A stretch of DNA of 64,000 nt, taken from NCBI GenBank assembly GCA_016234935.1, contig JACRNL010000006.1, forward strand, positions 1-64,000. Reading direction: 5' to 3'. The translations under genes and the position numbers were made by a program. The notes under the pieces are model-generated. The model made no database searches, was not told the origin of the DNA, and saw only the letters and a list, made by a program, of their open reading frames with translations. Position 1 is the first letter of the stretch. Every line of letters starts with the position of its first letter. This document shows, one piece after another, positions 1-64,000 of the stretch. This stretch comes from Deltaproteobacteria bacterium. Lineage in GTDB: Bacteria; Desulfobacterota; GWC2-55-46.

Positions 1-119
1 GCTTGCCTGAAGACCTCCGAAGGGGCTACGATGAATTTCTTCCGATATCAAGATAGCTTTTGAGTCTAAGTGATGGAGAGAATAACCATAGAAACCATGT
101 GTGCTAATTCAAAACTGTC

Positions 120-1036
120 TCAACAGAGGGGTTCACCCCACGCTATTGTAACCATTTTGTAACCGTCTTGAACATTGTGATATTCTGTAACCTTCCCGGA
201 AGCCTTCCTTAGGTCGTCTTCGTTGACTATGTTGTGCCTTTCAAAGACGCTTCGTGTCTTGTGGCCCGATACCATCATGGCAACACGCTCATGGACTCCG
301 GCCCTAACCATATTTCTAACCGCTGTTCTTCTGAAGTCGTGAAAAATTTTACCTGCAAGCCCTGTCTCTTTCAGCGCCTTTGCCCATGCGCCCCTGAAGT
401 CCATTATGCGTTCTCCTTTCTCTCCGAAGAATACAAAGTGGCATTTTGAATACTTGCTATCCCTTTTAATGTCTTCTGGAGGCGCATGGCTTCAAGTAAT
501 TCTCCTTCCATGTAAATAACTCTTGACTCCCCGTTCTTCGTGTCTTCGGCCTTTAGGGTAATCTTGCCTTCTCTCAGATCAACATGTGGCCGCTGAAGAG
601 AAAGAATCTCCTCTTTTCTCATCCCAGTAATATGATACATCCTCTTTAGAGCCGAAAGCTCGCGGTTGATCGTCCCGTTTTCCGCCCCTTCAGCTTGCCT
701 ATGTAGAATATACATCCTTATCCTGTCCGTGTTTATGTCTATGGCCTTTACGCCCTCAAAAAAAGCTTAAGGTGCTTGACGCTCCGCTCTGCCCTGTCCG
801 GTAGACTTCTTGTCGTTTATCCTGTAATCGTTCAGAAAGTCCTCAGCAAGTTCGTCAAATATTACTCTCTCCACTCGTAGACCTGTAAACCTGTTTTCGG
901 CTATCTGACCTTCACGGAGCTTAAGAAACCTCTTTGCATCGCTCTCCTTAATAGAGTGCATACTTTCATAATAGGCCTTTCCTGCCCGATAATACTTTAT
1001 CCGGAAAGTAGCCCGTCTTTTGTAGATGCTGCCCAT
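120..1036 (-). pseudogene. Decayed tyrosine recombinase (phage-type integrase), two frameshifts
   Basis: Three consecutive minus-strand frames together give one integrase. Bases 1036-767 hold an arm-type N-terminus (MGSIYKRRATFRIKYY). Bases 715-404 hold the core-binding part and the first catalytic arginine (TGMRKEEILSLQ). Bases 404-120 hold the HDFRR box and the SGHKTRS motif. Reading across the joins restores family-like sequence: the phrase SVKHLKLFFEGVKAIDIN spans the first break near 785-800, and [16 protein letters not shown] the second near 450. The nucleophilic tyrosine is also lost, as the usual RYNIV reads RHNIV. The region looks more AT-rich than fabI. It is a dead remnant of a mobile element; no attachment site or adjacent tRNA is visible, and the partner end may lie before base 1. 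Confidence 0.85.
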
Positions 1037-1050
1037 TAAGCTAACCTCCC

Positions 1051-1168
1051 TTTAGTTTTTTGGCACCTGCGGTGAGCAATGCTTAGAGCGTTCATTGTGC
1101 CTCAATTGCAAATTCACGGTAACTTGCTGCATTTAGCCCTTTAGCCGTGCGCAGCGCCTTTTTTTCAA
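1051..1168. repeat. Family C dispersed element, copy 1 (with a longer centre)
   Basis: The left end reads TTTAGTTTTTTGGCACCTGC and the right end TTTAGCCGTGCGCAGCGCC followed by a T run. The same two ends bound the copies near 48.1, 51.5 and 53.2 kb. The ends are imperfect inverted repeats of each other (CACCTGCGGTGAGCAA against the GCGCACGGCTAAA side). The central part of this copy differs from the others. It lies between the dead integrase and fabI. Confidence 0.7.
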
Positions 1169-1172
1169 AAAA

Positions 1173-1193
1173 GGCAGGTTGAATAAACCTGCC
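1173..1193. repeat. Short palindrome resembling family B
   Basis: Arms GGCAGGTT and AACCTGCC flank a 5-base loop, about 75 bases before the fabI start. The arms match the palindromes inside cheR (56450) and cheA (60317). It could form a hairpin in the fabI leader; no T run follows. Confidence 0.5.
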
Positions 1194-1266
1194 GATGTGT
1201 GGTAGAAAAGAGGTCTGGCGTGAACAGGCCGCTTTATCAGCCGCCACAAAAAAGGAGGTGCGTCAC

Positions 1267-2037
1267 ATGGGACTTCTTGAAGGAAAAAAAGGCGTCATAT
1301 TCGGGGTAGCCAACGAACGCAGCATTGCGTGGGCGATAGCGCAAAGACTCAGCTCGGAGGGCATGGAGCTTGCTTTCACATACGCGGGAGAGGCCTTTGA
1401 AAAAAGGGTGACGCCTCTTGCCCGGTCGATAGGCTCGAAGATAATCCTTCCCTGCGACGTCACAAACGACGGCCAGATAGACGCTGTTTTCGAAACGCTT
1501 AAAAAGGAATGGGGCGGCCTTGACGCCCTCGTCCATTCCCTTGCCTTCGCGAAAAAGGAGGAATTAAAAGGAGAGTTCCTGAGCACCTCCAGGGAGGGCT
1601 TTGCCCTGGCCCTCGACGTAAGCGCCTATTCGCTCGTGGCGCTCGTAAAAAGGGCCGCCCCGTTAATGGAAGGGCGAGGCGGCGCCGTCATCACCCTTTC
1701 ATACTACGGCAGCGAAAAGGTCATCCCGAACTACAACGTCATGGGCGTGGCAAAGGCCGCGCTTGAGGCAAGCGTCAGATACCTTGCCGCCGACCTCGGA
1801 CCAAAGGGCATCCGTGTAAATACCATCTCCGCCGGGCCGGTCAAGACCCTCGCGGCGATGGGCATAAGCGGCTTTGGCGACATCCTCGGTTCAGTCGAGG
1901 CAAAGGCCCCGCTAAGGCGCAACATCACGCAGGAAGACGTCGCCGGAACGGCCCTGTATCTCCTCAGCCCGCTTTCAAGCGGCGTCACCGGCGAGATCAT
2001 CTACGTTGACTCGGGCTATAATGTAATCGGGTTCTAA
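1267..2037 (+). CDS. fabI: Enoyl-[acyl-carrier-protein] reductase (NADH), FabI type
   Basis: Catalyses the last reduction in each round of type II fatty acid elongation, in the cytosol. The 256-residue length matches FabI. The nucleotide-binding motif [13 protein letters not shown] occupies residues 13-25. The FabI active-site pair Y-x6-K is Tyr156 and Lys163 in YNVMGVAK, the same numbers as in E. coli FabI. The start is the ATG at 1267, preceded by a strong AGGAGGTG at 1254-1260; a longer reading from 1195 adds a tail unlike the family. It stands alone between an integrase remnant and an unrelated nuclease gene. The serine-rich end [18 protein letters not shown] is typical of the short-chain dehydrogenase superfamily. 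Confidence 0.97.
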
Positions 2038-2132
2038 CAGGCCGCCTCAAAGGCTCCGTCTGCTGCTCCCCGCTTAAAGCCTGCGGGGACATGGTTTGTT
2101 TATCGTTGCCGGACAGAATTTAAAAGAAACTA

Positions 2133-3395
2133 ATGCGAATAATCGCAGACCTCCACATACACAGCAAATACTCAAGGGCGACAAGCCCGGACATGAACCT
2201 TCCGACCCTTGCCGGATGGGCGCGTATAAAAGGGATAGACCTCCTCGGCACTGGCGACTTCACGCACCCCGCGCACTTCGCGGACATATCGGAAAGGCTT
2301 GAGCCTGCCGGAAGCGGCCTTTTCGCCTTAAAGGATCAACCGGCCGGGGCAAAGCCGGTTCAATTCATGCTTACTGCCGAGGTGTCGAACATCTTTTCGC
2401 AGGGGGGCAGGACACGGAAGATACACAGCCTCATCTTCGCTCCCACACTTAAAGCGGCAGGCAGGATGAACGCGGCCTTTAGCCGCCTCGGCAATATCCG
2501 GTCAGACGGGCGGCCCATCTTAGGCTTTTCGGCCATAGACCTCTTGAAGATAGTCCTTGACGCCTCGCCGGACGCCATGCTCATACCCGCGCACGCATGG
2601 ACGCCGTGGTTCTCCATATTCGGCTCTAAATCCGGCTTTGACTCCATCGAGGAATGCTTCGGAGGGCTTTCAAAACATATCCACGCGATAGAGACCGGCC
2701 TTTCGTCGGACCCGCAGATGAACTGGCGGCTTTCGGCCCTTGACAGGGTAGCGCTTATCTCAAACTCCGACGCCCATTCCCCGAAAAAGCTCGGCAGGGA
2801 GGCAAACGTCTTTGACTGCGCGATGGATTATTACGAGATTACGGATATTATAAAGAAGAAGGACAATAAAAGATTTTTATACACCGTCGAGTTCTACCCG
2901 GAGGAGGGCAAATACCACTCCGACGGCCACAGGAACTGCGGCGTGCTGCTCACGCCGGAAGAGACGTTAAAGGCCGGCAAGACCTGCCCGGTATGCGGCT
3001 CAGGCGTAACGGTCGGCGTCATGTCCCGCGTCAGCGAGCTTGCCGACAGACCCTCTGGTTTTGTCCCGCCAAATGCCATACCGGCAAGGCACCTCGTGCC
3101 GCTTGAGGAGATACTTGCCGAACTGCTTGATTGCGGCTCTGCCGCCAAAAAGGTAGCGGCGGAATATGCCAGACTGACCGAGGCCGCTGGCGGCGAATTC
3201 AGATTGCTGCTTGACCTCTGTGAGGACGATATAAAAAAAATCGCCGATGAAAAGACGGCCCTTGCCGTCATGAAGGTCAGGAGAGGCGAATTAAGCATCT
3301 CGCCCGGCTTTGACGGGGAGTTCGGCAGGATAAAGATATTCGGCAGAAACCCTGAGATCAAACCTGTTTCACCGGCGCAGGCCGCGCTTTTCTAA
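2133..3395 (+). CDS. PHP-domain nuclease, endonuclease Q (EndoQ) family
   Basis: Predicted DNA repair nuclease. Characterised EndoQ proteins cut 5' to deaminated or abasic bases; activity here is inferred. The N-terminal PHP metal motif DLHIHSKYS (His8, His10) is followed by further metal-site phrases such as GTGDFTHP, PAHAWTPWFS and SNSDAHSP. A zinc-binding insert with Cys pairs (GHRNCGVLLTP and CPVCGSG) lies near residues 265-295, as in EndoQ. The length of 420 residues fits the family. The ATG at 2133 lies eight bases after AAAAGAA, and no better start is visible. A generic PHP phosphoesterase is the alternative, but the zinc insert and length favour EndoQ. Confidence 0.85.
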   Translation: MRIIADLHIHSKYSRATSPDMNLPTLAGWARIKGIDLLGTGDFTHPAHFADISERLEPAGSGLFALKDQPAGAKPVQFMLTAEVSNIFSQGGRTRKIHSLIFAPTLKAAGRMNAAFSRLGNIRSDGRPILGFSAIDLLKIVLDASPDAMLIPAHAWTPWFSIFGSKSGFDSIEECFGGLSKHIHAIETGLSSDPQMNWRLSALDRVALISNSDAHSPKKLGREANVFDCAMDYYEITDIIKKKDNKRFLYTVEFYPEEGKYHSDGHRNCGVLLTPEETLKAGKTCPVCGSGVTVGVMSRVSELADRPSGFVPPNAIPARHLVPLEEILAELLDCGSAAKKVAAEYARLTEAAGGEFRLLLDLCEDDIKKIADEKTALAVMKVRRGELSISPGFDGEFGRIKIFGRNPEIKPVSPAQAALF

Positions 3396-3424
3396 CAAGT
3401 TGCGGAAAAACTCAAAATCTGGTC

Positions 3425-3583
3425 AGACTGCTCAAATCTTCCCATTGCAATAATAAAGACGCAATGGGAACCCAGCCAGATGCAAGGCGTCGAGGAGTGA
3501 GGAACGAGGCGCACTTTGTTGTGCGCCGCAGTGACGAACGACGAAGACAACGCCGCAGATGGGACTTTTTCAGCAGCCTGCTA
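3425..3583. repeat. Family D dispersed element, copy 1 (with internal insertion)
   Basis: Shares with the copies at 26.5, 27.3, 37.9 and 57.8 kb the core GATGCAAGGCGTCGAGGAGT and the end GATGGGACTTTTTCAGCAGC. The termini are inverted repeats (GCTGCTCAAA against TTTCAGCAGC). This copy has a small extra hairpin, CCCATTG / CAATGGG, near 3441-3468 that the others lack. It fills the gap between the EndoQ-like gene and the Usp gene, and ends nine bases before the latter's start. Confidence 0.85.
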
Positions 3584-3591
3584 AATACCAA

Positions 3592-4782
3592 ATGTATAAA
3601 AAGATACTCATCTGTCTCGACAACTCCGATTACTCCACCGCGGCCATTGACATCGCCCTTAACATAGGGCGCGCGTCGAATGCGTCCGTCACCGGCTGCC
3701 ACGTCTACGCGGCGCGGCTTCACGGCGCGCGCTTTGGCCAGATGGAAGAGGGCCTGCCGGCGAGATACCAGGACGAAAGGGAATTGGCGCGCCAGCGCGG
3801 CCTGCATTCAAGCCTTATCGAGCGCGGCCTGCGCGTTATCTCCGGCTCCTACATGTCCCCTCTGGAGGAAAAGGCGAAGGCCTTTGACATAAAACCCGTT
3901 TGCGTTCACAGGGAGGGGAAAAACTACGAAGAGATAATTAAAGAGGCGGATGAAGGCGGATACGACCTCCTTGTAATGGGCGCCTTGGGCCTTGGCAGGA
4001 CAGACGCGAGCAGGATCGGCTCCGTAGCCGAGAGGGCGGCGCGAAAGGCGGACTGCGACATCCTTCTGGTCAGAGATACGGTCTTTACGCGCCCTTCAGA
4101 CGGTAATATCGTCGCCGCGATAGACGGCAGCCCGAACTCCTTCGGCGCGCTTAAATGCGCCCTCTTTCTGTCCGCGGCATTCGGCCTTAAAGCCGGCGCA
4201 GTAAGCGCCTTTGACCCTGACTTTCACTACGCGGCCTTCAGGAGCATCGCCAATGTCCTGACGGATGAAGCCGCGAGGCTTTTCAAGTTCAAGGAACAGG
4301 AGATGCTTCACAGCGAGATAATAGACAAGGGCCTGCAAAGGATATATCAAAACCATCTTGACGCAGCCGGCGCATTTGCAAACCGGGAAGGCCGGAGCCT
4401 TTCGGCAACGCTTCTTTCAGGCAAGCCCTTTAACGAGATAATCAAATACGTTGAAAAAACCGCGCCCTTCATCCTCGCGCTCGGCAGGACAGGCGTCCAC
4501 GCGGGCGAGGGACTTGACATCGGCAGCACGACGGAGAACTGCCTGCGCGAAGCGCCTTGCAACGTACTGATCTCCAGACGTGAATTCACGCCTGAGACTT
4601 CGGCCCGGTCTTCGTCCGGCCCGGTCTGGACCGAAGAGGCCGAAGAGATACTGCTGCGCATCCCTCCCATCGCGCGCGCCGTGGTAAAAGGCATAGTCAA
4701 CGACGCCGCTAAAAAAGCGGGCGCGGTTGAAGTAACCGCCTCTTTCATGCGCAGGGTAAGAAGCTCCCTCGGAGAATTTTAA
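3592..4782 (+). CDS. Tandem universal stress protein with C-terminal PCP_red-like domain
   Basis: A 396-residue protein with two Usp domains. Domain 1 (about 1-165) starts KKILICLDNSDYS and ends with the nucleotide-binding GALGLGRTDASRIGSVAE. Domain 2 (about 172-340) starts GNIVAAIDGSPNS and has a weaker GRTGVHAGEGLDIGSTTE. The tail (about 345-390) has the pattern W-T-x2-A-E ... IPPIARAVVK ... VTASFM, matching the PCP_red domain known from the end of protochlorophyllide reductase ChlB. The following radical SAM gene carries the same type of tail, and the genes overlap by one base (TAATG). The ATG at 3592 is preferred because an upstream in-frame ATG at 3559 lies inside a dispersed repeat. Its role is unknown; shared tails suggest the two proteins act together. 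Confidence 0.88.
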   Translation: MYKKILICLDNSDYSTAAIDIALNIGRASNASVTGCHVYAARLHGARFGQMEEGLPARYQDERELARQRGLHSSLIERGLRVISGSYMSPLEEKAKAFDIKPVCVHREGKNYEEIIKEADEGGYDLLVMGALGLGRTDASRIGSVAERAARKADCDILLVRDTVFTRPSDGNIVAAIDGSPNSFGALKCALFLSAAFGLKAGAVSAFDPDFHYAAFRSIANVLTDEAARLFKFKEQEMLHSEIIDKGLQRIYQNHLDAAGAFANREGRSLSATLLSGKPFNEIIKYVEKTAPFILALGRTGVHAGEGLDIGSTTENCLREAPCNVLISRREFTPETSARSSSGPVWTEEAEEILLRIPPIARAVVKGIVNDAAKKAGAVEVTASFMRRVRSSLGEF

Positions 4783-6035
4783 TGAACGCCGCGCCTCCGG
4801 CATTGCCATTTCTTATTTCATGGAATCTGACAAGACGCTGCAACCTGAAGTGCGCGCACTGCTATCTCGACTCTGCCGGGATGGCGGGCGCTGACAATCT
4901 TTCCACGGATGAAGCCCTTCGTTTCGTTGACGAAATCGCGTCTTTAAACCCGCGCGCAATGCTTATCCTCACCGGCGGAGAGCCGCTTGTCCGGACCGAC
5001 CTCTTCGAGATAGCCTCCCGCGCCTCATCGCGCGGACTGATGGTAGTTCTCGGCACGAACGGCACGCTCATGAACGGCGCCGTTGCAAAGCGGCTGATAG
5101 AAAGCGGCATAAAAGGCGCGGGCATAAGCCTTGATTCCGCTTCTCCCCTTTTTCACGACCGCTTCAGGGGTGTTGACAACGCATGGGACAACGCCGTGCG
5201 CGCGGCGGATATCCTTCGCGCGCACGGCGTTGACTTTCAACTGCAATTTACCGTAACCAGGGGAAATAAAGAAGAACTGCCGCGGATAATCGAACTGGCC
5301 GCCCAAAAGGGCGCGCGGGCTGTAAACGTATTTTTCATGGTCTGCACCGGCCGGGGGCAGGAGATGACCGACCTTGGGCCGGAAGATTACGAGGCCGCGC
5401 TCTCCTATCTCGCAGAGGCTGAAGATGAATGGAGGGGAAGGCTGATCGTCCGCGCGCGCTGCGCGCCGCATTTTTTGAGGATAGCCGGACAGACTGACCC
5501 TGAAGGCCCGCTCCATAAAGGCGCTGCGTCAGGCTGCATTGCGGCGTCCTCTTATCTGCGCATATCTCCTGAAGGCTTTGTCACCCCGTGTCCTTACATC
5601 CCGCATAACGCGAAAAGCCCCAACCTCAAAGACATATCCCTGCGGGAGATATGGGAGACTGACGAGACATTCCTTTCCCTCAGAAGCCCGTCGTTAAAGG
5701 GCAGATGCGCGCGGTGTGATTGGGAAAAGCTCTGCGGCGGCTGCAGGGCGCGCGCGTTTGCTCATTCAGGCGACCTGATGGCAGAAGACCCGTGGTGCTC
5801 ATACGACCCTGTAAAGACAAAGACTGTGAAGGGAAAAAATTCGAACGACGCGCCCGTCTGGACGTCTGACGCTGAAAAGCGGCTTGAGGGCGCGCCTTTT
5901 TTTCTTCGCTCCATGATAAAGGCAGGGCTTGAACGGTACGCAAAGGCAAAAGGCTTACGCGAAATAACGCCGGAGATGATGAAGGAGCTGAGAGAGAAGG
6001 TCTCGCTGCCAAAGGAAGGACATGGGCGCGGATAA
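4782..6035 (+). CDS. Radical SAM/SPASM protein with PCP_red-like tail (AhbC/AhbD/NirJ-like)
   Basis: A 417-residue radical SAM enzyme. The SAM-binding 4Fe-4S cluster cysteines are C20, C24 and C27 in CNLKCAHC, followed by a glycine-rich ILTGGEP motif. A C-terminal SPASM region has further cysteines (SGCIAAS, TPCPYIP, CARCDWEKLCGGC). Residues from about 365 (VWTSDAEKRLEGAPFFLR, then ITPEMM) form a PCP_red-like domain. Radical SAM/SPASM proteins of this subgroup include those making heme d1 and heme by the siroheme route, so a tetrapyrrole substrate is a reasonable guess supported by the adjacent heme-protein operon; peptide maturation is the alternative. It is translationally coupled to the preceding Usp gene and overlaps the next small gene by 14 bases. 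Confidence 0.88.
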   Translation: MNAAPPALPFLISWNLTRRCNLKCAHCYLDSAGMAGADNLSTDEALRFVDEIASLNPRAMLILTGGEPLVRTDLFEIASRASSRGLMVVLGTNGTLMNGAVAKRLIESGIKGAGISLDSASPLFHDRFRGVDNAWDNAVRAADILRAHGVDFQLQFTVTRGNKEELPRIIELAAQKGARAVNVFFMVCTGRGQEMTDLGPEDYEAALSYLAEAEDEWRGRLIVRARCAPHFLRIAGQTDPEGPLHKGAASGCIAASSYLRISPEGFVTPCPYIPHNAKSPNLKDISLREIWETDETFLSLRSPSLKGRCARCDWEKLCGGCRARAFAHSGDLMAEDPWCSYDPVKTKTVKGKNSNDAPVWTSDAEKRLEGAPFFLRSMIKAGLERYAKAKGLREITPEMMKELREKVSLPKEGHGRG

Positions 6036-6219
6036 GGAAAACGTAAAACCTAAAAGAGGCGCAGGGCGGCAGTTCTTCGGCTGCGTGCTTTTGTCCCTCG
6101 CTATCCTCAACGGCGCGCTCGCAGTCAAGGGCGGGGCCGCCCCGGATGCCTTTGTCTATCCGCTCGCGGCGGCCGGCGCCGCCTTCCTCATAAGCGGGCT
6201 TGCCGCTTCGAGGCAATAA
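6022..6219 (+). CDS. Small membrane protein, unknown function
   Basis: A 65-residue protein with a basic N-terminus (KENVKPKRGAGR) and two hydrophobic stretches, at about 18-34 and 43-60. That suggests a small hairpin integral membrane protein. Its start overlaps the end of the radical SAM gene by 14 bases, which implies co-transcription and coupling with the Usp and radical SAM genes. No family is recognised. It converges on the triheme cytochrome gene, whose stop lies 13 bases away on the other strand. Confidence 0.6.
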   Translation: MGADKENVKPKRGAGRQFFGCVLLSLAILNGALAVKGGAAPDAFVYPLAAAGAAFLISGLAASRQ

Positions 6220-6232
6220 CGCCTTAAAATAT

Positions 6233-8479
6233 CTAACCGCCCCGCACGCTCCTTAACAGCAGCAACTCTCCGAGGAATACAAAGACAGCCGCGCCAAACG
6301 GCCAGAGCAAAGGCCCGAACCACGAATAGCCACCGGCGCCCTTTTCAGGCATGAGCGCAAGCCACTGCCATGTCGTCATGACGTGGCGCGCCCCCCTCTC
6401 GCCGTTGGAGCCGTCCCACGCCGCAAAGGCAACGGGGATGAAGCTGCCCGCCTCAAGGCGCGCATCATTGCCGGCATCTTCGCTTAGCGCGCGCTTCATC
6501 ACCACGCGCCAAACGCCCCTGTCGTAAACGCCGTATGCCTCCGGGCGCGCGCCTTGTTCATCCACGGGCTTTATGTTGAAGCCCTTTGCCTTTAAAATCC
6601 GCGCGGTCTGGCCGCTCTTCCACAGATAAATATTCACCGGCACGTTGGGCTGTCCCATGCCGAAGTGCGGCCTGCCGGCTCCGGGGGTTTCATTGTATTT
6701 TTCCGGAAACTCAACTGCCACGGCGTCTTCAAAGAGCTCCCCTTCGGCCATCCCCGCGGACTTCGCGTCTCCGGGTATGCTGCGAGTGGGGTCGTCCCAC
6801 TCAAGAAGGAGCGCGGCCTCCCTGCCGTTATATAGCGCCTTTACGGAGATGGAATCAAGCGTCGGCTTGAAGAGCCTGTCACCCGCGATTATCTGCGGGG
6901 CGAAAAGGAAGCTCGCGTGCCGGGCGAGCGCCCAGGCGGCGTCATCGGGCTTATCCGGCAGCCGGCCTGCCACGCGCACCGCCTTTATTACACCGTCCGC
7001 ACCCGGCCTTTTGTCAGGTTCATTTAATGAGGCCGCGTAGTTGGCCACATCCCACCGCTCGGCGCCGCTCAGCATCTTCCTGCTCTTTGGGTCGGCAAAA
7101 GACGGCATTTGAGTGCCGTGTATGCCGGCGGTTATCCGCGTGTAAATCCCCTCGGCGGTATCGCCGGCCCTGAAGGTCCAGCCCTTTGTCAGATTTCTTG
7201 GCCATGTCCTTTGGCCCCAGTCATCTTTGAGTTTTTTCGCGGCGTCCCCCCTGCCCGCCTCTCCGTGGCATTCAGCGCACCTGTCTGAAAATAAGTTCCT
7301 GCCGCGCTCCAAGCCGTCTTTGTCAGGCGCCGCGCGACCCGACAGGTCAATCGGCGGCTTTTTTGCGTCTTCCATTTTGCCGAAGGTCTTTATATAGGAG
7401 CTGACGGCACGTATGTCGTCATTGCCAAGCACATCGCCCCAGCCGGGCATGGACGTGCCGCTCATGCCTTTATCTATCATATTGTAAAGGTCGCCGTCCG
7501 ACGGAGAAGGCTCGTCAAACGGCGTCGTCTTCCATTTAAAAACCCCCCACGTGAAGTCGCGCGGCGCAGGGTTTAAAAATTCGGCCGCAGGGCCGTTTCC
7601 AGCTCCGTCCTTGCCGTGGCACCACCAGCAGCGTCTTTCATAAATATCTTTGCCCCTTGCAGCCGCGCTTTTTTCATCGGCTATGGCTTCTTCAATCAGG
7701 CCGCCGCGCCGGGCGAACTCGGAGCGCGACAGGCGCGGCGAGACGCCGGCGTAATCGTACAGAAAGAGTATCGTCCGCCAGAGCTCGTCTTCATTTAAGC
7801 TGTTTTCCCACGCGGGCATCGCCGAACTCTGCGGGGCGGCCTCCTTAGGCAGGCCCGGCCCGCCTTTAACCAGGCGCCAGAATACATATGACTCCTTCAG
7901 CTGGGCGATGGTATCCTGACCGGTGAATGGAAGCGGCGGCGGGCTGAAGGAGCCTGCGTAATGGCCCCTTCCGTCGAGCTTCGCGCCGTGGCAGAAAAAA
8001 CAGTTCTTGAAGTAAATGACGCCGCCCTCCTTCACAAGCGCCCGAAACCTCTCAGGTTCATTTTTTTCAAGGGCGCGAAGCGGGTTTTCAACTTCAGCCA
8101 TGTTGAAATTTTTACCGTACGCGGCAAACGCCGCCGGAGGCGCGGGGTGGACAGTCCTTAATTCCATCGGCGCTTCAATGCCAGGATTTACGACGGCATA
8201 GGCGCAAAAGGCCGCTATTACCGGGACCACGGCAAAAACAATATTACGCAAAAACTTTTTGGACGGCTCTTTAAGCAGGGCGGCCAAAGGAGAAACAAGC
8301 TCCCCCGCACCCTCGTCCGTTATCGTCATGACGAGGAGCGTCATCACCATCGCAAAGAGCATGTATAACGTCATGAGGCTTACAGGAATGGGCCTGGCAA
8401 GCAGCCATCCCGGCGCGCTGAACAGGACATATGCGGCTATGACGGCCAATGCGAATTTAAGGAGCGCCGGAATCTTCAT
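6233..8479 (-). CDS. Membrane-anchored triheme cytochrome c with ethylbenzene-dehydrogenase-like heme domain
   Basis: A 748-residue electron carrier. The first 100 residues hold three hydrophobic segments (about 6-28, 33-52, 79-98) that anchor it in the inner membrane. Three c-type heme motifs follow: CFFCH (160-164), CWWCH (284-288) and CAECH (401-405), each with a downstream methionine (SAMPAW, TSMPGW, TQMPSF) as likely axial ligand. From about 490 to 715 is a domain like the b-heme-binding gamma subunit of ethylbenzene/DMSO dehydrogenases (AALLLEWDDPT, FEDAVAVEFPE). A last membrane helix lies at about 722-745. It is downstream of a monoheme cytochrome and a bd-like oxidase subunit on the same strand, so it probably passes quinol-derived electrons within that complex. 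Confidence 0.88.
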   Translation of the reverse strand: MKIPALLKFALAVIAAYVLFSAPGWLLARPIPVSLMTLYMLFAMVMTLLVMTITDEGAGELVSPLAALLKEPSKKFLRNIVFAVVPVIAAFCAYAVVNPGIEAPMELRTVHPAPPAAFAAYGKNFNMAEVENPLRALEKNEPERFRALVKEGGVIYFKNCFFCHGAKLDGRGHYAGSFSPPPLPFTGQDTIAQLKESYVFWRLVKGGPGLPKEAAPQSSAMPAWENSLNEDELWRTILFLYDYAGVSPRLSRSEFARRGGLIEEAIADEKSAAARGKDIYERRCWWCHGKDGAGNGPAAEFLNPAPRDFTWGVFKWKTTPFDEPSPSDGDLYNMIDKGMSGTSMPGWGDVLGNDDIRAVSSYIKTFGKMEDAKKPPIDLSGRAAPDKDGLERGRNLFSDRCAECHGEAGRGDAAKKLKDDWGQRTWPRNLTKGWTFRAGDTAEGIYTRITAGIHGTQMPSFADPKSRKMLSGAERWDVANYAASLNEPDKRPGADGVIKAVRVAGRLPDKPDDAAWALARHASFLFAPQIIAGDRLFKPTLDSISVKALYNGREAALLLEWDDPTRSIPGDAKSAGMAEGELFEDAVAVEFPEKYNETPGAGRPHFGMGQPNVPVNIYLWKSGQTARILKAKGFNIKPVDEQGARPEAYGVYDRGVWRVVMKRALSEDAGNDARLEAGSFIPVAFAAWDGSNGERGARHVMTTWQWLALMPEKGAGGYSWFGPLLWPFGAAVFVFLGELLLLRSVRGG

Positions 8480-8539
8480 GCGTAAGTGGTTTCAACCTCG
8501 GCCCCCGTCCGTGCCGGACAGAAGGATAATTAAAAAACA

Positions 8540-8565
8540 GGTCATGACGATAAGTCAACATGACC
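8540..8565. other. Inverted repeat between two cytochrome genes
   Basis: Arms GGTCATG and CATGACC flank a 12-base loop in the 94-base gap between the monoheme and triheme cytochrome genes. No T run follows on the minus strand, so it is more likely an mRNA hairpin that sets relative expression or stability than a terminator. Confidence 0.35.
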
Positions 8566-8573
8566 CCTGAAAA

Positions 8574-9095
8574 TTATTTGGAAGCAGCCTCTTTACCCGG
8601 CGCGATGACCGTCACCGGAACGCCGGCCCTTTTCTGAAGAAATGCCGTCACAGCCTTTATTTCCACGTCGCCGAGGCCGATGGCGCCGCTTGAGACGTCC
8701 GGCATGGGGCTTGCCGTGTCGTTCGTGCCAGCCACCCCGTATCCGGCCACCACGAAAGCGGACGGCCTGACCATTGATTCGTAGATATACTCTTCTGCGT
8801 TGGCGGCGCCGCCTTTGTAGCGTCTGTCCTTTATCCTCTCAGCGGCCCTTACGGCGATATCGTCAAGCAGCGGGGCCCTGCCGCCCGTGGGGTTATGGCA
8901 CAGGGCGCAGGCGCCCTTGCCGCCAAAAACCTTTTCTCCCAGCAAGACAAGCTCATCCTCGGACGCCGGAGGCCGGGCAGCGCTGTCTTCTTCATGGCTT
9001 TCGGTGGGGATGGACGGGACGTAGACAACCGCAAGCAGAGTGTATACGCCTATGACAACGAGGCCGAAGACCGCCATTTTCAGAAAATTATTCAT
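8574..9095 (-). CDS. Monoheme cytochrome c, membrane anchored
   Basis: A 173-residue protein with an N-terminal hydrophobic anchor (about 6-28), an acidic linker, and one class I cytochrome domain. The heme site is CALCH in GACALCHNPTGG, and SPMPDVSSG supplies the likely axial methionine. Its start overlaps the end of the bd-like oxidase gene by eight bases, showing translational coupling. It is probably the periplasmic electron exit or entry subunit of that complex. The C-terminus EAASK is short and unremarkable. Confidence 0.88.
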   Translation of the reverse strand: MNNFLKMAVFGLVVIGVYTLLAVVYVPSIPTESHEEDSAARPPASEDELVLLGEKVFGGKGACALCHNPTGGRAPLLDDIAVRAAERIKDRRYKGGAANAEEYIYESMVRPSAFVVAGYGVAGTNDTASPMPDVSSGAIGLGDVEIKAVTAFLQKRAGVPVTVIAPGKEAASK

Positions 9096-10935
9096 GACCG
9101 TTGTCTTTGCCGCCGGTAAGGCGGCTCAGCCAGAAGATGAAGATTATCACCGCCATGAAGATCACCGTGCCGCTGGAGACGACCTTCGCGGCGTAGCCTA
9201 TCGCCGGAGTGAATGCGTCCGGCGAGCCGTCTTTCATTATTGAAAACACATGCCACCTGCCGCGTATGGCTGAGCGCACGTAGCCCATCAGCCCCATAAG
9301 CCATGTGAACGAAACGGCAAGCAGAAACAGCGCGTACTGGCTCCTGGCGGGCATCTTCCCCCACTCAAACGGCCCCGATGAGACCGAGTTTTTAAAGATG
9401 CGCGATTCGATAATCACCGAAACCGCAATTACCGAAATGGTCGTCGCCACCTGCGCGGCCGAGGAAGACACCTTGTAAACGGTGTTCGTAAAGTAGCCGT
9501 AATAAACGCCCAGAAAAACGATGTTCACGACGCCCGCGGCAAAGAGCGCGGCCTCGGCGGCATCGCCGGTTTTCGCCCATTTGACGACGGACGTCTTTCC
9601 GGCCCTGCGGTAAAGGAGAAAGCTCAGATAGGTGAATATCAGCATGATGTTCACCGCCGTATTTTTCGCGGGCATAAGGCCGAGCGGGCCGAGGAGGGGG
9701 TGGTAGGGCCCGCCGAGGGCCTTCATCTCCGATGGTCTCAGTATCAGCGTGTGCGGGGTGAACCAGACGAGAAAGCAGGCGAAAAGGACGAAGGCTATGT
9801 ACTTAACGTATTTCAGATACCTCTGGCCGCCGGGGCTTCGAAGCATCCCGCACCAGAGGTAGTAGTTCGCCGAAAGGAAGAGAGCGCCGATAATGACCGC
9901 CTGTATGATAAAGAGCCACCCGAACGACCCTCCCATGAGGGTTATCCCCATCTGCTGGCTGTAGCCGTATATTTCCGCGGTGAGCCAGTATCCTGCGAAC
10001 GGCAGAGGCAGAAGAGCGGCGATGGATATGAAGCTCGCCGTGTATCCCATCCAGTCGTAGCGCGCCCGTTCCTTTTTCGTGCGCGCGCTTAGAAAGCTGT
10101 ATGCCGCATAGGCCCCGACAATGGACGCGCCGTAGGAGACGTTCGCGATAAACCTATGGACGTTCATCGGCATCCAGAGACGGTTTTGCACCGCGTGCCA
10201 GACGTTGCCGTCAAAGACGCCCGCCGGGTCCACGCCCGACGGAGACATCATGAAGGTCGCCCACGCGTTGGCGATGAACATCAGCGCCGTGCCGGACAGG
10301 TTCAAAAGAAGGCCGACGCCGAGGTGCAGCAACTTAAGATCGCCTGACTTCATCGCGTGCCAGCCGTAGTAGTAAATATACAGACACGCGCTCTCAACTA
10401 AAAAGAGTCCCGCGTATATAAGCATGGAGCCGCCGAAGATTGCGGTCAGGTAGCTTAAAAGGCCGGGATAAAAGACGATAAGGCTGAAAAGGAACAGACC
10501 GCCGGTAACGGCGGTTATGGAATAGGCCGTAAGGCTGACGCGTATGAATTCGTAGGCCATCCGGTCGTAGCGCCCGTCCTTTCTGACGATGCCCGCAAAC
10601 TCTATGATAAAGACGAATATAGGAACCGCCAGCACAAATGCCGCAAACCACAGGTGCATCTGCGCCGCCAGCCATACGGCAAGTCTTGGGTTAACGCCGT
10701 TCATCTGCGGGTAATCCCCTGCCTTCAGCCTCTTTGCGGAGGGAAAGGCAAAGGCAGGCTTCACGCCGCCCTCGGCCGACGCCTGCGCGTCTACGGAGTA
10801 ATCAAAGACAGGCCCGGCCCCTTGAAGGGGTTCGGCCCCTTGAAGGGGTTCGCCCCCTGCATGGGACGGCAAAAGAGGCAGGAACAAAAAGACAAAGAGT
10901 AAAACGAAAGATAAAAAGGCGGAGCTTTTCTTCAT
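9088..10935 (-). CDS. Cytochrome bd-like quinol oxidase subunit I (divergent)
   Basis: A 615-residue polytopic membrane protein distantly like CydA. It has an apparent signal peptide ending near SHAGG, then about a dozen hydrophobic helices. A histidine opens the first core helix (AAQMHLWFAAFVLAVPIF), and a second lies in NRLWMPMNVHRFIANV; both are placed like the heme ligands of CydA. It is longer than CydA (usually about 450-520). Reduced or altered bd-like proteins of this kind, grouped with c-type cytochromes, are known from Nitrospira genomes; whether it reduces oxygen is not shown. No cydB lies nearby. A family A palindrome is translated as EPLQGAEPLQGAG just after the signal peptide. 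The start is directly after the stop of a 41-residue upstream gene. Confidence 0.8.
   Translation of the reverse strand: MKKSSAFLSFVLLFVFLFLPLLPSHAGGEPLQGAEPLQGAGPVFDYSVDAQASAEGGVKPAFAFPSAKRLKAGDYPQMNGVNPRLAVWLAAQMHLWFAAFVLAVPIFVFIIEFAGIVRKDGRYDRMAYEFIRVSLTAYSITAVTGGLFLFSLIVFYPGLLSYLTAIFGGSMLIYAGLFLVESACLYIYYYGWHAMKSGDLKLLHLGVGLLLNLSGTALMFIANAWATFMMSPSGVDPAGVFDGNVWHAVQNRLWMPMNVHRFIANVSYGASIVGAYAAYSFLSARTKKERARYDWMGYTASFISIAALLPLPFAGYWLTAEIYGYSQQMGITLMGGSFGWLFIIQAVIIGALFLSANYYLWCGMLRSPGGQRYLKYVKYIAFVLFACFLVWFTPHTLILRPSEMKALGGPYHPLLGPLGLMPAKNTAVNIMLIFTYLSFLLYRRAGKTSVVKWAKTGDAAEAALFAAGVVNIVFLGVYYGYFTNTVYKVSSSAAQVATTISVIAVSVIIESRIFKNSVSSGPFEWGKMPARSQYALFLLAVSFTWLMGLMGYVRSAIRGRWHVFSIMKDGSPDAFTPAIGYAAKVVSSGTVIFMAVIIFIFWLSRLTGGKDNGHE
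10818..10860. repeat. Family A palindrome, in frame in the bd-like oxidase gene
   Basis: Two head-to-tail copies of CCCCTTGAAGGGGTTCG followed by CCCCCTGC. On the minus strand they are read without a frame change as GEPLQGAEPLQGAG, at residues about 28-41, right after the predicted signal-peptide cleavage site. This is the tandem form of the element seen elsewhere in the window. Confidence 0.85.
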
Positions 10936-11061
10936 TTAACCTCTGAAGATAAACGAAAGTCCCAGCGCGTTCAGGATAAGGACGTCCATTATCAGGAACA
11001 GGGCCAGAAAAACGGCAACGGCCGCGATAAATGAGACGGCAAACCTCACAGGCAACTCCAT
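10936..11061 (-). CDS. 41-residue single-helix membrane protein coupled to the bd-like oxidase
   Basis: A short frame coding a peptide with the basic start MELPVRFA, one hydrophobic helix (VSFIAAVAVFLALFLIMDVL) and the end FIFRG. Its TAA stop is followed immediately by the ATG of the oxidase gene, so translation would be coupled. Tiny single-helix subunits are known for bd oxidases (CydX, CydS) and for cbb3 (CcoQ), which makes a subunit role plausible. No sequence identity to those is claimed. There is no strong Shine-Dalgarno sequence upstream, which lowers confidence. Confidence 0.55.
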   Translation of the reverse strand: MELPVRFAVSFIAAVAVFLALFLIMDVLILNALGLSFIFRG

Positions 11062-11085
11062 CTGATTAATTTAAACATGATGCAA

Positions 11086-11114
11086 TTGACAAACCGGGGC
11101 ATATGGCATATTCT
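11086..11114 (+). promoter_or_regulatory. Sigma-70-type promoter for the hydrogenase-maturation operon
   Basis: A perfect TTGACA at 11086-11091, a 17-base spacer and TATTCT at 11109-11114. Transcription would begin near 11121, reading into the 36-residue frame at 11122 and then the maturation protease gene. It is divergent from the respiratory operon. Confidence 0.6.
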
Positions 11115-11121
11115 TTTTGAC

Positions 11122-11232
11122 ATGATAAGTATCGGAAAATTCAAGGCCGGAACCGTAGATATATTAATATTTTCAGGCGCGTTTGTAAACCTTGCAGTGA
11201 TAGCCCTGATACTCGTAAAATACCTCTTCTGA
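11122..11232 (+). CDS. 36-residue membrane peptide, possibly leaderless
   Basis: The frame begins ATG ATA AGT and encodes MISIGKFKAGTVDILIF, then a hydrophobic stretch ending LVKYLF. The ATG lies at or one base past the transcription start predicted from the promoter at 11086-11114, so the mRNA may be leaderless; there is no Shine-Dalgarno sequence. It ends 15 bases before the TTG start of the protease gene. The function is unknown and the frame could be chance, but its hydrophobic pattern and position argue for a real small gene. Confidence 0.4.
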   Translation: MISIGKFKAGTVDILIFSGAFVNLAVIALILVKYLF

Positions 11233-11247
11233 AGGCAGCTTCCCTCC

Positions 11248-11793
11248 TTGAAAACCGTGACCCTTGGAAAAAGGATAGCAGGAAAAAAGGTCCTCGTGCT
11301 CGGCATAGGCAACATCCTCATGACGGACGAGGGGCTTGGCGTGAGGGCGCTTGAGGCCGTCAGGGACGGCTATTGCCTGCCGCCGGGCGTCCGGTGCGTT
11401 GACGGCGGCACGATGGGGCTTGCCCTGCTTGAGTACATAAAAGAGTTTCCATCCGTCATAATCATAGACGCGCTGAAGTCCGGCTCCAGACCCGGAACTA
11501 TTTTAAGAATATGCGGCAAAGACATTCCCGCCTTTGCCGGTCTCCGTTCATCGGCGCACGGCCTCGGCGTAAAGGAGCTGATAACCCTTGCTGAATTCGA
11601 AGGGGTTGAACCCCCTGAGGGGGCTCAGCCCCTTCAAGGGGCATGCCCGAACGTTACCGTCACCGGCATGGAGCCAAAGGACGTCTCACCAGGGCTTGTG
11701 CTGACGCCGCTTATAAAAAAACGGCTTCCTTCGCTGATTAAGACGATTATAAAGGAGCTTCGAAGGCTCGGCGTTATTCTGGAGGAAAAATAA
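11248..11793 (+). CDS. Hydrogenase maturation protease (HyaD/HybD/HoxW family)
   Basis: A 181-residue endopeptidase expected to trim the C-terminus of a NiFe hydrogenase large subunit after nickel insertion. The family start motif is GIGNILMTDEGLG (19-31). The metal-sensing residues known from HybD correspond to Glu28, Asp74 and His104. A family A palindrome is translated as GVEPPEGAQPLQGAC (119-133), inserted just before the conserved VTVTGMEP strand. The start codon is TTG at 11248, or GTG three codons later; no ATG is available. HypA follows four bases after the stop. No hydrogenase structural gene is in the window. Confidence 0.9.
   Translation: MKTVTLGKRIAGKKVLVLGIGNILMTDEGLGVRALEAVRDGYCLPPGVRCVDGGTMGLALLEYIKEFPSVIIIDALKSGSRPGTILRICGKDIPAFAGLRSSAHGLGVKELITLAEFEGVEPPEGAQPLQGACPNVTVTGMEPKDVSPGLVLTPLIKKRLPSLIKTIIKELRRLGVILEEK
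11601..11641. repeat. Family A palindrome, in frame in the hydrogenase protease gene
   Basis: Two linked palindromes, GGGGTTGAACCCC and CTGAGGGGGCTCAG, followed by CCCCTTCAAGGGG. It is read as EGVEPPEGAQPLQGA and is the most complete copy in the window. The insertion falls between conserved segments of the protease. Confidence 0.85.
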
Positions 11794-11797
11794 GTCC

Positions 11798-12142
11798 GTG
11801 CATGAGATGACGATGATGAAAGGCATAATCATGGCTGTAAGGGAAGTGATGAGAAAAGACAGGCTCAAGACCCTTACGAGCCTCAAAATAAAGGTCGGCG
11901 AACTTGGCGCCGAGGAGACAAGGGCGCTTGAGTTCGCATTCGAGGTCTGCCTTAAAGAGGCGCGGATGAAACCGGCGCGCCTGGACATCATTAAGGCGCC
12001 GATTACGGCAATATGCTCCGGCTGCGGGAAGAAGCTGCGCGTATCCGGATTTCATCATGAGTGCCCCTCATGCGGGTCAAACGGCATCAAGGATCTTTCA
12101 AGCGCCGAGATGGAGATAATCTCGATGGAGGCGGAGCCGTGA
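11798..12142 (+). CDS. hypA: Hydrogenase nickel incorporation protein HypA
   Basis: Nickel metallochaperone that works with HypB to load NiFe hydrogenase. It is 114 residues long, usual for HypA. The invariant nickel-binding start Met-His-Glu is reached only with the GTG at 11798, after a GGAGG ten bases upstream. The zinc site is C73, C76, C89 and C92 in CSGCGKKLRVSGFHHECPSC. It lies four bases behind the maturation protease gene, so the two are one operon. The absence of HypB-F and of the hydrogenase nearby means those genes must be elsewhere. Confidence 0.95.
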   Translation: MHEMTMMKGIIMAVREVMRKDRLKTLTSLKIKVGELGAEETRALEFAFEVCLKEARMKPARLDIIKAPITAICSGCGKKLRVSGFHHECPSCGSNGIKDLSSAEMEIISMEAEP

Positions 12143-12151
12143 AACATAAGT

Positions 12152-12236
12152 AACGGTTATCAGTTATCCGTTATCCGTAAAAACAATCCTTAACCGAAAC
12201 CGATAACTGATAACCGGCAACCGATAACCAGTTTTT
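12152..12236. other. Inverted repeat of GTTATC/GATAAC units between convergent genes
   Basis: The left half carries GGTTATCAGTTATCCGTTATC and the right half the complementary CCGATAACTGATAACC. A long imperfect hairpin could form, with an A/T-rich loop and TTTTT after the right arm. It separates hypA (plus) from the permease gene (minus), so a bidirectional terminator is likely. The repeated 5-base unit is unusual. Confidence 0.5.
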
Positions 12237-12248
12237 CAACAACCAGAC

Positions 12249-14225
12249 TCAGAAGTCAACTCGTATCGGCAATATCACGGTCGTAATGCCGTTCCACTGG
12301 AGCCTTCTCTGGATGGCGAAGGCCGTTTCGTTGTGGAGAAATCTGTGATAGAACTTCTCAAGACGGAAGGTAAGCTGGCCTGTAAAGACCGTTGACGTGC
12401 GAAACTCGTTTTTGACCTTCTTGCAGAGATCTACGGCCTCCTGAACCACGTCGGTGCCGGTGGACTGGCGGTATTCCGCGGGAATGCCCATCTTCCTTGC
12501 AAACTCGACGTATTTTTCAAGCGACGCCTTGGTGGAGGCCTCAAGGTTATTCACCTCTTCCAGCCCTTTAAACGTGCCTGAATCGATGACCGAAACAGAC
12601 ACGAATATGACGTTTTTATATACGTTCGGGAAGTTCTGCACAACGGCTAAAAAGGTGTGGACGCCGAAGCCGTTGAAGTTGTTCACGAGCTGTATGGCGG
12701 TGGTGGACTTTGGATTCAGCGGATCGATGTTCATCTTGCCGCTCACGGGGATGCTCTTTAAAAAGGCGTCGAACTTGCGCATCTCGACGGTCAGCTTGTC
12801 GTAGTGGTTTTTTATGAGATAGCACAGGCCGATTACAACGGAAGTTATCAGGAGCGTTACCCAGCCGCCCTCCGTGAACTTCTCGTAAAGCGTGACCACG
12901 AGGATGGTCATGCAAAGCGCCAGACCTATTAGATGGACGCTGATGTGCTGCTTCCATTGTTTGTCCTTGCCGCGGTTCTTCATGAAAAAGCGCGCCATGC
13001 CGTAATTTGAAAGGGAAAATGTCACGAACACGTTGATGGAATACATGATAACCAGTATCGAGACCGAGCCGTGCGTGTAGAACAGGAGCAGGAGCGCCGA
13101 GACGCCCATCACCAGCACGCCGTTATGCATGGTCAGGCGCTCCGAAAGCGCGGAAAAGCGGTGCGGTACCCATGAGTCAACGGCCATGTTGGACATGACC
13201 CTTGGGCCGTCTATGAAACCGGCCTGCGCCGCAACGAGAAGGAGCGCACCTTCCGCGAATATCGTAATGAAGGACAGCGGCCCGCCCATCATCCATGAGC
13301 CGAAGGTGGCGTCGGCAAGCGTGGCGTTAAGGGTCTTCCCGGCAACAGGCGACACCCTTAAAAGCAGGTAGGACAAGAAAAGACCGGCGGCGGTAAAGGC
13401 CAGTGACGTCGACATATAGAGCATCGTGCGCTTTCCGGTCTGAACGCGCGGCTCCCGCATTATCTGAAGGCCGTTGGATACGGCCTCTATCCCGGTATAC
13501 GTGCCGCCGCCCAATGAATACGCCCTGAGAGCAAGGAGCAATATGCCGAAGACGCCGATAGTGGCTGCGTCGCGGTTTAATCCCGTGTATATCTCGGCCG
13601 GCAGGGGCGCGATGCGGTCAAGGTTGCCGAATATGCCGCTGAGTATTAAAACAAGATGTGTCGCTATAAATACGGCGAAAATGGGGGCCATGACAATGAT
13701 GGACTCCTTCACCCCTCTGATGTTTAAAATTATAAGAAAGATTATAAGGATGGCCCCGACCATGACCTTATACTTGTGAAACTCAATCGGCAGGAAGCTG
13801 AAAGTTGCATCAACGCACGCCGCTATCGAGATGGTGATGGTAAGAACGTAATCCACGAGCAGGGCGCAGCCCGACACCACCCCGGCCTTCTCGCCTATCA
13901 TGTGCGTGGCGACTATATAACCGCCGCCGCCGTGCGGGAAGTGTTCTATTATGCGCGAATATGCGTATGAGATTATAAATACCGTAAGGGCCGTGGCAAT
14001 GGCGAGAAAAACGGCAAGGTAGGCGTGCTCGCCAAGGGCGCGGAATGCCTCTTCAGGGCCGTAGGCGGAGGACGAAAGGCCGTCCGCGCCAAGGCCTATC
14101 CACGCAAGCAAGGGGAACAGGGCCATCCTGTGGAAGATGGACGGGTCGTGTATATCCTTGGCTTTGCCGAAAAGCCTGCGGTAGAGTTTATCGAAAAAGC
14201 CTGGTTGAACCTCAGGAGGATTCAT
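12249..14225 (-). CDS. APC-superfamily permease, KimA/YdaO-like (possible potassium importer)
   Basis: A 658-residue membrane transporter with about twelve helices in the first 480 residues and a soluble C-terminal domain of about 170 residues. The first core helix has the subgroup signature GLGADGLSSSAYGPEEAF. The glycine-rich HFPHGGGGYIVA and GGGTYTGIEAVSNG motifs are also typical. KimA of Bacillus subtilis is a proton-coupled potassium importer with this architecture. An amino-acid substrate remains possible, as many homologues are annotated so. It stands alone, facing hypA across a large inverted repeat. The ATG at 14225 lacks a clear Shine-Dalgarno sequence. Confidence 0.85.
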   Translation of the reverse strand: MNPPEVQPGFFDKLYRRLFGKAKDIHDPSIFHRMALFPLLAWIGLGADGLSSSAYGPEEAFRALGEHAYLAVFLAIATALTVFIISYAYSRIIEHFPHGGGGYIVATHMIGEKAGVVSGCALLVDYVLTITISIAACVDATFSFLPIEFHKYKVMVGAILIIFLIILNIRGVKESIIVMAPIFAVFIATHLVLILSGIFGNLDRIAPLPAEIYTGLNRDAATIGVFGILLLALRAYSLGGGTYTGIEAVSNGLQIMREPRVQTGKRTMLYMSTSLAFTAAGLFLSYLLLRVSPVAGKTLNATLADATFGSWMMGGPLSFITIFAEGALLLVAAQAGFIDGPRVMSNMAVDSWVPHRFSALSERLTMHNGVLVMGVSALLLLFYTHGSVSILVIMYSINVFVTFSLSNYGMARFFMKNRGKDKQWKQHISVHLIGLALCMTILVVTLYEKFTEGGWVTLLITSVVIGLCYLIKNHYDKLTVEMRKFDAFLKSIPVSGKMNIDPLNPKSTTAIQLVNNFNGFGVHTFLAVVQNFPNVYKNVIFVSVSVIDSGTFKGLEEVNNLEASTKASLEKYVEFARKMGIPAEYRQSTGTDVVQEAVDLCKKVKNEFRTSTVFTGQLTFRLEKFYHRFLHNETAFAIQRRLQWNGITTVILPIRVDF

Positions 14226-14539
14226 GTTTATTTGCTTAAGAACAACCTCGCAACCGTATTTTTAAAAATCCCTTACATTAATCATAAAACATAGCACAAA
14301 GCCGTGAATGAGAAAAGTATTTTTATAGCCAGTCCATAGCTTAACGTCGGCAAGCGGCTGGCCGTTAGAAATGCAGCTTAAAAAATGCAATTTTGATGCC
14401 GCCCGTCAGAAGCAGGAATACGCGCCAAAACCTGCGTCTTTTGCCGGTTTTTGCATGTAGCAACCGGCGTGATGCCTAATTATCAGGCATCACATGCTTG
14501 TAAATTAAGCTGCCGTGAAGATAATGGCGCGCTTTTTCA
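14226..14539. other. Gap of 314 bases with one hairpin, no gene seen
   Basis: Lies upstream of the permease gene and downstream of nth, both on the minus strand. The only clear structure is a perfect inverted repeat at 14469-14493 (arms GTGATGCCT / AGGCATCAC, 7-base loop). It has no T run, so it may be an operator or RNA hairpin. The permease promoter should lie here, but I cannot place it with confidence. Confidence 0.4.
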
Positions 14540-15220
14540 TCATTGCTTTTTTTCTTTAAGCATGTCCTCGAATGTCTCTATCGGGGAGCGTATCTTTTTA
14601 TAATAATCGCAATACGCATTGACGGGGCACTCATCGCAGGCCGGGTTTCTCGCGGTGCAGGTCTTTCTTCCGTGCTGGATGAAAAGGCGGGTCGTCTTTG
14701 TCCATCGCCTTTGCGGTATTATAGCGCAGAGGTCTCCTTCTATCTCATCCGGATCTTCGGCAGCGGTGAGGCCGAGCCTCTGGGCGACTCTTTTTACGTG
14801 CGTGTCAACCGCAAGCGCCTGTTTGCCGAAGGCGTTGCCGAGGATTATATTCGCCGTCTTTCTGCCGACGCCCGCAAGGGAGGTAAGCCCTTCAAGCCTG
14901 TCAGGGACCTTGCCGTGAAACTCGTCCATTATCCGCGCTGAGCAGGCCTTTATGCTTTTGGCCTTGTTCCTGAAGAAGTTTACCCGGCTTATGGCGGCCT
15001 CTATCTCAGGCAAACCGGCCGCGGCAAAATCGCGCGGCGTCTTATATTTCTTAAACAGGGTTTCGGTGACTTTGTTTACGAGCTTGTCGGTGGCCTGAGC
15101 GGAAAGCATCGTGGCGATGAGGAGTTCAAAGGGGTTTTTGTGGACAAGGGCGATTTGGACGTTAGGGAACTCTTTTTCAAGTATGTCAAGGCATCTTGCG
15201 GCCTTTTCAGATATGTCCAT
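14540..15220 (-). CDS. nth: Endonuclease III (DNA glycosylase/AP lyase)
   Basis: Base-excision repair enzyme that removes oxidised pyrimidines and cuts at abasic sites. It has 226 residues. The helix-hairpin-helix LTSLAGVGRKTANIILG contains catalytic Lys121, and Asp139 lies in LAVDTHVKR. The 4Fe-4S cluster ligands are C188, C195, C198 and C204, in the expected C-x6-C-x2-C-x5-C spacing. It starts 30 bases after the stop of the polyprenyl synthase gene, so the two are probably co-transcribed. Nothing unusual is seen. Confidence 0.96.
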   Translation of the reverse strand: MDISEKAARCLDILEKEFPNVQIALVHKNPFELLIATMLSAQATDKLVNKVTETLFKKYKTPRDFAAAGLPEIEAAISRVNFFRNKAKSIKACSARIMDEFHGKVPDRLEGLTSLAGVGRKTANIILGNAFGKQALAVDTHVKRVAQRLGLTAAEDPDEIEGDLCAIIPQRRWTKTTRLFIQHGRKTCTARNPACDECPVNAYCDYYKKIRSPIETFEDMLKEKKQ

Positions 15221-15250
15221 TTAAGATACCGCGCGCAACAACTGCAATGG

Positions 15251-16240
15251 TCAATACGTCCTGTCTATGACAAAATCGGCCACGGCGATGAGGGCCATGT
15301 TTTCAAGGTTCGGCTCGAATATGCCGAGGTTTTTCTTAGCCCCCTCCACGTACGCGCGCGCCTTCTCAAGCGTGTAGTCTATGCCGCCGTGGCGGTTTAT
15401 GACGGTAATCACGTCGTTAAGACGCTGGCCGGTAATCTCATCGGCGCCGATGGCGGCCTTTATGATATCCTTCTCTGCGGCGGAGCTCTTTTTGTAGGCA
15501 TAAATAAGCGGAAGCGTGACCTTGCCTTCCCGCAGGTCGTTGCCTACGGATTTTCCGAGGTCTTCATCCGTCGAGGTGTAGTCCAGGCTGTCGTCCATGA
15601 GCTGATAGGCTATGCCAAGCCCCATGCCGTAGCTTGCGAGGGCGACCTCTCTTTCAAGGTTGACCTCTCCGAGGATAGCCGCAAACTGCGCCGAGGCTGA
15701 AAAGAGCACGGCGGTCTTGCTCGTTATGACGTCAAGGTACTCTTTTTCGGTGATGTTTATATCGCCGTGCTTTAAAAGCTGCATGACCTCGCCCTCGGCC
15801 ATGCGCGCGGCGGCCTGAGAAAGCACCTTCAGTATCCGCTCGTTGCCGTGCGTTACGGCCAGGGAGAAGGCCTTTGACAGCATATAATCCCCCACGAGGA
15901 TGCTTGCCCCGTCGCCCCAGATGGTGTTGGCCGACGCCGCGCCCCTTCTGAGGCTGGAGTTGTCGACCACGTCGTCATGCAGGAGCGTTGCCGTGTGTAT
16001 GAACTCGATCACGCCGGCAATCTGGGTGTGCCTTTCGCCTTTATACCCGCACAGGCGCGAAGCCAGGAGCATGACAAGCGGACGAAACCTTTTCCCGCCG
16101 CTTGTGAGGATGTATTCCCCGACCTTGCCTACGAGCCACACATCGGAGTTGAGGTTCTTTTTGAACCCGTCATCCATCATTTTTATGTCGTCTTTTATAA
16201 GATCAAAAACTTCCTGAATATGCATGACCTTTCCGTTCAA
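15251..16240 (-). CDS. Trans-polyprenyl diphosphate synthase (IspB type)
   Basis: Condenses isopentenyl diphosphate onto an allylic primer to make the side chain of the respiratory quinone. The two aspartate-rich motifs are LLHDDVVDN (from Asp89) and YQLMDDSLDY (near 217-221), with GGKRFRP at 49-55. The length of about 325 residues is normal. The start could be the TTG at 16240 or the ATG at 16225 five codons later; each has an AAAGG-like sequence upstream. Chain length cannot be read with confidence. It is the first gene of a likely pair with nth. Confidence 0.93.
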   Translation of the reverse strand: MNGKVMHIQEVFDLIKDDIKMMDDGFKKNLNSDVWLVGKVGEYILTSGGKRFRPLVMLLASRLCGYKGERHTQIAGVIEFIHTATLLHDDVVDNSSLRRGAASANTIWGDGASILVGDYMLSKAFSLAVTHGNERILKVLSQAAARMAEGEVMQLLKHGDINITEKEYLDVITSKTAVLFSASAQFAAILGEVNLEREVALASYGMGLGIAYQLMDDSLDYTSTDEDLGKSVGNDLREGKVTLPLIYAYKKSSAAEKDIIKAAIGADEITGQRLNDVITVINRHGGIDYTLEKARAYVEGAKKNLGIFEPNLENMALIAVADFVIDRTY

Positions 16241-16418
16241 AACTGCGCCTTTATTGCCGAGAATATCTCAAAAAAATATGCCATGATGTTACCCCATATG
16301 CGCCGTTGTGTCAAAACATTTTAAAGGTATTTCCAGCTGTTTTCCGTCTGCCCGGCAAGTTGCATTGAATATAAGGGCGCCTTCGCATATTTCACCCATG
16401 GAAAACGTGAAGCGGCCC

Positions 16419-17693
16419 TCAGGCAGGACGCCCGCCCGCCGTGAACACCGCAAAAGGCGCGCGCGCCCCCCGCTCCCCGATAGAGACATTCGAGGACGTG
16501 TTAAAACGTGCGAGGGCAGGCTTTCCGTGCTTTTTGCCGGCCTCTTTCGCGCCGTTTGACGAGACAATATCCAAAAGTCTCTTTCTTGCCGTCTCCACGG
16601 CCAACGCCCCGGCGTCCACGCCGAGCCAGCGCCTTCCCATCTTTTCGGCAACGGCAAGGGCCGTGCCGGAACCGGCAAAGGCGTCAAGGACGATATCTCC
16701 CTCTTTTGAAGACGCGGCAATTATGCGGGAAAGCAGGGCCTCCGGCTTTTGCGTGGGGTAGCCTGTCTTTTCGTTTGACGGCATGTGCATGGCGTCGCCT
16801 ATGTCGTCCCAGACGTCGCCTACGAGCTTATCCTCGACCAGACAGCCGCCGTCTTCACGCAGGAAATATTTTATGCGGATATTGCCGTTTTTAGTGGTGT
16901 GGATGCGCCCTTCCCTTGAAAGCGTCTCGATGCTTTTATCCGTGTAGTCCCCCCTTGGAGAGGTCTTGAACCACCGCCCCTCGGCGTCCTGTCTGAAGCC
17001 TGATGCGCCCTTTTTAACCCTTTTTTCGATGAGCATCCGGTTAAAGACGTGTCTATCCCCCTTTTTATACCAGAGGATGATATCGTGGTTTCTGGAGAAC
17101 TGCCCTGATACGGCCTTCGCGCCCCTGCCGCCGTAGTGCCAGATGATGTCGTTCAGAAAGTTCTCCTCGCCAAATATTTCGTCCATTAACGCCTTTACGT
17201 AGTGCGCCTTTTTCCAGTCAAGGTGCGCGTAAATAGACCCGTCTTCCGCAAGCAGTTCGCGGAGCAGTAAAAGCCTCTTTCTCATGAACTCTATGAAGGC
17301 CGAGCCTGTTATCCTGTCGTCATAGGCCTTCCTGCCGCCCTTTGTCTTAAACCCCAAATTCGTTGAGAACGGCGGGTCTATATAAACAAGCCTCACGCCG
17401 CTTGAGCCGTCAGCGTTCCGTATCTTCCCCTCCACTTTCATATTAAGAAGGGTCTTTAAAACGCCGAGGTTGTCGCCCTCCACGAGCATGTTCTGCCACG
17501 CCCCCTGAAGGGGTTCAACCGCCCGCCCTCCGCAGAGACGCCCGCCATGAACAGGGGACTCCGAAACCAGCCTGAGCCGCGCAGCCTTCGTATGCGCGAT
17601 GACATCCTCCGGCAATGTTTTGCCGGCATACTGTATTTCATATTCCCGTTTCAACAATACCGGCTCTCTCTTTTTCATGCGGGGGACGGTCAT
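16419..17693 (-). CDS. Adenine/cytosine-N4-type DNA methyltransferase, likely frameshifted at the C-terminus
   Basis: A beta-class DNA methyltransferase, with the catalytic motif YIDPPFSTN before the SAM-binding DAFAGSGTALAVAEKMG (near residue 346). YPTQKPEALLSRII is also characteristic. No restriction enzyme is adjacent, so it is an orphan. A family A palindrome is read as AVEPLQGAW near residue 60, just before NMLVEGDNL. The frame closes at 16419 in GRPA, but a second frame beginning in the same GC run continues to a stop at 16289-16291 with plausible protein (GRFTFSMGEICEGALIF and so on). A one-base indel near 16425-16450 probably truncates an originally 465-residue protein, unless it is a sequencing error. 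Confidence 0.85.
   Translation of the reverse strand: MTVPRMKKREPVLLKREYEIQYAGKTLPEDVIAHTKAARLRLVSESPVHGGRLCGGRAVEPLQGAWQNMLVEGDNLGVLKTLLNMKVEGKIRNADGSSGVRLVYIDPPFSTNLGFKTKGGRKAYDDRITGSAFIEFMRKRLLLLRELLAEDGSIYAHLDWKKAHYVKALMDEIFGEENFLNDIIWHYGGRGAKAVSGQFSRNHDIILWYKKGDRHVFNRMLIEKRVKKGASGFRQDAEGRWFKTSPRGDYTDKSIETLSREGRIHTTKNGNIRIKYFLREDGGCLVEDKLVGDVWDDIGDAMHMPSNEKTGYPTQKPEALLSRIIAASSKEGDIVLDAFAGSGTALAVAEKMGRRWLGVDAGALAVETARKRLLDIVSSNGAKEAGKKHGKPALARFNTSSNVSIGERGARAPFAVFTAGGRPA
17501..17520. repeat. Family A palindrome, in frame in the methyltransferase gene
   Basis: The short form, CCCCCTGAAGGGGTTCAACC. On the minus strand it gives A-V-E-P-L-Q-G-A in the same reading phase as in the protease and oxidase genes. 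It lies in the linker before the substrate-binding NMLVEGDNL segment. Confidence 0.8.
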
Positions 17694-17741
17694 ATCCGGT
17701 ATTCTAATCCAAAAAAGCGGATTTTACAAACCCGGTAAAAT

Positions 17742-17769
17742 TTGCTTGATTTATGCACCCCGATATAAT
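17742..17769 (+). promoter_or_regulatory. Sigma-70-type promoter before the ferredoxin gene
   Basis: TTGCTT at 17742-17747, a 16-base spacer and a perfect TATAAT at 17764-17769, in an AT-rich stretch. Transcription would start near 17776, about 35 bases before the ferredoxin ATG. Confidence 0.55.
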
Positions 17770-17809
17770 ATTTTTATATATTGCGTTAAACGACAGGGGG
17801 CTTATTCGC

Positions 17810-18127
17810 ATGAAGCCATACAGACTCCATATCTTCGTATGCCAGGGCAAAAGGTGCGCGGCAAGGGGTTCCGAACAGACCCTTGAGACTCTTAAAGAGC
17901 GCATAAAGAGCGAAGGGATAAAAGACGTGAAGGTCTCAAAGAGCGGATGCCTCAAGGTCTGCAAGGAGACGGACGCCGAAGGAGAGCTCTGCCCGGCCGC
18001 GGTAGTCTACCCGGAAGGCGTTTGGTATCAAAAAGTAACCGCTGACACGGTGGACGCCATCGTGAACGAACACGTCAAGAAGGGCGCAATTGTGGAAAAG
18101 CGCCTTCTTTTTAAGCTGACAAAATGA
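17810..18127 (+). CDS. Thioredoxin-like [2Fe-2S] ferredoxin
   Basis: A 105-residue electron carrier of the Shethna/NuoE-like thioredoxin fold. Likely cluster ligands are C11, C16, C47 and C51 (VCQGKRC and GCLKVC), followed by the family phrase VVYPEGVWYQKV. The ATG at 17810 is chosen because AGGGGG lies upstream and the preceding residues are not family-like. It overlaps the next gene by four bases (ATGA). Its redox partner is unknown; no hydrogenase or Nuo subunit is adjacent. Confidence 0.88.
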   Translation: MKPYRLHIFVCQGKRCAARGSEQTLETLKERIKSEGIKDVKVSKSGCLKVCKETDAEGELCPAAVVYPEGVWYQKVTADTVDAIVNEHVKKGAIVEKRLLFKLTK

Positions 18128-19767
18128 AAAAAATCTCCCTTATAGTCTGTCTTCTTGCCATTATACCGCCTTCATACGCATTTTCAGCCGGGGCGAAGAT
18201 AGCGATACTTCCCTGGAAGGTGAACTCTGCGGAGAACCTCGACTATGTGAAGGATGCCATGCCGGACATGCTCTCATCAAGGGTCGGCGCCGGAGCGTCC
18301 GTCGAGGTGCTGCGCTCCGACGTTGTCAAGGACGCCGCCGAGGCCGAGCGCAAGTCCGGCGAGATAACCGAAGCCGCTGCCGCAAGCATCGGCAGGAAAC
18401 TAAAGGCCGATTACGTCCTCTATGGAAGCCTCACCGTCTTTGGCGCGGCCGCAAGCCTTGACGCCAAATTTTTGAATGTAAAAGACGGCACCGTAACGCC
18501 GTTTTTCGCCAAAGGCGCAGGCATTGATTCCGTGATAGGCATGGCGGACAAGCTCTCCGCCGACCTGCTCTCGGCGCTTTCACCCGCGCCCGCGCAAAAG
18601 CCTGTTTTGACGCCCTCCACTGAAAAAACGCTGCCCTCACCGGAGCTTTTAAAGCCCGCCCAGACCCCGATGGAAGAAAACTCATTCATAATAAAACCAA
18701 AGGACACCGGGTTTCAAAAGGCGCTTTGGATGAGCCAGCGGATGTCCGGAGAATTCATCGCGATGGCCGCGGCGGACATTGATAAAGACGGAACAAAGGA
18801 ATTATTCCTCCTTAAAAACTCAAGCGTGGTCATCGCGCGGCTGACAAACGGCAAACTCGACGTCGTCAATGAACTGGCAAACGACGGCCCGGATCAAAAC
18901 ATCGCCATAACGGCATTTGACGCGGACGGCGACGGCGTGCCTGAAGTCTACGTCTCAGCCCTGCGCAGGGGCCAGCCGTCAGGCTTCGCCATCGAATTCA
19001 AGGATAACGGCTTCAAGGCGACTCAGGCCGGCATCAAATGGGCCATGCGGACGGCGCATGCCGGAAAAGATATCGTGCTCATAGGACAGAAGTTCAGAAA
19101 GAGTGACGGGTTTTACGGCGCCCTCCGCTTATTAAAGAAACAGGGCGCGGAAATAGTAGACGCCGGACCTTTCGAGGCGGTCTCGCCGGGTCTGCCGGGA
19201 AGGCTCAACCTCTACCGCTTTGAGGTCATTCGCGGCGCGAAAGATAATATCCTTGCCGCGCTTGACGACAGGGAATATCTCCGCCTTTACAAAAAGGACG
19301 CGGACGGAAAATGGGAGCAGTTCTACAAAAGCATGGACTTTTACGGCGGCACGCTCGACATGGTAAATACCGGCGATGAAGACCTCCCTGCGCTAGGCGA
19401 CCAGGAATTTTTCACCGTTGCGGGCAGGTTCTTTGTAGACGACCTGAACAATGACGGAAAGCAGGAGCTTGTGATAAAAAGGAACATCCCCGGAGGGCTC
19501 GGACGCTACGCGAAGGTGGCGCGCTCATTCACGAGCGGCGCGATTGTCAACCTTTCGCTTGAAGGCATTGACGACGCGGGCAGCGAAGCAAGCATCCTTT
19601 CCGAGAACTGGCGGACAAAAGAGGTCAGCGGCTACATAGCCGACTTTTTTATTGACGACCTTGCAGGCGACGGACGAAGACAGATGTTCATGCTGATCGT
19701 CGAAGGCACAGGCGCGTTTGCCGGCAACATAAAAAGCTATATACTTTTAAACAAAATGGCCTTATAA
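18124..19767 (+). CDS. Exported TolB/FlgO-like N-domain protein with FG-GAP/VCBS repeats
   Basis: A 547-residue secreted protein. The signal peptide ends near residue 22 (SYAFSAG). Residues 25-155 resemble the TolB N-terminal or FlgO-type fold (KIAILPWKVNSAENLDYVKD, ADYVLYGSLTV). A proline-rich linker follows. From about 215 to the end there are calcium-site-like repeats (DIDKDGTKELFLL, DADGDGVPEVYVS, DLNNDGKQELVIK, DLAGDGRRQMFML), as in FG-GAP/VCBS beta-propellers. It overlaps the ferredoxin gene by four bases, an odd pairing because the products lie in different compartments. The molecular role is unknown; envelope or surface binding is likely. Confidence 0.75.
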   Translation: MKKISLIVCLLAIIPPSYAFSAGAKIAILPWKVNSAENLDYVKDAMPDMLSSRVGAGASVEVLRSDVVKDAAEAERKSGEITEAAAASIGRKLKADYVLYGSLTVFGAAASLDAKFLNVKDGTVTPFFAKGAGIDSVIGMADKLSADLLSALSPAPAQKPVLTPSTEKTLPSPELLKPAQTPMEENSFIIKPKDTGFQKALWMSQRMSGEFIAMAAADIDKDGTKELFLLKNSSVVIARLTNGKLDVVNELANDGPDQNIAITAFDADGDGVPEVYVSALRRGQPSGFAIEFKDNGFKATQAGIKWAMRTAHAGKDIVLIGQKFRKSDGFYGALRLLKKQGAEIVDAGPFEAVSPGLPGRLNLYRFEVIRGAKDNILAALDDREYLRLYKKDADGKWEQFYKSMDFYGGTLDMVNTGDEDLPALGDQEFFTVAGRFFVDDLNNDGKQELVIKRNIPGGLGRYAKVARSFTSGAIVNLSLEGIDDAGSEASILSENWRTKEVSGYIADFFIDDLAGDGRRQMFMLIVEGTGAFAGNIKSYILLNKMAL

Positions 19768-19818
19768 TTATTACCCATCTTAAATGCCCAGCCTTATCCC
19801 TGCCTTACACAAAGACAT

Positions 19819-19894
19819 GGCGGTGTAGCTCAGTTGGCAGAGCAGGGGTCTCATAAGCCCCGCGTCCGTGGTTCGACTCCACGCACCGCCACCA
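19819..19894 (+). tRNA. tRNA-Met (anticodon CAT)
   Basis: A 76-base cloverleaf with CCA encoded. The acceptor arm is GGCGGTG / CACCGCC, the D arm contains TAGCTCAGTTGGCAGAGCA, the anticodon loop is CTCATAA, and the T arm contains GTTCGACTC. The fully paired first acceptor base favours an elongator over an initiator tRNA; a lysidine-modified tRNA-Ile(CAT) cannot be excluded by eye. Confidence 0.95.
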
Positions 19895-19926
19895 GTTACT
19901 TTCTTTTTCGAGAAAAAGAAAGTAAC
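19895..19926 (+). terminator. Perfect inverted repeat directly after tRNA-Met
   Basis: Arms GTTACTTTCTTTTT and AAAAAGAAAGTAAC pair perfectly over 14 bases around a CGAG loop, starting at the base after CCA. It may terminate the tRNA transcript or guide 3' processing. The stem is A/U-rich rather than G/C-rich, so the call is moderate; similar sequences occur as dispersed repeats in other genomes. Confidence 0.5.
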
Positions 19927-20085
19927 CAAAGAAAAAGCATAGTTAGCGCCCGCCATCAGCATGCCTGTAATGCGCCTTTCTGACTCAGCCGCTTCCCAAT
20001 AAGCCTTTGCTCTCCGCAACGGATAAAAATAAAAAAGATTTAAAAACTCCCTCACAACAAGCAGAGATAATATTTTTTGGCAAAC

Positions 20086-21003
20086 CTAATCCCTCGGCAC
20101 CGCCAGCATCTTGTCGAGCGCGGCCTTGGCCTTCAGCCTTATTGCCTCCGGCACGGCAACGACGTTCTTCATTTCTTTTAAACTCTCAAGCACGTCTTCA
20201 AGGGTCGTCAGCTTCATGTTCGGGCAGATGAGGACTTTTGATGCGATGATGAACTTCTTTTCCGGGTTTTCCTTGCGCAGGCGGTAGAGGATGCCCATCT
20301 CCGTGCCGACGATGACGGTCTTTGCAAGGGTCTCGTTTGCGAACTTGTACATGCCGGAGGTCGAGCAGACGTGGTCGGCGAGCCTTACCACGTCCGGGTG
20401 GCACTCCGGATGGCAGACAAAGACAGCTCCGGGGTTGGCCGCTTTTACCTTGCTGACCTCGGCAGCGGTTAATCTTTCGTGCGTGGGGCAGTAGCCGTGC
20501 CACCACTCCATCTTCTTTTTCGCGGTGAGCGAGACGTAATGGGAAAGGTTCTTGTCCGGTATCATGTAGACTCTGTCGGACTTGACGGAATTGACCACGC
20601 GAACGGCGTTGGCGGAGGTGCAGCAGATGTCGCTTAAAGCCTTCACGTCCGCCGTGGTGTTGACGTAGGCCACCACGGGCACGCCGGGCCGTTTGGCCTT
20701 TTCCTTTATTAAATCCTCAGGCGTTATCATGTCGGCCATGGGGCAGCCCGCGTCCATGCGCGGCAGTATGACGGTCTTATCCGGAGAGAGTATCGCGGCG
20801 CTCTCGGCCATGAAGCGCACGCCGCAAAAAACGATTACCTTCGCAATGGAGTCTGCCGCCTCCTGACTGAGGGCAAGAGAGTCGCCCGTGATGTCGGCAA
20901 TCTCCTGTATCTCGTCACGCTGGTAATTATGCGCGAGCATGATGGCGCTGCGCTCTTTCAGCAGCGCGCGTATCTCTTTTTTCAGTTCGTCTTTTTCTTT
21001 CAT
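20086..21003 (-). CDS. nadA: Quinolinate synthase
   Basis: Makes quinolinate from iminoaspartate and dihydroxyacetone phosphate in NAD biosynthesis. It has 305 residues, the short form found without N-terminal extension. The three 4Fe-4S ligands correspond to C87 (DAGCPMADM), C172 (HGYCPTHE) and C260 ([14 protein letters not shown]), with family spacing. The substrate-site phrases [10 protein letters not shown] and HPECHPDV are present. Neither nadB nor nadC is adjacent. It is transcribed away from the following C-rich spacer. Confidence 0.96.
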
Positions 21004-21276
21004 AACGCCCCCCTTTCCCTCTGCCCGCCCCCCTCGACCCCGGGCAATTAAATGAAGATGACGTTGCCCGCCCTACCCTCTCCCGCATCCCCCACCCTGC
21101 CCTCCCCCGTAAAAGGGGAGGAGAAATGGAAGTGTCCATCGTAGGAGAGGAAAAAAAGATTTAAAAATTACGTAATAGGGCGCTGTCTAACATACAAGGG
21201 CAGGAACGAAAAAAATTCTGCATCTACGATTATATGATAATATATCAATAACAGGAAGTTCCATTTAAAAAAAACC
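21004..21276. other. Divergent spacer with C-rich low-complexity stretch
   Basis: A 273-base region between nadA (minus) and the AMMECR1 gene (plus). Bases 21005-21120 are unusually rich in C runs (CCCCCCTTTCCC, CCGCCCCCC, CCCTCCCCC), and then the composition changes to AT-rich up to the next gene. The C-rich part looks like a degraded repeat. No coding frame or RNA is recognised. Promoters for both genes must lie here. Confidence 0.35.
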
Positions 21277-21819
21277 ATGCCGCTTGCAGACGCTGAAAAA
21301 AAGAGCCTTTTAAATATCGCGCGCCTGGTTGTTGAAACATACGTGCGCGAAAGGCGGATGCCGTCCGTTGAGGTGACGCAGCCAGCCTTAATGGAAGGGC
21401 ACGGCGCGTTCGTGTCGCTTCATAAAAAGTCGGGGCTCAGAGGATGCGTCGGCAAGTTCGACTTTGATACGCCGCTCTACAAGACCGTAGCTGAGATGGC
21501 CGTCAGCGCGGCAACGCAGGACTCGCGCTTCAGTCCTGTAACTCCGAATGAGCTTGGAGACATAACCATCGAAATCTCGGCGCTGACGCCTTTAAAGGAA
21601 GTAAGCGACATGTCGGAAATTATCACCGGCAGGCACGGGATATACATCGTGAAGGGCTTTTACAGGGGGGTGCTCCTCCCGCAGGTCGCGGTTGAGTTAG
21701 GCCTCGGCAGAGAGGAATTTCTTGACCATACCTGCCTGAAAGCCGGCCTTCCTTTGGGTGCATGGAAGAAAGACGCAAAGATTTACACCTTCGAAGCGGA
21801 GATTTTTAAAGAGGAATGA
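21277..21819 (+). CDS. AMMECR1-domain protein (AmmeMemoRadiSam system protein A)
   Basis: A 180-residue single-domain protein of the AMMECR1 family, with the invariant LRGCVG motif near residues 50-55. Later family phrases are SRFSPVTPNEL, HGIYIVKGFYRGVLLPQVA and FLDHTCLKAGLP. In many genomes the family co-occurs with a Memo-like protein and a radical SAM protein; neither partner is adjacent here. The biochemical function is unknown. The ATG at 21277 follows an A-rich stretch without a clear Shine-Dalgarno sequence. Confidence 0.9.
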   Translation: MPLADAEKKSLLNIARLVVETYVRERRMPSVEVTQPALMEGHGAFVSLHKKSGLRGCVGKFDFDTPLYKTVAEMAVSAATQDSRFSPVTPNELGDITIEISALTPLKEVSDMSEIITGRHGIYIVKGFYRGVLLPQVAVELGLGREEFLDHTCLKAGLPLGAWKKDAKIYTFEAEIFKEE

Positions 21820-21821
21820 CG

Positions 21822-21870
21822 GGACGCCGGAGCGTCCTGGGATGCGTTCCCACGCTGGAGCGTGGGAACG
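21822..21870. repeat. Hairpin repeat pair (family E)
   Basis: Two adjacent hairpins follow the AMMECR1 stop: GGACGCCGGAGCGTCC and CGTTCCCACG CTGGAG CGTGGGAACG. A decayed third unit follows. The phrase GGAGCGT...GGAACGATAAA recurs near 30157-30178. These may act as terminators between convergent genes. Confidence 0.6.
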
Positions 21871-21905
21871 ATAAAAGCGTGAGAACGATAAATCTTCTAT
21901 CAGAC

Positions 21906-22292
21906 TTAATCAAGTACCAAAGTATATAAAAGCCTTCCTACGCTTTGAAAAACATCTTTTCCAACAATCCCTTCTAACGTGCCACCTCTAATCGTAATTA
22001 GCTTCATGCTTCTTGAAAAAGCCACAGGACTCAACTTATAAATTATATAAGATCCGTCCTCAGCTTGAAATGAGCCTAAAATATAATCTAATCTTTCTAA
22101 CATGCTGTATATAACACCGATATCATTATTATTTTTTCTCGCGCTTTTTATCACGATATGTTTTCCATTAAGCTCATATTCATTACTACTGCTTCGGCCA
22201 ATTTTTCTTGCTCCTAACCTCGATGCAATCTTCTTGGCATTTTCACGCCCGTATTTGTATGCCTCAGCAACACTTGACTTATCCTGATCCAT
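21906..22292 (-). CDS. AT-rich orphan protein, unknown function
   Basis: A 128-residue soluble protein whose base composition is visibly more AT-rich than both neighbours, which suggests transfer. The start at 22292 (MDQDKSSVAEAYKYG) has CAGGAG nine bases upstream; a longer frame from 22325 lacks this. The sequence has KIASRLGARKIGRSSSNEYE, then GKHIVIKSARKNNND. An E...IVIKSA arrangement recalls the PD-(D/E)xK nuclease fold, but the evidence is thin and no family is assigned. No partner gene is evident. Confidence 0.6.
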   Translation of the reverse strand: MDQDKSSVAEAYKYGRENAKKIASRLGARKIGRSSSNEYELNGKHIVIKSARKNNNDIGVIYSMLERLDYILGSFQAEDGSYIIYKLSPVAFSRSMKLITIRGGTLEGIVGKDVFQSVGRLLYTLVLD

Positions 22293-22368
22293 TTTTTCCA
22301 CTCCTGAAGGAAGAAATAATTTCAAACTATAATATCAATAGGCCGTGCCTTCACACTTCGCAACCTTT

Positions 22369-23565
22369 CTACTCAAGTCTCTTTATCGCCTCGCCTATCC
22401 TTTTCACGCCTTTGTTCACCTGTTCAAGCGAAGTCGCGTAAGACAACCTGACGTATGCGTCATCGCCGAACGGCTCTCCCGGGACTACGGCAACACCGGC
22501 TTCGTCAAGGAGATACGTCGCAAGGTCAACCGAGCCTTTTATCGTCTTTTCCTTAAACTTCTTGCCGTAAACGCCGGAGGTGTTCGCAAATACATAGAAT
22601 GCGCCCTGCGGGGTGATGGCGGTGACGCCTTTTATGGCATTAAGGCCCTTGACCATTGCGTCGCGCCGTTTTTCAAACTCTTTGGCCATCGCGGCAACCG
22701 TGTTCTGCGGGCCGTTTAAGGCCTCAACGGCGGCCCACTGGCTTATTGACGCGGGGTTGGACGTTGACTGGCTCTGGATGCTCGACATGGCCTTTATAAT
22801 CTCTTTTGGCCCTGCGGCGTAGCCTATCCTCCAGCCGGTCATGGAATATGCCTTTGACACGCCGTTCAAAACAACCGTTATCCCTTTAACCTCATACGAA
22901 GCCGACGCTATCGAAGACGACTTGAAGCCGCCATAGGTGAGCTTTTCGTATATCTCGTCGGATATGATAAGGACGTGGTGCTTCAGCGCGACCTCGGCAA
23001 GCCCTTTAAGTTCAGCCGCCGTATATGCAGCGCCGGTCGGATTTGACGGGCTGTTTATCACAACGGCCTTTGTCCTGTCCGTTATGCGCGAGGCAAAATC
23101 CCTGGCGGTCATCTTGAACCCGCTCTTTTCCGTAGTGGCCACGACGACTGGCGTTGCCCCGGCAAGGGAGGCCATCACAGGATACGAAACCCAGTACGGC
23201 GAAGGGATGATTATCTCGTCGCCCGTGTCCAGGACGGCCTGAAAGAGGTTATATATGGAATGCTTGCCGCCGCAGGAGACTATGACCTCGTCCCTTGCAT
23301 AGTCGAGGTTATTGTCTCTTTTCAATTTGGCGATTATCGCGTCTTTAAGCTCGTTTATGCCGCCGACTGCGGTATACTTCGTCTGGCCGTCCTTTATCGC
23401 CTTTATCGCGGCGTTCTTGATATTCTCCGGCGTATCAAAGTCCGGCTCTCCGGCGCCAAAGCCTATGATGTCCTTGCCGGACGCCTTCAGAGCCTTTGCC
23501 TTCGCGGTGATGGCAAGCGTGACGGACTCTTCGAGTCCATGAAGACGGCTTGAAAGTTTAATCAT
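22369..23565 (-). CDS. Pyridoxal-phosphate aspartate/aromatic aminotransferase (class I)
   Basis: A 398-residue fold-type I aminotransferase, probably aspartate aminotransferase or a related prephenate/aspartate type. The cofactor lysine lies in NGVSKAYSMTGWRIGYAAG. Family markers are GFGAGEPDFDTP, SPSNPTGA and ISDEIYEKLTYGG. It starts inside the stop of coaD (ATGA overlap), placing it last in an rsmD-coaD-aminotransferase operon. Exact substrate preference cannot be deduced. Confidence 0.94.
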   Translation of the reverse strand: MIKLSSRLHGLEESVTLAITAKAKALKASGKDIIGFGAGEPDFDTPENIKNAAIKAIKDGQTKYTAVGGINELKDAIIAKLKRDNNLDYARDEVIVSCGGKHSIYNLFQAVLDTGDEIIIPSPYWVSYPVMASLAGATPVVVATTEKSGFKMTARDFASRITDRTKAVVINSPSNPTGAAYTAAELKGLAEVALKHHVLIISDEIYEKLTYGGFKSSSIASASYEVKGITVVLNGVSKAYSMTGWRIGYAAGPKEIIKAMSSIQSQSTSNPASISQWAAVEALNGPQNTVAAMAKEFEKRRDAMVKGLNAIKGVTAITPQGAFYVFANTSGVYGKKFKEKTIKGSVDLATYLLDEAGVAVVPGEPFGDDAYVRLSYATSLEQVNKGVKRIGEAIKRLE

Positions 23566-24080
23566 TCAGATGCTCCGCATTGCTTATTCTTTTTCTGGGC
23601 CCTGTACTTTTCCTTCAACTTCTTTGCCACGGCGGGCGTGACAAAGGCGCTCAAATCCCCTCCGAGGCGGGCTATCTCTTTTATGAACCTTGAGCTTACC
23701 GGCGCGAAGCTCTCCGCGGTCATCATAAAGACGGTTTCTATTTGAGGGGCAAGCTTCCTGTTGATGAGCGCCATCTGGAACTCATACTCAAAGTCCGAGA
23801 TGACGCGCAGGCCGCGAAGGACCGTTGACGCCTTTTTCTTCTTTACGTAATCTATGAGCAGGGAGTCAAAGCTCTCCACCCTGACGTTCTTATAGCCCTT
23901 TATCTCCGAGCGTATGAGGGCAAGCCTTTCCTGCGCGCTGAAAAGCGTGGCCTTTGAGTGGCCGTGCGCGACCGCGATGATAAGCTCATCGAAGAGTTTA
24001 AAACCCCTTTCTATTATATCAAGATGGCCGCGCGTTATGGGGTCGAACGTGCCCGGGTATACGCCGATATGTTTTGACAT
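23562..24080 (-). CDS. coaD: Phosphopantetheine adenylyltransferase
   Basis: Penultimate step of coenzyme A synthesis: transfers AMP from ATP to 4'-phosphopantetheine. It has 172 residues. The nucleotidyltransferase signature is YPGTFDPITRGHLDI; VLRGLRVISDFEYEFQMA and VSSRFIKEIARLGGD are typical. The start at 24080 has AAGGGG six bases upstream; a longer frame overlaps rsmD and is rejected. It lies ten bases after rsmD and overlaps the aminotransferase gene. Confidence 0.95.
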   Translation of the reverse strand: MSKHIGVYPGTFDPITRGHLDIIERGFKLFDELIIAVAHGHSKATLFSAQERLALIRSEIKGYKNVRVESFDSLLIDYVKKKKASTVLRGLRVISDFEYEFQMALINRKLAPQIETVFMMTAESFAPVSSRFIKEIARLGGDLSAFVTPAVAKKLKEKYRAQKKNKQCGASE

Positions 24081-24090
24081 TCCCCTTGTT

Positions 24091-24663
24091 TCACGCGCGG
24101 CTTGCGAAAAAATAGACGAGCGTGTCTCCGTATCTTCGTTCATCAACAAGGGTGAGATTGGCGAGCGTCAGCTCCAGAGGCTTCCTCTTCGAAGTCTCCG
24201 CCACAACCATGCCGCCAGCGCCAAGCAGCCCTTGTTCGTCAATTTCTTTTAACGTTCGAGCCGTAAGGCTGGAATCATAAGGCGGGTCTATGAAAATAAG
24301 GTCAAACCTTTCGCCCTTCATGGAAAGAAGCCGCACGGCATCAAGAACGTCCTTCCTGACAACGCTCGCCCTGCCTGAAAGGCCGCAAAGCTCGATGTTT
24401 TTCTGGATTACCGCCGCGCTCTTTGGATCCTTGTCAACGAAGACCGCCTCTGCCGAGCCGCGGCTTAACGCCTCAATGCCCATGGCCCCGGTTCCGGCAA
24501 AGAGGTCAAGCGTCCTTCTGAAAGTTCCGGAAAAGCCGCTGCCGGCATAATGGAAGAGGATGCTGAAAACTGCCTCCCTGACCTTGTCCGAGGTCGGCCT
24601 TATCGAGAGGCCTTTGAATGACGAAAGCCCTCTGCCCTTGCATGTCCCCCCGACTATCCTCAT
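24091..24663 (-). CDS. rsmD: 16S rRNA (guanine(966)-N2)-methyltransferase
   Basis: Methylates G966 of 16S rRNA. It has 190 residues with the standard start MRIVGGTCKGRGL. The SAM motif is LDLFAGTGAMGIEALSRG and the catalytic motif FIDPPYD. The start at 24663 is chosen by family alignment. Unusually, the ATG sits at the edge of a 19-bp perfect inverted repeat (24662-24680 with 24717-24735), which could sequester the initiation region. It precedes coaD, a common arrangement. Confidence 0.95.
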   Translation of the reverse strand: MRIVGGTCKGRGLSSFKGLSIRPTSDKVREAVFSILFHYAGSGFSGTFRRTLDLFAGTGAMGIEALSRGSAEAVFVDKDPKSAAVIQKNIELCGLSGRASVVRKDVLDAVRLLSMKGERFDLIFIDPPYDSSLTARTLKEIDEQGLLGAGGMVVAETSKRKPLELTLANLTLVDERRYGDTLVYFFASRA

Positions 24664-24735
24664 GCCCAGCACCACTTCCCGGCATAAACCAACGTTACCT
24701 CGCAAGCGTATGACGCGGGAAGTGGTGCTGGGCAT
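24662..24735. repeat. 19-bp inverted repeat over the rsmD start
   Basis: Arms ATGCCCAGCACCACTTCCC and GGGAAGTGGTGCTGGGCAT are perfectly complementary across a 36-base spacer. On the rsmD mRNA the second arm contains the bases just before the AUG plus two bases of it, where the ribosome must bind. It may be a mobile hairpin element or a cis-acting translation control. Confidence 0.75.
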
Positions 24736-24780
24736 GCCGGGCCTTTAACAGCTTTGCGAAGCGATGATGTGCTCTAGCCC

Positions 24781-24924
24781 CTTAAAAACCCTCTTCCTGC
24801 GTTCTCATTACTTTAAACACCTTAAAAAACCCTCTTCCTGCGCTCTCATTACTTTAAACACCTTAAAAACCCCTCTTCCTGCGCTCTCATTACTTTAAAA
24901 CCCCTTAAAAACCCTCTTCCTGCG
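24781..24924. repeat. Tandem repeat of the yjbQ 3' end, about 41 bp x 3.5
   Basis: Copies begin at 24781, 24821, 24862 and 24904, with periods of 40, 41 and 42 bases. The last copy, read on the minus strand, is the end of yjbQ: codons for AQEEGF and its TAA stop. The other copies downstream of the gene repeat these codons, the stop and about 20 bases of flank with few changes. It looks like slippage or duplication of a gene end. Confidence 0.85.
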
Positions 24925-25336
24925 CCCCCATGACCTTCACGGAAATGAGCCTTGCGCGCGGGCCGTCGAAGTCCGAGAAATATATGGCCTGCCACTGGCC
25001 AAGGGAGAGCCTGCCCTTTGTCACCGGTATGGTGACCGAATGGCCGACGATGAGCGATTTAAGATGCGCATCCGCGTTCCTGCCGTATTCACCCTTGTTG
25101 TGGCGGTAGGCAGGCTTGTTCGGCACGAGTTCCGTCAGGAGGTCGTGCAGGTCTTCGCCGAGGTTGCGGTCGGCGTTGTTCAGGTGCACGCTCGCCGTGG
25201 TATGTCCGGTTGAAACCAGCGCCATTCCGTCGTAGACGCCGCTTTCAAGGACAACCGCCTCCACCTGCGGGGAGATATTGACCTCCTCGGTCTTCCCCGT
25301 GGTCTTGATCCTCACTACGCTGGTAAAAACCTTCAC
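24905..25336 (-). CDS. YjbQ/UPF0047 family protein
   Basis: A 143-residue homohexameric-type protein of the UPF0047 family, some members of which are annotated as secondary thiamine-phosphate synthases. Conserved phrases are ALVSTGHTTASVHLNNAD, NADAHLKSLIVGHSVTIPV and LSLGQWQAIYFSDFDGPR. The gene ends in a tandem array of its own last codons, the C-terminal EEGF being the repeated part. It is followed by a DUF2007-type gene downstream of another spacer, and its true role is unknown. Confidence 0.9.
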   Translation of the reverse strand: MKVFTSVVRIKTTGKTEEVNISPQVEAVVLESGVYDGMALVSTGHTTASVHLNNADRNLGEDLHDLLTELVPNKPAYRHNKGEYGRNADAHLKSLIVGHSVTIPVTKGRLSLGQWQAIYFSDFDGPRARLISVKVMGAQEEGF

Positions 25337-25421
25337 GTTTGCCTCCTGTTTTCAACAGCCTGTCTTTATGGCTTCTTCAGGCGGTTACGCCTGTTTTAAT
25401 GATCTGCTTAATCGGCAAGCC

Positions 25422-25685
25422 TCAAACCGCCGCGAACCTGCCCTCTTTCGAGATAACGCCGTTCCTGATGGCGTTGTTGATTATCTTTCTCGCGGAGTCG
25501 GCCTTGTCCTCTTCGACAAGTATTATCTTTTCGGGCATATCAACCGGGTCGACTGAAAAACGGAGCATACCGAAGGTGCGTATGGAGCAGTGTATATTGC
25601 GGTCTTCCATAAGCGTTTCAATAACGCTCGCGTCGAATTCACAATGCGCGCTGTATACCTCTACGAAATTTATCCTCGTTGCCAT
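25422..25685 (-). CDS. DUF2007-like putative signal-transducing protein
   Basis: An 87-residue protein beginning MATRINFVEVYSAHCEFDAS, with the DUF2007 pattern: a beta strand, then a helix with VIETLMEDRNIHC, then a second ferredoxin-like half with IILVEEDKADSARKII. The start at 25685 has GGAAAGGCGG upstream; a longer frame to 25823 adds unrelated sequence. The family is named as a putative signal-transducing protein but has no proven function. It probably forms a transcription unit with yjbQ downstream. Confidence 0.75.
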   Translation of the reverse strand: MATRINFVEVYSAHCEFDASVIETLMEDRNIHCSIRTFGMLRFSVDPVDMPEKIILVEEDKADSARKIINNAIRNGVISKEGRFAAV

Positions 25686-25883
25686 CAAGACCGCCTTTCC
25701 GTATAGAAACCTTTTAAGTATATTGAATCGGCAAGGCTTTGTCAATAATTGTAAGAAGGGGATGCGTGGGTGGGCTTCGCCGCTCAGCGGCACATCCGCG
25801 CCGGCTGACATACAGTTTGACAAACGCGCCGTTATTTATTAAAACCATCCCACCGGCAAGAATATATAATTGAGGGCATTCCT

Positions 25884-26390
25884 GTGCTTACCCTGCATGA
25901 TGAGATATTTGAATTTCTGGTTGGGCTTCATAAAAGCGACAAGAATTTTCTTTTCGTGCCGCGCAGAACCAATTACCGCAGCAGGCTGTACAAGGGTTTT
26001 TGGTTTTTGGGCAATGAAGACTACCTGAAGGTCTCGTTCTGGAACGGCATTGACCCGAAGGAAAAATTTCACAACATCGGCTTCGTGGTCATTGCCAACG
26101 GCAGTTCATATATAGAGATATGCGCCGAGGACGACGCGGAAAAGGTGGATTTTCTGTATATGCTTGTCGAACAATTAGGGGATTTCGAAAAGGACGGAAA
26201 AAAGAACACTTGGCACAGACACTATTCAGGCAAAAATTACATGGCTAATCTGAAAAATTTTATTGAACAGGAAAAATCCGTCATCGACGCCCTCATAAAA
26301 GAGCATAAACCCAAAGGCATCACCCTGCCCGATAAGACCATCATAGAAGATATCGAGCGCGTGATAAGGCTGAGGAAGGTGCAGAAGTAG
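25884..26390 (+). CDS. Orphan protein, possibly the N-terminal part of an AAA/McrB-like defence protein
   Basis: A 168-residue soluble protein, more AT-rich than its neighbours. It begins with a GTG start (LTLHDEIFEFLVGLHKSD). The phrases NFLFVPRRTNYRSRLYKG and LKVSFWNGIDPKEKFHNIGF resemble, from memory, N-terminal segments of some AAA-ATPase restriction-type proteins, but no ATPase follows. It could be a stand-alone domain or a remnant. A family D repeat lies 75 bases downstream. Function unassigned. Confidence 0.6.
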   Translation: MLTLHDEIFEFLVGLHKSDKNFLFVPRRTNYRSRLYKGFWFLGNEDYLKVSFWNGIDPKEKFHNIGFVVIANGSSYIEICAEDDAEKVDFLYMLVEQLGDFEKDGKKNTWHRHYSGKNYMANLKNFIEQEKSVIDALIKEHKPKGITLPDKTIIEDIERVIRLRKVQK

Positions 26391-26465
26391 ATTGAATTCA
26401 TAACTACTATTTTTTCTCGCGTTGGCAGGTTCCGTAACAATCTTCTATCACTACCCTCCACACAC

Positions 26466-26574
26466 AGGCTGCTCAAGAAGCCCCAGATGCAAGGCGACAA
26501 GGCGTAGTTTTGGGTACGCCGTTCGTTCCGAACAACGAAGACAACGCAGTAGATGGGGCGTTTGAGACAGCCTG
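26466..26574. repeat. Family D dispersed element, copy 2, flush with the phoU stop
   Basis: Begins GGCTGCTCAAGAAGCCCCAG and ends GGGGCGTTTGAGACAGCCTG, with the core GATGCAAGGCGACAAGGCGT between. The right end stops at 26574, and the next three bases are the TGA stop of phoU on the minus strand. Confidence 0.85.
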
Positions 26575-27240
26575 TCAGTACTTCGAAACGTTCATCTCTT
26601 CCATCTTGCCGGTGACCATGTAGACTACCCTTTCGGCTATGTTTGTCACGCGATCGGCGGTGCGTTCGAGGTTGTGGGCTGCCCAGATCAGGTAAGTCGC
26701 GTCTTTTATTATCTTTGGGTCGTCAACCATCATCAGGACAAGCTCGTTATATATGGCGTCGTAGAGGGCGTCTACTTCGTCGTCTTCGTTGCAGATGCTG
26801 CGCGCCGTCTCGGCGTCGCGCTCGATGAAGGCGGCCATACACCTTTTAAGCATGGAATCGCCCTTTGCCGCCATAACCGGCAGGTCAATAAGAGGCTTGA
26901 CGAGCGGGGCGTCGCCGATGGAGATGCTTATCTTCGCGATGCCTTCGGCATGGTCGCCTATCCTCTCAAGGTCGGTTATGATGTTTATTATCGCCGTAAG
27001 TATGCGCAGGTCAACCGCCATGGGCTGCTGAGTGGCTATCAGCTGGATGCACTTTTCCTCTATGGCGAAACGCTTTCTGTTTATGTGAATGTCGTTCCTG
27101 ACTACCCTCTGGGACGCGGCGACGTCTCTTTTTGCAAGGGCGGCCATTGCGTCGTTCAAAGCAACGCTCACCAAGGACGCCATCTGCATGAGGTCGTTTT
27201 CTACGTCCGTTAATGCCTTATGAAATGCCTCGCGTGTCAT
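26575..27240 (-). CDS. phoU: Phosphate signalling regulator PhoU
   Basis: A 221-residue two-bundle helical protein that links Pst transporter activity to the Pho two-component system. It has duplicated motifs, with E/D-rich metal sites such as DLERIGDHAEGIAKI and NLERTADRVTNIAERVVYM. The ATG at 27240 has GGGAGG seven bases upstream. It is separated from pstB by a 224-base gap filled with a family D repeat, so it may be less tightly coupled to the operon than usual. No phoB or phoR is in the window. Confidence 0.95.
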   Translation of the reverse strand: MTREAFHKALTDVENDLMQMASLVSVALNDAMAALAKRDVAASQRVVRNDIHINRKRFAIEEKCIQLIATQQPMAVDLRILTAIINIITDLERIGDHAEGIAKISISIGDAPLVKPLIDLPVMAAKGDSMLKRCMAAFIERDAETARSICNEDDEVDALYDAIYNELVLMMVDDPKIIKDATYLIWAAHNLERTADRVTNIAERVVYMVTGKMEEMNVSKY

Positions 27241-27288
27241 TTATCCTCCCTGAATACGGCTATTCTTAAAAAAGTCCAACATCCCAAA

Positions 27289-27464
27289 CAGGCCGCTGAA
27301 AAAGCCCCGGCTACTATGCGGCGAGGAGCGAGGAAGCGTAATTTTCTTGCCTGTCATCCCCGAATGCCTTTATCGGGGATATATGGTTAAAACCAGATTC
27401 CCGATTAAAACATCGGGAATGACAAAATGGGGCAGATGGGGCGCTTGAGGCGGCCTGCGGCCTG
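27289..27464. repeat. Family D dispersed element, copy 3, with a nested insertion, flush with the pstB stop
   Basis: Outer parts GGCCGCTGAAAAAGCCCC and ATGGGGCGCTTGAGGCGGCC match family D. The middle (about 27350-27428) is a different repeat with hairpins built on CATCCCCGA...TCGGGGAT and TTCCCGAT...ATCGGGAATGACA, and replaces part of the core. The right end directly meets the TGA of pstB at 27465-27467. Confidence 0.75.
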
Positions 27465-28235
27465 TCAGCCGAACCTTCCGGTTATATAATTCTCAGTCAT
27501 CTTGTTCGACGGCGCGGTGAATATCTTCTGAGTCCTGTCGAACTCAAGCGTCTCGCCCATCATGAAAAAGTCGGTGTACTCCGACACCCTCGCGGCCTGC
27601 TGCATGTTGTGCGTGACTATGACGACCGTGTAGGACTTCTTCAGGTCCGTCATAAGGTCTTCTATCTTTGCCGTTGCCATCGGGTCAAGGGCAGAGCACG
27701 GCTCGTCCATCAAAATGACCTCCGGCTCGACGGCCACGGCCCTTGCTATGCAAAGCCTCTGCTGCTGGCCGCCGGAGAGCGACAGGGCGGATTCATTCAG
27801 TCTGTCTTTTATCTCGTCCCAAAGCGCGCTGTCCCTGAGTGCCTTTTCCACGCGCGCGGAAAGCTCGGCCCTGTTTTTTATGCCGTTCAGCTTCAGCCCG
27901 AAGGCGATGTTGTCGAATACGGACATGGGAAAGGGCGTGGGCTTTTGAAAGACCATGCCTACCTTGCTTCTTAATTTTATCAGGTCTATGTCCTTTTCCA
28001 AAATGTTTTTTCCGTCAAGGACTATCTCGCCCTCATAACGGCTCTCCGGATACAGGTCATGCATCCTGTTAAGGCATCTTAGAAAGGTGGTCTTGCCGCA
28101 GCCCGAAGGCCCGATGAGCGCGGTGACCTCGTTCTCCTTGATGTCGAGGTTTATGTTCCTGAGCGCCTGCTTCGCGCCGTAGAAGAAGCTGAGGCCGGAG
28201 ATTATTATCTTGTTCTTTTCATGGTTGTTGTTCAT
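27465..28235 (-). CDS. pstB: Phosphate ABC transporter ATP-binding protein
   Basis: The ATPase of the high-affinity phosphate importer, 256 residues. Walker A is [11 protein letters not shown], the signature [14 protein letters not shown] and Walker [14 protein letters not shown]. The ATG at 28235 overlaps the pstA stop (ATGA); a longer frame reaching back into pstA is rejected. PstA and PstC lie directly upstream on the same strand. Confidence 0.97.
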
Positions 28236-29098
28236 TGTTGGGTCCTGCCCCTTACTATGAGCCTTGAGATTATGGTTATAGACAGGACGAGCACGGTGAT
28301 GAGAAGCGCCGCGCCCCATGCCTTTTGGTGCCAGTCCTCGTAAGGCCCCATCGCGTAGTTGAAGATGGAAACCGTAAGCGTGGCGGTAGGCTCGGTGAGC
28401 TTGAAGTTCCAGAAGGAGTTATTGAACGACGTAAAGAGGAGCGGCGCGGTCTCGCCTGAAACGCGCGCCACCGCGAGCATGACGCCGGTTATGATGCCCC
28501 TTAACGCCCCCCTGTATACGATGTGCACCGTGACCTTCCAGTGCGGCGCGCCAAGGGCCAGGGCCGCCTCCCTCGTCGAGTCCGGCACGAGCTTTAACAT
28601 CTCTTCGGCCGTCCTCACCACTACCGGCAGCATTATGATGGCCAGCGAGACGGCCCCGGCGATGGCCGAAAACCCCTTAAAGGGCTTAACGAGTATGGCG
28701 TAGACAAAGACGCCGACGACGATGGACGGCGCGCTGACAAGTATATCAGACAAAAACCTTACCGCAAAAGCGAACCTGCTCTTCCTGCCGTATTCTGAAA
28801 GATATGTCCCGGCAAGGATGCCCGACGGAACGCCTATGACGGTGGCAATGACCGTTATCATAAGCGTGCCGAGAAGGGCATTTGCAAGCCCGCCCCCTTC
28901 CACCCCCGGAGGAGACGGCAGCTCCGTGAAAAATGCCGCGTTAATCGCCGGAAAGCCGGAGACGACGACGTCCTTCAATATCCAGAACAGGAAGAATATC
29001 CCGAAGAGCGCCGAGAGCAGCGACGCGCCGAGGGCCGCGAAGTTAACGGCCCTTCTCGCAGAGTAATGAAAATTGCATTTTTTGTTATCGGAATTCAT
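28232..29098 (-). CDS. pstA: Phosphate ABC transporter permease PstA
   Basis: A 288-residue inner-membrane permease with about six helices. The EAA-type loop is [20 protein letters not shown], which contacts PstB. It overlaps pstC by four bases and pstB by four bases, so the three are translated together. Length and topology are normal. Confidence 0.95.
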
Positions 29099-30036
29099 CC
29101 GATCCTCTCCCCTTTATATGAAAAGCGCGAAATCATGAGCTTGGCAAGGGCCAGCGCCACGAAGGTGATGAAGAAGAGCAGCAGGCCGAGTTCCACGAGG
29201 CCGGAGAGGTAGATGTCCTCCACCGCCTCGGTAAACTCGTTGGCGAGGGTCGCCGAGATAGTCGTCGCCGGGTCTATAAGCGACGCGCTGATGGAATGCG
29301 AATTGCCTATGACGAAGGTCACGGCCATCGTCTCGCCGAGCGCCCTTCCAAGGCCGAGTATGACCGCCCCGAGTATGCCGGACCTGGCGAAGGGGATGAC
29401 GATGTTTTTTATGACCTCCCACTTCGTAGCCCCCATGCCGTAGCCCGACTCCTTCAGCATGGGCGGCACCATCAGGAAGATGTCCCTCGTGACGGACGAG
29501 ATGAACGGTATTATCATGATGGCAAGGATAAAGCCCGCCGGAAGCATGCCTATGCCGAGCGGCGTTCCCCTGAATAACGGCAGAAAGCCGAGATACCGTA
29601 TCAGGAGCGGCTCCACATGCTCCGCCAAAAACGGCGCGAAGACGAAAAGACCCCACATGCCGTAGATGATGCTCGGTATGGACGCTAAAAGTTCTATCGC
29701 GGTGCCGACAGGGACGCGCAGTCTCTTGGGGGCCATCTCCGTCAGGAAGACCGCTATGCCGAGGCTCACAGGCACGGCTATTACGATGGCTATGATTGAA
29801 GAGACAACCGTGCCGTAAACCGCCGACAGCGCGCCGAAGCGCTGCTGCACCGGATCCCATTCATTCGTGTAAAGAAAGCCAAGCCCGAACTGCCGTATGG
29901 CGGGCATGGACTCCTTCAAAAGGATGATGAAGATAAAGACCATCAAAAGGACGACAAGGAGCGCGAAAAAGAATGTGACGCCCTTGAAGAGGGCGTCATC
30001 GAAACGCGCCGATTTATGTCTGCCGGAAAATTCCAT
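29095..30036 (-). CDS. pstC: Phosphate ABC transporter permease PstC
   Basis: A 313-residue inner-membrane permease paired with PstA. The coupling loop is MLKESGYGMGATKWEVIKNI; six helices are predictable, with the conserved ELLASIPSIIYGMWGLFV segment. Its ATG at 30036 lacks a Shine-Dalgarno sequence, and a 168-base spacer with a decayed repeat separates it from pstS. Confidence 0.95.
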   Translation of the reverse strand: MEFSGRHKSARFDDALFKGVTFFFALLVVLLMVFIFIILLKESMPAIRQFGLGFLYTNEWDPVQQRFGALSAVYGTVVSSIIAIVIAVPVSLGIAVFLTEMAPKRLRVPVGTAIELLASIPSIIYGMWGLFVFAPFLAEHVEPLLIRYLGFLPLFRGTPLGIGMLPAGFILAIMIIPFISSVTRDIFLMVPPMLKESGYGMGATKWEVIKNIVIPFARSGILGAVILGLGRALGETMAVTFVIGNSHSISASLIDPATTISATLANEFTEAVEDIYLSGLVELGLLLFFITFVALALAKLMISRFSYKGERIG

Positions 30037-30120
30037 TTATCAGTCGATTATTGCAGACGGCCCCCTGAGATTGGATAAATCAACCGCCTCGCCCGTTGAA
30101 TTACAGTTCCCGCGCCTGCC

Positions 30121-30178
30121 CTTTGAAAGGGTTCAACCCTCGCGTGCTTAAAGCGGGGGCCGGAGCGTTGGAACGATA
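30121..30178. repeat. Decayed family A palindrome plus family E unit between pstS and pstC
   Basis: CTTTGAAAGGGTTCAACCCT is a weakened family A core. It is followed by GGAGCGTTGGAACGATAAA, matching the family E hairpin at 21.85 kb. It lies in the pstS-pstC intergenic space and could lower read-through, raising pstS relative to the membrane genes. Confidence 0.5.
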
Positions 30179-30204
30179 AACTGCTTACGTCTAAAGACCG
30201 GTCC

Positions 30205-31248
30205 TTACATCTTCCAAAGCGGCTTGCCGCCGCATTTTATCTCTTTTGCCCAGCTCTCTTCCATTATATCATAGACGTTTTTCGGGATGGCCACGTAGTC
30301 CAGCGCCCTGGCCGAGGCAGCCCCATTCTTATACGACCAGTCGAAAAAATCAAGCACGGACTTGGCGCTGACGCAATCGTCCGGGTTTTTATAGACGAGG
30401 ATAAAGGTCGCGCCCGCAATGGGCCAGGCGTCCTTGCCTGGCTGGTCTGTAAGTATCACGGAAAAGCCGGGGGTGCCCTTCCAGTCCGCGCCCTGGCCAG
30501 CGGCGGCAAAGCTCGCGGCCGTCGGCTCGATGAACTTCTTGCCCCTGTTCTCAAGCTTGACGTGCACGAGCTTGTTTTGCAGGGCATACGCGAATTCTAC
30601 GTAGCCTATGGTGTTTGGCATCCTCTTGACGTATGTGGCCACGCCCTCGTTGCCTTTGCCGCCCACGCCCGCGGGCCAGCTTACCGATGTGCCGAAGCCG
30701 GCCTTTTTCTCCCATCCTTTGCTGACTTTGGCGAGGTAGTTCGTGAATATCCACGTCGTGCCGCTTCCGTCGGAACGGTGCACGACGGTTATCGCCTCAT
30801 CCGGCAGGCCGAGGCCGGGGTTTATCTCCGCTATCCTCTTGTCATTCCACCTTGTTATCTCTCCGAGATATATCCCCGCAAGCGCCGAAGGGGTCAGCTT
30901 CAACTGCCCCGCGGTTACCCCTTTTATATTCACCACAGGCACGACGCCGCCTATGGCCATGGGGAACTGAATGAGGCCGTATTCCGCAAGTTCCCTGGCG
31001 GTAAGGGGCGCGTCTGACGCGCCGAAGTCAACTGTCTTGGACCTTATCTGCTTTATGCCGCCGCCGCTCCCTATGGACTGGTAGTTGAGCTTCAGGCCGG
31101 TGGTTTTCGCGTAATCGAACGACCACCTCGCGTAGAGCGGATACGGGAACGTCGCGCCTGCGCCGTTTATAACGGCGGCGGACGCGCCGCAGACAATGCC
31201 TGCCGTTAAAAAAAGCGCTATCGTAAAAACGGCAATCAGTCTTCTCAT
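30205..31248 (-). CDS. pstS: Phosphate ABC transporter periplasmic binding protein
   Basis: A 347-residue periplasmic phosphate receptor. The signal peptide spans about residues 1-24 (MRRLIAVFTIALFLTAG). The mature start is GAGATFPYPLYARW; the phosphate-site phrases VDFGASDAPL and HRSDGSGTTWIFTNYL are clear. The start at 31248 has AGGAGA upstream. The leader holds a 9-bp hairpin. A weak PhoB-like half site (GTGTCAT) appears about 120 bases upstream, but a full Pho box is not convincing. Confidence 0.96.
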   Translation of the reverse strand: MRRLIAVFTIALFLTAGIVCGASAAVINGAGATFPYPLYARWSFDYAKTTGLKLNYQSIGSGGGIKQIRSKTVDFGASDAPLTARELAEYGLIQFPMAIGGVVPVVNIKGVTAGQLKLTPSALAGIYLGEITRWNDKRIAEINPGLGLPDEAITVVHRSDGSGTTWIFTNYLAKVSKGWEKKAGFGTSVSWPAGVGGKGNEGVATYVKRMPNTIGYVEFAYALQNKLVHVKLENRGKKFIEPTAASFAAAGQGADWKGTPGFSVILTDQPGKDAWPIAGATFILVYKNPDDCVSAKSVLDFFDWSYKNGAASARALDYVAIPKNVYDIMEESWAKEIKCGGKPLWKM

Positions 31249-31266
31249 TTTTTTTCTCCTCTGTTC

Positions 31267-31290
31267 GTCATGCCGCCAAATCGGCATGAC
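31267..31290 (-). promoter_or_regulatory. Hairpin in the pstS leader
   Basis: Perfect arms GTCATGCCG / CGGCATGAC with a six-base loop, ending 18 bases before the pstS ATG. It leaves the AGGAGA ribosome-binding site free, so a role in mRNA stability is more likely than translational blocking. Confidence 0.35.
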
Positions 31291-31395
31291 CTGTTTGTTT
31301 TTTATTTTTTCCTGACATATCATAGTCTGCCATTGTTACAGTATTATGCCAACGGGGTTAAGATCATATGACACGGGATTGTCATTAAATATGAA

Positions 31396-31430
31396 TTGAC
31401 ACAAATTCGGCCCTTCGGGTAGGATATAAT
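31396..31430 (+). promoter_or_regulatory. Promoter for hemL
   Basis: TTGACA at 31396-31401 lies 18 bases before TAGGAT (31420-31425), which overlaps a perfect TATAAT at 31425-31430. Either may serve as the -10 element. The hemL start is about 40 bases further on. Confidence 0.5.
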
Positions 31431-31469
31431 GGTGTTTATCAGAATCAAACTCATAAAGGAGTCTCCCAT

Positions 31470-32783
31470 ATGCCGGCAAAGACTGCGCAGAAAAAAGCTG
31501 TGACGACGCGAAAATCAGCGGCGCTTCTGAAAAGGGCGGTAAAACTCTTTCCGGGCGGCGTCAACAGCCCTGTGCGCGCATTCAAGGCGGTCGGCGGCAA
31601 GCCACTTTTCATAGAAAGGGCCAAAGGCTCGAAGATATTCGACGCGGACGGCAACTCTTACATTGACTACATAGGCTCATGGGGGCCGATGATACTCGGC
31701 CACGCGCACCCGAAGGTCACCGCCGCCCTTAAAAAGGCCCTGGACAAAGGCACAAGCTACGGCGCGTCGACCTCCCTTGAAATAACCCTTGCCGAAATGG
31801 TCATAGACGCATTCCCCTCGATGGACATGGCCAGGTTCGTAAGCTCCGGCACGGAGGCAACGATGAGCGCCATAAGGCTCGCCCGCGCATACACCGGCAG
31901 GGACAGGATAATAAAATTCGAGGGCTGCTACCACGGCCACGCGGACAGCCTCCTTGTGAAGGCCGGAAGCGGCGCCGCCACCTTCGGCGTGCAGGACAGT
32001 CCCGGCGTGCCGTCTACGCTCGCGCAAAGCACCCTGAACGCGGTCTACAACGACCTTGAGTCCGTAAAAAGCCTCTTTGAGAGCAACCCTGACGGAGTAG
32101 CCTGCGTCATCGTCGAGGGCGCGCCCGGCAACATGGGCGTGGTGCTCCCGAAAGAGGGCTTCATGCATGGACTGAGGAGCCTCAGCACCCAATACGGCGC
32201 GCTGCTCATCATAGACGAAGTCATGAGCGGCTTTCGCCTCTGCTACGGCGGGGCGCAGAAGATATACAAGGTCACGCCCGACCTCACCTGCCTCGGCAAG
32301 GTCATCGGCGGCGGCCTGCCCGTGGGCGCCTTCGGCGGAAGACGGGAGATAATGGAGATGCTCTCGCCCTCCGGCCCGGTCTATCAGGCAGGGACGCTGT
32401 CAGGCAACCCCGTAGCCATGACCGCGGGCATTGAGACGCTAAAGCTCCTCAAGGCGAAGGGCGCCTATGAAAAGCTCTACAAGACCACCGACACGCTCTA
32501 CAAGGGCATTCCCGGCATCGCCAAAAAGCACGGCGTGCCCTGCCAGATAGCCGTGGCCGGGTCGATGTTCACGGTCTTTTTTTCAGACAGGGTCGTTCAC
32601 AACTACAACGACGCGAAAAAGTGCGACCTCGCGGCCTTTTCGAAATACTTCACGCGGATGCTCGCAAACGGCATCTATCTGCCGCCATCCCAGTTCGAGG
32701 CCGTTTTCGTAAGCCTGGCCCACACGAAAGATGACGTCGCAAAGACGCTTGAGGCGGTTGACAGGAGTTTTAAAGGGCTGTAA
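31470..32783 (+). CDS. hemL: Glutamate-1-semialdehyde 2,1-aminomutase
   Basis: Makes 5-aminolevulinate from glutamate-1-semialdehyde in C5-pathway tetrapyrrole synthesis, using pyridoxal phosphate. It has 437 residues. The cofactor lysine is in [17 protein letters not shown], and the family start [17 protein letters not shown] is clear. AAAGGAG lies nine bases before the ATG. A short basic N-terminal extension ([16 protein letters not shown]) is slightly longer than usual. HemA is not adjacent. Confidence 0.97.
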
Positions 32784-32810
32784 GACGATTTACCGTGATA
32801 ACAGGCCGTG

Positions 32811-32839
32811 TTGACAAAAACGGACGCTCGCGCTAATAT
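32811..32839 (+). promoter_or_regulatory. Sigma-70-type promoter for the lipoprotein/caspase operon
   Basis: Perfect TTGACA at 32811-32816, 17-base spacer, TAATAT at 32834-32839. The first gene starts 62 bases downstream. Confidence 0.6.
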
Positions 32840-32901
32840 TTAAAGCAAGACCGAGGGGCTTGGGGAACTTAAGAAGCAACATCTAAAAAGGAGGCCAACA
32901 A

Positions 32902-33600
32902 ATGAAAACTCTGCGTCTAACAGCGGCTTTTCTTGTTTTAGCGGCGCTAACGGGATGCGCAGGCGCGCCGCTTGGGCCCGTGGATATAAGGCCCCAGACT
33001 CCTAACCTGAACATAGAGGCCTCCAAAAAACTGCCGCTTACGCTCGCCGTGGTTGTATCCGAGCCGATGGGGTATACCATCATGTACTACGGCGCCGGGT
33101 ACAAAGAAGGTATGGAAAATGCGAAGAATCTGAAGGGCGGATACTTCAGGGACATGACGTCGGGCTTTCACGACGCCGGATTCTATCTGGAGCGTGAAAT
33201 GTCCAAGGCGGCCTCGGAGACCTTCTCTCAGGCCTTTAATCAGGTGGTGGTCCTGCGCGAACTGCCGCAGCCAGGACAGTACGACGCGGTCGTTCAGTTG
33301 AACATCCCGAAGATAAGCCTGCATGAGCGCGTAAACATAACAGGAGAGTCATGCGACGTAACCACGCAGTGGAGCATGAGCCTTCTGGACGGACAGAACA
33401 GGGAGATACTCGGCAAAAAAGGCGTGTCTCCCGCGCAAAACTTCACATGGAGCATATTCACCCCCGGCCGTGATTTCCTGAACGCAATGGGCCCGATAAT
33501 GTCGAAAACAGTCACCGATATGACAAAAGAATGGGCCGAGACGCTCTACGGCTCCGAGGCGCTGCGCACTCTGACCCCAAAACCCGAAACCAAGCCATGA
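32902..33600 (+). CDS. Outer-envelope lipoprotein, unknown function
   Basis: A 232-residue lipoprotein with lipobox LTGC (lipidated Cys19). The mature part begins AGAPLGPVDIRPQTPNLN. It has a mixed alpha/beta pattern (LTLAVVVSEPMGY, YDAVVQLNIPKISLHERV, WSMSLLDGQNREILGKKG) like other small envelope lipoproteins with a LpoB/CsgG-like fold, but no family is named. AAGGAGG lies upstream of the ATG. It overlaps the caspase-like gene by four bases (ATGA), so the two products probably work together at the outer membrane. Confidence 0.75.
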   Translation: MKTLRLTAAFLVLAALTGCAGAPLGPVDIRPQTPNLNIEASKKLPLTLAVVVSEPMGYTIMYYGAGYKEGMENAKNLKGGYFRDMTSGFHDAGFYLEREMSKAASETFSQAFNQVVVLRELPQPGQYDAVVQLNIPKISLHERVNITGESCDVTTQWSMSLLDGQNREILGKKGVSPAQNFTWSIFTPGRDFLNAMGPIMSKTVTDMTKEWAETLYGSEALRTLTPKPETKP

Positions 33601-35042
33601 GACATATTAAGGCCTGCCACTGGCTCCTGCCGCTGTTCCTGCTTGTCGCGGGCTGTTTTCCCGTGACCTCCGCGCCGCACATTGTCCGCGTCTCAGACCT
33701 GCTTAGCCAGAGGCAGGAACAACAGACAAAGGAGACTGTCTTTCCCGTGGTCATGGAACGGTTCATGGACCAGAGGACAAACAGAAACATCCTCGGCCAA
33801 TATGACATCGGCGGAAGGGGCGGTTTTCTGGGAACGGTCACCATCGCCTCGGACGCGGACATCTCTTCGGCATTCGAGACCATCGTAAAAACGTCGCTTG
33901 AGCGCAAAGGTATTCCCGCCGGGCAAAGCGTATTCATCCTGAGAGGCGCCATTCAAAGGGCAATAGTAGGGGCTGCTCCCGACTCCCGCACCCTGAACGC
34001 GGACGTCGCAATGGAACTGATGCTTGTGGATTCCGGCAGCGGAGCGCGTCTGTGGCAGAAGTCCTATCAGGGCGTTGCCGTTGGCAGCGAGCCGCAGACA
34101 ACCCTTGCCCTGGCCTTTGGAGACTTAGAAACGGCCATTGACAGGGATGATTCATTGCTCGGATTGAGAAAAAACTTTCTTGCGCTTGGAGGCAAATTAC
34201 CGGAAAACGCCGCGTCCGTTAGCGCATCCCCTGTGCAGCCCAAAGGCGTATCCCGCGGGCCGGTTTCGGACGTGGACAGGCCGGGACAAAGGCGCGGCCA
34301 GCCGCGCCCCCACGATTTCGCTCTGCTTATAGGCATTGAAAATTACCAAAACGCGCCCGATACCCCTTACGCCGAGCGGGACGCCGCAACCGTCAAGCTC
34401 TACATGGAAGGCCTGGGCATTCCAGAGGAAAATGTCATCTTTCTTACCGGCGCCAGGGCCACAAGAACGGGAATAGCAAAGTATCTGGAAGAATGGCTTC
34501 CGAGGAATGTGGCGGCAGACTCGCGCATCTATTTTTATTACGCCGGACACGGTGCGCCTGAACCTGACACCGGCACAGCCTATATCTTGCCATGGGACGG
34601 AGACCCGACGTTCCTGTCCACGACCGCGTATCCCCTGCACCGGCTTTACGAAAAGCTGCAGGCCCTGCCTGCCAAAGAAGTCATAGTGATGCTGGACTCA
34701 TGCTTTTCAGGCGCCGGCGGCCGTTCAGTAATAGCAAAGGGCGCAAGACCCCTTGTGCTCAGCGCCGCGCAGACAGCGCCAATTGGCGCAAAGCTTTCCG
34801 TGCTTGCCGCTTCTTCTGCAAATCAAATTACTGGCTCTTTAGAGCAGCAGGGTCACGGCATGTTTACATATTACCTGCTAAAGGGGCTCCAAGGCGAGGC
34901 GGACGCCAATGATGACAACCATATGTCTTTAAGCGAACTTATCACCTACGTGGAGAAGAACGTCCAGAAGGCCGCGCGCCGCCAAAACCGCGAGCAGACC
35001 CCACAGCTTCAAACCGCAAGACCCGACCTCACGCTCTATTGA
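33597..35042 (+). CDS. Lipoprotein with C-terminal caspase-like (C14) peptidase domain
   Basis: A 481-residue lipoprotein (lipobox VAGC, Cys20). Residues 25-200 are a beta-rich domain much like the neighbouring lipoprotein. A linker rich in Pro and Arg follows. From about 237 comes a caspase/metacaspase-type fold: FALLIGIENYQNAP, catalytic His318 in YYAGHGAPEPD and catalytic Cys369 in VMLDSCFSGAGGRS. The His-Cys dyad is intact, so activity is expected. It starts inside the stop of the preceding lipoprotein gene. Membrane-anchored caspase-like proteins are widespread but mostly uncharacterised in bacteria; targets are unknown. Confidence 0.85.
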   Translation: MRHIKACHWLLPLFLLVAGCFPVTSAPHIVRVSDLLSQRQEQQTKETVFPVVMERFMDQRTNRNILGQYDIGGRGGFLGTVTIASDADISSAFETIVKTSLERKGIPAGQSVFILRGAIQRAIVGAAPDSRTLNADVAMELMLVDSGSGARLWQKSYQGVAVGSEPQTTLALAFGDLETAIDRDDSLLGLRKNFLALGGKLPENAASVSASPVQPKGVSRGPVSDVDRPGQRRGQPRPHDFALLIGIENYQNAPDTPYAERDAATVKLYMEGLGIPEENVIFLTGARATRTGIAKYLEEWLPRNVAADSRIYFYYAGHGAPEPDTGTAYILPWDGDPTFLSTTAYPLHRLYEKLQALPAKEVIVMLDSCFSGAGGRSVIAKGARPLVLSAAQTAPIGAKLSVLAASSANQITGSLEQQGHGMFTYYLLKGLQGEADANDDNHMSLSELITYVEKNVQKAARRQNREQTPQLQTARPDLTLY

Positions 35043-35126
35043 TATCCAGGCCGTGCAGGGCTGGCGGCAAACAGCAGTTCGGGCTGCATTTTTCAACCGA
35101 ACGATTTGCCGTGATAAAAGGAGTCC

Positions 35127-35573
35127 ATGAAGCCGCCGCGTGATTTATCATCAAAAAACGGAAGATTGCGATACTCACCAATAACCATCTGCCTTTTAAT
35201 AATCCTCTCATGCGCCGGATGTTCCGCGCTGCGCCATAAAAGCGCCATGGCCGAGGAAAATACAAAACTTCGCAGACAGGTAATCGAGCTTCAGGCCGCC
35301 GGCGACAAAAAAGATTATATCATAGAAGAAACCCTTGAGGAGCTTGAGGAACTGCGCAACCTTGTGGCGGAAAAGCTCCCCAACTGGCTTGAAAAAGAGA
35401 CGGACAGGCTCTACTACGAAGGCATCCGCCTCTTCAACCTCGGCAAATACCCCGAAGCCCTTAGCATGTGGGAGCGCGTGCTCCTCCTCAACCCCGCATA
35501 CGAAAAGGCAAAAAACAACATCGAAAAGACGCATAAGCTGATGGATGAGCTGGAGAAGAAAAAGAAAGAGTAG
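35127..35573 (+). CDS. Small lipoprotein with coiled coil and TPR-like segment
   Basis: A 148-residue lipoprotein (lipobox SCAGC, Cys32) after a longer-than-usual basic N-terminus. Residues 40-85 form a coiled coil rich in Glu and Leu. Residues 92-130 contain a TPR-like unit (LYYEGIRLFNLGKYPEALSM). AAAGGAG precedes the ATG. It probably belongs to the same envelope operon as the caspase-like protein, 84 bases upstream; the function is unknown. Confidence 0.7.
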   Translation: MKPPRDLSSKNGRLRYSPITICLLIILSCAGCSALRHKSAMAEENTKLRRQVIELQAAGDKKDYIIEETLEELEELRNLVAEKLPNWLEKETDRLYYEGIRLFNLGKYPEALSMWERVLLLNPAYEKAKNNIEKTHKLMDELEKKKKE

Positions 35574-35713
35574 CTGGGGCGGGATTTTTCTACTGTCCGG
35601 CCATATGCCCATTAGCTTGTCTCAACATTTGAAGATTCCCCATGGCAAGCCGCGGGGAATCTTCAAAATGCAAGAAAGCGGCGCAGGCGGGCACAGCCCG
35701 CCAAATTAAATTT

Positions 35714-36802
35714 TTATTCCTTTATCTGTTCGGCGAGTTTGCCCTGCCCTTTTATCTGCTTATCTACCCTGTCGAGCGCCAGAGTTATGGCCTCTACAGG
35801 CTTGGCCGTAAGCCGGTCGGCTTTCTTATACATATCTTGAGCCGTATTTAGATCTCCGGCAGCCTCCGAACAAACGCCGAGATTGTAAAGCAGCGCCGGC
35901 GATTTTCCCGAACGCGATTGCGCCGCTCCCCACAGTTCGCACGCCCTATCGAGTCTGTGCCTGGCTGCAAATTCGTTGCCTGACTTAAGTCTCTGCTTGT
36001 CTTCACCCGAAAGCAAACCCTCGGTCGAGTCCATCAGTTGTATATCTAACGTCACGTAATACGACGCGATGTCCTTTTTGATTGACTCAAGCACGGCCAA
36101 TTGAGTGCCTTCTATAAGCTGTGCCTCGCTCACAAGCGCCTTGCCGCTGTCAGAGCACCCCGAGTCCTGCCCTGTTTTGGCGATATTTTGGGAATATGCA
36201 ATCTTCCCGGTCTCGACCTCGACAAGCCTCGGCGTCACGGAAAATGCCGCAGTCCTCTTTGTGCAGGAGACCTCGTAATCAGACCATGAAGCGCACTCCT
36301 TGTATTCCCTGCCCTTCTTGTCAAACTTTGTCTGATAAGCGGCGCATTCCCGGCGTCTTTCCATGTATGACGCATCCTCCGTATTAAGGACGTTCACCGT
36401 GCCGGTGAAGACGCCTTTTGCGCCGATGGCCCTGCCGATCTTGGCGGCAGTCTTCGCGTCCACGATGCCGGTCTGAGCGAGCTTCAATTCCTTATCGCTT
36501 ATATTCTCGAGTTTGGAACGCTCTACTACGGTGAAAAACTGCTTGTCTGCGACGTTGATGCCGGACAGCATTGCCTCAAATTTTGCGGCGAAATCCTCGC
36601 CGCCGTTTCCGTCAAAAGGAAGCACCGCCACGTTCTTGAGCTTTGAGGCCTCATGAAAGGCGGCCGGCCTTAACGCGGTGATTGCCACGCGCGGAGGCAT
36701 ACACCCTGCCATGATAAACCCAAGGATAAATAAGGCGCTTATTGACGCGGGCTTACGCGCATTCTTCCCGCCGCCAATTCCTGCAAATATTTTTTTAGGC
36801 AT
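35714..36802 (-). CDS. CsgG-like outer-membrane lipoprotein with TPR tail
   Basis: A 362-residue lipoprotein (lipobox IMAGC, Cys34). The middle has the CsgG/curli-type pattern: NVAVLPFDGNGGEDF, FTVVERSKLENISDKELKLAQTG, AKIGRAIGAKGVFTGTV and a strand-rich region about 150-215. Residues 265-335 contain TPR-like helices ending in ALDRVDKQIKG. CsgG forms the curli secretion channel, but this longer protein has no csg neighbours, so a different export or sensor role is likely. AAGGAGAAGG precedes the ATG at 36802. It follows an OmpA-like gene in the opposite-sense order typical of envelope clusters. Confidence 0.75.
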   Translation of the reverse strand: MPKKIFAGIGGGKNARKPASISALFILGFIMAGCMPPRVAITALRPAAFHEASKLKNVAVLPFDGNGGEDFAAKFEAMLSGINVADKQFFTVVERSKLENISDKELKLAQTGIVDAKTAAKIGRAIGAKGVFTGTVNVLNTEDASYMERRRECAAYQTKFDKKGREYKECASWSDYEVSCTKRTAAFSVTPRLVEVETGKIAYSQNIAKTGQDSGCSDSGKALVSEAQLIEGTQLAVLESIKKDIASYYVTLDIQLMDSTEGLLSGEDKQRLKSGNEFAARHRLDRACELWGAAQSRSGKSPALLYNLGVCSEAAGDLNTAQDMYKKADRLTAKPVEAITLALDRVDKQIKGQGKLAEQIKE

Positions 36803-36846
36803 TTTCCTTCTCCTTTCCGTCAAAAAATGCCTGCAAAACCCTGTTT

Positions 36847-37803
36847 CTACCTCTTCAGCTCCTGCAGCACGCCTTCAACGTCAAGCGGCAGGAGGACTAT
36901 TTCTATCCTTCTGTTCTGCGCCCTGTTCTCAGGGGTGTCGTTGGAAACTACGGGCCTGTAAGCCGAATAGCCGGCCGCGGAGAGGAGCTTGCCGCTTATA
37001 TGGACATTGTCCTGGAGGTAGCGCACGACGTTAGTGGCGCGCGCAGTTGAAAGCTCCCAGTTCGAGGAAAAGGTCTCCTTGAGCTTCCCGCCAATCCGCA
37101 CGTTATCGGTGTGGCCTTCCACCTTTATCTGTTTGTCCTTTATATTCTTGAGGATATTGCCGACCCTTTTAAGTATCTTCAAACCCTCCGGCTTCACATC
37201 TGCCTCGCCGGAATCAAAGAGCACCTTCTCGACGAGGTTCACGGTAAGCCTGTCAACGGCCTGCGTTATCTTGATGTCGCCCTTTTCTATCTCCTTCTTC
37301 ATCTCGACCACGAGCTGTTCATAGGTCTGCTTTACGTTGGCGACCTCTTTTTCCTTTTCACTGCTCAGCTCGCCCGCCTTTATCTGAAGCCTTTCTATCT
37401 CTCTGGCCTGATACTCCTTATCCTTTGCCGCGGCCTCTATCTTCGCGTTAAGCGCGCTTATCTCGCCTGCCTTTGCCTTGTCGGCGGCAACCAGCCTGTC
37501 CTTCTCTATTTTAAGGTCTTCGATTTCCTTTGAAGTCATGACGCCCCTGCTCGAAAGTTCATCGAGACGCGCGTTCAGGGCGGCCAGCTCCTTTTCCTTG
37601 GTGTCCTTTGCCGACAGAAGGTCTGCCATGTCCTTTTTCAGCTTTTCGATTTCCTGATTTGCCGAAGCGAGGTCCTTTTGTGCCTTTTCTATCTCTACCT
37701 TTCTTGCCTCAGATTCCTTAACTGCGAGCTCATACGTCTTGGTGCTTACGCACCCGGTTAAAACAAACAATGACACCATGAAGCATAGCAGAAACCTCTT
37801 CAT
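36847..37803 (-). CDS. OmpA/MotB-family peptidoglycan-binding lipoprotein with long coiled coil
   Basis: A 318-residue lipoprotein (lipobox LTGC, Cys18). Residues 25-175 are a continuous coiled coil of heptads rich in Glu and Lys. The C-terminal OmpA-like domain has VEGHTDNVRIG, WELSTARATNVVRYL and NRAQNRRIEI, with the Asp and Arg that bind peptidoglycan diaminopimelate. It links the outer membrane to the cell wall. GGAGG lies before the ATG. It sits 44 bases before the CsgG-like gene and is likely co-transcribed with it. Confidence 0.9.
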   Translation of the reverse strand: MKRFLLCFMVSLFVLTGCVSTKTYELAVKESEARKVEIEKAQKDLASANQEIEKLKKDMADLLSAKDTKEKELAALNARLDELSSRGVMTSKEIEDLKIEKDRLVAADKAKAGEISALNAKIEAAAKDKEYQAREIERLQIKAGELSSEKEKEVANVKQTYEQLVVEMKKEIEKGDIKITQAVDRLTVNLVEKVLFDSGEADVKPEGLKILKRVGNILKNIKDKQIKVEGHTDNVRIGGKLKETFSSNWELSTARATNVVRYLQDNVHISGKLLSAAGYSAYRPVVSNDTPENRAQNRRIEIVLLPLDVEGVLQELKR

Positions 37804-37930
37804 CGCAAACCTCCTTTTTCAGATAACTTCCCGCATCCGCCTTAATGCGCCGCTACTGCGAGTTTATTCGATGCGCCGCGAGTTGTCAACCGGGCGTTCA
37901 GCAGGTTGCTGAAAAAGCCAGAACTTGCCC

Positions 37931-38052
37931 CGGCTGCTCAAAAAGTCCCAGATGCAAGGAGTCGAGGAGTGAAGAACGAGGCGTAGTGTGTCCTACGCCG
38001 CAGTGACGAACGACGAAAACGACGCCGCAGATGGGACTTTTTGAGCAGCCGG
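37931..38052. repeat. Family D dispersed element, copy 4, flush with the uvrB stop
   Basis: Begins CGGCTGCTCAAAAAGTCCCA and ends ATGGGACTTTTTGAGCAGCC, the clearest pair of terminal inverted repeats in the family. Its right end reaches 38052, and the uvrB TGA stop occupies the next three bases. A partial extra terminus (GCAGGTTGCTGAAAAAGCC) lies just to the left at 37901-37919. Confidence 0.9.
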
Positions 38053-40056
38053 TCAGCCAATCGCAAGCTGCTTGTCCTCAAGCTCCCGTATCCTGTCCCT
38101 CAGCTCCGCGGCCTTTTCAAATGCGAGCTTCTTCGACGCCTTTTCCATTTCCTTTCGCAGCGATTTTATAAGCGCGGGTATCTCGTGCGGCGGCACGTAA
38201 CCGGCCTGCTTCTCAGCCGCCACCGGCACGGTGTAGTAGTCGCTCTCGTAAATGGAGCTTACGACCTCCTTTATCCTGCTCTTTATGGTCTCAGGCGTGA
38301 TGTTGTTCTTCTTATTGTACTCGGCCTGCAACTTCCTTCTCCTCGCGGTCTCGTCAATGGTCGCCTTCATCGAGCGCGTGACCGTGTCGGCGTAAAGGAT
38401 GACGGCGCCGTTGACGTTCCTTGCCGCCCTGCCGCAAGTCTGTATGAGCGAGCGGGCTGAGCGCAAAAAGCCCTCCTTGTCCGCGTCGAGCACCGCGACG
38501 AGCGACACCTCGGGCAGGTCAAGCCCCTCTCTTAAAAGGTTTATGCCTATGAGCACGTCGAACTTTCCAAGCCTCAGGTCGCGTATTATCTCCACGCGCT
38601 CAAGGGTCTCGATGCCGGAATGAAGATACTTCACTTTCACGCCGAGCCCGGCGTAATATTCCGTCAGATCCTCGGACATCCTTTTTGTGAGGGTCGTCAC
38701 CAGCACCCTGTCCCCGGCCTTTACGCGCTTTTTTATCTCGCCGAGGAGGTCGTCCACCTGCGTCGTGGCGGGCCTTACTTCTATCTCCGGGTCCATGAGC
38801 CCCGTGGGCCGGATTATCTGCTCCACCACGTTGCCGTCCGCCTTTTCATACTCGTAATCACCCGGCGTCGCCGACACGTAGACCGCCTGCCGCGCCCTTT
38901 TTTCAAACTCCTCGAACTTGAGCGGCCTGTTGTCAAGGGCGGACGGGAGGCGGAAGCCGTACTCGACGAGCGTCTGCTTCCTTGAGCGGTCGCCGTTGTA
39001 CATGCCGCCTATCTGGGGTATTGAGATATGGCTTTCGTCGATAAAGATAAGAAAGTCCTCCGGAAAATAATCCATGAGCGTATAGGGCGGCTCGCCGGGC
39101 AGCCTGCCCGTGATGTGCCTCGAATAGTTCTCTATGCCGGGGCAGTAGCCCATCTCCTCAAGAAACTCTATGTCGTAGAGCGTCCTTTGTTCAAGCCTTT
39201 GCGCCTCAACAAGCCTGTTCCGGCCTTTAAGCTCCTTAAGCCTGCCGCGCAGCTCAACCCGTATAGTCTCAATAGCCCTTTTCTGGTTGTCCTTTGTTGT
39301 CACATAGTGGCTCGCCGGATGGATGAGCGCCTTTTCCATCTTCCTTAAAACCCTGCCGCGCATGGGGTCTATCTCGGATATCGACTCTATGGCGTCGCCG
39401 AAGAACTCGAACCTTACGGCAGTCTCGGCCTCGTAGGCCGGAAAGACGTCAACCACGTCGCCGCGCGCGCGGAAGGCGCCGCGGTGGAAGTCCACGTCGT
39501 TCCTCTTATACTGTATCTCGACGAGCTTTTTCATGACGCTTTCGCGCGACGTCGCCATGCCGCGCTCCGCGTAGAGCTGCATTGAGCCGTAATCCTCAGG
39601 CGAGCCTATGCCGTAGATGCACGACACCGAAGCCACAATGATGACGTCGCGCCGCGTCAGGAGCGAATGGGTGGACGAGTGCCGGAGCTTGTCTATCTCG
39701 TCGTTTATGGCCGCGTCCTTTTCAATGAACGTATCCGTCGCGGGCACGTAGGCCTCAGGCTGGTAGTAATCGTAATACGACACGAAGTACTCGACCGCGT
39801 TTTCCGGAAAGAGGTCTTTAAACTCCGAGTAGAGCTGCGCCGCCAGCGTCTTGTTCGGCGCGATGACGAGCGCGGGCCTGCCGGTTTCCTCTATGACCTT
39901 GGCGGCGGTGAAGGTCTTGCCAGAGCCGGTCACGCCGAGGAGCACCTGATGCCGCTCTCCGCTTTGAACGCCCTCCGAGAGCCTTCTGATGGCGCCGGGC
40001 TGGTCGCCCTTCGGGACAAAGGCTGTATTTATCTTAAAGAGGTTTTTATCCGCCAT
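38053..40056 (-). CDS. uvrB: Excinuclease ABC subunit B
   Basis: Damage-verifying helicase-like subunit of nucleotide excision repair. It has 667 residues. Walker A is [14 protein letters not shown]; the beta-hairpin region includes [20 protein letters not shown]; the DEAD-like box is FIDESHIS; and the UvrC-interaction motif lies at the end ([18 protein letters not shown]). The start at 40056 gives the usual [13 protein letters not shown]. It is divergent from ileS. Confidence 0.97.
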
Positions 40057-40210
40057 AATATTATAAAATAGCATAAACAACGGGTACATGCCAACTCCCT
40101 ATCGGGCGGCTGCTCAAAAATAACACAAAAAACCGTTGTGCAAAACCGCGCGCCTGTGTTATTAATTAAAGTTAACGAAATCAGCGCAAAAATGAGGAGC
40201 ACAGCCGTCA

Positions 40211-43060
40211 ATGGACTACAAAGACACATTGAATCTGCCGAAGACCGATTTCCAGATGAAGGCCGATCTCAGCAAAAAAGAGCCCGAAACCCTGAAAAGG
40301 TGGGAGGCCGAAGGCCTTTACACGCGGATAATGAAGGCCGGAGAAGGCCGCAAAAAATACATCCTGCACGACGGCCCGCCTTATGCAAACGGCAACATCC
40401 ACATCGGCCACGCGCTCAATAAGATATTAAAAGACATCGTCGTCAAGAGCAAGTTCATGTCCGGCTTTGCCACGGACTACGTCCCCGGATGGGACTGCCA
40501 CGGCCTGCCCATAGAGCTTCAGGTTGAAAAGGAGCTTGGCGCGAAAAAGGCCGGGGTCTCAAAGCCTGAGATAAGAAAACGCTGCCGGGCCTACGCTGAA
40601 AAGTTCGTCAACATCCAGCGCGAGGACTTTAAGCGCCTCGGCGTATTTGGCCAGTGGGACGCCCCCTATCTTACGATGTCCTACGGCTATCAGGCCTCGA
40701 TACTGCGCGAGCTTGGAAAGTTCCATGAAAAGGGGCTTATCTACAAAGGCAAAAAACCTGTCCACTGGTGCTCATCCTGCGCCACCGCCCTTGCCGAGGC
40801 TGAGGTCGAATACGCGGACAAGACCTCGCCGTCGGTATATGTGAAGTTCAGAGTCAAAAGCTTTAATCAAGATCCGGAAACACAAGAACGTTTTGGAAAA
40901 TATATCGAAAAAGGTACCCGTCATTATATTGTTATTTGGACAACCACACCATGGACACTGCCTGCCAATAAAGCTATCGCCGTGCACCCTACAATGATGT
41001 ACAGTTTAAAAGAAATTACCATACATGGACAGAAGGAAATCTGGATAATCGCAAATGGTTATTATGCGATAGACGAAGGGCTTAAAAACATACAGATGAC
41101 ATCGCTTACCGGAGGCGGAGAAGGTAAATATCTTGAAGGAACGGTTTGCGAACATCCCTTTATAAAAGAGGATCGTAAAATATTACTCAGCGAGCACGTC
41201 ACCGCAGAGGCAGGCACAGGCTGCGTTCACATCGCGCCGGGGCATGGGCAGGACGACTACGAGCTTGGGCTGAAATACGGCCTTGAGGTCTACGCGCCGG
41301 TTGACTCGCATGGAAAATTCACAAAAGAGGTGCCTGAGTTCGAAGGCCAGTTCGTCTTCAAGGCCAACGCAGGGATAATAGAGCTTCTAAAGACAAAAGA
41401 CGCCCTGATTACAGGAAACGACAAAGGGAAAATTGAGCACTCCTACCCGCACTGCTGGCGGTGCAAGTCGCCGATAATCTTCCGCGCCACGGAGCAGTGG
41501 TTTGCATCCATGCAGGCCGTTGATTTAAGGAAACAGGCCCTTGACGCCATTGACAACAAGATACAGTGGATACCCTCATGGGGGCGCGACAGGATATTCA
41601 ACATGATTCAAAACCGCCCTGACTGGTGCCTGTCGCGCCAAAGGGCATGGGGCGTGCCGATACCCGCTCTCAGTTGCAAAGGGTGCGGCCATTCGCTTCT
41701 TGACGCCAAACTTATCGAAAAGCTCGCCTCGGCATTTGAAAAAGAGGGCGCTGACATATGGTTTGAAAAAGATGTCAAAGACCTGCTTCTGCCCGGCATG
41801 AAATGCCCGAAATGCGGCGGCGTGGAATTTAAAAAAGAGGAGGACATACTCGACGTATGGTTCGATTCCGGCGTCAGCTTTGCCGCCGTGCTTGAAAAGA
41901 GGGCGAATCTGAAGTTCCCGGCTGACCTCTACCTCGAAGGGAGCGACCAGCACAGGGGATGGTTCCATTCCTCGCTCCTTGCTTCCATGGGCACGCGCGG
42001 ATGCCCGCCGTACGAGCGGGCATTGACGCACGGCTTCGTGGTGGACGGCTCCGGCAGGAAGATGAGCAAGTCCACCGGCAACGTAGTAGCGCCGCAGGAG
42101 GTCATTGACAAATACGGCGCAGAGGTCTTGCGCCTGTGGGTCTCCGCCGAGGACTACCGCGAGGACATACGCATCTCGGATGAAATATTGAAACGCCTTT
42201 CCGAGGCCTACCGCAAGATACGAAACTCATTCAGGTATATCCTCGGCAACCTTTATGACTTTGACCCGTCGAAGGACATGGTTGAATACAAAGAGCTTGA
42301 GGAGCTTGACAGGCTGACCCTGCACAGGCTCACAAGGCTGACCGAGCGCGTCCTTAACGCCTATGCCTCGTTCGAGTTCCATACGATATACCACGCGGTT
42401 CATAACTTCTGCACCGTTGACCTGAGCGCGTTTTACCTTGACGCCTTGAAAGACAGGCTCTACACCTCAGGCGCGAATGCGAAAAAGAGGCGCGCCGGCC
42501 AGACGGCCATGTACCACGTCCTTGATAATCTATTAAGGCTGACCGCGCCCGTGCTGGTCTTTACGTCAGACGAGGCATGGGCATTCATGCCGGGCAAGCA
42601 CGAAGAAAGTGTGCACCTTGCCGCGATGCCGGAGGTGAAAAAAGAATGGCTGGACAACGGGCTTTCGGAAAAATGGGACAGGCTCATGACTGTGAAGGAC
42701 GAGATATCAAAGACGCTTGAAGCGTGCAGGCGGGACAAGTTCATCGGCCACTCGCTTGACGCGGAAGTCACAATTTCATTTACCGGTGAAGCTGGAAATA
42801 AGGCGCTATTAGAGATATTCCAGTTTGCAGGAAAAGCCGTGGATTTGAAAAAATTTCTTGAAGAAAATAAATCTGCTTTGGAAGACATTCTCATTATTTC
42901 CAAACTGAATGTCGTTGAGGGGAAAGCAACAGCTTTAATCATAGAAGTTAAAAAAGCAACTGGAGACAAGTGCGAGCGTTGCTGGCACTACAGCCCCACG
43001 GTCGGAGGGCACGCCGCACATAAGACCATCTGCTCGCGCTGCGCGGAGGCCCTGTCATAA
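40211..43060 (+). CDS. ileS: Isoleucyl-tRNA synthetase
   Basis: Charges tRNA-Ile, 949 residues. The HIGH motif reads HIGH at 64-67 in GNIHIGHALNK, and KMSKS lies in GRKMSKSTGNV. A zinc knuckle ends the protein (CERCWHYSP, CSRCAEALS). Two internal stretches have a quite different composition: bases 40861-41100 (CP1 editing domain) hold 92 G/C of 240, and 42781-42960 hold 65 of 180, while the flanks look near 58-60 percent. The frame is intact, so mosaic origin by recombination is likely. The lspA gene overlaps or abuts its end. Confidence 0.97.
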   Translation: MDYKDTLNLPKTDFQMKADLSKKEPETLKRWEAEGLYTRIMKAGEGRKKYILHDGPPYANGNIHIGHALNKILKDIVVKSKFMSGFATDYVPGWDCHGLPIELQVEKELGAKKAGVSKPEIRKRCRAYAEKFVNIQREDFKRLGVFGQWDAPYLTMSYGYQASILRELGKFHEKGLIYKGKKPVHWCSSCATALAEAEVEYADKTSPSVYVKFRVKSFNQDPETQERFGKYIEKGTRHYIVIWTTTPWTLPANKAIAVHPTMMYSLKEITIHGQKEIWIIANGYYAIDEGLKNIQMTSLTGGGEGKYLEGTVCEHPFIKEDRKILLSEHVTAEAGTGCVHIAPGHGQDDYELGLKYGLEVYAPVDSHGKFTKEVPEFEGQFVFKANAGIIELLKTKDALITGNDKGKIEHSYPHCWRCKSPIIFRATEQWFASMQAVDLRKQALDAIDNKIQWIPSWGRDRIFNMIQNRPDWCLSRQRAWGVPIPALSCKGCGHSLLDAKLIEKLASAFEKEGADIWFEKDVKDLLLPGMKCPKCGGVEFKKEEDILDVWFDSGVSFAAVLEKRANLKFPADLYLEGSDQHRGWFHSSLLASMGTRGCPPYERALTHGFVVDGSGRKMSKSTGNVVAPQEVIDKYGAEVLRLWVSAEDYREDIRISDEILKRLSEAYRKIRNSFRYILGNLYDFDPSKDMVEYKELEELDRLTLHRLTRLTERVLNAYASFEFHTIYHAVHNFCTVDLSAFYLDALKDRLYTSGANAKKRRAGQTAMYHVLDNLLRLTAPVLVFTSDEAWAFMPGKHEESVHLAAMPEVKKEWLDNGLSEKWDRLMTVKDEISKTLEACRRDKFIGHSLDAEVTISFTGEAGNKALLEIFQFAGKAVDLKKFLEENKSALEDILIISKLNVVEGKATALIIEVKKATGDKCERCWHYSPTVGGHAAHKTICSRCAEALS

Positions 43061-43536
43061 AAACGCGGATAAAAACCCTCTCTATCACGGCTATCGCCGT
43101 GATAGTCCTTGACCAGATAACAAAGGCCGTGATCCTCGACAGGCTCGCCGTCGGCGAATCTGCCGCGGTCATCAACGGTTTTTTCGACATCGTCCATTTC
43201 CGCAACCCCGGGGCTGCCTTTTCCATCTTCTCGAGCGGCGGGGCGATGAGAACGATTTTCCTCATAGGCACCACCATCGCCGCCCTCGTAATCATCTTCG
43301 TGATGATACGGCAATCCAAAGACTCCCTTTCCACCTTTTCGCTCTCTCTCATCGCGGGCGGAGCGATAGGAAATCTGATAGACCGGCTGAGGTTCGGCGA
43401 GGTCGTGGACTTCCTCTACTTCCACATAGGCCCATACTACTGGCCAGCCTTCAACGTGGCCGACTCGGCGATAACCGTCGGCGTGTTTCTGACCTTTGTG
43501 TTGTTTTATTTTCAAAAGCCGAAGGGAAAGAAGTAA
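43057..43536 (+). CDS. lspA: Lipoprotein signal peptidase (signal peptidase II), possible AUA start
   Basis: Removes the signal peptide from lipidated prolipoproteins in the inner membrane; this window encodes many of its substrates. The catalytic pair is in NLIDRLRFGEVVDF and FNVADSAITVG, and the NPGAAFS motif is present. The only standard start in frame near the N-terminus is a GTG at 43099, which removes half of the first helix. An ATA at 43057 overlaps the ileS TAA stop (ATAA) and has GGAGG exactly seven bases upstream; it gives a full first helix and 159 residues, the normal size. I therefore prefer it as a non-standard start, with the GTG as alternative. Confidence 0.9.
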   Translation: MKTRIKTLSITAIAVIVLDQITKAVILDRLAVGESAAVINGFFDIVHFRNPGAAFSIFSSGGAMRTIFLIGTTIAALVIIFVMIRQSKDSLSTFSLSLIAGGAIGNLIDRLRFGEVVDFLYFHIGPYYWPAFNVADSAITVGVFLTFVLFYFQKPKGKK

Positions 43537-43592
43537 ACTTCCTGATTTCACGCAGCGCGAAGTTTCAGCTTCGCTTTCAGCGGCAGGCTGCA

Positions 43593-43612
43593 GGCGAGGC
43601 TGAAGCCTCGCC
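43593..43612. terminator. Hairpin between convergent lspA and REC-PilZ genes
   Basis: Perfect palindrome GGCGAGGCTGAAGCCTCGCC, preceded by a weaker one (CGAAGTTTCAGCTTCG). It lies in an 82-base convergent gap. There is no T run, so it is a stem-only terminator candidate or a dispersed hairpin. Confidence 0.4.
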
Positions 43613-43618
43613 CGGCGA

Positions 43619-44362
43619 TTACGCATCCAGCCCCAGCCTCTTTATCTCCGAAGCCACGAATTCCTTCAAAGACTCCTGATCCTCCGGCGCAAGCGACGTG
43701 AACATTATGCCGGCCCCTCCGAAAAGGGTCTTTGACGCGGCTTCCCCTGTCGTCCACTTGACCGCGCCCTTGAGTTCAAGCACCCTTTCAATGCCGGACA
43801 GGGAAAACTTCAGCGTAAGCCTCGTGCCTATGAGGAGTTCCGCCTTGGTGTGAAGGAACGCGCCGGTCTCGCTGATATTAAGGAGGTAACCAGTGCGCGT
43901 GACCTCTCCGACGGAGAAGTCCGCCGGGATGGACACGGGCACCCTCGTGCGTGGCACGCCATCGGCCTGCTTCGAGGGATATAGTATCCTGTTGACGCGG
44001 AAAAGTATCTGCTCCGGGGTGAACCCCTTCGTGACGAGACCGGCTGCGCCGAGCGCCTTAAGGCGGTCCATCACGTCGCCGGGCTCATACACGCCCGTGA
44101 CCGCCAGCACCGGGAACTTCCCTTTTTGGCCGTTGTCGCTTATCCACTTAAGGACGCCGAAGCCGTCTATGTCCGGCATCTGAAGGTCGAGTATCAGGAG
44201 GTCTATCCCTGATGAGTTTATCTTTAATTCGTTTATGACCTCCCGTCCGTCGCGCGCGAAACGGACGTTGTGCCCGGCCTCCACGAATATGTCGCTTAAT
44301 TTTGTCCTGAAGAAGACCGAATCGTCGGCGATAAATATGTTTTTAGCGTCTTTAGTTATCAT
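43619..44362 (-). CDS. Response regulator with PilZ domain
   Basis: A 247-residue regulator. The REC domain (1-120) has acidic pocket ADD (12-14), phosphoacceptor Asp59 in LILDLQMPDIDG and Thr84-type VLAVTGV, with the Lys replaced region VTKGFTP. The PilZ domain (135-235) has RTRVPVSIPADF and NISETGAFLHT, matching the RxxxR and (D/N)xSxxG c-di-GMP-binding motifs. Phosphorylation probably controls c-di-GMP-dependent behaviour such as motility. No cognate kinase is adjacent. A family A element lies upstream of the start. Confidence 0.88.
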   Translation of the reverse strand: MITKDAKNIFIADDSVFFRTKLSDIFVEAGHNVRFARDGREVINELKINSSGIDLLILDLQMPDIDGFGVLKWISDNGQKGKFPVLAVTGVYEPGDVMDRLKALGAAGLVTKGFTPEQILFRVNRILYPSKQADGVPRTRVPVSIPADFSVGEVTRTGYLLNISETGAFLHTKAELLIGTRLTLKFSLSGIERVLELKGAVKWTTGEAASKTLFGGAGIMFTSLAPEDQESLKEFVASEIKRLGLDA

Positions 44363-44407
44363 AATTCAACTCGCTGTTTGGCCGCCGGAAGCGGCGTTGG
44401 CAGGGAC

Positions 44408-44442
44408 TGAGCCCCCTCAGGGGGTTGAACCCCTTCAAGGGG
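44408..44442. repeat. Family A palindrome, intergenic, upstream of the REC-PilZ gene
   Basis: Contains CTGAGCCCCCTCAG and GGGGTTGAACCCC with CCTTCAAGGGG, nearly the same arrangement as in the hydrogenase protease gene. It lies 46 bases before the REC-PilZ start codon and could affect its leader. The surrounding gap 44443-44597 has no gene. Confidence 0.85.
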
Positions 44443-44597
44443 TTTTATTTCAAAAGATTGCCTGGGTCGAGCGCGGATGCGGTTGATGGGAACGGTTCTA
44501 AGGCTGAGGGATCTGCCATTCGCGGATTTTTTTCTGAACTTCGGCGCCGCATGCGACAATATGATTATATCTCATGAAAGATGGAAATCAACCCCCG

Positions 44598-46778
44598 CTA
44601 CTCATTTTCCGCTTCCTGCCCCCGCGTGTCTGAAGCGGGGGTCTGCGGCATTTCATTGGCGGCGTATTTGCATTTCGGGTAGTTCGAGCAGCTGAAAAAG
44701 ACCTTGCCCCACCTGCTCCTTTTTTCCACTATCTTCCCGCCGCAATTTTCCGGACAGGGCACGCCCGTTGTCAATGGCGACGTTGTCTTGCATTCAGGGT
44801 ACTTCGAGCACGCGAGGAACCTGCCGAACCTGCCGCTCTTTATGAGCATGGAAGAGCCGCACTTGGGGCATTTTTCATCCGTAATCTCAGGGGCGGCCCT
44901 TTCAAGGGCAACTACGTTGCCGGCTTCGTCCGTCTTGAAGTCCTTCGTGTTCTTGCAGTCCGGGTAGCCGGAGCAGGCGAGAAACTTGCCGTTCCTGCCC
45001 CATTTTATGACCATTTGCTTGCCGCACTTTTCGCAGGCGATGTCCGTGGGGGTCTCTTCGGTCTTGATGTTCTTCATGTCCTTCTGGGCCTTCGACAGCC
45101 TGTCCTTGAAAGGCCCGTAGAACTCGTTCATGATGTCGCGCCATTTGGCGCCGCCGTCTTCTATCTTGTCGAGCTCGTCCTCCATGTGAGCGGTGAACTC
45201 GACGTTCAGTATCTCAGGAAAGCTCTGGACAAGCAGGTCGGTGACGAGAAAGCCAAGCTCCGTGGGTTTGAGCTGGGTCTTTTCCTTCACGACGTATTCC
45301 CTGTCGATGATGGTGGAGATGATGGCCGCATAGGTCGACGGCCTGCCGATGCCGTTTTCCTCAAGCTCTTTCACGAGCGAAGCCTCCGTGAACCTCGGCG
45401 GCGGCTCGGTGAAGTGCTGCTCCGGCAGGAGCGCGAGGAGCCTCAATGATTCGCCCTTGGCGATCGGCGGGAGCTTGCCCTCTTCATCCTCCTCGGCGGC
45501 GGCGTCTTTGCCCTCGACGTAGATGGCCATGAACCCCGGAAACTTCACCACCTGGCCTGAGGCTGTAAAAAGATACTGCTTCACGTTGATGAGGATGCGC
45601 GTCTGGTCTATGACGGCCTGCGACATCTGGCAGGCGACAAACCTGTTCCAGATAAGCGCGTAGAGCCTGGCCTGGTCGCTTGACAGGTGCTCCTTCACGG
45701 CCTCAGGCGGATACTTCAGATATGTAGGCCTGATGGCCTCGTGCGCGTCCTGGGCCTTTTTCTTGGTCTTGTAGATAATGGGCTTTGCCGGCAGGTAATC
45801 GGCTCCGTAGCGCGCCTGTATGTAATTCCTCGCCTCCTCGACGGCCTCGGCGGCGATCCTTGTCGAATCAGTCCTCATGTAGGTGATGAGGCCGATGGGG
45901 CCTTCTTTGCCGAGCTCTATGCCTTCGTAGAGCTGCTGGGCGAGCATCATCGTCTTTTTCGCGGTATAGCCGAGCTTGCGGGAGGCCTCCTGCTGGAGCT
46001 TGCTCGTCGTGAAAGGGGCCGCCGGGTTTCTCTTTATCTCCTTCGCTTCGATGCCGGAGACCTTGAACTCGGCGCCTTCGATATCCTTTACTATCGCCCC
46101 TGCCTCATCGCCGTTTTTTATCTCAACTTTTTTATCCTCTTTTTTGGCGAGCTTGGCAATAAAGCCGTTCTTCGAGGCCGCACCCTTGAGCTCGGCCTCG
46201 ATGCTCCAGTACTCCACGGGAACGAACGCCTGCACCTCCCTTTCCCTGTCGCATATAAGGCGCACCGCCACGGACTGCACCCTTCCGGCGGACAGGCCGC
46301 GCCGCACCTTGTCCCACAGTACCGGACTTACCTGATAGCCGACGAGCCTGTCAAGTATGCGGCGTGCCTGCTGGGCCTCGAATTTGTTCCGGTCAAGGTC
46401 TATCGGATGCTTTATGGCCTCATTCACGGCCTTTTCGGTTATCTCGTTGAACAGCACCCTGCGGGTCTTTTGCCTGTCTTTGTCTATTTCCTCGGCGATG
46501 TGCCAGGCTATGGCCTCCCCCTCTCTGTCAGGGTCAGGCGCAAGGAAGATATGATCCGCGCTTTTACCGGCCTTTTTCAATTCCTTTATTATCGCGGCCT
46601 TGCCCTTTATGACCTCGTAATACGGCTCAAAGCCGTTGTCTATGTCCACGCCGAGCTTGCTCTTTGGCAGGTCCTTCACGTGGCCGACCGAGGCCATGAC
46701 CGTGTAGTTTTTGCCCAGAAATTTGTTTATGGTCTTTGCCTTTGCAGGCGATTCAACGATTACGAGCGATTTACCCAT
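44598..46778 (-). CDS. topA: DNA topoisomerase I (type IA)
   Basis: Relaxes negative supercoils. It has 726 residues. The Toprim domain begins SLVIVESPAKAKTINKFLG; the active-site tyrosine lies in GLITYMRTDSTRI. Three four-cysteine zinc-ribbon repeats end the protein (CEKCGKQM...CSGYPDCKNTK; CPKCGSSM...CSKYPECKTTS; CPENCGGK...CSNYPKCKYA). GGGAAGG precedes the ATG. DprA lies downstream on the minus genome side but is 93 bases upstream in transcription order, a common topA-dprA pairing. Confidence 0.97.
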   Translation of the reverse strand: MGKSLVIVESPAKAKTINKFLGKNYTVMASVGHVKDLPKSKLGVDIDNGFEPYYEVIKGKAAIIKELKKAGKSADHIFLAPDPDREGEAIAWHIAEEIDKDRQKTRRVLFNEITEKAVNEAIKHPIDLDRNKFEAQQARRILDRLVGYQVSPVLWDKVRRGLSAGRVQSVAVRLICDREREVQAFVPVEYWSIEAELKGAASKNGFIAKLAKKEDKKVEIKNGDEAGAIVKDIEGAEFKVSGIEAKEIKRNPAAPFTTSKLQQEASRKLGYTAKKTMMLAQQLYEGIELGKEGPIGLITYMRTDSTRIAAEAVEEARNYIQARYGADYLPAKPIIYKTKKKAQDAHEAIRPTYLKYPPEAVKEHLSSDQARLYALIWNRFVACQMSQAVIDQTRILINVKQYLFTASGQVVKFPGFMAIYVEGKDAAAEEDEEGKLPPIAKGESLRLLALLPEQHFTEPPPRFTEASLVKELEENGIGRPSTYAAIISTIIDREYVVKEKTQLKPTELGFLVTDLLVQSFPEILNVEFTAHMEDELDKIEDGGAKWRDIMNEFYGPFKDRLSKAQKDMKNIKTEETPTDIACEKCGKQMVIKWGRNGKFLACSGYPDCKNTKDFKTDEAGNVVALERAAPEITDEKCPKCGSSMLIKSGRFGRFLACSKYPECKTTSPLTTGVPCPENCGGKIVEKRSRWGKVFFSCSNYPKCKYAANEMPQTPASDTRGQEAENE

Positions 46779-46871
46779 GTGCCTTCCCCGAATACCCTTT
46801 AAGTTATCAAATTATATCCGCAAACCGGTTCAAGTCAATAAAGTCCTATAATATCCCATCGGCAGACTGCG

Positions 46872-47975
46872 CTAAAACCTCTTCGAGAACTGCATGCCCG
46901 GCATCTGCTTGATAAGCCCCTTAAGCTCCATTTCAAGCAGCAATGACATCGCCTTCGTGGCCGCAAGGCCCGTCTTTGCCATTACTTCGTCTATATGCAC
47001 GGCCTCCCCGCCAAGCGCGGCCAAGACAAGCCTCTCATCGCCTTTGGCCTCAGGCGCGCCGCCGGGCGTTGCCCTTGAAGAAATAAGGAGGCCGAGCGCG
47101 TTCATTATATCCTGGGCGTTTTCAACCAGCGGCGCGCCGTCTTTTATGAGCTTATTGGTTCCCGCGCTCTTGGGGGACGTGACAGGGCCCGGCACGGCTA
47201 CGACCTCCCTGTTGTAGTCAAGGGCCAGCCGCGCGGTCATGAGCGCCCCGCTCCTTGACGGGGCCTCCACCACACACACGGCCTTTGACAGCCCGCTTAT
47301 TATCCTGTTCCTCTGCGGGAAGTTATACGGCTGCGGCTTGGCGCCCATGGGAAATTCAGATATCAGGACGCCTTTTTCAGCTATCTCTTCATAGAGACGT
47401 TTGTTCTCTTTAGGGTATACCTCGTCAATGCCCGTGCCAAGGACTGCGGCCGTCATTCCATCCACGGACAACGCACCCTTATGGGCCGCCGTGTCGCACC
47501 CGCGCGCCATGCCGCTTATGACGGCAACCCCCATCCCTGCAAGGTCCCTTCCGATTACTTCGGACATCTTCAGCCCGTAATGCGTAGGGTGGCGGGTCCC
47601 TACGACCGCTACCGCCGGGACCGCCTTATAATCGTACATAGCGCCTTTTACGTAAAGGAGCGCGGGCGGGTCGTAAATTTCCTTAAGCTGCGCCGGATAC
47701 GCGGCGTCATCCATGGTCAGGATTTTCACGCCGTGTTTTTGAGCGAACTTCAATTCCCCGCTAACGGCGTCCCATTCATTAAATCCGGCTATGGAGGCGC
47801 AGACATCCTCCGGCAGACCGGCCTTTTTCCCGAAATCTTTTTTCTTGAAAAGCTCCTCAGGGCCGCCGCTGTTTTCAAGCAGTTGTTTTAAAATCGGGCC
47901 GCTGAGCCCCCTGAGGGGGTTCAACCCCTTTATCCTGTAAAGGGCAAGCCAGTATTTTATCTGTTTTGCGACCAT
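46872..47975 (-). CDS. dprA: DNA-processing protein DprA
   Basis: Loads RecA onto incoming single-stranded DNA during natural transformation. It has 367 residues from the ATG at 47975. The Rossmann-like core is AVAVVGTRHPTHYGLKMSE, VISGMARGCDTAAHKGAL and QRNRIISGLSKAVCVVEA; a winged-helix-like end (LAATKAMSLLLEMELKGLI) follows. A family A palindrome lies in the N-terminal helix-hairpin-helix region and is read as GLNPLRGLSG, in a different frame from other copies. A longer reading to 48071 runs into a repeat and is rejected. It precedes topA. Confidence 0.93.
   Translation of the reverse strand: MVAKQIKYWLALYRIKGLNPLRGLSGPILKQLLENSGGPEELFKKKDFGKKAGLPEDVCASIAGFNEWDAVSGELKFAQKHGVKILTMDDAAYPAQLKEIYDPPALLYVKGAMYDYKAVPAVAVVGTRHPTHYGLKMSEVIGRDLAGMGVAVISGMARGCDTAAHKGALSVDGMTAAVLGTGIDEVYPKENKRLYEEIAEKGVLISEFPMGAKPQPYNFPQRNRIISGLSKAVCVVEAPSRSGALMTARLALDYNREVVAVPGPVTSPKSAGTNKLIKDGAPLVENAQDIMNALGLLISSRATPGGAPEAKGDERLVLAALGGEAVHIDEVMAKTGLAATKAMSLLLEMELKGLIKQMPGMQFSKRF
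47901..47930. repeat. Family A palindrome in dprA, read in a different frame
   Basis: CTGAGCCCCCTGAGGGGG followed by TTCAACCCC on the plus strand. In dprA it encodes G-L-N-P-L-R-G-L-S-G, one base out of the phase used in five other genes. Thus the DNA element, not a peptide, is the shared unit. Confidence 0.8.
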
Positions 47976-48001
47976 TTTAGCGTCCGCGGGAATAAACAAT
48001 A

Positions 48002-48032
48002 GGCAGGGGATGGCGACTTGCCATCCCCTGCC
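48002..48032. repeat. Perfect hairpin upstream of dprA
   Basis: Arms GGCAGGGGATGGC / GCCATCCCCTGCC, five-base loop, 27 bases before the dprA start. It may act on the dprA leader RNA. Confidence 0.55.
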
Positions 48033-48036
48033 GAAG

Positions 48037-48163
48037 AAAAGGTGCTGCGCACGGCTAAAGCCTACATACAACCATTCAGTTTTGTTCGCCGCAGGCGTTG
48101 CGCACGGCTAAAGTCAAAATACAACCATTTGGCTTTGCTCGCCGCAGGCGCCAAAAAACTTTA
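48037..48163. repeat. Family C dispersed element, copy 2 (two units)
   Basis: Two units of GTGCTGCGCACGGCTAAAG or its GTTGCGCACGGCTAAAG variant, each followed by a variable part and TTTGCTCGCCGCAGGCG. It ends CCAAAAAACTTTAA, the same right terminus as the copies at 1.05, 51.45 and 53.37 kb. It lies between dprA and the LysM gene. Confidence 0.75.
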
Positions 48164-48229
48164 ACATTTCCGCCCGACGGGCCGTTCGAAAGACATCGCG
48201 TGCCTCATCCATGCCGCTGCGGCAGCCTG

Positions 48230-49588
48230 CTAATGAGTGCTTACGATATCGCCCAGGTTTATAGTCCTCTGATTCTGCGTGATTATGCACGCCGATGTGC
48301 CGCCCTTTGACTCGATTACGACCATCTCGCCGAGCAGGATCTCAGGCAGGATAGTTTTTTTCCCGGTCATAGGGTTGACGGCTGTCGCACCCTTCTTGTA
48401 TATCTTAAGCGTATTGCCCTTTTTAAGATTGTCGCCGAGCCCTTTGTCTATGTAGACGATGTCGCCTTTGGAAAAAAACTCCTTACCTTCTATCGAGGCT
48501 ATTATGTAGCCGTTATCGAAGTCGGTCTCCGTCTTCGTGATTTCAACCTCTTTTACAGGCTGCTCATAGGCCCGGAGCTTCGTCCCCGGCTCCGTCTCCC
48601 TGTACGCCCTATCCACCACCGCCTCGATAGCGCCGTCCGTCCCGGTGACCACGACGTTGCCTATGATATCTATGAGGTAGCCTATCTGTTTCTTCGTAAC
48701 GGGATGCGCAACCAACTTGCCCTTTGTGAAGAAGGTAAAACGGTCGCCGACCTTCACGCCCGCCGCATCCTTTAAAGAAAGATATACCGCGTCGCCAGGG
48801 CCGATGAAGGTCTTCTTTTCCCTGGCGCCGATGATGACGCCGCTCGCCGCGGACTCGTTCATGGAGACGAACCCTTTTCTTTCAAGGGATGCGTCCGTTA
48901 TCCTTGGGGCGCCCGCCGTTTTCTGTATTTGCTTCAACGCCGCCTGTCCGGATGACGCGGACTCAGCCTCCGGCTCGAGGACTATTGGTTTTTCAGGCTC
49001 CAGAGCAACCACCTGCTCAGGCTTTTTTGCCTCAAAGGCCGGCGCAGCCTTTACTTCCGTCTCCTTGCCTTCGGCGCCGGCCTCTTTTTTACCGGCCGCG
49101 GCGGCAAGCGTCCCGGCGCCTTCGTCTACGGCGGAAATCTTTACTATATCTCCGGGATAAATAAGGTCGGGATTTTTTATATGCGGATTGATCTTCCATA
49201 AAGCAGGCCACTTAAAAGGGTCTTTCAGATACCTTTGCGCTATCGCCCACAAGGTGTCATAACGCACAACGGTATAGGATTTGGCCTCCGCCCCTTGAAG
49301 GGGCTGAGACCCCTGCGGTGGTTCAACCCCCCGAGGGGGCTCAGCCACCGCCGATGACCGCTCATTTATCCCGGCGGCTGTTTTTTTGTCCGTCTCTTTT
49401 GCCGTCTCTTTTACCTCAGGGGCCGCTGCATCCGGCTTTTGCTCAACCAGAGGTTGAACCTCCTCAGGAGGCGTTGTTTGCGCCTGGGGCGGCATTATCT
49501 CCTCAGAGAACGATGTGCCTGGAATGCAGGAAGCCGCAAGCGACACGGCAACCACTACGAGACCTGCGCGGATAAGTTTTTTCTCCAT
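48230..49588 (-). CDS. LysM-domain envelope protein with embedded palindromic elements
   Basis: A 452-residue exported protein, probably a lipoprotein (LAASC, Cys21). A low-complexity Pro/Glu/Lys region (30-100) includes two family A insertions, read [10 protein letters not shown] and [19 protein letters not shown] LysM domain (103-150) follows: [20 protein letters not shown], then [13 protein letters not shown], for peptidoglycan binding. The C-terminal 220 residues have repeated beta units ([34 protein letters not shown]) of unknown role. GGAAGGA precedes the ATG. It lies behind the CpoB-like gene, so a shared cell-wall function is likely. Confidence 0.8.
49291..49346. repeat. Family A palindrome array, in frame in the LysM gene
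   Basis: Three linked parts: CCCCTTGAAGGGGCTGAG, a degenerate middle, and GGTTCAACCCCCCGAGGGGG with CTCAG. Read on the minus strand, it gives [18 protein letters not shown], the longest peptide form in the window. Confidence 0.85.
49451..49471. repeat. Variant family A palindrome in the LysM gene
   Basis: AGGTTGAACCTCCTCAGGAGG, the CCTCC variant also found in cheW at 55.3 kb. It is in frame within the low-complexity N-terminal part. Confidence 0.65.
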
Positions 49589-49614
49589 TGCCGTCCTTCC
49601 TTTTTTGGCCTTTT

Positions 49615-49638
49615 CCGGGGTTGAACCCCCTCAGGGGA
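49615..49638. repeat. Family A palindrome between the CpoB-like and LysM genes
   Basis: CCGGGGTTGAACCCCCTCAG then GGGA, in the 52-base gap. It starts two bases after the CpoB-like gene's stop codon and precedes the LysM ribosome-binding site. Confidence 0.75.
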
Positions 49639-49640
49639 CC

Positions 49641-50486
49641 TTACTTTTTTCGCGCCCTGCCGGAATCCTTTGTGAGCGTCTTTTTCGCCTTGACGGCGGC
49701 CTCGGAATCCGGGTAGCGCGCTTTAAGCGCGTCAAACTCCTGTTTAGCCTTATCCGGCTCGTTCATTTCCATCAGCGTCAAGCCGGCCTTGAGCAGAGCG
49801 TCAGGGGCCTTGTTCTCATCGGGGTAAAGGTCGGCGGTCTGCCTGAACTTCTCAAGGGCCTTTTCGAAATCCCTCTCGGAATAATAGGACTCCCCTATCC
49901 AGTAGAAAGCGTTGTCAGCAAGCGCGCTTGAGGGAAAGCGCTTCACGAACTCTGAAAAGACCTCCCTGGCCTCGCCTAATTTGCCCGCCATGAACAGGTC
50001 CTGCCCGCGGTTGTACATGGCCACCTGATCTGTCAGGGCATCTTTTCCCTGAGCCGCGGCCTCGGCCTTTAGAGCGCCGCGGTTTTGCTCGATCAAGCCT
50101 TCAGACTTGACTTCAGGCGCGGCTGCGGTCTTTACATCGGCCTTTGCCGGAGGCCCCTGCGGCCTTTGAATCCTTTTAGGCGCGGCCTCCCCGGCAACAT
50201 CCTTGGCGCCGGTGCCGCCGAGCGTTACAACTCTCAGCCCTTCCGGCACGGCTGGAGGAGAGGATGAGAGCCTTTCTATCATTGACCTTTGCTCTTCCAC
50301 CTTTTCCCGAAGGAGGCTGAACTTATTGCTTATCTCCTCAAGCCTGCTATTCGAGTCCGTGAGGTTTTGCCTGAGCTCGTCCGTCTTTTTGCGAAGCTCC
50401 GCGCTCTCTTCCTTCGTGGCCAGCCCGGCGCATCCGGCGACGAGCCCTGCCAGTGCGGCGCATGTGATAAGACGAAATATCCGCAT
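49641..50486 (-). CDS. CpoB/YbgF-like cell division coordinator, lipoprotein
   Basis: A 281-residue protein with lipobox VAGC (Cys19), a coiled coil (22-75), a linker and three TPR units (from about 155: AMYNRGQDLFMAGKLGEARE; YWIGESYYSERDFEKALEKF; LLKAGLTLMEMNEPDKAKQEF). YbgF/CpoB of E. coli is soluble periplasmic and trimerises via the coiled coil; the lipobox here is a difference. The tol and pal genes are not adjacent. It heads a likely transcript with the LysM gene. Confidence 0.85.
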   Translation of the reverse strand: MRIFRLITCAALAGLVAGCAGLATKEESAELRKKTDELRQNLTDSNSRLEEISNKFSLLREKVEEQRSMIERLSSSPPAVPEGLRVVTLGGTGAKDVAGEAAPKRIQRPQGPPAKADVKTAAAPEVKSEGLIEQNRGALKAEAAAQGKDALTDQVAMYNRGQDLFMAGKLGEAREVFSEFVKRFPSSALADNAFYWIGESYYSERDFEKALEKFRQTADLYPDENKAPDALLKAGLTLMEMNEPDKAKQEFDALKARYPDSEAAVKAKKTLTKDSGRARKK

Positions 50487-50636
50487 CGTGCGATTGCCCT
50501 TTCCAGTGGATTTGACCGCAATTTTAAAAGGGCTGTATTAACATGAATAAAAACCCTTTTGCGGCTTTTGTCAAGGAGATTTTTCCGGATACCCGCGTTT
50601 AAGCGGCCGTATCTTTTAATTTACACCGCGCCATTT

Positions 50637-51317
50637 TCATTGTCCGTGACCGCGGTCACCCCTGCGGGCCGTATATATTTTATGGATTAAAGGTATCAAG
50701 GAAACCGCCGCGACAAGGCATATGCCGATTATGAACGAGAGCGTTATCCTGCCTCTTAACAACCCCGGTATGGAGCTTGAAAAGACGACATACGCGACTA
50801 TGCCGGGCAGCATGAATATGGCGGTCGCGGCCGCATAGTGGCTGAATTTTATCCTCGTAAGGCCAAACGCGTAATTAAGGAAATTATACGGGAAAAGCGG
50901 CACGAGGCGCGTGAAGGCGACTATCTTCCAGCCTTTTTCCCCGACCTTGGCGTCTATCTCCTCAAGGCGGCCTCTTTTTTTCAAAAACCCTTCCACCCAG
51001 CTTCTACCCATGTATCTGGCGACGAAAAAGGCGGCGCATGCCCCTATGGTGGAGCCTATGACCACATAGACCACGCCCCACAGCGGCCCGAACAGTATGC
51101 CGCCTATGAGCGTCAGCGGCAGTCCCGGAATCATCAGAGACGGCGCCGCGGAATATATAATGATATAAATAACCGGCCCCCATACGCCCAATCCCGCTAT
51201 CCAGAGACGAACCCCCTCCTCGTCAATGTATCTGCCCAGTTGGAATATCCCGGCCAGGGCAAAGGCCATAACAATAAAAACAACGAGGATGCTTATCTTT
51301 ACGGCGCTTCTGTTCAT
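50637..51317 (-). CDS. TVP38/TMEM64 (DedA/VTT-domain) membrane protein
   Basis: A 226-residue integral membrane protein of the SNARE-associated Golgi/VTT superfamily. Core motifs are LMIPGLPLTLIGGILFGPLWG and VGEKGWKIVAFTRLVPLFPYNFLNYAFG. Family members are proposed to move lipids across membranes. About six hydrophobic stretches are visible, and a basic tail (ARRGDRGHGQ) ends it. It is monocistronic by appearance, with no clear functional partner; the 150-base spacer to the CpoB-like gene has only a weak hairpin (50526-50560). Confidence 0.9.
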   Translation of the reverse strand: MNRSAVKISILVVFIVMAFALAGIFQLGRYIDEEGVRLWIAGLGVWGPVIYIIIYSAAPSLMIPGLPLTLIGGILFGPLWGVVYVVIGSTIGACAAFFVARYMGRSWVEGFLKKRGRLEEIDAKVGEKGWKIVAFTRLVPLFPYNFLNYAFGLTRIKFSHYAAATAIFMLPGIVAYVVFSSSIPGLLRGRITLSFIIGICLVAAVSLIPLIHKIYTARRGDRGHGQ

Positions 51318-51446
51318 TTAATCCGTCCATTTGATTGAAAGAATACCGTTTGATTTTTAAGAAGATATCTTGCCATCCTCTTCCCGGACAGCAGAGTATA
51401 TTATTCAAATCCGCATTGTCAAACCCGCGCCGGCTTATGTAAGAAC

Positions 51447-51530
51447 ATTAAAGTTTTTTGGCCACCTGCGGCGGGCAATACTAAAGGTTTATATTTTGAC
51501 TTTAGCCGTGCGCAGCACCTTTTTTCAAAA
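51447..51530. repeat. Family C dispersed element, copy 3 (single unit)
   Basis: Left end TTAAAGTTTTTTGGCCACCTGCGG is the family start. Then a spacer, then TTTAGCCGTGCGCAGCACC and a T run. This single copy shows the basic size of about 80 bases and clear inverted-repeat termini. It lies before the DUF2249-NifU gene; the rest of the gap 51318-51611 has an AT-rich promoter-like stretch (TATAAT at 51574). Confidence 0.75.
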
Positions 51531-51611
51531 AAACTGGTGATAATTATCATGTTAATTTATCATTCATTAAGTGTATAATATATCGAAAGCATCTGAATAA
51601 GGAGGCGGCTC

Positions 51612-52097
51612 ATGTCTGAAGCAAAGATGATTCAATTGGATTTAAGGCAAATACCCGTATTTGAAAGGCACCCGCGGATATTCGAAACGTGGGACGAGAT
51701 GGCGGCGGGAGATACCCTGCAGATAACAAACGACCATGACCCAAAACCTTTGCGCTACCAGTTTGAGGGCGAATACCAGGACAGCCACAAATGGGATTAC
51801 GTAAAGAACGGGCCGGAGGAATGGGTGGTAGACATAAAGAAGCTCGATCTGGATATCCCGCACGGCGAGGCGCTGCGCAGCCTGATAGAAGAGGCGCTGA
51901 ATGAAGTTCGCCCCTATCTTGAGGCGGACGGCGGCGGCGTGGAGCTTGTGGACATTGACGAGGAGGCGCGGGTAGTGCGCGTGCAGCTTCAGGGCGCTTG
52001 CGGCGGATGCCCCTCGGCCGGCATGACCCTCAAGGCGGGCGTTGAAAAGAGCATAAAAAAGCACGTCCCCGGCATAAAAAGCGTCGAGGCCATTTAA
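51612..52097 (+). CDS. DUF2249-NifU C-domain fusion, FeS cluster carrier
   Basis: A 161-residue protein. Residues 8-75 match DUF2249, a small domain with LDLRQIPVFERHPRIFETW and a short Trp-rich end. Residues 85-161 are a NifU C-terminal (Nfu) domain with the cluster cysteines C130 and C133 in GACGGCPSAGMTLKAGVE. Nfu proteins carry 4Fe-4S clusters to targets. The fusion is uncommon but has been seen in several genomes. AAGGAGG lies seven bases before the ATG. It likely supports the many FeS enzymes of this cell. Confidence 0.9.
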   Translation: MSEAKMIQLDLRQIPVFERHPRIFETWDEMAAGDTLQITNDHDPKPLRYQFEGEYQDSHKWDYVKNGPEEWVVDIKKLDLDIPHGEALRSLIEEALNEVRPYLEADGGGVELVDIDEEARVVRVQLQGACGGCPSAGMTLKAGVEKSIKKHVPGIKSVEAI

Positions 52098-52163
52098 AAC
52101 AGGCATACTTGCACCGGTTCCCCGGCGGCGCATGGAATGCGCCGCCGGATTTGATGCGGCCTG

Positions 52164-52934
52164 CTAAAATTCTCCCGGCAACTTGAAGCCATACTTCTTC
52201 ATTATCACCCTTCCAGCCGGACTGTTCACAAAATCAATGAACGCGGCTGCCTCTTTCCTGTGCCTGCCGGCTTTGATGACCGCGGCAACCTGGTCAATCG
52301 GCTCATGCAGGCCTTCCTCTATCAATACATAGCTTACCTCAGGCACGTCCGCGACTGACAGGGCCACTATGCCGGCATGAGCGTCGCGGGTCTGGACATA
52401 CTGAAGCGCCTGCCTGACGTTTTCACCGTAGACTATTTTCGGTTTGATCCTTTCCCACAGCCCTTTGCTTATCAGCGCCTCCTTTGCGGCGATGCCGTAG
52501 GGGGCGTGGCCGGGGTTGGCTATCGCGATATGCGTTACGGACGGGTCTAACAGGTCTTCAAGCGCATTTACCCTTATGCCGCTCTTTTTGTTGACGGCAA
52601 GGACTATCCTGCCCCTTGCGTAAAGACGCCTTGTATCGGAAAAGACAAGCCCCTTTTTATCAAGTTCGTCCATATACTTCACGTTGGCGGCAAAGAAGAG
52701 GTCAAACGGCGCGCCGTTTTCTATCTGCGACGTTAGTTGCCCGGTCGAGCCCAAAGACAACACGGATTTTATGCCGGTAGCCTCCTCAAAGCTCTGCGCC
52801 ACCTCTTTTAGCGCGAATGACAGGTCTGCCGCGGCTGCTATGGTAAGCCGCGCCTCCTCAGCCCGAAGGTGCGCTGGCAAACAAAAGATTAAACCTGCGA
52901 GAAAAACCGTTAGAGCCGCTAAAAACCGTTTCAT
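52164..52934 (-). CDS. modA: Molybdate ABC transporter substrate-binding protein
   Basis: A 256-residue periplasmic molybdate receptor. The signal peptide spans about 1-24 (RFLAALTVFLAGLIFCLPAH). The ligand-site start is TIAAAADLSFALKEVAQSFE, followed by LSLGSTGQLTSQIENGAPFDL, typical of ModA. AAAGGAG precedes the ATG. No modBC follows within the window; the next gene converges. The mRNA leader carries a terminator hairpin and a structured region that could control expression. Confidence 0.95.
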   Translation of the reverse strand: MKRFLAALTVFLAGLIFCLPAHLRAEEARLTIAAAADLSFALKEVAQSFEEATGIKSVLSLGSTGQLTSQIENGAPFDLFFAANVKYMDELDKKGLVFSDTRRLYARGRIVLAVNKKSGIRVNALEDLLDPSVTHIAIANPGHAPYGIAAKEALISKGLWERIKPKIVYGENVRQALQYVQTRDAHAGIVALSVADVPEVSYVLIEEGLHEPIDQVAAVIKAGRHRKEAAAFIDFVNSPAGRVIMKKYGFKLPGEF

Positions 52935-52987
52935 GTCAGGCTCCTTTTTTTATATATTGCCCGCCGATTTTACATAACGCAAAGCCG

Positions 52988-53017
52988 TAAAAAAAAGCCA
53001 ACCGCGAAAGGTTGGCT
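52988..53017 (-). terminator. Intrinsic terminator in the modA leader
   Basis: Perfect 8-bp stem AGCCAACC / GGTTGGCT with a six-base loop, followed on the minus strand by eight U. It lies 53 bases before the modA ATG, between the promoter side and the gene, so it can only act as an attenuator. Confidence 0.75.
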
Positions 53018-53140
53018 ATGTGACCACGCACATAAAATAACCTCCTTTCCGAACAAGGGAGGCCCGGCCGTTTCCAGCCAAACCCCATCGGCCAGTCCCC
53101 GTGGCGCGACGGCTTTAGGGGGTTAGGCTCGGAGTATAAT
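53018..53140 (-). promoter_or_regulatory. Structured modA leader, candidate molybdenum-cofactor-type riboswitch
   Basis: Read on the minus strand, this region contains stacked helices: CCGTCGCGCCACGG, GGCCG...GGAAACGGCC and CCTCCC...GGAAAGGAGG, then an intrinsic terminator. Its G/C-rich, purine-loop organisation before a molybdate-transport gene fits the known moco RNA motif, which senses the cofactor. I cannot align it reliably by eye, so the family name is tentative. A plain attenuator is the alternative. Confidence 0.5.
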
Positions 53141-53186
53141 TGCGAGGCCATGTTGCGTGAACTTTTAAATGAAGTCAAGAAAAAAG

Positions 53187-53371
53187 GTGCTGCGCACGGC
53201 TAAAGCCTGAATGCAACCCTTTTAGCTTTGCTCACCGCAGGTGTGCTGCGCACGGCTAAAGCCTGAATGCAACCCCTTTAGCTTTGCTCACCGCAGGTGT
53301 GCTGCGCACGGCTAAAGCCTGAATGCAACCCCTTTAGCTTTGCCACGCCGCAGGCTACCCAAAAACTTTAA
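53187..53371. repeat. Family C dispersed element, copy 4 (three tandem 56-bp units)
   Basis: Units begin with GTGCTGCGCACGGCTAAAG at 53187, 53243 and 53299, an exact 56-base period. Each has TGCAACCC in the middle and CACCGCAGGT or its variant at the end. The array ends with ACCCAAAAACTTTAAT, the shared terminus. There are no variable spacers, so it is not a CRISPR. Confidence 0.85.
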
Positions 53372-53529
53372 TGTCTTTATATACAAAAATAAGACGCGAA
53401 AAACCGCTTCCGTTTCCTTCTGACGCAAAATATTTGACATTAAATTAATAAAATATGGAATCCTCTGAAACTGTGCTAAAATTCCGCATACCGGCAGCGG
53501 CGCGCCCTCGTGCGCCCGGGAGGACTTTT

Positions 53530-54963
53530 ATGAGACTTGAATTCATCGGCGGCGCTTCCACGGTCACCGGCTCGTGCTTCAATTTAAGGGTCAACAATCT
53601 CAACTTCCTCGTTGATTGCGGCATGCATCAGGGTAACGGCGGCGAGTCCGAGACCCTTGACCGCAAGGCATTTCCCTTTGACCCGGCCAAAATAGACTTT
53701 GTCTTTGTAACGCACGCGCACATGGACCACTCCGGCATGCTGCCGCGCCTTAAGCGCGAAGGCTTCAAAGGGAAGATATTCACCACCCAGGCCACCAAAG
53801 ACCTCCTCAAGCCCATGCTCGTGGACTCCGCCAGGATACAGCAAAGCGACGCCGACTGGCAGACGCGGAAGGCCGCCAGGGCGGGCCTGCCGCCGATAGA
53901 GCCGCTCTACACGGAAGCCGACGTCGCGGCTGTCCTGCCCATGTTCGAGCAGCGGGATTACGCGAAGCTCTACCACCTCGGAAGCGGCGTAAAATACAGG
54001 TTTATTGACGCCGGACACATCCTCGGCTCCGCCACCCTTGAGCTGTGGTTTCAGGACAGCGAGAGGGAGAAAAAAATAGTCTTCTCCGGCGACATCGGCA
54101 AAAAAGGCAACCCCATACTTAAAGACCCGTCCATGCCGGACGAGGCGGACTACGTCGTGATGGAATCCACCTACGGCAACAGGCTCCACAGGCCGCTGAG
54201 GCAGTCCGTTGACGAGCTTGCCTCCGCGATAAAGACCACCTTCAAGCGCGGCGGCAACGTCTACATCCCCACCTTCGCGCTCGGCAGGACGCAGGACATC
54301 CTCTATATCCTGAACGGCCTCGCAGCCGAAGGCAGGCTTTTCAATATCAACGTGCATCTGGACAGCCCGCTTGCGGAGGAGGCCACCAAAATATACCTCG
54401 CCCACCCGGAATGCTTTGACGAGGAGGCGAAAAAACTCTTCGAGGCCGCCGGCAGGAACGGCGCGCCTGATAAAGGAAAGAGCATGTTCAGCAGCATGAA
54501 GACCGGGGCATTGAAACTTCACTTCACGCATACCGTGGACGAGTCCATGCTCCTGAACCGCCTGAAGTCAGGGCATATCATAATGGCCGGAAGCGGCATG
54601 TGCGAGGGCGGCAGGATAAAGCACCACCTGAAGCACAACCTCTGGAGACGCGAGTGCAGCGTTGTTTTCGTGGGCTTTCAGGCAAGAGGCACCCTTGGAA
54701 GAAGGATAGTGGACGGGGCCAAGACCGTCAGCATCCTTGGCGAGGAGATAGCCGTCCGGGCGCAGATACACACCATAAACGGCTTCTCTGCGCACGCCGA
54801 CCGGCATGAGCTGTTTGAATGGCTGACCGCCCTCAGCAATTCCCCGAAGGTCTTTCTCGTCCACGGAGAGGAAGAGGCCGCCGAGTCCTTAGGCAAGTTC
54901 ATTCAGGAAAAGACAGGCCTTGAGACGCACAGGCCCAGGGATGGAGAAGTAGTTGAATTGTAA
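53530..54963 (+). CDS. Metallo-beta-lactamase/beta-CASP nuclease (RNA-processing type)
   Basis: A 477-residue nuclease of the MBL family, close to archaeal-type CPSF/RNase beta-CASP proteins of bacteria. The zinc motif is THAHMDHSG (His62, His64, Asp66, His67); further ligands are GHILGSATLE, FSGDIGKKG and GFSAHADRHE. The beta-CASP domain includes IPTFALGRTQDILYIL. The probable role is RNA 3' processing or degradation. GGGAGGA precedes the ATG at 53530; a longer frame to 53455 is not family-like. It is likely monocistronic. Confidence 0.93.
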   Translation: MRLEFIGGASTVTGSCFNLRVNNLNFLVDCGMHQGNGGESETLDRKAFPFDPAKIDFVFVTHAHMDHSGMLPRLKREGFKGKIFTTQATKDLLKPMLVDSARIQQSDADWQTRKAARAGLPPIEPLYTEADVAAVLPMFEQRDYAKLYHLGSGVKYRFIDAGHILGSATLELWFQDSEREKKIVFSGDIGKKGNPILKDPSMPDEADYVVMESTYGNRLHRPLRQSVDELASAIKTTFKRGGNVYIPTFALGRTQDILYILNGLAAEGRLFNINVHLDSPLAEEATKIYLAHPECFDEEAKKLFEAAGRNGAPDKGKSMFSSMKTGALKLHFTHTVDESMLLNRLKSGHIIMAGSGMCEGGRIKHHLKHNLWRRECSVVFVGFQARGTLGRRIVDGAKTVSILGEEIAVRAQIHTINGFSAHADRHELFEWLTALSNSPKVFLVHGEEEAAESLGKFIQEKTGLETHRPRDGEVVEL

Positions 54964-55000
54964 ATATTTTTTTGATAAGTTTAAGTTGTCGCTTCTTTAT

Positions 55001-55021
55001 CCCTCCTTTGGAAAAGGAGGG
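55001..55021. other. Hairpin ahead of the chemosensory operon
   Basis: CCCTCCTTTGGAAAAGGAGGG, a 7-bp near-perfect stem, followed by TAGGGAGGATT. It lies 28 bases before the first cheW start and may terminate the nuclease gene transcript. Confidence 0.4.
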
Positions 55022-55048
55022 TAGGGAGGATTTGAACTATTAGAGAGC

Positions 55049-55567
55049 ATGACTAATAAAGAACATGACCTTGACTGCATAGTCGCCTTTACCATTGACG
55101 GGCAGCGGTTCGCATTGCCGCTGCCGTCGGTCCTGCGCGTGATCCCCGTTGTCGAGATAACGCCGCTGCCAAATGCCCCCGCCGTCATCATGGGCATGGT
55201 GAACATCCACGGCACGGTCATACCCGTGGCGGACATGAGGAAACGCATGGGCATGGCGCCGCGCGGGCAATTGCTCGGCGACAAGTTCATCATCGTGAAA
55301 ACACCGGCACGGACCCTCGCCCTCACGGCGGACGAGGTTGAACCTCCTCAGGAGATTGAACCTCCTCAGGAGGCCGCCGGAGCCGCGCAAGGCCGTGGAA
55401 GATTTATTGCCGCCGGCGAAGTGGCCCCGGGCTTAAAGCATATAAAAGGCGTGGCAGCGCTCACGGACGGCCTTACGCTTATCCACGACATAGACGGCTT
55501 TCTCTCCATTGAAGAGGAACAGACACTTGACAACGCCATAAAACAAACCGGCAACCAGGGCGACTAA
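55049..55567 (+). CDS. CheW-type adaptor (WspB-like)
   Basis: Couples the chemoreceptor to the kinase; 172 residues with SH3-like CheW folds. Motifs are VAFTIDGQRFALPLPSVLRV, MGMVNIHGTVIPVADMRK and LIHDIDGFLSIEEE. A family A insertion is read VEPPQEIEPPQEAA (97-110), between two conserved strands. It is the first gene of a seven-gene chemosensory operon and probably the adaptor analogous to WspB. Confidence 0.9.
   Translation: MTNKEHDLDCIVAFTIDGQRFALPLPSVLRVIPVVEITPLPNAPAVIMGMVNIHGTVIPVADMRKRMGMAPRGQLLGDKFIIVKTPARTLALTADEVEPPQEIEPPQEAAGAAQGRGRFIAAGEVAPGLKHIKGVAALTDGLTLIHDIDGFLSIEEEQTLDNAIKQTGNQGD
55334..55373. repeat. Variant family A palindrome (CCTCC form), in frame in cheW
   Basis: Two copies of GAGGTTGAACCTCCTCAG-type sequence in tandem. 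Read as E-V-E-P-P-Q-E-I-E-P-P-Q-E-A, in the usual phase, between the CheW core strands. Confidence 0.8.
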
Positions 55568-55600
55568 AGCCCAAAGCCCAAAGCCCAAAGACGGACTCAG

Positions 55601-57073
55601 ATGGCTAACGTGCTTTCAAAAGAGACCCTTGAGGAGACGGCAAGGCTCATCACCTCGCTGATGGGGCTCTATTTTCCCGAAGACCGCCTGACTGACCTTG
55701 AGCGGGGGCTTGCAAGCGCATCAAGAGAGCTGGGCTTCGCTGACATTGCAAACTTCATCAAGTGGCTGAAATCCTCTCCCATGACAAAGGAGAGCTTAGA
55801 GATAATGGCCAGCCACCTTACCGTGGGAGAGACCTACTTCTTCCGCGAGAAGGACACGCTCAGCGCCGTCGAAACGCGCATATTGCCGGAGATCATCAAA
55901 TCGAAACGAACCGGCGAAAAGAGGCTCCGAATCTGGAGCGCGGGCTGTTCGACAGGGGAAGAACCTTACACCATAGCCATAATCCTTCACAGGCTGATAA
56001 GCGACATAACGGACTGGAACATCACCATACTTGCCACAGACATAAACCCGATGTCTTTGAAAAAGGCGCGCAGGGGCGTCTACGGCGAGTGGTCTTTCCG
56101 CAACTCCCCTGAGTGGCTGAAAAGCAGTTACTTCAAGCGCGCCGCCGACAACGGCTACGAGATAGCCCCATTCATAAAGAACATGGTGACCTTTGAATAC
56201 CTGAACCTCGCAGATGACGTCTACCCTTCGCTGCTCAGCAACACCAATGCGATGGACATTATATTTTGCAGAAACGTGCTCATGTATTTCCGGCCAGACC
56301 TTTCAAGGAAGGTCGTAACGGCCTTTTACAACTCCCTTATGGAGAAAGGTTTCCTGCTCGTAAGCCCCTGCGAGACGCTTACGTCCATAACGACGCTGTT
56401 TGCAATGGAAAACCACCAGAACGCCACGCTCTACCGCAAGGACAGCGATGCAGGGGCAGGTTCTAAGCCTGCCCTATACGCAAACCGCTTCGATTCAAAG
56501 GCCATTCCGGCGGCGCCGGCGCCGCAAGCCGCGCCAATGCCGAAGCAGACCGCGATTAAAAGGCCTTCGCCTTTGCGCCCTGCGGAGGACGATTACGCAT
56601 TTGCCCTCAGGATGTTCAATGATGGACGATTCAAAGAGGCCGCCAAGCGGCTTGAAGAAAGCCTCGGCGGCGGCGCCGATGCCCGATCGGCCATACTTCT
56701 TGCCAGGATACGCGCGAACGCAGGGGAGCTGGAGGATGCGCTTAAATGGTGCGAAAAGGCCGTGGCCGCAAACAGGCTTGACCCCTATTGCCATTATCTG
56801 AGGGCCACCATACTCCAGGAGGAGGGCCGCCTCCAAGATGCCGTGGAAGAGCTCAAGCGCGCGCTTTACCTCGACCACGGGTTCGTCCTCGCCTACTTTG
56901 TTTTGGGCAGCATTTTTTTAAAACTCGGCGATGAGCAGGCCGGCGCCAGGAACCTTAAAAACGCCCTTGAAATACTATCCGCCTTTTCGCCTGACGCAAT
57001 AATTCCGGAATCAGAGGGCATCACCGCGGGAAGGCTTGTCGAGATAATATCATCCATGGCTAAGATGCAATAG
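55601..57073 (+). CDS. CheR methyltransferase with C-terminal TPR (WspC-like)
   Basis: Methylates receptor glutamates; 490 residues. The CheR core (1-275) has the SAM motif IWSAGCSTGEEPYTIAI, ATDINPMSLKKARRG and IIFCRNVLMYF. A linker (275-320) carries a family B palindrome read AGAGSKPAL and a Pro/Ala tract. The TPR domain (325-470) has repeats such as ALRMFNDGRFKEAAKRLEES and YCHYLRATILQEEGRLQDAV. CheR with TPR is the WspC/FrzF-like form and targets a specific receptor without a pentapeptide tether. It lies second in the operon. Confidence 0.92.
   Translation: MANVLSKETLEETARLITSLMGLYFPEDRLTDLERGLASASRELGFADIANFIKWLKSSPMTKESLEIMASHLTVGETYFFREKDTLSAVETRILPEIIKSKRTGEKRLRIWSAGCSTGEEPYTIAIILHRLISDITDWNITILATDINPMSLKKARRGVYGEWSFRNSPEWLKSSYFKRAADNGYEIAPFIKNMVTFEYLNLADDVYPSLLSNTNAMDIIFCRNVLMYFRPDLSRKVVTAFYNSLMEKGFLLVSPCETLTSITTLFAMENHQNATLYRKDSDAGAGSKPALYANRFDSKAIPAAPAPQAAPMPKQTAIKRPSPLRPAEDDYAFALRMFNDGRFKEAAKRLEESLGGGADARSAILLARIRANAGELEDALKWCEKAVAANRLDPYCHYLRATILQEEGRLQDAVEELKRALYLDHGFVLAYFVLGSIFLKLGDEQAGARNLKNALEILSAFSPDAIIPESEGITAGRLVEIISSMAKMQ
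56450..56475. repeat. Family B palindrome, in frame in cheR
   Basis: Arms GGGCAGGTTC / AGCCTGCCC in GCAGGGGCAGGTTCTAAGCC then TGCCCT. Read as A-G-A-G-S-K-P-A-L in the linker between the methyltransferase and TPR domains. Confidence 0.75.
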
Positions 57074-57088
57074 CTAAAAGAAGGCAAT

Positions 57089-57127
57089 GGGGTGACCCCC
57101 TTCAGGGGGGTGACCCCCCTCAGGGGG
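57089..57127. repeat. Family A palindrome at the ribosome-binding site of the second cheW
   Basis: GGGGTGACCCCC, TTCAGGGGGG and TGACCCCCCTCAGGGGG. The last run, AGGGGG, lies four bases before the ATG of the next gene and is the only purine-rich sequence that can serve as its Shine-Dalgarno. The element thus supplies, and could mask, the initiation region. Confidence 0.8.
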
Positions 57128-57131
57128 CGGC

Positions 57132-57776
57132 ATGAACCGCAGGGACGATAAAAAAACAGACGCCGGGGAAGCGGCCGCTGCCGCTGCCATCGATTGGCAC
57201 GAGGTAAAGCGGCGCGTCAAGGCCACAGGAGACGCCCTCGCCCGTCACGAAGTTACCGATGAGGAGCGTAAAAAAACCCTGAAGGAGCGGACGCTGCGGC
57301 TTGCCGCGCCGGAAGCCGCCCCGGAAACGGGCGCATGGATCGACACCGTCGAATTCGTCCTCGCGTATGAAAGATACGCGGTGGAATCGCGCTTCGTGCG
57401 CGAGATCTGTCCTATGCACGAGCTGACGCCGGTGCCATGCACACCTGCGTTCGTCCTTGGCATAGTAAACGTCAGAGGGCAGATACTCTCGGTCATTGAC
57501 ATCAAGAAGTTCTTCGCTCTCCCTGAAAGGGGGATAACCGATTTGAACAAAGTCATTATCCTCACCCGCGCGGACATGACTTTCGGCGTCATCGCTGACG
57601 CCGTCGTCGGCGTAAAACGGGTGAAGGACGCCGACATAGAGGCCGCGCTGCCGACCCTGACGGGCATACGCGCGGAGTATCTAAGGGGGGTCACCAAGGA
57701 ACGCCTCGTGATCATAGACGCGGAGAAACTTTTAACGGACAAGGACATTATCGTCAAGCAAAGCATTGAAGCATGA
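57132..57776 (+). CDS. CheW-type adaptor with N-terminal extension (WspD-like)
   Basis: A 214-residue CheW with an extra 60-residue charged N-terminus (KKTDAGEAAAAAAIDWHEVK, then a Glu/Arg-rich helix) before the core. The core includes VEFVLAYERYAVESRFVRE, LGIVNVRGQILSVIDIKKFF and YLRGVTKERLVIIDAEKLL. WspD is likewise an extended CheW next to CheR-TPR and is required for signalling. Its ATG depends on a family A palindrome for a Shine-Dalgarno sequence. It lies third in the operon. Confidence 0.92.
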   Translation: MNRRDDKKTDAGEAAAAAAIDWHEVKRRVKATGDALARHEVTDEERKKTLKERTLRLAAPEAAPETGAWIDTVEFVLAYERYAVESRFVREICPMHELTPVPCTPAFVLGIVNVRGQILSVIDIKKFFALPERGITDLNKVIILTRADMTFGVIADAVVGVKRVKDADIEAALPTLTGIRAEYLRGVTKERLVIIDAEKLLTDKDIIVKQSIEA

Positions 57777-57807
57777 CGCAGGCACATATAAAACAGGAAG
57801 AACCGGC

Positions 57808-57930
57808 AGGCTGCTCAAAAAGCCCCAGCTACTATGCGACGAGGAGCGAAGAATGCAGGCGTATTGTTGAATACGCCGTAATGATGAGCGACGAAGGCAA
57901 CGACGTAGATGGGGCTTTTTCAGCAGCCTG
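57808..57930. repeat. Family D dispersed element, copy 5
   Basis: Begins AGGCTGCTCAAAAAGCCCCA and ends GGGGCTTTTTCAGCAGCCTG, with core CGACGAGGAGCGAAGAA. It separates cheW from the MCP gene inside the operon, ending 30 bases before the MCP start and close to its GGAGGG ribosome-binding site. Confidence 0.85.
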
Positions 57931-57960
57931 CTCAAAACAGATAAAACAGGAGGGACTCCC

Positions 57961-59598
57961 ATGCAATGGTTCATAAACCTGCCGACGCGCATTAAATTTT
58001 TTCTCGGCTTCGGCGCAGTCATCGCGCTTCTGATCATTATCGTGATAATCGCCGGCAACGGCATCTCGGTCATCCAGCAGTCGCAAAAGAATTTATACAA
58101 CTCCGAATTCGCAAATACCGTTGACGTGCTGACTGTAAAATCCAACATAAACGACATGAGGGTTTACCTCCTCATGATGATGTCGGCGAAAACAAAGGAA
58201 GAGAAGGCGCGGCAGCACAAGCTCGTCGAGGAGAGTTCCGGCAGGCTCGCCAAGACCATGGAAACGCTCCTGGACAGGAACAGGCATGAACAACAGGCGC
58301 TCTCAAGGCTTGAAGAGCTTGGCGACATAAGTCTCGCCTTCAAGGAGACCAGAGAAACCAGGCTCATCCCCCTCATCTACGCGGGAAAGATAGACGAGGC
58401 AAAAAAAATAGCCCTCGGCGTCCAGAACGAGCGCTACGAAAAGATGCGCTCGATCATAATGTCCATTGGAAAAGATGCCCAGAAAGAAGCCGCCTCGCGC
58501 ATGGCTGAATCGGACGAGAGCGCCAGGCGGTCGGTCAGGCTTTTCATCATAATCGGCGCTATTGCCGTCGTCATCAGCTTCTTCATAGCCGCCCTCTCCA
58601 ACCGGATAATCGCGCAGCCTTTGAAGGAAATAGCGGGCTTTGCTGAAAAGATCACCGCCGGCGACCTCACCATCAGGATGCCCGCCGCCGACAGGCAGGA
58701 CGAGGTCGGCCTGCTGATGAAGATGTTCGCGACCATGGTAGACAGGCTGCGCAAGGAAACGCGCGACATCACCGAGGCCGTGAACGTCCTTGCCTCCTCG
58801 TCCAACGAGATAGCCGCGACGTCGTCGCAGCTTGCTTCAGGGACCCAGGAGACGGCCGTGGCCGTGGCCGAGACCACCACCACGGTGGAGGAGATAAAGC
58901 AGACGGCCAATGCCTCGACGCAGAAGGCCCGCCATGTGTCCGATCTCGCGCAAAACGCCTCGCACGTCTCGCAAAGCGGCGCCATCCTCGTTAACGAGAC
59001 GATAGACGGGATAAACCGGATCCGGGAACAGATGGAATACATCGCGGAGACTATCGTAAAACTTTCCGAGCACAACCAGGCCGTAAGCGAGATAATAGCG
59101 GCGGTAGACGACCTCGCGGAACAGTCCAACCTCCTTGCCGTCAACGCGTCCATAGAGGCCGCCAAGGCCGGGGAGCATGGCAAGGGGTTCGGCGTCGTGG
59201 CGCAGGAGATAAAGAGCCTCGCGGAGCAGTCCAAGCAGTCCACGAAACAGGTGCGCACAATCCTCAATGACATTCAGAAGGCCAGCTCCGCCGCGGTCAT
59301 GGCCACTGAAAAGGGGTCCAAAGCGGTTGAGGCGACCGTGAAGCAATCGGCTCAAACGGGCGAGGCCATACGCACCATCTCAAAGGCCATAGAAGACGCC
59401 ACTCAGGCCGTTATGCAGATAGCCGCATCAAACCAGGAGCAGCTCGTCGGCATGGACCAGGTGGCAGGGGCCATGATCAGCATAAAGCAGGCCTCGTCTC
59501 AGAACGCCGCAAGCACCAGACAGGTGGAGATAACCGTCAAGGGTCTGCAGGAACTCGGCCAAAAGCTCAAGGACATGGTAGGCCACTACCGGCTGTAA
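57961..59598 (+). CDS. Methyl-accepting chemotaxis protein (WspA-like)
   Basis: A 545-residue receptor. Helix TM1 (13-35, FFLGFGAVIALLIIIVIIAG), a periplasmic four-helix-bundle sensor, helix TM2 (about 190-213), a HAMP domain and the cytoplasmic coiled coil. The signalling tip is conserved (NLLAVNASIEAAKAGEHGKGF). The C-terminus GHYRL lacks a CheR-binding pentapeptide, consistent with a dedicated CheR. AGGAGGG precedes the ATG. The last codons of the gene start a six-copy tandem array that runs to the cheA start. Confidence 0.95.
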   Translation: MQWFINLPTRIKFFLGFGAVIALLIIIVIIAGNGISVIQQSQKNLYNSEFANTVDVLTVKSNINDMRVYLLMMMSAKTKEEKARQHKLVEESSGRLAKTMETLLDRNRHEQQALSRLEELGDISLAFKETRETRLIPLIYAGKIDEAKKIALGVQNERYEKMRSIIMSIGKDAQKEAASRMAESDESARRSVRLFIIIGAIAVVISFFIAALSNRIIAQPLKEIAGFAEKITAGDLTIRMPAADRQDEVGLLMKMFATMVDRLRKETRDITEAVNVLASSSNEIAATSSQLASGTQETAVAVAETTTTVEEIKQTANASTQKARHVSDLAQNASHVSQSGAILVNETIDGINRIREQMEYIAETIVKLSEHNQAVSEIIAAVDDLAEQSNLLAVNASIEAAKAGEHGKGFGVVAQEIKSLAEQSKQSTKQVRTILNDIQKASSAAVMATEKGSKAVEATVKQSAQTGEAIRTISKAIEDATQAVMQIAASNQEQLVGMDQVAGAMISIKQASSQNAASTRQVEITVKGLQELGQKLKDMVGHYRL

Positions 59599-59814
59599 AA
59601 GGTCATTTGAAGGACATGGCAGGCCACTACCGGCTGTAAAAGGTCATTTGAAGGCCATGGCAGGCCATTACCGGCTGTAAAAGGTCATTTGAAGGGCATG
59701 GCAGGCCACTACCGGCTGTAAAAGGTCATTTGAAGGGCATGGCAGGCCACTACCGGCTGTAAAAGGTCATTTGAAGGGCATGGCAGGCCACTACTATCTG
59801 TAAAAGGTCATTTG
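59569..59814. repeat. Tandem 41-bp x 6 array of the mcp 3' end, up to the cheA start
   Basis: Six units starting at 59569, 59610, 59651, 59692, 59733 and 59774, each exactly 41 bases. Unit 1 encodes KDMVGHYRL and the TAA stop; later units repeat this with a few changes. Each unit also carries TAAAAGGTCATTTG, of which the last copy directly precedes the cheA ATG and offers AAAAGG as its ribosome-binding site. Confidence 0.95.
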
Positions 59815-62130
59815 ATGGACAAAAAAGAATTAGAATTCAGAGAACGCCTTCTCGCGACCTTCATGGTGGAAGCCGGAGATCACCTGCAGGCGCTCGAAGC
59901 GGGGCTTATCGCGCTCGAAAGGGAAGTCCCTCCTGAAGAGGCGAGGTCCGTCGTCGAGACGGTCTTCAGGGCAGCTCACAGCCTGAAGGGCGCGGCACGC
60001 GCCGTGAATATGCTTGAGATAGAACGGATATGCCAGTGCCTGGAGGACTACTTCCAATCATGGAAGCATCACGGGGTAACGAGGCTCCCTGAGCTTTTCA
60101 ACGCCATTTATGACGTGATCGAGGGCATGCGCTCTTTTCTTGCTTCCTACGACGTTAACGCGCCGGAGGGGAGCAAGACATACGTCTCCAGGCTTCTTGG
60201 CGGCCTTTCCCGCTTTGAAGCCATGGGACGCCGTGAACCGGCGCCTGAATCAAAAAAGCCGGAGGCCCCGGAAGCCCCAAAGGCCATGGAGACGCCGCCG
60301 CCGCAAACTGCGGAACCTGCAGGGGCAGGTTCTAAACCTGCCCTGAAGGAGAAGGCCGCCGCGCCGGAGACGGTAAGGATAGCGTCGTCAAAGCTCACCA
60401 AAATGCTTCTCGAAACGGAAGAGCTGCTCACGGCGAGGCTCGCCTATGCGCAGCACACCGCCCAGCTTGCGGACACCGCAGGGATGATCGAACTCATGAA
60501 GGGTGAGTTCTCAAAGATTTATCTCAACGTAATGCCGTCTATCGAAAAAGACGAGGGGCGGGCGCTTGCCCCGGCTGATACCGCAAGGCTCGGCGAACTC
60601 CTAAGCGAGACGCAGACGCGCGTGCGGGCGCTGGACGGACGGTTTAAAACCCTTGCCAAAGCGGCGCGGCTGAACCAAAAGGCATTCGACAGGATGACGG
60701 GCGCTCTGCTTGACGACGTAAAAGACGCGATGATGCTCCCCTTCAGAACGCTCCTTGAAGGCTTTCCGATACTGGTCAGGAACCTTTCGCACGAACAGGG
60801 CAAGCTCGTTGACGTCGAGTTGCGGGGCGAGGGCCTTGAAATAGACCGGCGGATACTTGAAGAGATAAAGGCCCCGCTCACCCACCTTGTCAGGAACGCG
60901 GTTGACCACGGCATAGAAAGTCCCGCTGAGCGGACGCGCCTTAAAAAGCCGGAGCGCGGCAGGATACTGATTTCAATTGCGCACGCGGAGGGGTCCAAGG
61001 CCGATATCGTCATCTCGGATGACGGCACTGGCATCGACCTCACAAGCGTCAGGGACGCGATTGTAAAAAGCGGGATCATGAGCCGCGAAGACGCGCGGCG
61101 GCTCGGCGACGAAGCCGCGCTTTCCTTCATCTTCCAATCAGGCGTCTCGACAAGCCCGATAATCACCGACATCTCCGGCAGGGGCCTGGGCCTTGCCATA
61201 GTGCGCGAGAAGGTTGAAAAGCTCGGCGGCTCTGTCTCGGCGGAAACGTCCGAAAAAAACGGAACGGTCTTCCGCATGCGGCTGCCCCTCACGCTGGCGA
61301 CCTTTCGCGGAATACTTGTCAAGGCCGGGGGCGCGGTCTTCATCGTCCCCACGGCAACGGTGATAAAGACGCTGCGCGTAAGGAACGAGGAGATAATGAC
61401 GGCTGAAAACAGGGAAACCATCGCCTTTGAAGGCAGGCCGCTCTCCTTTGTGCGCCTTGAGCATGTGCTGGAATTGCCGGTGAAGACTAAAAAGAAGGCC
61501 GCGGGCGAGGCCCGCTTCACGCAGGCCGTCATACTCGGCAGCGCCGGCGGACGAATCGCCTTCGGGGTGGAGGAGGTGCTCGGCGAGCAGGAGGTGCTCG
61601 TCAAACCTCTCGGCGCGCAGCTCGTCCGTGTGCGCAACGTCGCAGGGGCCGCCATACTCGGCACGGGAAAGCCCGTGCCCGTGCTCAGCGTGAGCGACCT
61701 TCTGGTTGAAGCTGTAAAGGCCGCCTCATCCGGGCACGCCGCCGCGCCGGCTGAAGAAAAAACGGACAGACAGCGCATCCTCGTGGTGGAGGACTCCATC
61801 ACGTCGAGGATACTCCTCAAAAACATACTCGAAGGGGCCGGCTACGACGTAAAAACAGCCGTAGACGGGGTAGACGCCCTCACCGCTTTAAAGACCGAGC
61901 CTTTCGACCTCGTAGTCTCGGACATCGAGATGCCGAGGATGCACGGCATTGACCTCACTGCAAGGATACGCGCGGACAAGAAGCTCTCGGAGCTTCCCGT
62001 CATCCTTGTGACCGCGCTCGACAGCCGTGAAGACAGAGAACGCGGGGTCAGCGTCGGGGCAAACGCATATATCGTAAAGAGCAGCTTCAACCAGGGCAAT
62101 CTGCTTGAGGTCGTAAAGAGACTGATATAG
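59815..62130 (+). CDS. Hybrid CheA histidine kinase with C-terminal REC (WspE-like)
   Basis: A 771-residue kinase. The Hpt domain has phospho-accepting His55 in RAAHSLKGAARAVNM. A linker carries a family B palindrome read PAGAGSKPALK. The P3/P4 ATPase has HLVRNAVDHGIESP (N box), DDGTGIDL (G1) and GRGLGLAIVREKV (G2). A CheW-like P5 domain follows (about 490-635), then a REC domain from about 650 with acidic VVEDS and phosphoacceptor in VVSDIEMPRMHG. The hybrid form with fused REC is that of WspE and FrzE. The start is the ATG at 59815; a TTG one codon earlier lies in the repeat. Confidence 0.95.
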   Translation: MDKKELEFRERLLATFMVEAGDHLQALEAGLIALEREVPPEEARSVVETVFRAAHSLKGAARAVNMLEIERICQCLEDYFQSWKHHGVTRLPELFNAIYDVIEGMRSFLASYDVNAPEGSKTYVSRLLGGLSRFEAMGRREPAPESKKPEAPEAPKAMETPPPQTAEPAGAGSKPALKEKAAAPETVRIASSKLTKMLLETEELLTARLAYAQHTAQLADTAGMIELMKGEFSKIYLNVMPSIEKDEGRALAPADTARLGELLSETQTRVRALDGRFKTLAKAARLNQKAFDRMTGALLDDVKDAMMLPFRTLLEGFPILVRNLSHEQGKLVDVELRGEGLEIDRRILEEIKAPLTHLVRNAVDHGIESPAERTRLKKPERGRILISIAHAEGSKADIVISDDGTGIDLTSVRDAIVKSGIMSREDARRLGDEAALSFIFQSGVSTSPIITDISGRGLGLAIVREKVEKLGGSVSAETSEKNGTVFRMRLPLTLATFRGILVKAGGAVFIVPTATVIKTLRVRNEEIMTAENRETIAFEGRPLSFVRLEHVLELPVKTKKKAAGEARFTQAVILGSAGGRIAFGVEEVLGEQEVLVKPLGAQLVRVRNVAGAAILGTGKPVPVLSVSDLLVEAVKAASSGHAAAPAEEKTDRQRILVVEDSITSRILLKNILEGAGYDVKTAVDGVDALTALKTEPFDLVVSDIEMPRMHGIDLTARIRADKKLSELPVILVTALDSREDRERGVSVGANAYIVKSSFNQGNLLEVVKRLI
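60317..60344. repeat. Family B palindrome, in frame in cheA
   Basis: GCAGGGGCAGGTTCTAAACC then TGCCCTG. Read as P-A-G-A-G-S-K-P-A-L in the linker between Hpt and kinase domains, in the same phase as in cheR. Confidence 0.8.
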
Positions 62131-62164
62131 CGAGCCGTCAAAAAAATGGGCATGGAGCATTGCC

Positions 62165-63256
62165 GTGATTAACGTTCTGATTGTTGACGATTCAGAAGTC
62201 GCAAGGATGAGCCTCCAGCACATCCTTGAATCCGACCCGGAGATACGCGTCATCGGCATCGCTGAAAACGGCGCTGAGGCGGTAAAATTCGTCGAGAGGC
62301 AAAGGCCGGACGTCATTACCATGGACGTCAATATGCCGAAGATGAACGGGCATGAGGCCACAAGAAGGATAATGGAGACAACGCCCGTGCCCATAGTGGT
62401 GGTGAGCGCCAGCTACGACAAGAACGACGTGAAACACTCGTTCATGGCCGTGGAAGCAGGGGCCGTTGCCATCATCGAGAAGCCTTATGGCCTGGAGCAC
62501 CCGGAGCATCAGGAGGCGGCCAGGATCCTCATCAATACCGTCAAGCTTATGAGTGAAGTGAAGATGGTGCGGCGTTGGATCAAGGCGGAAAGGCCCGGCC
62601 CGGCCGTGACCGCGCCGGAAGCGCACGCCGAGAGGATGGTTTCAAAAAAGATAAACATCGTCGCCATCGGCGCATCCACGGGCGGGCCGCTCGTTCTTCA
62701 GACCCTGCTCGCCGGGCTCGACAAGAACTTCCCTGCGCCTGTCGCCGTGGTTCAGCACATCGCGCACGGGTTTCTCGACGGTATGGTGACGTGGCTTAAC
62801 CAGACCACCGGGCAAAAGGTCCGTGTTGCCGTTGACGGGGAGCATCTGCTGCACGGCAACGTCTATTTCGCCCCGGATGACTTCCAGATGGGCATAGAAA
62901 AATCCGGCATCGTCAGGCTCTCAAAGGCCATGCCGGAAAACGGCATACGCCCGTCGGTATCATACCTTTTCCGCTCGGTCGCGGAGGCCTACGGCTGCGA
63001 AGCAGCCGCCGTCCTCCTTACCGGAATGGGAAAGGACGGGGCAGAGGAGCTTAAACTCCTCAAAGACGCCGGCGCGGTCACCATCGCGCAGGACATGGAA
63101 AGCTCGGTAGTCTACGGCATGCCGGGAGAGGCCGTCAGGATCGGAGGCGCATCCTACGTGCTGCCGCCCGAAAAAATCTCAAAGGCGCTTGGAAACCTCC
63201 TCGGCCATGCCGGCGGGCCGAGGGCCGGCAACGGCGTCAACAACGCAGACAGTTAG
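62165..63256 (+). CDS. cheB: CheB protein-glutamate methylesterase (WspF-like)
   Basis: Removes methyl groups from receptors and resets the pathway; 363 residues. The REC domain has VDDSEVAR and phosphoacceptor Asp54 in ITMDVNMPKMNG. The esterase catalytic triad comes from GASTGGPLV (Ser), VVQHIAHG (His) and TGMGKDGAEE (Asp). The start codon is GTG at 62165 with GGAG upstream. It lies after cheA, in the place of WspF. CheD and a separate CheY are absent. Confidence 0.95.
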   Translation: MINVLIVDDSEVARMSLQHILESDPEIRVIGIAENGAEAVKFVERQRPDVITMDVNMPKMNGHEATRRIMETTPVPIVVVSASYDKNDVKHSFMAVEAGAVAIIEKPYGLEHPEHQEAARILINTVKLMSEVKMVRRWIKAERPGPAVTAPEAHAERMVSKKINIVAIGASTGGPLVLQTLLAGLDKNFPAPVAVVQHIAHGFLDGMVTWLNQTTGQKVRVAVDGEHLLHGNVYFAPDDFQMGIEKSGIVRLSKAMPENGIRPSVSYLFRSVAEAYGCEAAAVLLTGMGKDGAEELKLLKDAGAVTIAQDMESSVVYGMPGEAVRIGGASYVLPPEKISKALGNLLGHAGGPRAGNGVNNADS

Positions 63257-63270
63257 CATCGGAGAATCCA

Positions 63271-64000
63271 ATGGAACAGGCAGGCGGCAGGTACATCCTG
63301 ATAGTCGAAGACAGCAAGACGCAGACCGCGGAGATTGACGCCATATTAAGGCAGCTCGGCTACCGCACCGCCGCGGCTTACAACGGCAAAGAGGCTTTAG
63401 ATCTGATGCGCAAGGAAAAGCCCCTGCTTGTCGTCACCGACATACTCATGCCGGAGATGGACGGGTACGAACTCTGCACCCGGATCAAGTCTGAAAGCGC
63501 CCTGAATGACACGCCTGTGGTGCTGCTTACCCAGCTTTCAGACCCCAAAGAGATAATCCGCGGCCTTGAATGCAGGGCGGACGACTTCATAGTAAAGCCC
63601 TACACGGAGACGATTCTGCTGTCGCGCATCAAGACCGTGCTCGGACTGAAACTTCAACATGAGATAAGCATAAAGAACATCAACATCCTTGTGGTGGACG
63701 ACAGCCCGACGCAGGCCAATCAGCTTAAATACCGCCTTGAGGAGAACGGCTACGCCGCGACCACGGCCTTTAACGGCAAAGATGCATATGAGACAGCTAA
63801 AAAACTGCGTCCGCACCTCATCATCAGCGACATACTCATGCCCTTGATGGACGGCTACGAGCTCGCCGACAAGATAAAGCATGACCCGGAGCTGAAAAAG
63901 ACGCCCATAATCCTCCTGACCTCTCTGCGCGACAGCAAGGACGCGGCCTTGAAGGCGCGGGTCTTTGCCGACAGCTTCATTACCAAGCCCTATGACGTGG
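63271..64000 (+). CDS. Tandem receiver-domain protein, 3' truncated by the window
   Basis: The first 243 residues are visible and the frame is open at the window edge. Two receiver domains follow each other: residues 8-125 (IVEDSKTQT, Asp57 in VVTDILMPEMDG, DDFIVKPY) and about 135-243 (VVDDSPTQA, IISDILMPLMDG, ADSFITKPY). The ATG at 63271 has GGAGA upstream. Placed where WspR would be, it is likely the output or a hybrid kinase; what follows the second REC (GGDEF, histidine kinase or nothing) decides the output type. This frame runs past the end, so the stop is unknown. Confidence 0.88.
   Translation, partial: MEQAGGRYILIVEDSKTQTAEIDAILRQLGYRTAAAYNGKEALDLMRKEKPLLVVTDILMPEMDGYELCTRIKSESALNDTPVVLLTQLSDPKEIIRGLECRADDFIVKPYTETILLSRIKTVLGLKLQHEISIKNINILVVDDSPTQANQLKYRLEENGYAATTAFNGKDAYETAKKLRPHLIISDILMPLMDGYELADKIKHDPELKKTPIILLTSLRDSKDAALKARVFADSFITKPYDV

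Follow-up and report, generated by a model that had tools for sequence, protein, structure and literature searches.

Genes with the cytochrome bd fold are easily counted as terminal oxidases in metagenomes, and the locus described here raises the question of what such a gene may encode when CydB is missing and c-type cytochromes stand beside it. The window (the whole 64,000-nucleotide stretch analyzed, from a Deltaproteobacteria bacterium) holds a CydA-like gene for which the original prediction proposed an operon with a tiny upstream frame, a monoheme cytochrome c, and a 748-residue multiheme protein, and a function as either a quinol:cytochrome c oxidoreductase or a novel terminal complex, as for the bd-like proteins of Nitrospira. 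All four frames, here called x, A, C, and E, are real, with the exact minus-strand coordinates given in Table 1, and their association is not due to chance: C follows A in 82/82 distinct loci and the A-C-E order is kept in 81/82 (loci with enough flank, duplicates removed), the one locus without E being a sequence that ends 1.5 kb after A.

The x-A-C-E operon and its neighbors

We read x-A-C-E as one operon, with x as its first gene followed by A, C, and E, on the basis of gene spacing: the stop codon of x is followed directly by the start codon of A, the A and C frames share 8 nt, and a gap of 94 nt precedes E. As predicted, C is a monoheme cytochrome, with one N-terminal helix and a single CxxCH; its match to Pfam Cytochrom_C (0.0034) is below the cutoff of that model. 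The three c hemes and the heme-b domain claimed for E are also borne out, in that CxxCH motifs occur at residues 160, 284, and 401, three stretches match Pfam Cytochrome_CBB3, and an ethylbenzene-dehydrogenase-type heme-b domain (EB_dh) is recognized at 1.1e-20, together with a TIGR03477 match (1.6e-32) that is below the cutoff of that model. The protein is a fusion of two parts: E1 consists of TM helices and one heme c, and E2, of the alt_NxrC type, consists of two hemes c, the heme-b domain, and a C-terminal TM helix. Heme b in E is probably bound by M608 and H699, which align with the residues that we take to be the ligands of EbdC, Met and Lys.

Table 1. Features of the operon and its surroundings in the window
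Feature	Coordinates	Strand	Evidence
x, 41-aa single-TM microprotein, first operon gene	10936..11061	-	HMM match 4.4e-8
A, CydA-like membrane subunit, 615 aa	9088..10935	-	PF01654 6.6e-18; AF2 model; Z to CydA; heme ligands
C, membrane-anchored monoheme cytochrome c, 173 aa	8574..9095	-	CALCH at residue 63
E, E1-E2 fusion, 748 aa	6233..8479	-	Pfam CBB3 x3 + EB_dh
z, 36-aa single-TM microprotein, divergent from operon	11122..11232	+	HMM match 7.1e-9
Weak promoter-like site TTGACA-17-TATTCT, before z	11086..11114	+	10/12 matches
Radical-SAM/SPASM protein ending in a PCP_red domain, convergent with E	4782..6035	+	Pfam
Double universal-stress (Usp) protein with C-terminal PCP_red	3559..4782	+	Pfam; PCP_red 31.3 bits, just below cutoff
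65-aa hydrophobic/membrane protein, overlaps radical-SAM gene, convergent with E	6022..6219	+	homologues in 11 loci

The 41-residue frame abutting the oxidase start is conserved, and it is accompanied by a second tiny protein, z, on the opposite strand, which was absent from the first reading of the window. HMMs built from a few upstream frames and run on 30,539 small ORFs from all six frames (hits at E ≤ 0.01) define three families, x, y, and z, and all hits (x, 103/103; y, 73/73; z, 93/93) map upstream of an A gene, at a distance of at most 1.2 kb. Among loci with enough upstream sequence, x is found in 100/105 (∼95%), z in 93/105, and y in 71/105, counts that include duplicate contig copies; the distinct DNA copies of x, y, and z number 90, 69, and 80. 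Every x hit is directly upstream of A, and z is divergent in 65 cases and codirectional in 28; relatives of z were also recovered independently through a protein search. In all three families, sequence differences are enriched at third codon positions, a pattern typical of coding sequence. A chance ORF can be eliminated as the source of the 41-residue frame by this excess together with the conservation of its HMM family. The HMM search of small ORFs found x and z in the window and no y, and three Nitrospira-like loci have an x-like frame whose E-value (0.011–0.043) just misses the threshold. Representatives of the three families gave nothing relevant in Pfam, where families so short are easily missed. 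In their single helix, their length of ∼30–40 residues, and their position beside a CydA-like gene, x and z resemble CydX/CydS/CydH, the single-helix subunits that stabilize or gate cytochrome bd (PMC8951039), and they may likewise serve as structural helices. The families x, y, and z, which are new here, are likely missing parts of the complex and are thus parts to include in its purification and in structure or complex prediction.

In the region, −35/−10-like sites are no more numerous than expected by chance; across loci, promoter-like sites scoring ≥9 precede z more often than they do in shuffled sequence, and the site in Table 1 is the sole candidate near z in the window. Of 90 loci, 7, all labeled Alphaproteobacteria, carry exact FNR-type boxes upstream of A, about eleven times the background rate, suggesting low-oxygen control of these loci. 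The boxes, TTGATNNNNATCAA, lie at −358 to −516 in L043, L044, L053, L055, L063, L074, and L077. The window contains no exact match, and its two-mismatch matches are at chance level.

Several neighbors were also considered. The 65-aa protein, without a Pfam match, is a possible accessory of the complex. On the other side of the operon, HycI and HypA are kept in closer loci only, and their linkage looks incidental. At the left edge of the window (120–1036, minus strand), adjacent frames resemble, by eye from their translations, a broken phage-type integrase, with recombinase-like motifs split over three frames.

The PCP_red domain, which belongs to a chlorophyll-precursor enzyme, closes both of the larger proteins encoded convergently with the operon. 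For the radical-SAM/SPASM protein, the nearest NCBIfam models are those of NirJ (NirJ2, 311 bits) and AhbD (305 bits), enzymes that trim heme side chains (PMC10452713, PMC12505453); both scores are below the cutoffs of 500, and PCP_red is an addition relative to both. A second radical-SAM protein in the host genome is 37% identical to the PCP_red one. In 28/51 distinct loci the radical-SAM gene is no more than 9.5 kb from A, and for the Usp gene the figure is 32/51. Across 40 relatives, a close radical-SAM orthologue is present in 28/33 genomes with A and 1/7 without it, with a p of 7e-4 that is optimistic because the genomes are related and some are incomplete; PCP_red occurs in 1/14 control genomes only, a cyanobacterium. 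The origin of the domain, taken with the heme trimming by NirJ and AhbD, suggested to us that this protein is a reasonable, if speculative, candidate for a heme-modifying or maturation enzyme that may make, supply, or insert a modified heme, and hence a testable candidate cofactor-making enzyme. A literature search on PCP_red, and on bd-like proteins of Gallionella, returned nothing relevant. We note that a flavin amine-oxidase-type protein, of a family that includes protoporphyrinogen oxidase, and a DUF2478 protein lie beside the radical-SAM and Usp genes in L050 (16507–19782) and L038 (16933–19620) and are possibly further parts of a tetrapyrrole pathway.

Fold and heme ligands of subunit A

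The Pfam Cyt_bd_oxida_I domain covers only the N-terminal half of A, and we therefore turned to a structural model. The AF2 model (pLDDT 84.7, pTM 0.84) has a signal helix and ∼13 TM helices (∼14 counting the signal helix), and its residues 71–615 match all ten listed CydA chains with Z of 30.6–34.7 and rmsd of 3.1–3.9 over 341–358 residues. In the model, A has a complete CydA fold over its whole core. The next family is alternative complex III, through its chain F (Z 20–21), a complex that, like the one proposed here, pairs a membrane core with c-heme subunits; however, this fold match is far weaker than that to CydA, and the operon encodes no ActB-like iron–sulfur subunit.

The heme-ligand alignment that the original prediction proposed shows a partial loss. 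H94, E181, and R84 of A, the counterparts of E. coli H19, E107, and R9, are kept in almost all of 126 homologues. A profile–profile alignment (E 1e-10 to 4e-13) pairs H186 with the invariant H260, R448 with R558, and W451 with W561; MAFFT instead placed H186 on A264, one turn from H260, so the placement of H186 is uncertain. The profile–profile alignment leaves E445, M393, and the Q-loop unmatched, the quinol residues K252 and E257 are without a conserved counterpart in the A family, and E99 is replaced by an invariant Tyr174. In E. coli CydA, we take H19 to bind heme d, E445 to bind b595, and H186 and M393 to bind b558. With E445, M393, and the Q-loop unpartnered and E99 an invariant Tyr, the O2 site of A is altered, although H94, H260, E181, and R558 are kept. 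Other invariant or nearly invariant histidines (204, 395, 412, and 562) could be replacement ligands.

The claim that CydB is missing holds beyond the operon: a PF02322 search found none in the host genome and one in only 1/40 relatives, with control genomes positive. The complex thus shares with canonical CydAB the fold of subunit I (Z 31–35), the counterparts of H19, H186, E107, and R448, and the small single-helix proteins, and differs from it in the missing CydB, Q-loop, E445, and M393, in the Tyr at E99, and in its c-type partners. A bd oxidase that merely lacks CydB can be eliminated: two heme ligands and the Q-loop have gone too, and dedicated c-type partners are universal.

We also observed a short dispersed repeat, GAACCCCTTCAAGG and its variants, with 13 matches (≤2 mismatches) against 0.8 expected by chance, at 10820–10851 (in A), 11626–11639 (HycI gene), 17503–17516 (inside a methyltransferase-like gene), 44427–44440, and other sites. 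Within proteins the repeat inserts in-frame "EPLQGA"-like peptides, two of them in the N-terminal linker of A, and exact copies turned up solely in loci of the host genome.

Relatives and the Nitrospira cluster

Relatives of A are encoded in 209 stretches of the genome collection. The best 80 of these are mainly MAGs labeled Deltaproteobacteria and Alpha-, Beta-, and Gammaproteobacteria (with Gallionella and Ferrigenium among them), alongside a few Nitrospirota, and the A-C-E set spans several phyla; no homologue of A was found on plasmids. One copy is present in the host genome, and 33/40 relatives carry A. E is usually split into separate genes for a membrane-anchored, one-heme E1 and for an E2 with two hemes and the heme-b domain; among complete frames, the fusion is confined to the window and L174. 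In many relatives an additional small monoheme cytochrome, C′, is encoded between C and E1; the window does not have it. In a tree, the A protein of the window groups with those of host relatives, the neighboring clade holds the Pseudomonadota proteins, and Nitrospira-like proteins fall outside both. So does A2 (∼720 aa, 36–50% identical to A), the first member of a second, diverged A2-C2-E2 cassette that lies upstream of the first in L038 (1–8106), L048, L053, and ∼25 other proteobacterial loci; the heme-b domain of these cassettes seems to use R and M in place of M608 and H699.

Among 246 Nitrospirota genomes sampled, 123 have a match to A, and those of 4–5 Mb typically encode two homologues ∼5.4 kb apart. 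The first copy is 47–48% identical to A over its full length and is followed by C, C′, E1 (one heme), and E2 (two hemes and the heme-b domain). This arrangement is that of N. moscoviensis, where the cluster of bd-like_3 also encodes two c-type cytochromes and alt_NxrC_2, a protein with two heme motifs, and where bd-like_3 is duplicated a few genes off as bd-like_4 (PMC6606698). Clusters of this type also occur in Nitrospina and in strictly anaerobic anammox bacteria, and the bd-like_3-type protein has been described as CydA-like, with ∼14 helices and without a Q-loop, as in A (PMC3578206). From gene order, full-length identity, and the genome size of the Nitrospirota carriers, we take the window complex to be orthologous to bd-like_3/alt_NxrC_2. 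Neither outcome that would have refuted the original prediction was observed, since key heme ligands persist in A and the genes are linked nearly everywhere. The link to Nitrospira made in the original prediction is therefore strengthened, at the cost of novelty in kind: the complex itself is already known from Nitrospira, Nitrospina, and anammox bacteria, where it is uncharacterized, and the bd-like complexes of nitrite oxidizers are described as highly expressed and conserved, with no assigned function (PMC6606698, PMC3578206). The window holds a variant member, with a single cassette, fused E1 and E2, no C′, and no nitrite oxidoreductase (NXR) in the genome; the second CydA-like copy characterizes Nitrospira, not the complex as such. 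The proteins x and z are without description in the accounts of the Nitrospira cluster (PMC6606698, PMC3578206).

Possible functions of the complex

As read from the genes, the complex comprises a CydA-fold core that keeps at least two heme-ligand positions, a tethered cytochrome C, the E arm, and single-helix microproteins. The best explanation, to which we give about an even chance, is a quinone:cytochrome c oxidoreductase that exchanges electrons between periplasmic cytochromes c and quinone. The triheme-c and heme-b arm of E is predicted to face the periplasm, and electrons would be exchanged among high-potential soluble cytochromes, the c-hemes carried by E and C, and the b-hemes within A, which in turn would give electrons to the quinone pool or take them from it. 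The direction would be forward in this nitrate/O2-respiring host and reverse in lithotrophs, and the complex would not be a terminal oxidase. The orthology and gene order shared with the Nitrospira cluster, the CydA fold over the core, the altered O2 site, and the obligatory linkage of C and E are consistent with this function, as is the presence of the cluster in strictly anaerobic anammox bacteria; a role like that of alternative complex III has been proposed for the cluster (PMC3578206). The host also has COX1-family proteins and no ordinary bc1-type cytochrome b by a PF00033 search, in which the sole protein found is fused to Fer4 and FlpD domains; another system may thus feed cytochrome c. 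However, A occurs in genomes both with and without bc1-type cytochrome b, a quinone site is not recognizable in a protein that lacks the canonical Q-loop residues, and the retained H19, H186, and E107, central to cytochrome bd, would fit an oxidase.

An O2 reductase of the OR-N/OR-C type, which would draw electrons from cytochrome c via E and C and reduce O2 with high affinity at the H94 heme of A, is a possible but clearly less probable reading. The OR-N and OR-C families of the cytochrome bd superfamily, typical of Nitrospirota and Nitrospinota, are CydA relatives without a quinol site and with predicted cytochrome c partners, as in the window (PMC10839748, PMC12342949), and OR-N enzymes oxidize cytochrome c (PMC10839748). 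The CydA fold, the counterparts of H19, H186, E107, and R448, and the constant presence of c-type subunits agree with such an enzyme. Against it are the missing or replaced E445, M393, and E99, the orthologous cluster in anammox bacteria (PMC3578206), and the lack of a clear need, as a COX1-family match is present in 40/40 relatives examined (38 of them above the cutoff). Moreover, the terminal oxidase role in Nitrospira has been given to OR-N1/OR-N2 (PMC12342949) and bd-like_2 (PMC6606698).

The altered pocket could instead bind another small ligand of low-oxygen nitrogen metabolism, such as NO, which we consider improbable. The invariant Tyr at E99, the loss of E445, the NarGHI of the host, and the FNR-type boxes in some loci are compatible with this idea, and carriers among the best 80 of 209 stretches often come from oxygen-minimum zones and groundwater or are nitrate-dependent iron oxidizers; however, the argument is one of habitat correlation. 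Least probable of all is a membrane anchor or electron conduit for NXR, docking via the NxrC/EbdC-type heme-b domain of E, as the clusters shared with NXR in Nitrospira, Nitrospina, and Kuenenia might suggest (PMC3578206, PMC6606698). The host genome, of 2.15 Mb and listed as 100% complete, encodes NarGHI and a NarK-type transporter, and a search for the PF00384 molybdopterin family found NarG (above the narG cutoff), a QrcB-like protein, and NuoG and no NXR; many carrier lineages among the best 80 of 209 stretches are not known as nitrite oxidizers. With NarG but no NXR, this host rules out NXR anchoring as the general role.

These findings show that the bd-like_3-type complex is not tied to nitrite oxidation, being present here in a nitrate reducer without NXR. 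A quinone:cytochrome c oxidoreductase would be a bd-fold protein that does not reduce O2, which, if true, would alter metagenome annotation. In its boldest form, which we hold to be rather unlikely as a whole, A, C, E, and up to three microproteins would make up a further class of complex III, working between quinone and cytochrome c on a bd fold with a modified heme from the radical-SAM-PCP_red enzyme. Such a class would be common to nitrite oxidizers, anammox bacteria, iron oxidizers, and groundwater nitrate reducers.

We note, finally, that the genes for a COX1-family protein, an SCO1-type protein, and the Fer4/FlpD-fused cytochrome b lie side by side elsewhere in the host genome (L112, 5020–9380; host contig G000:C10), an unusual arrangement that is hinted at in several relatives too.
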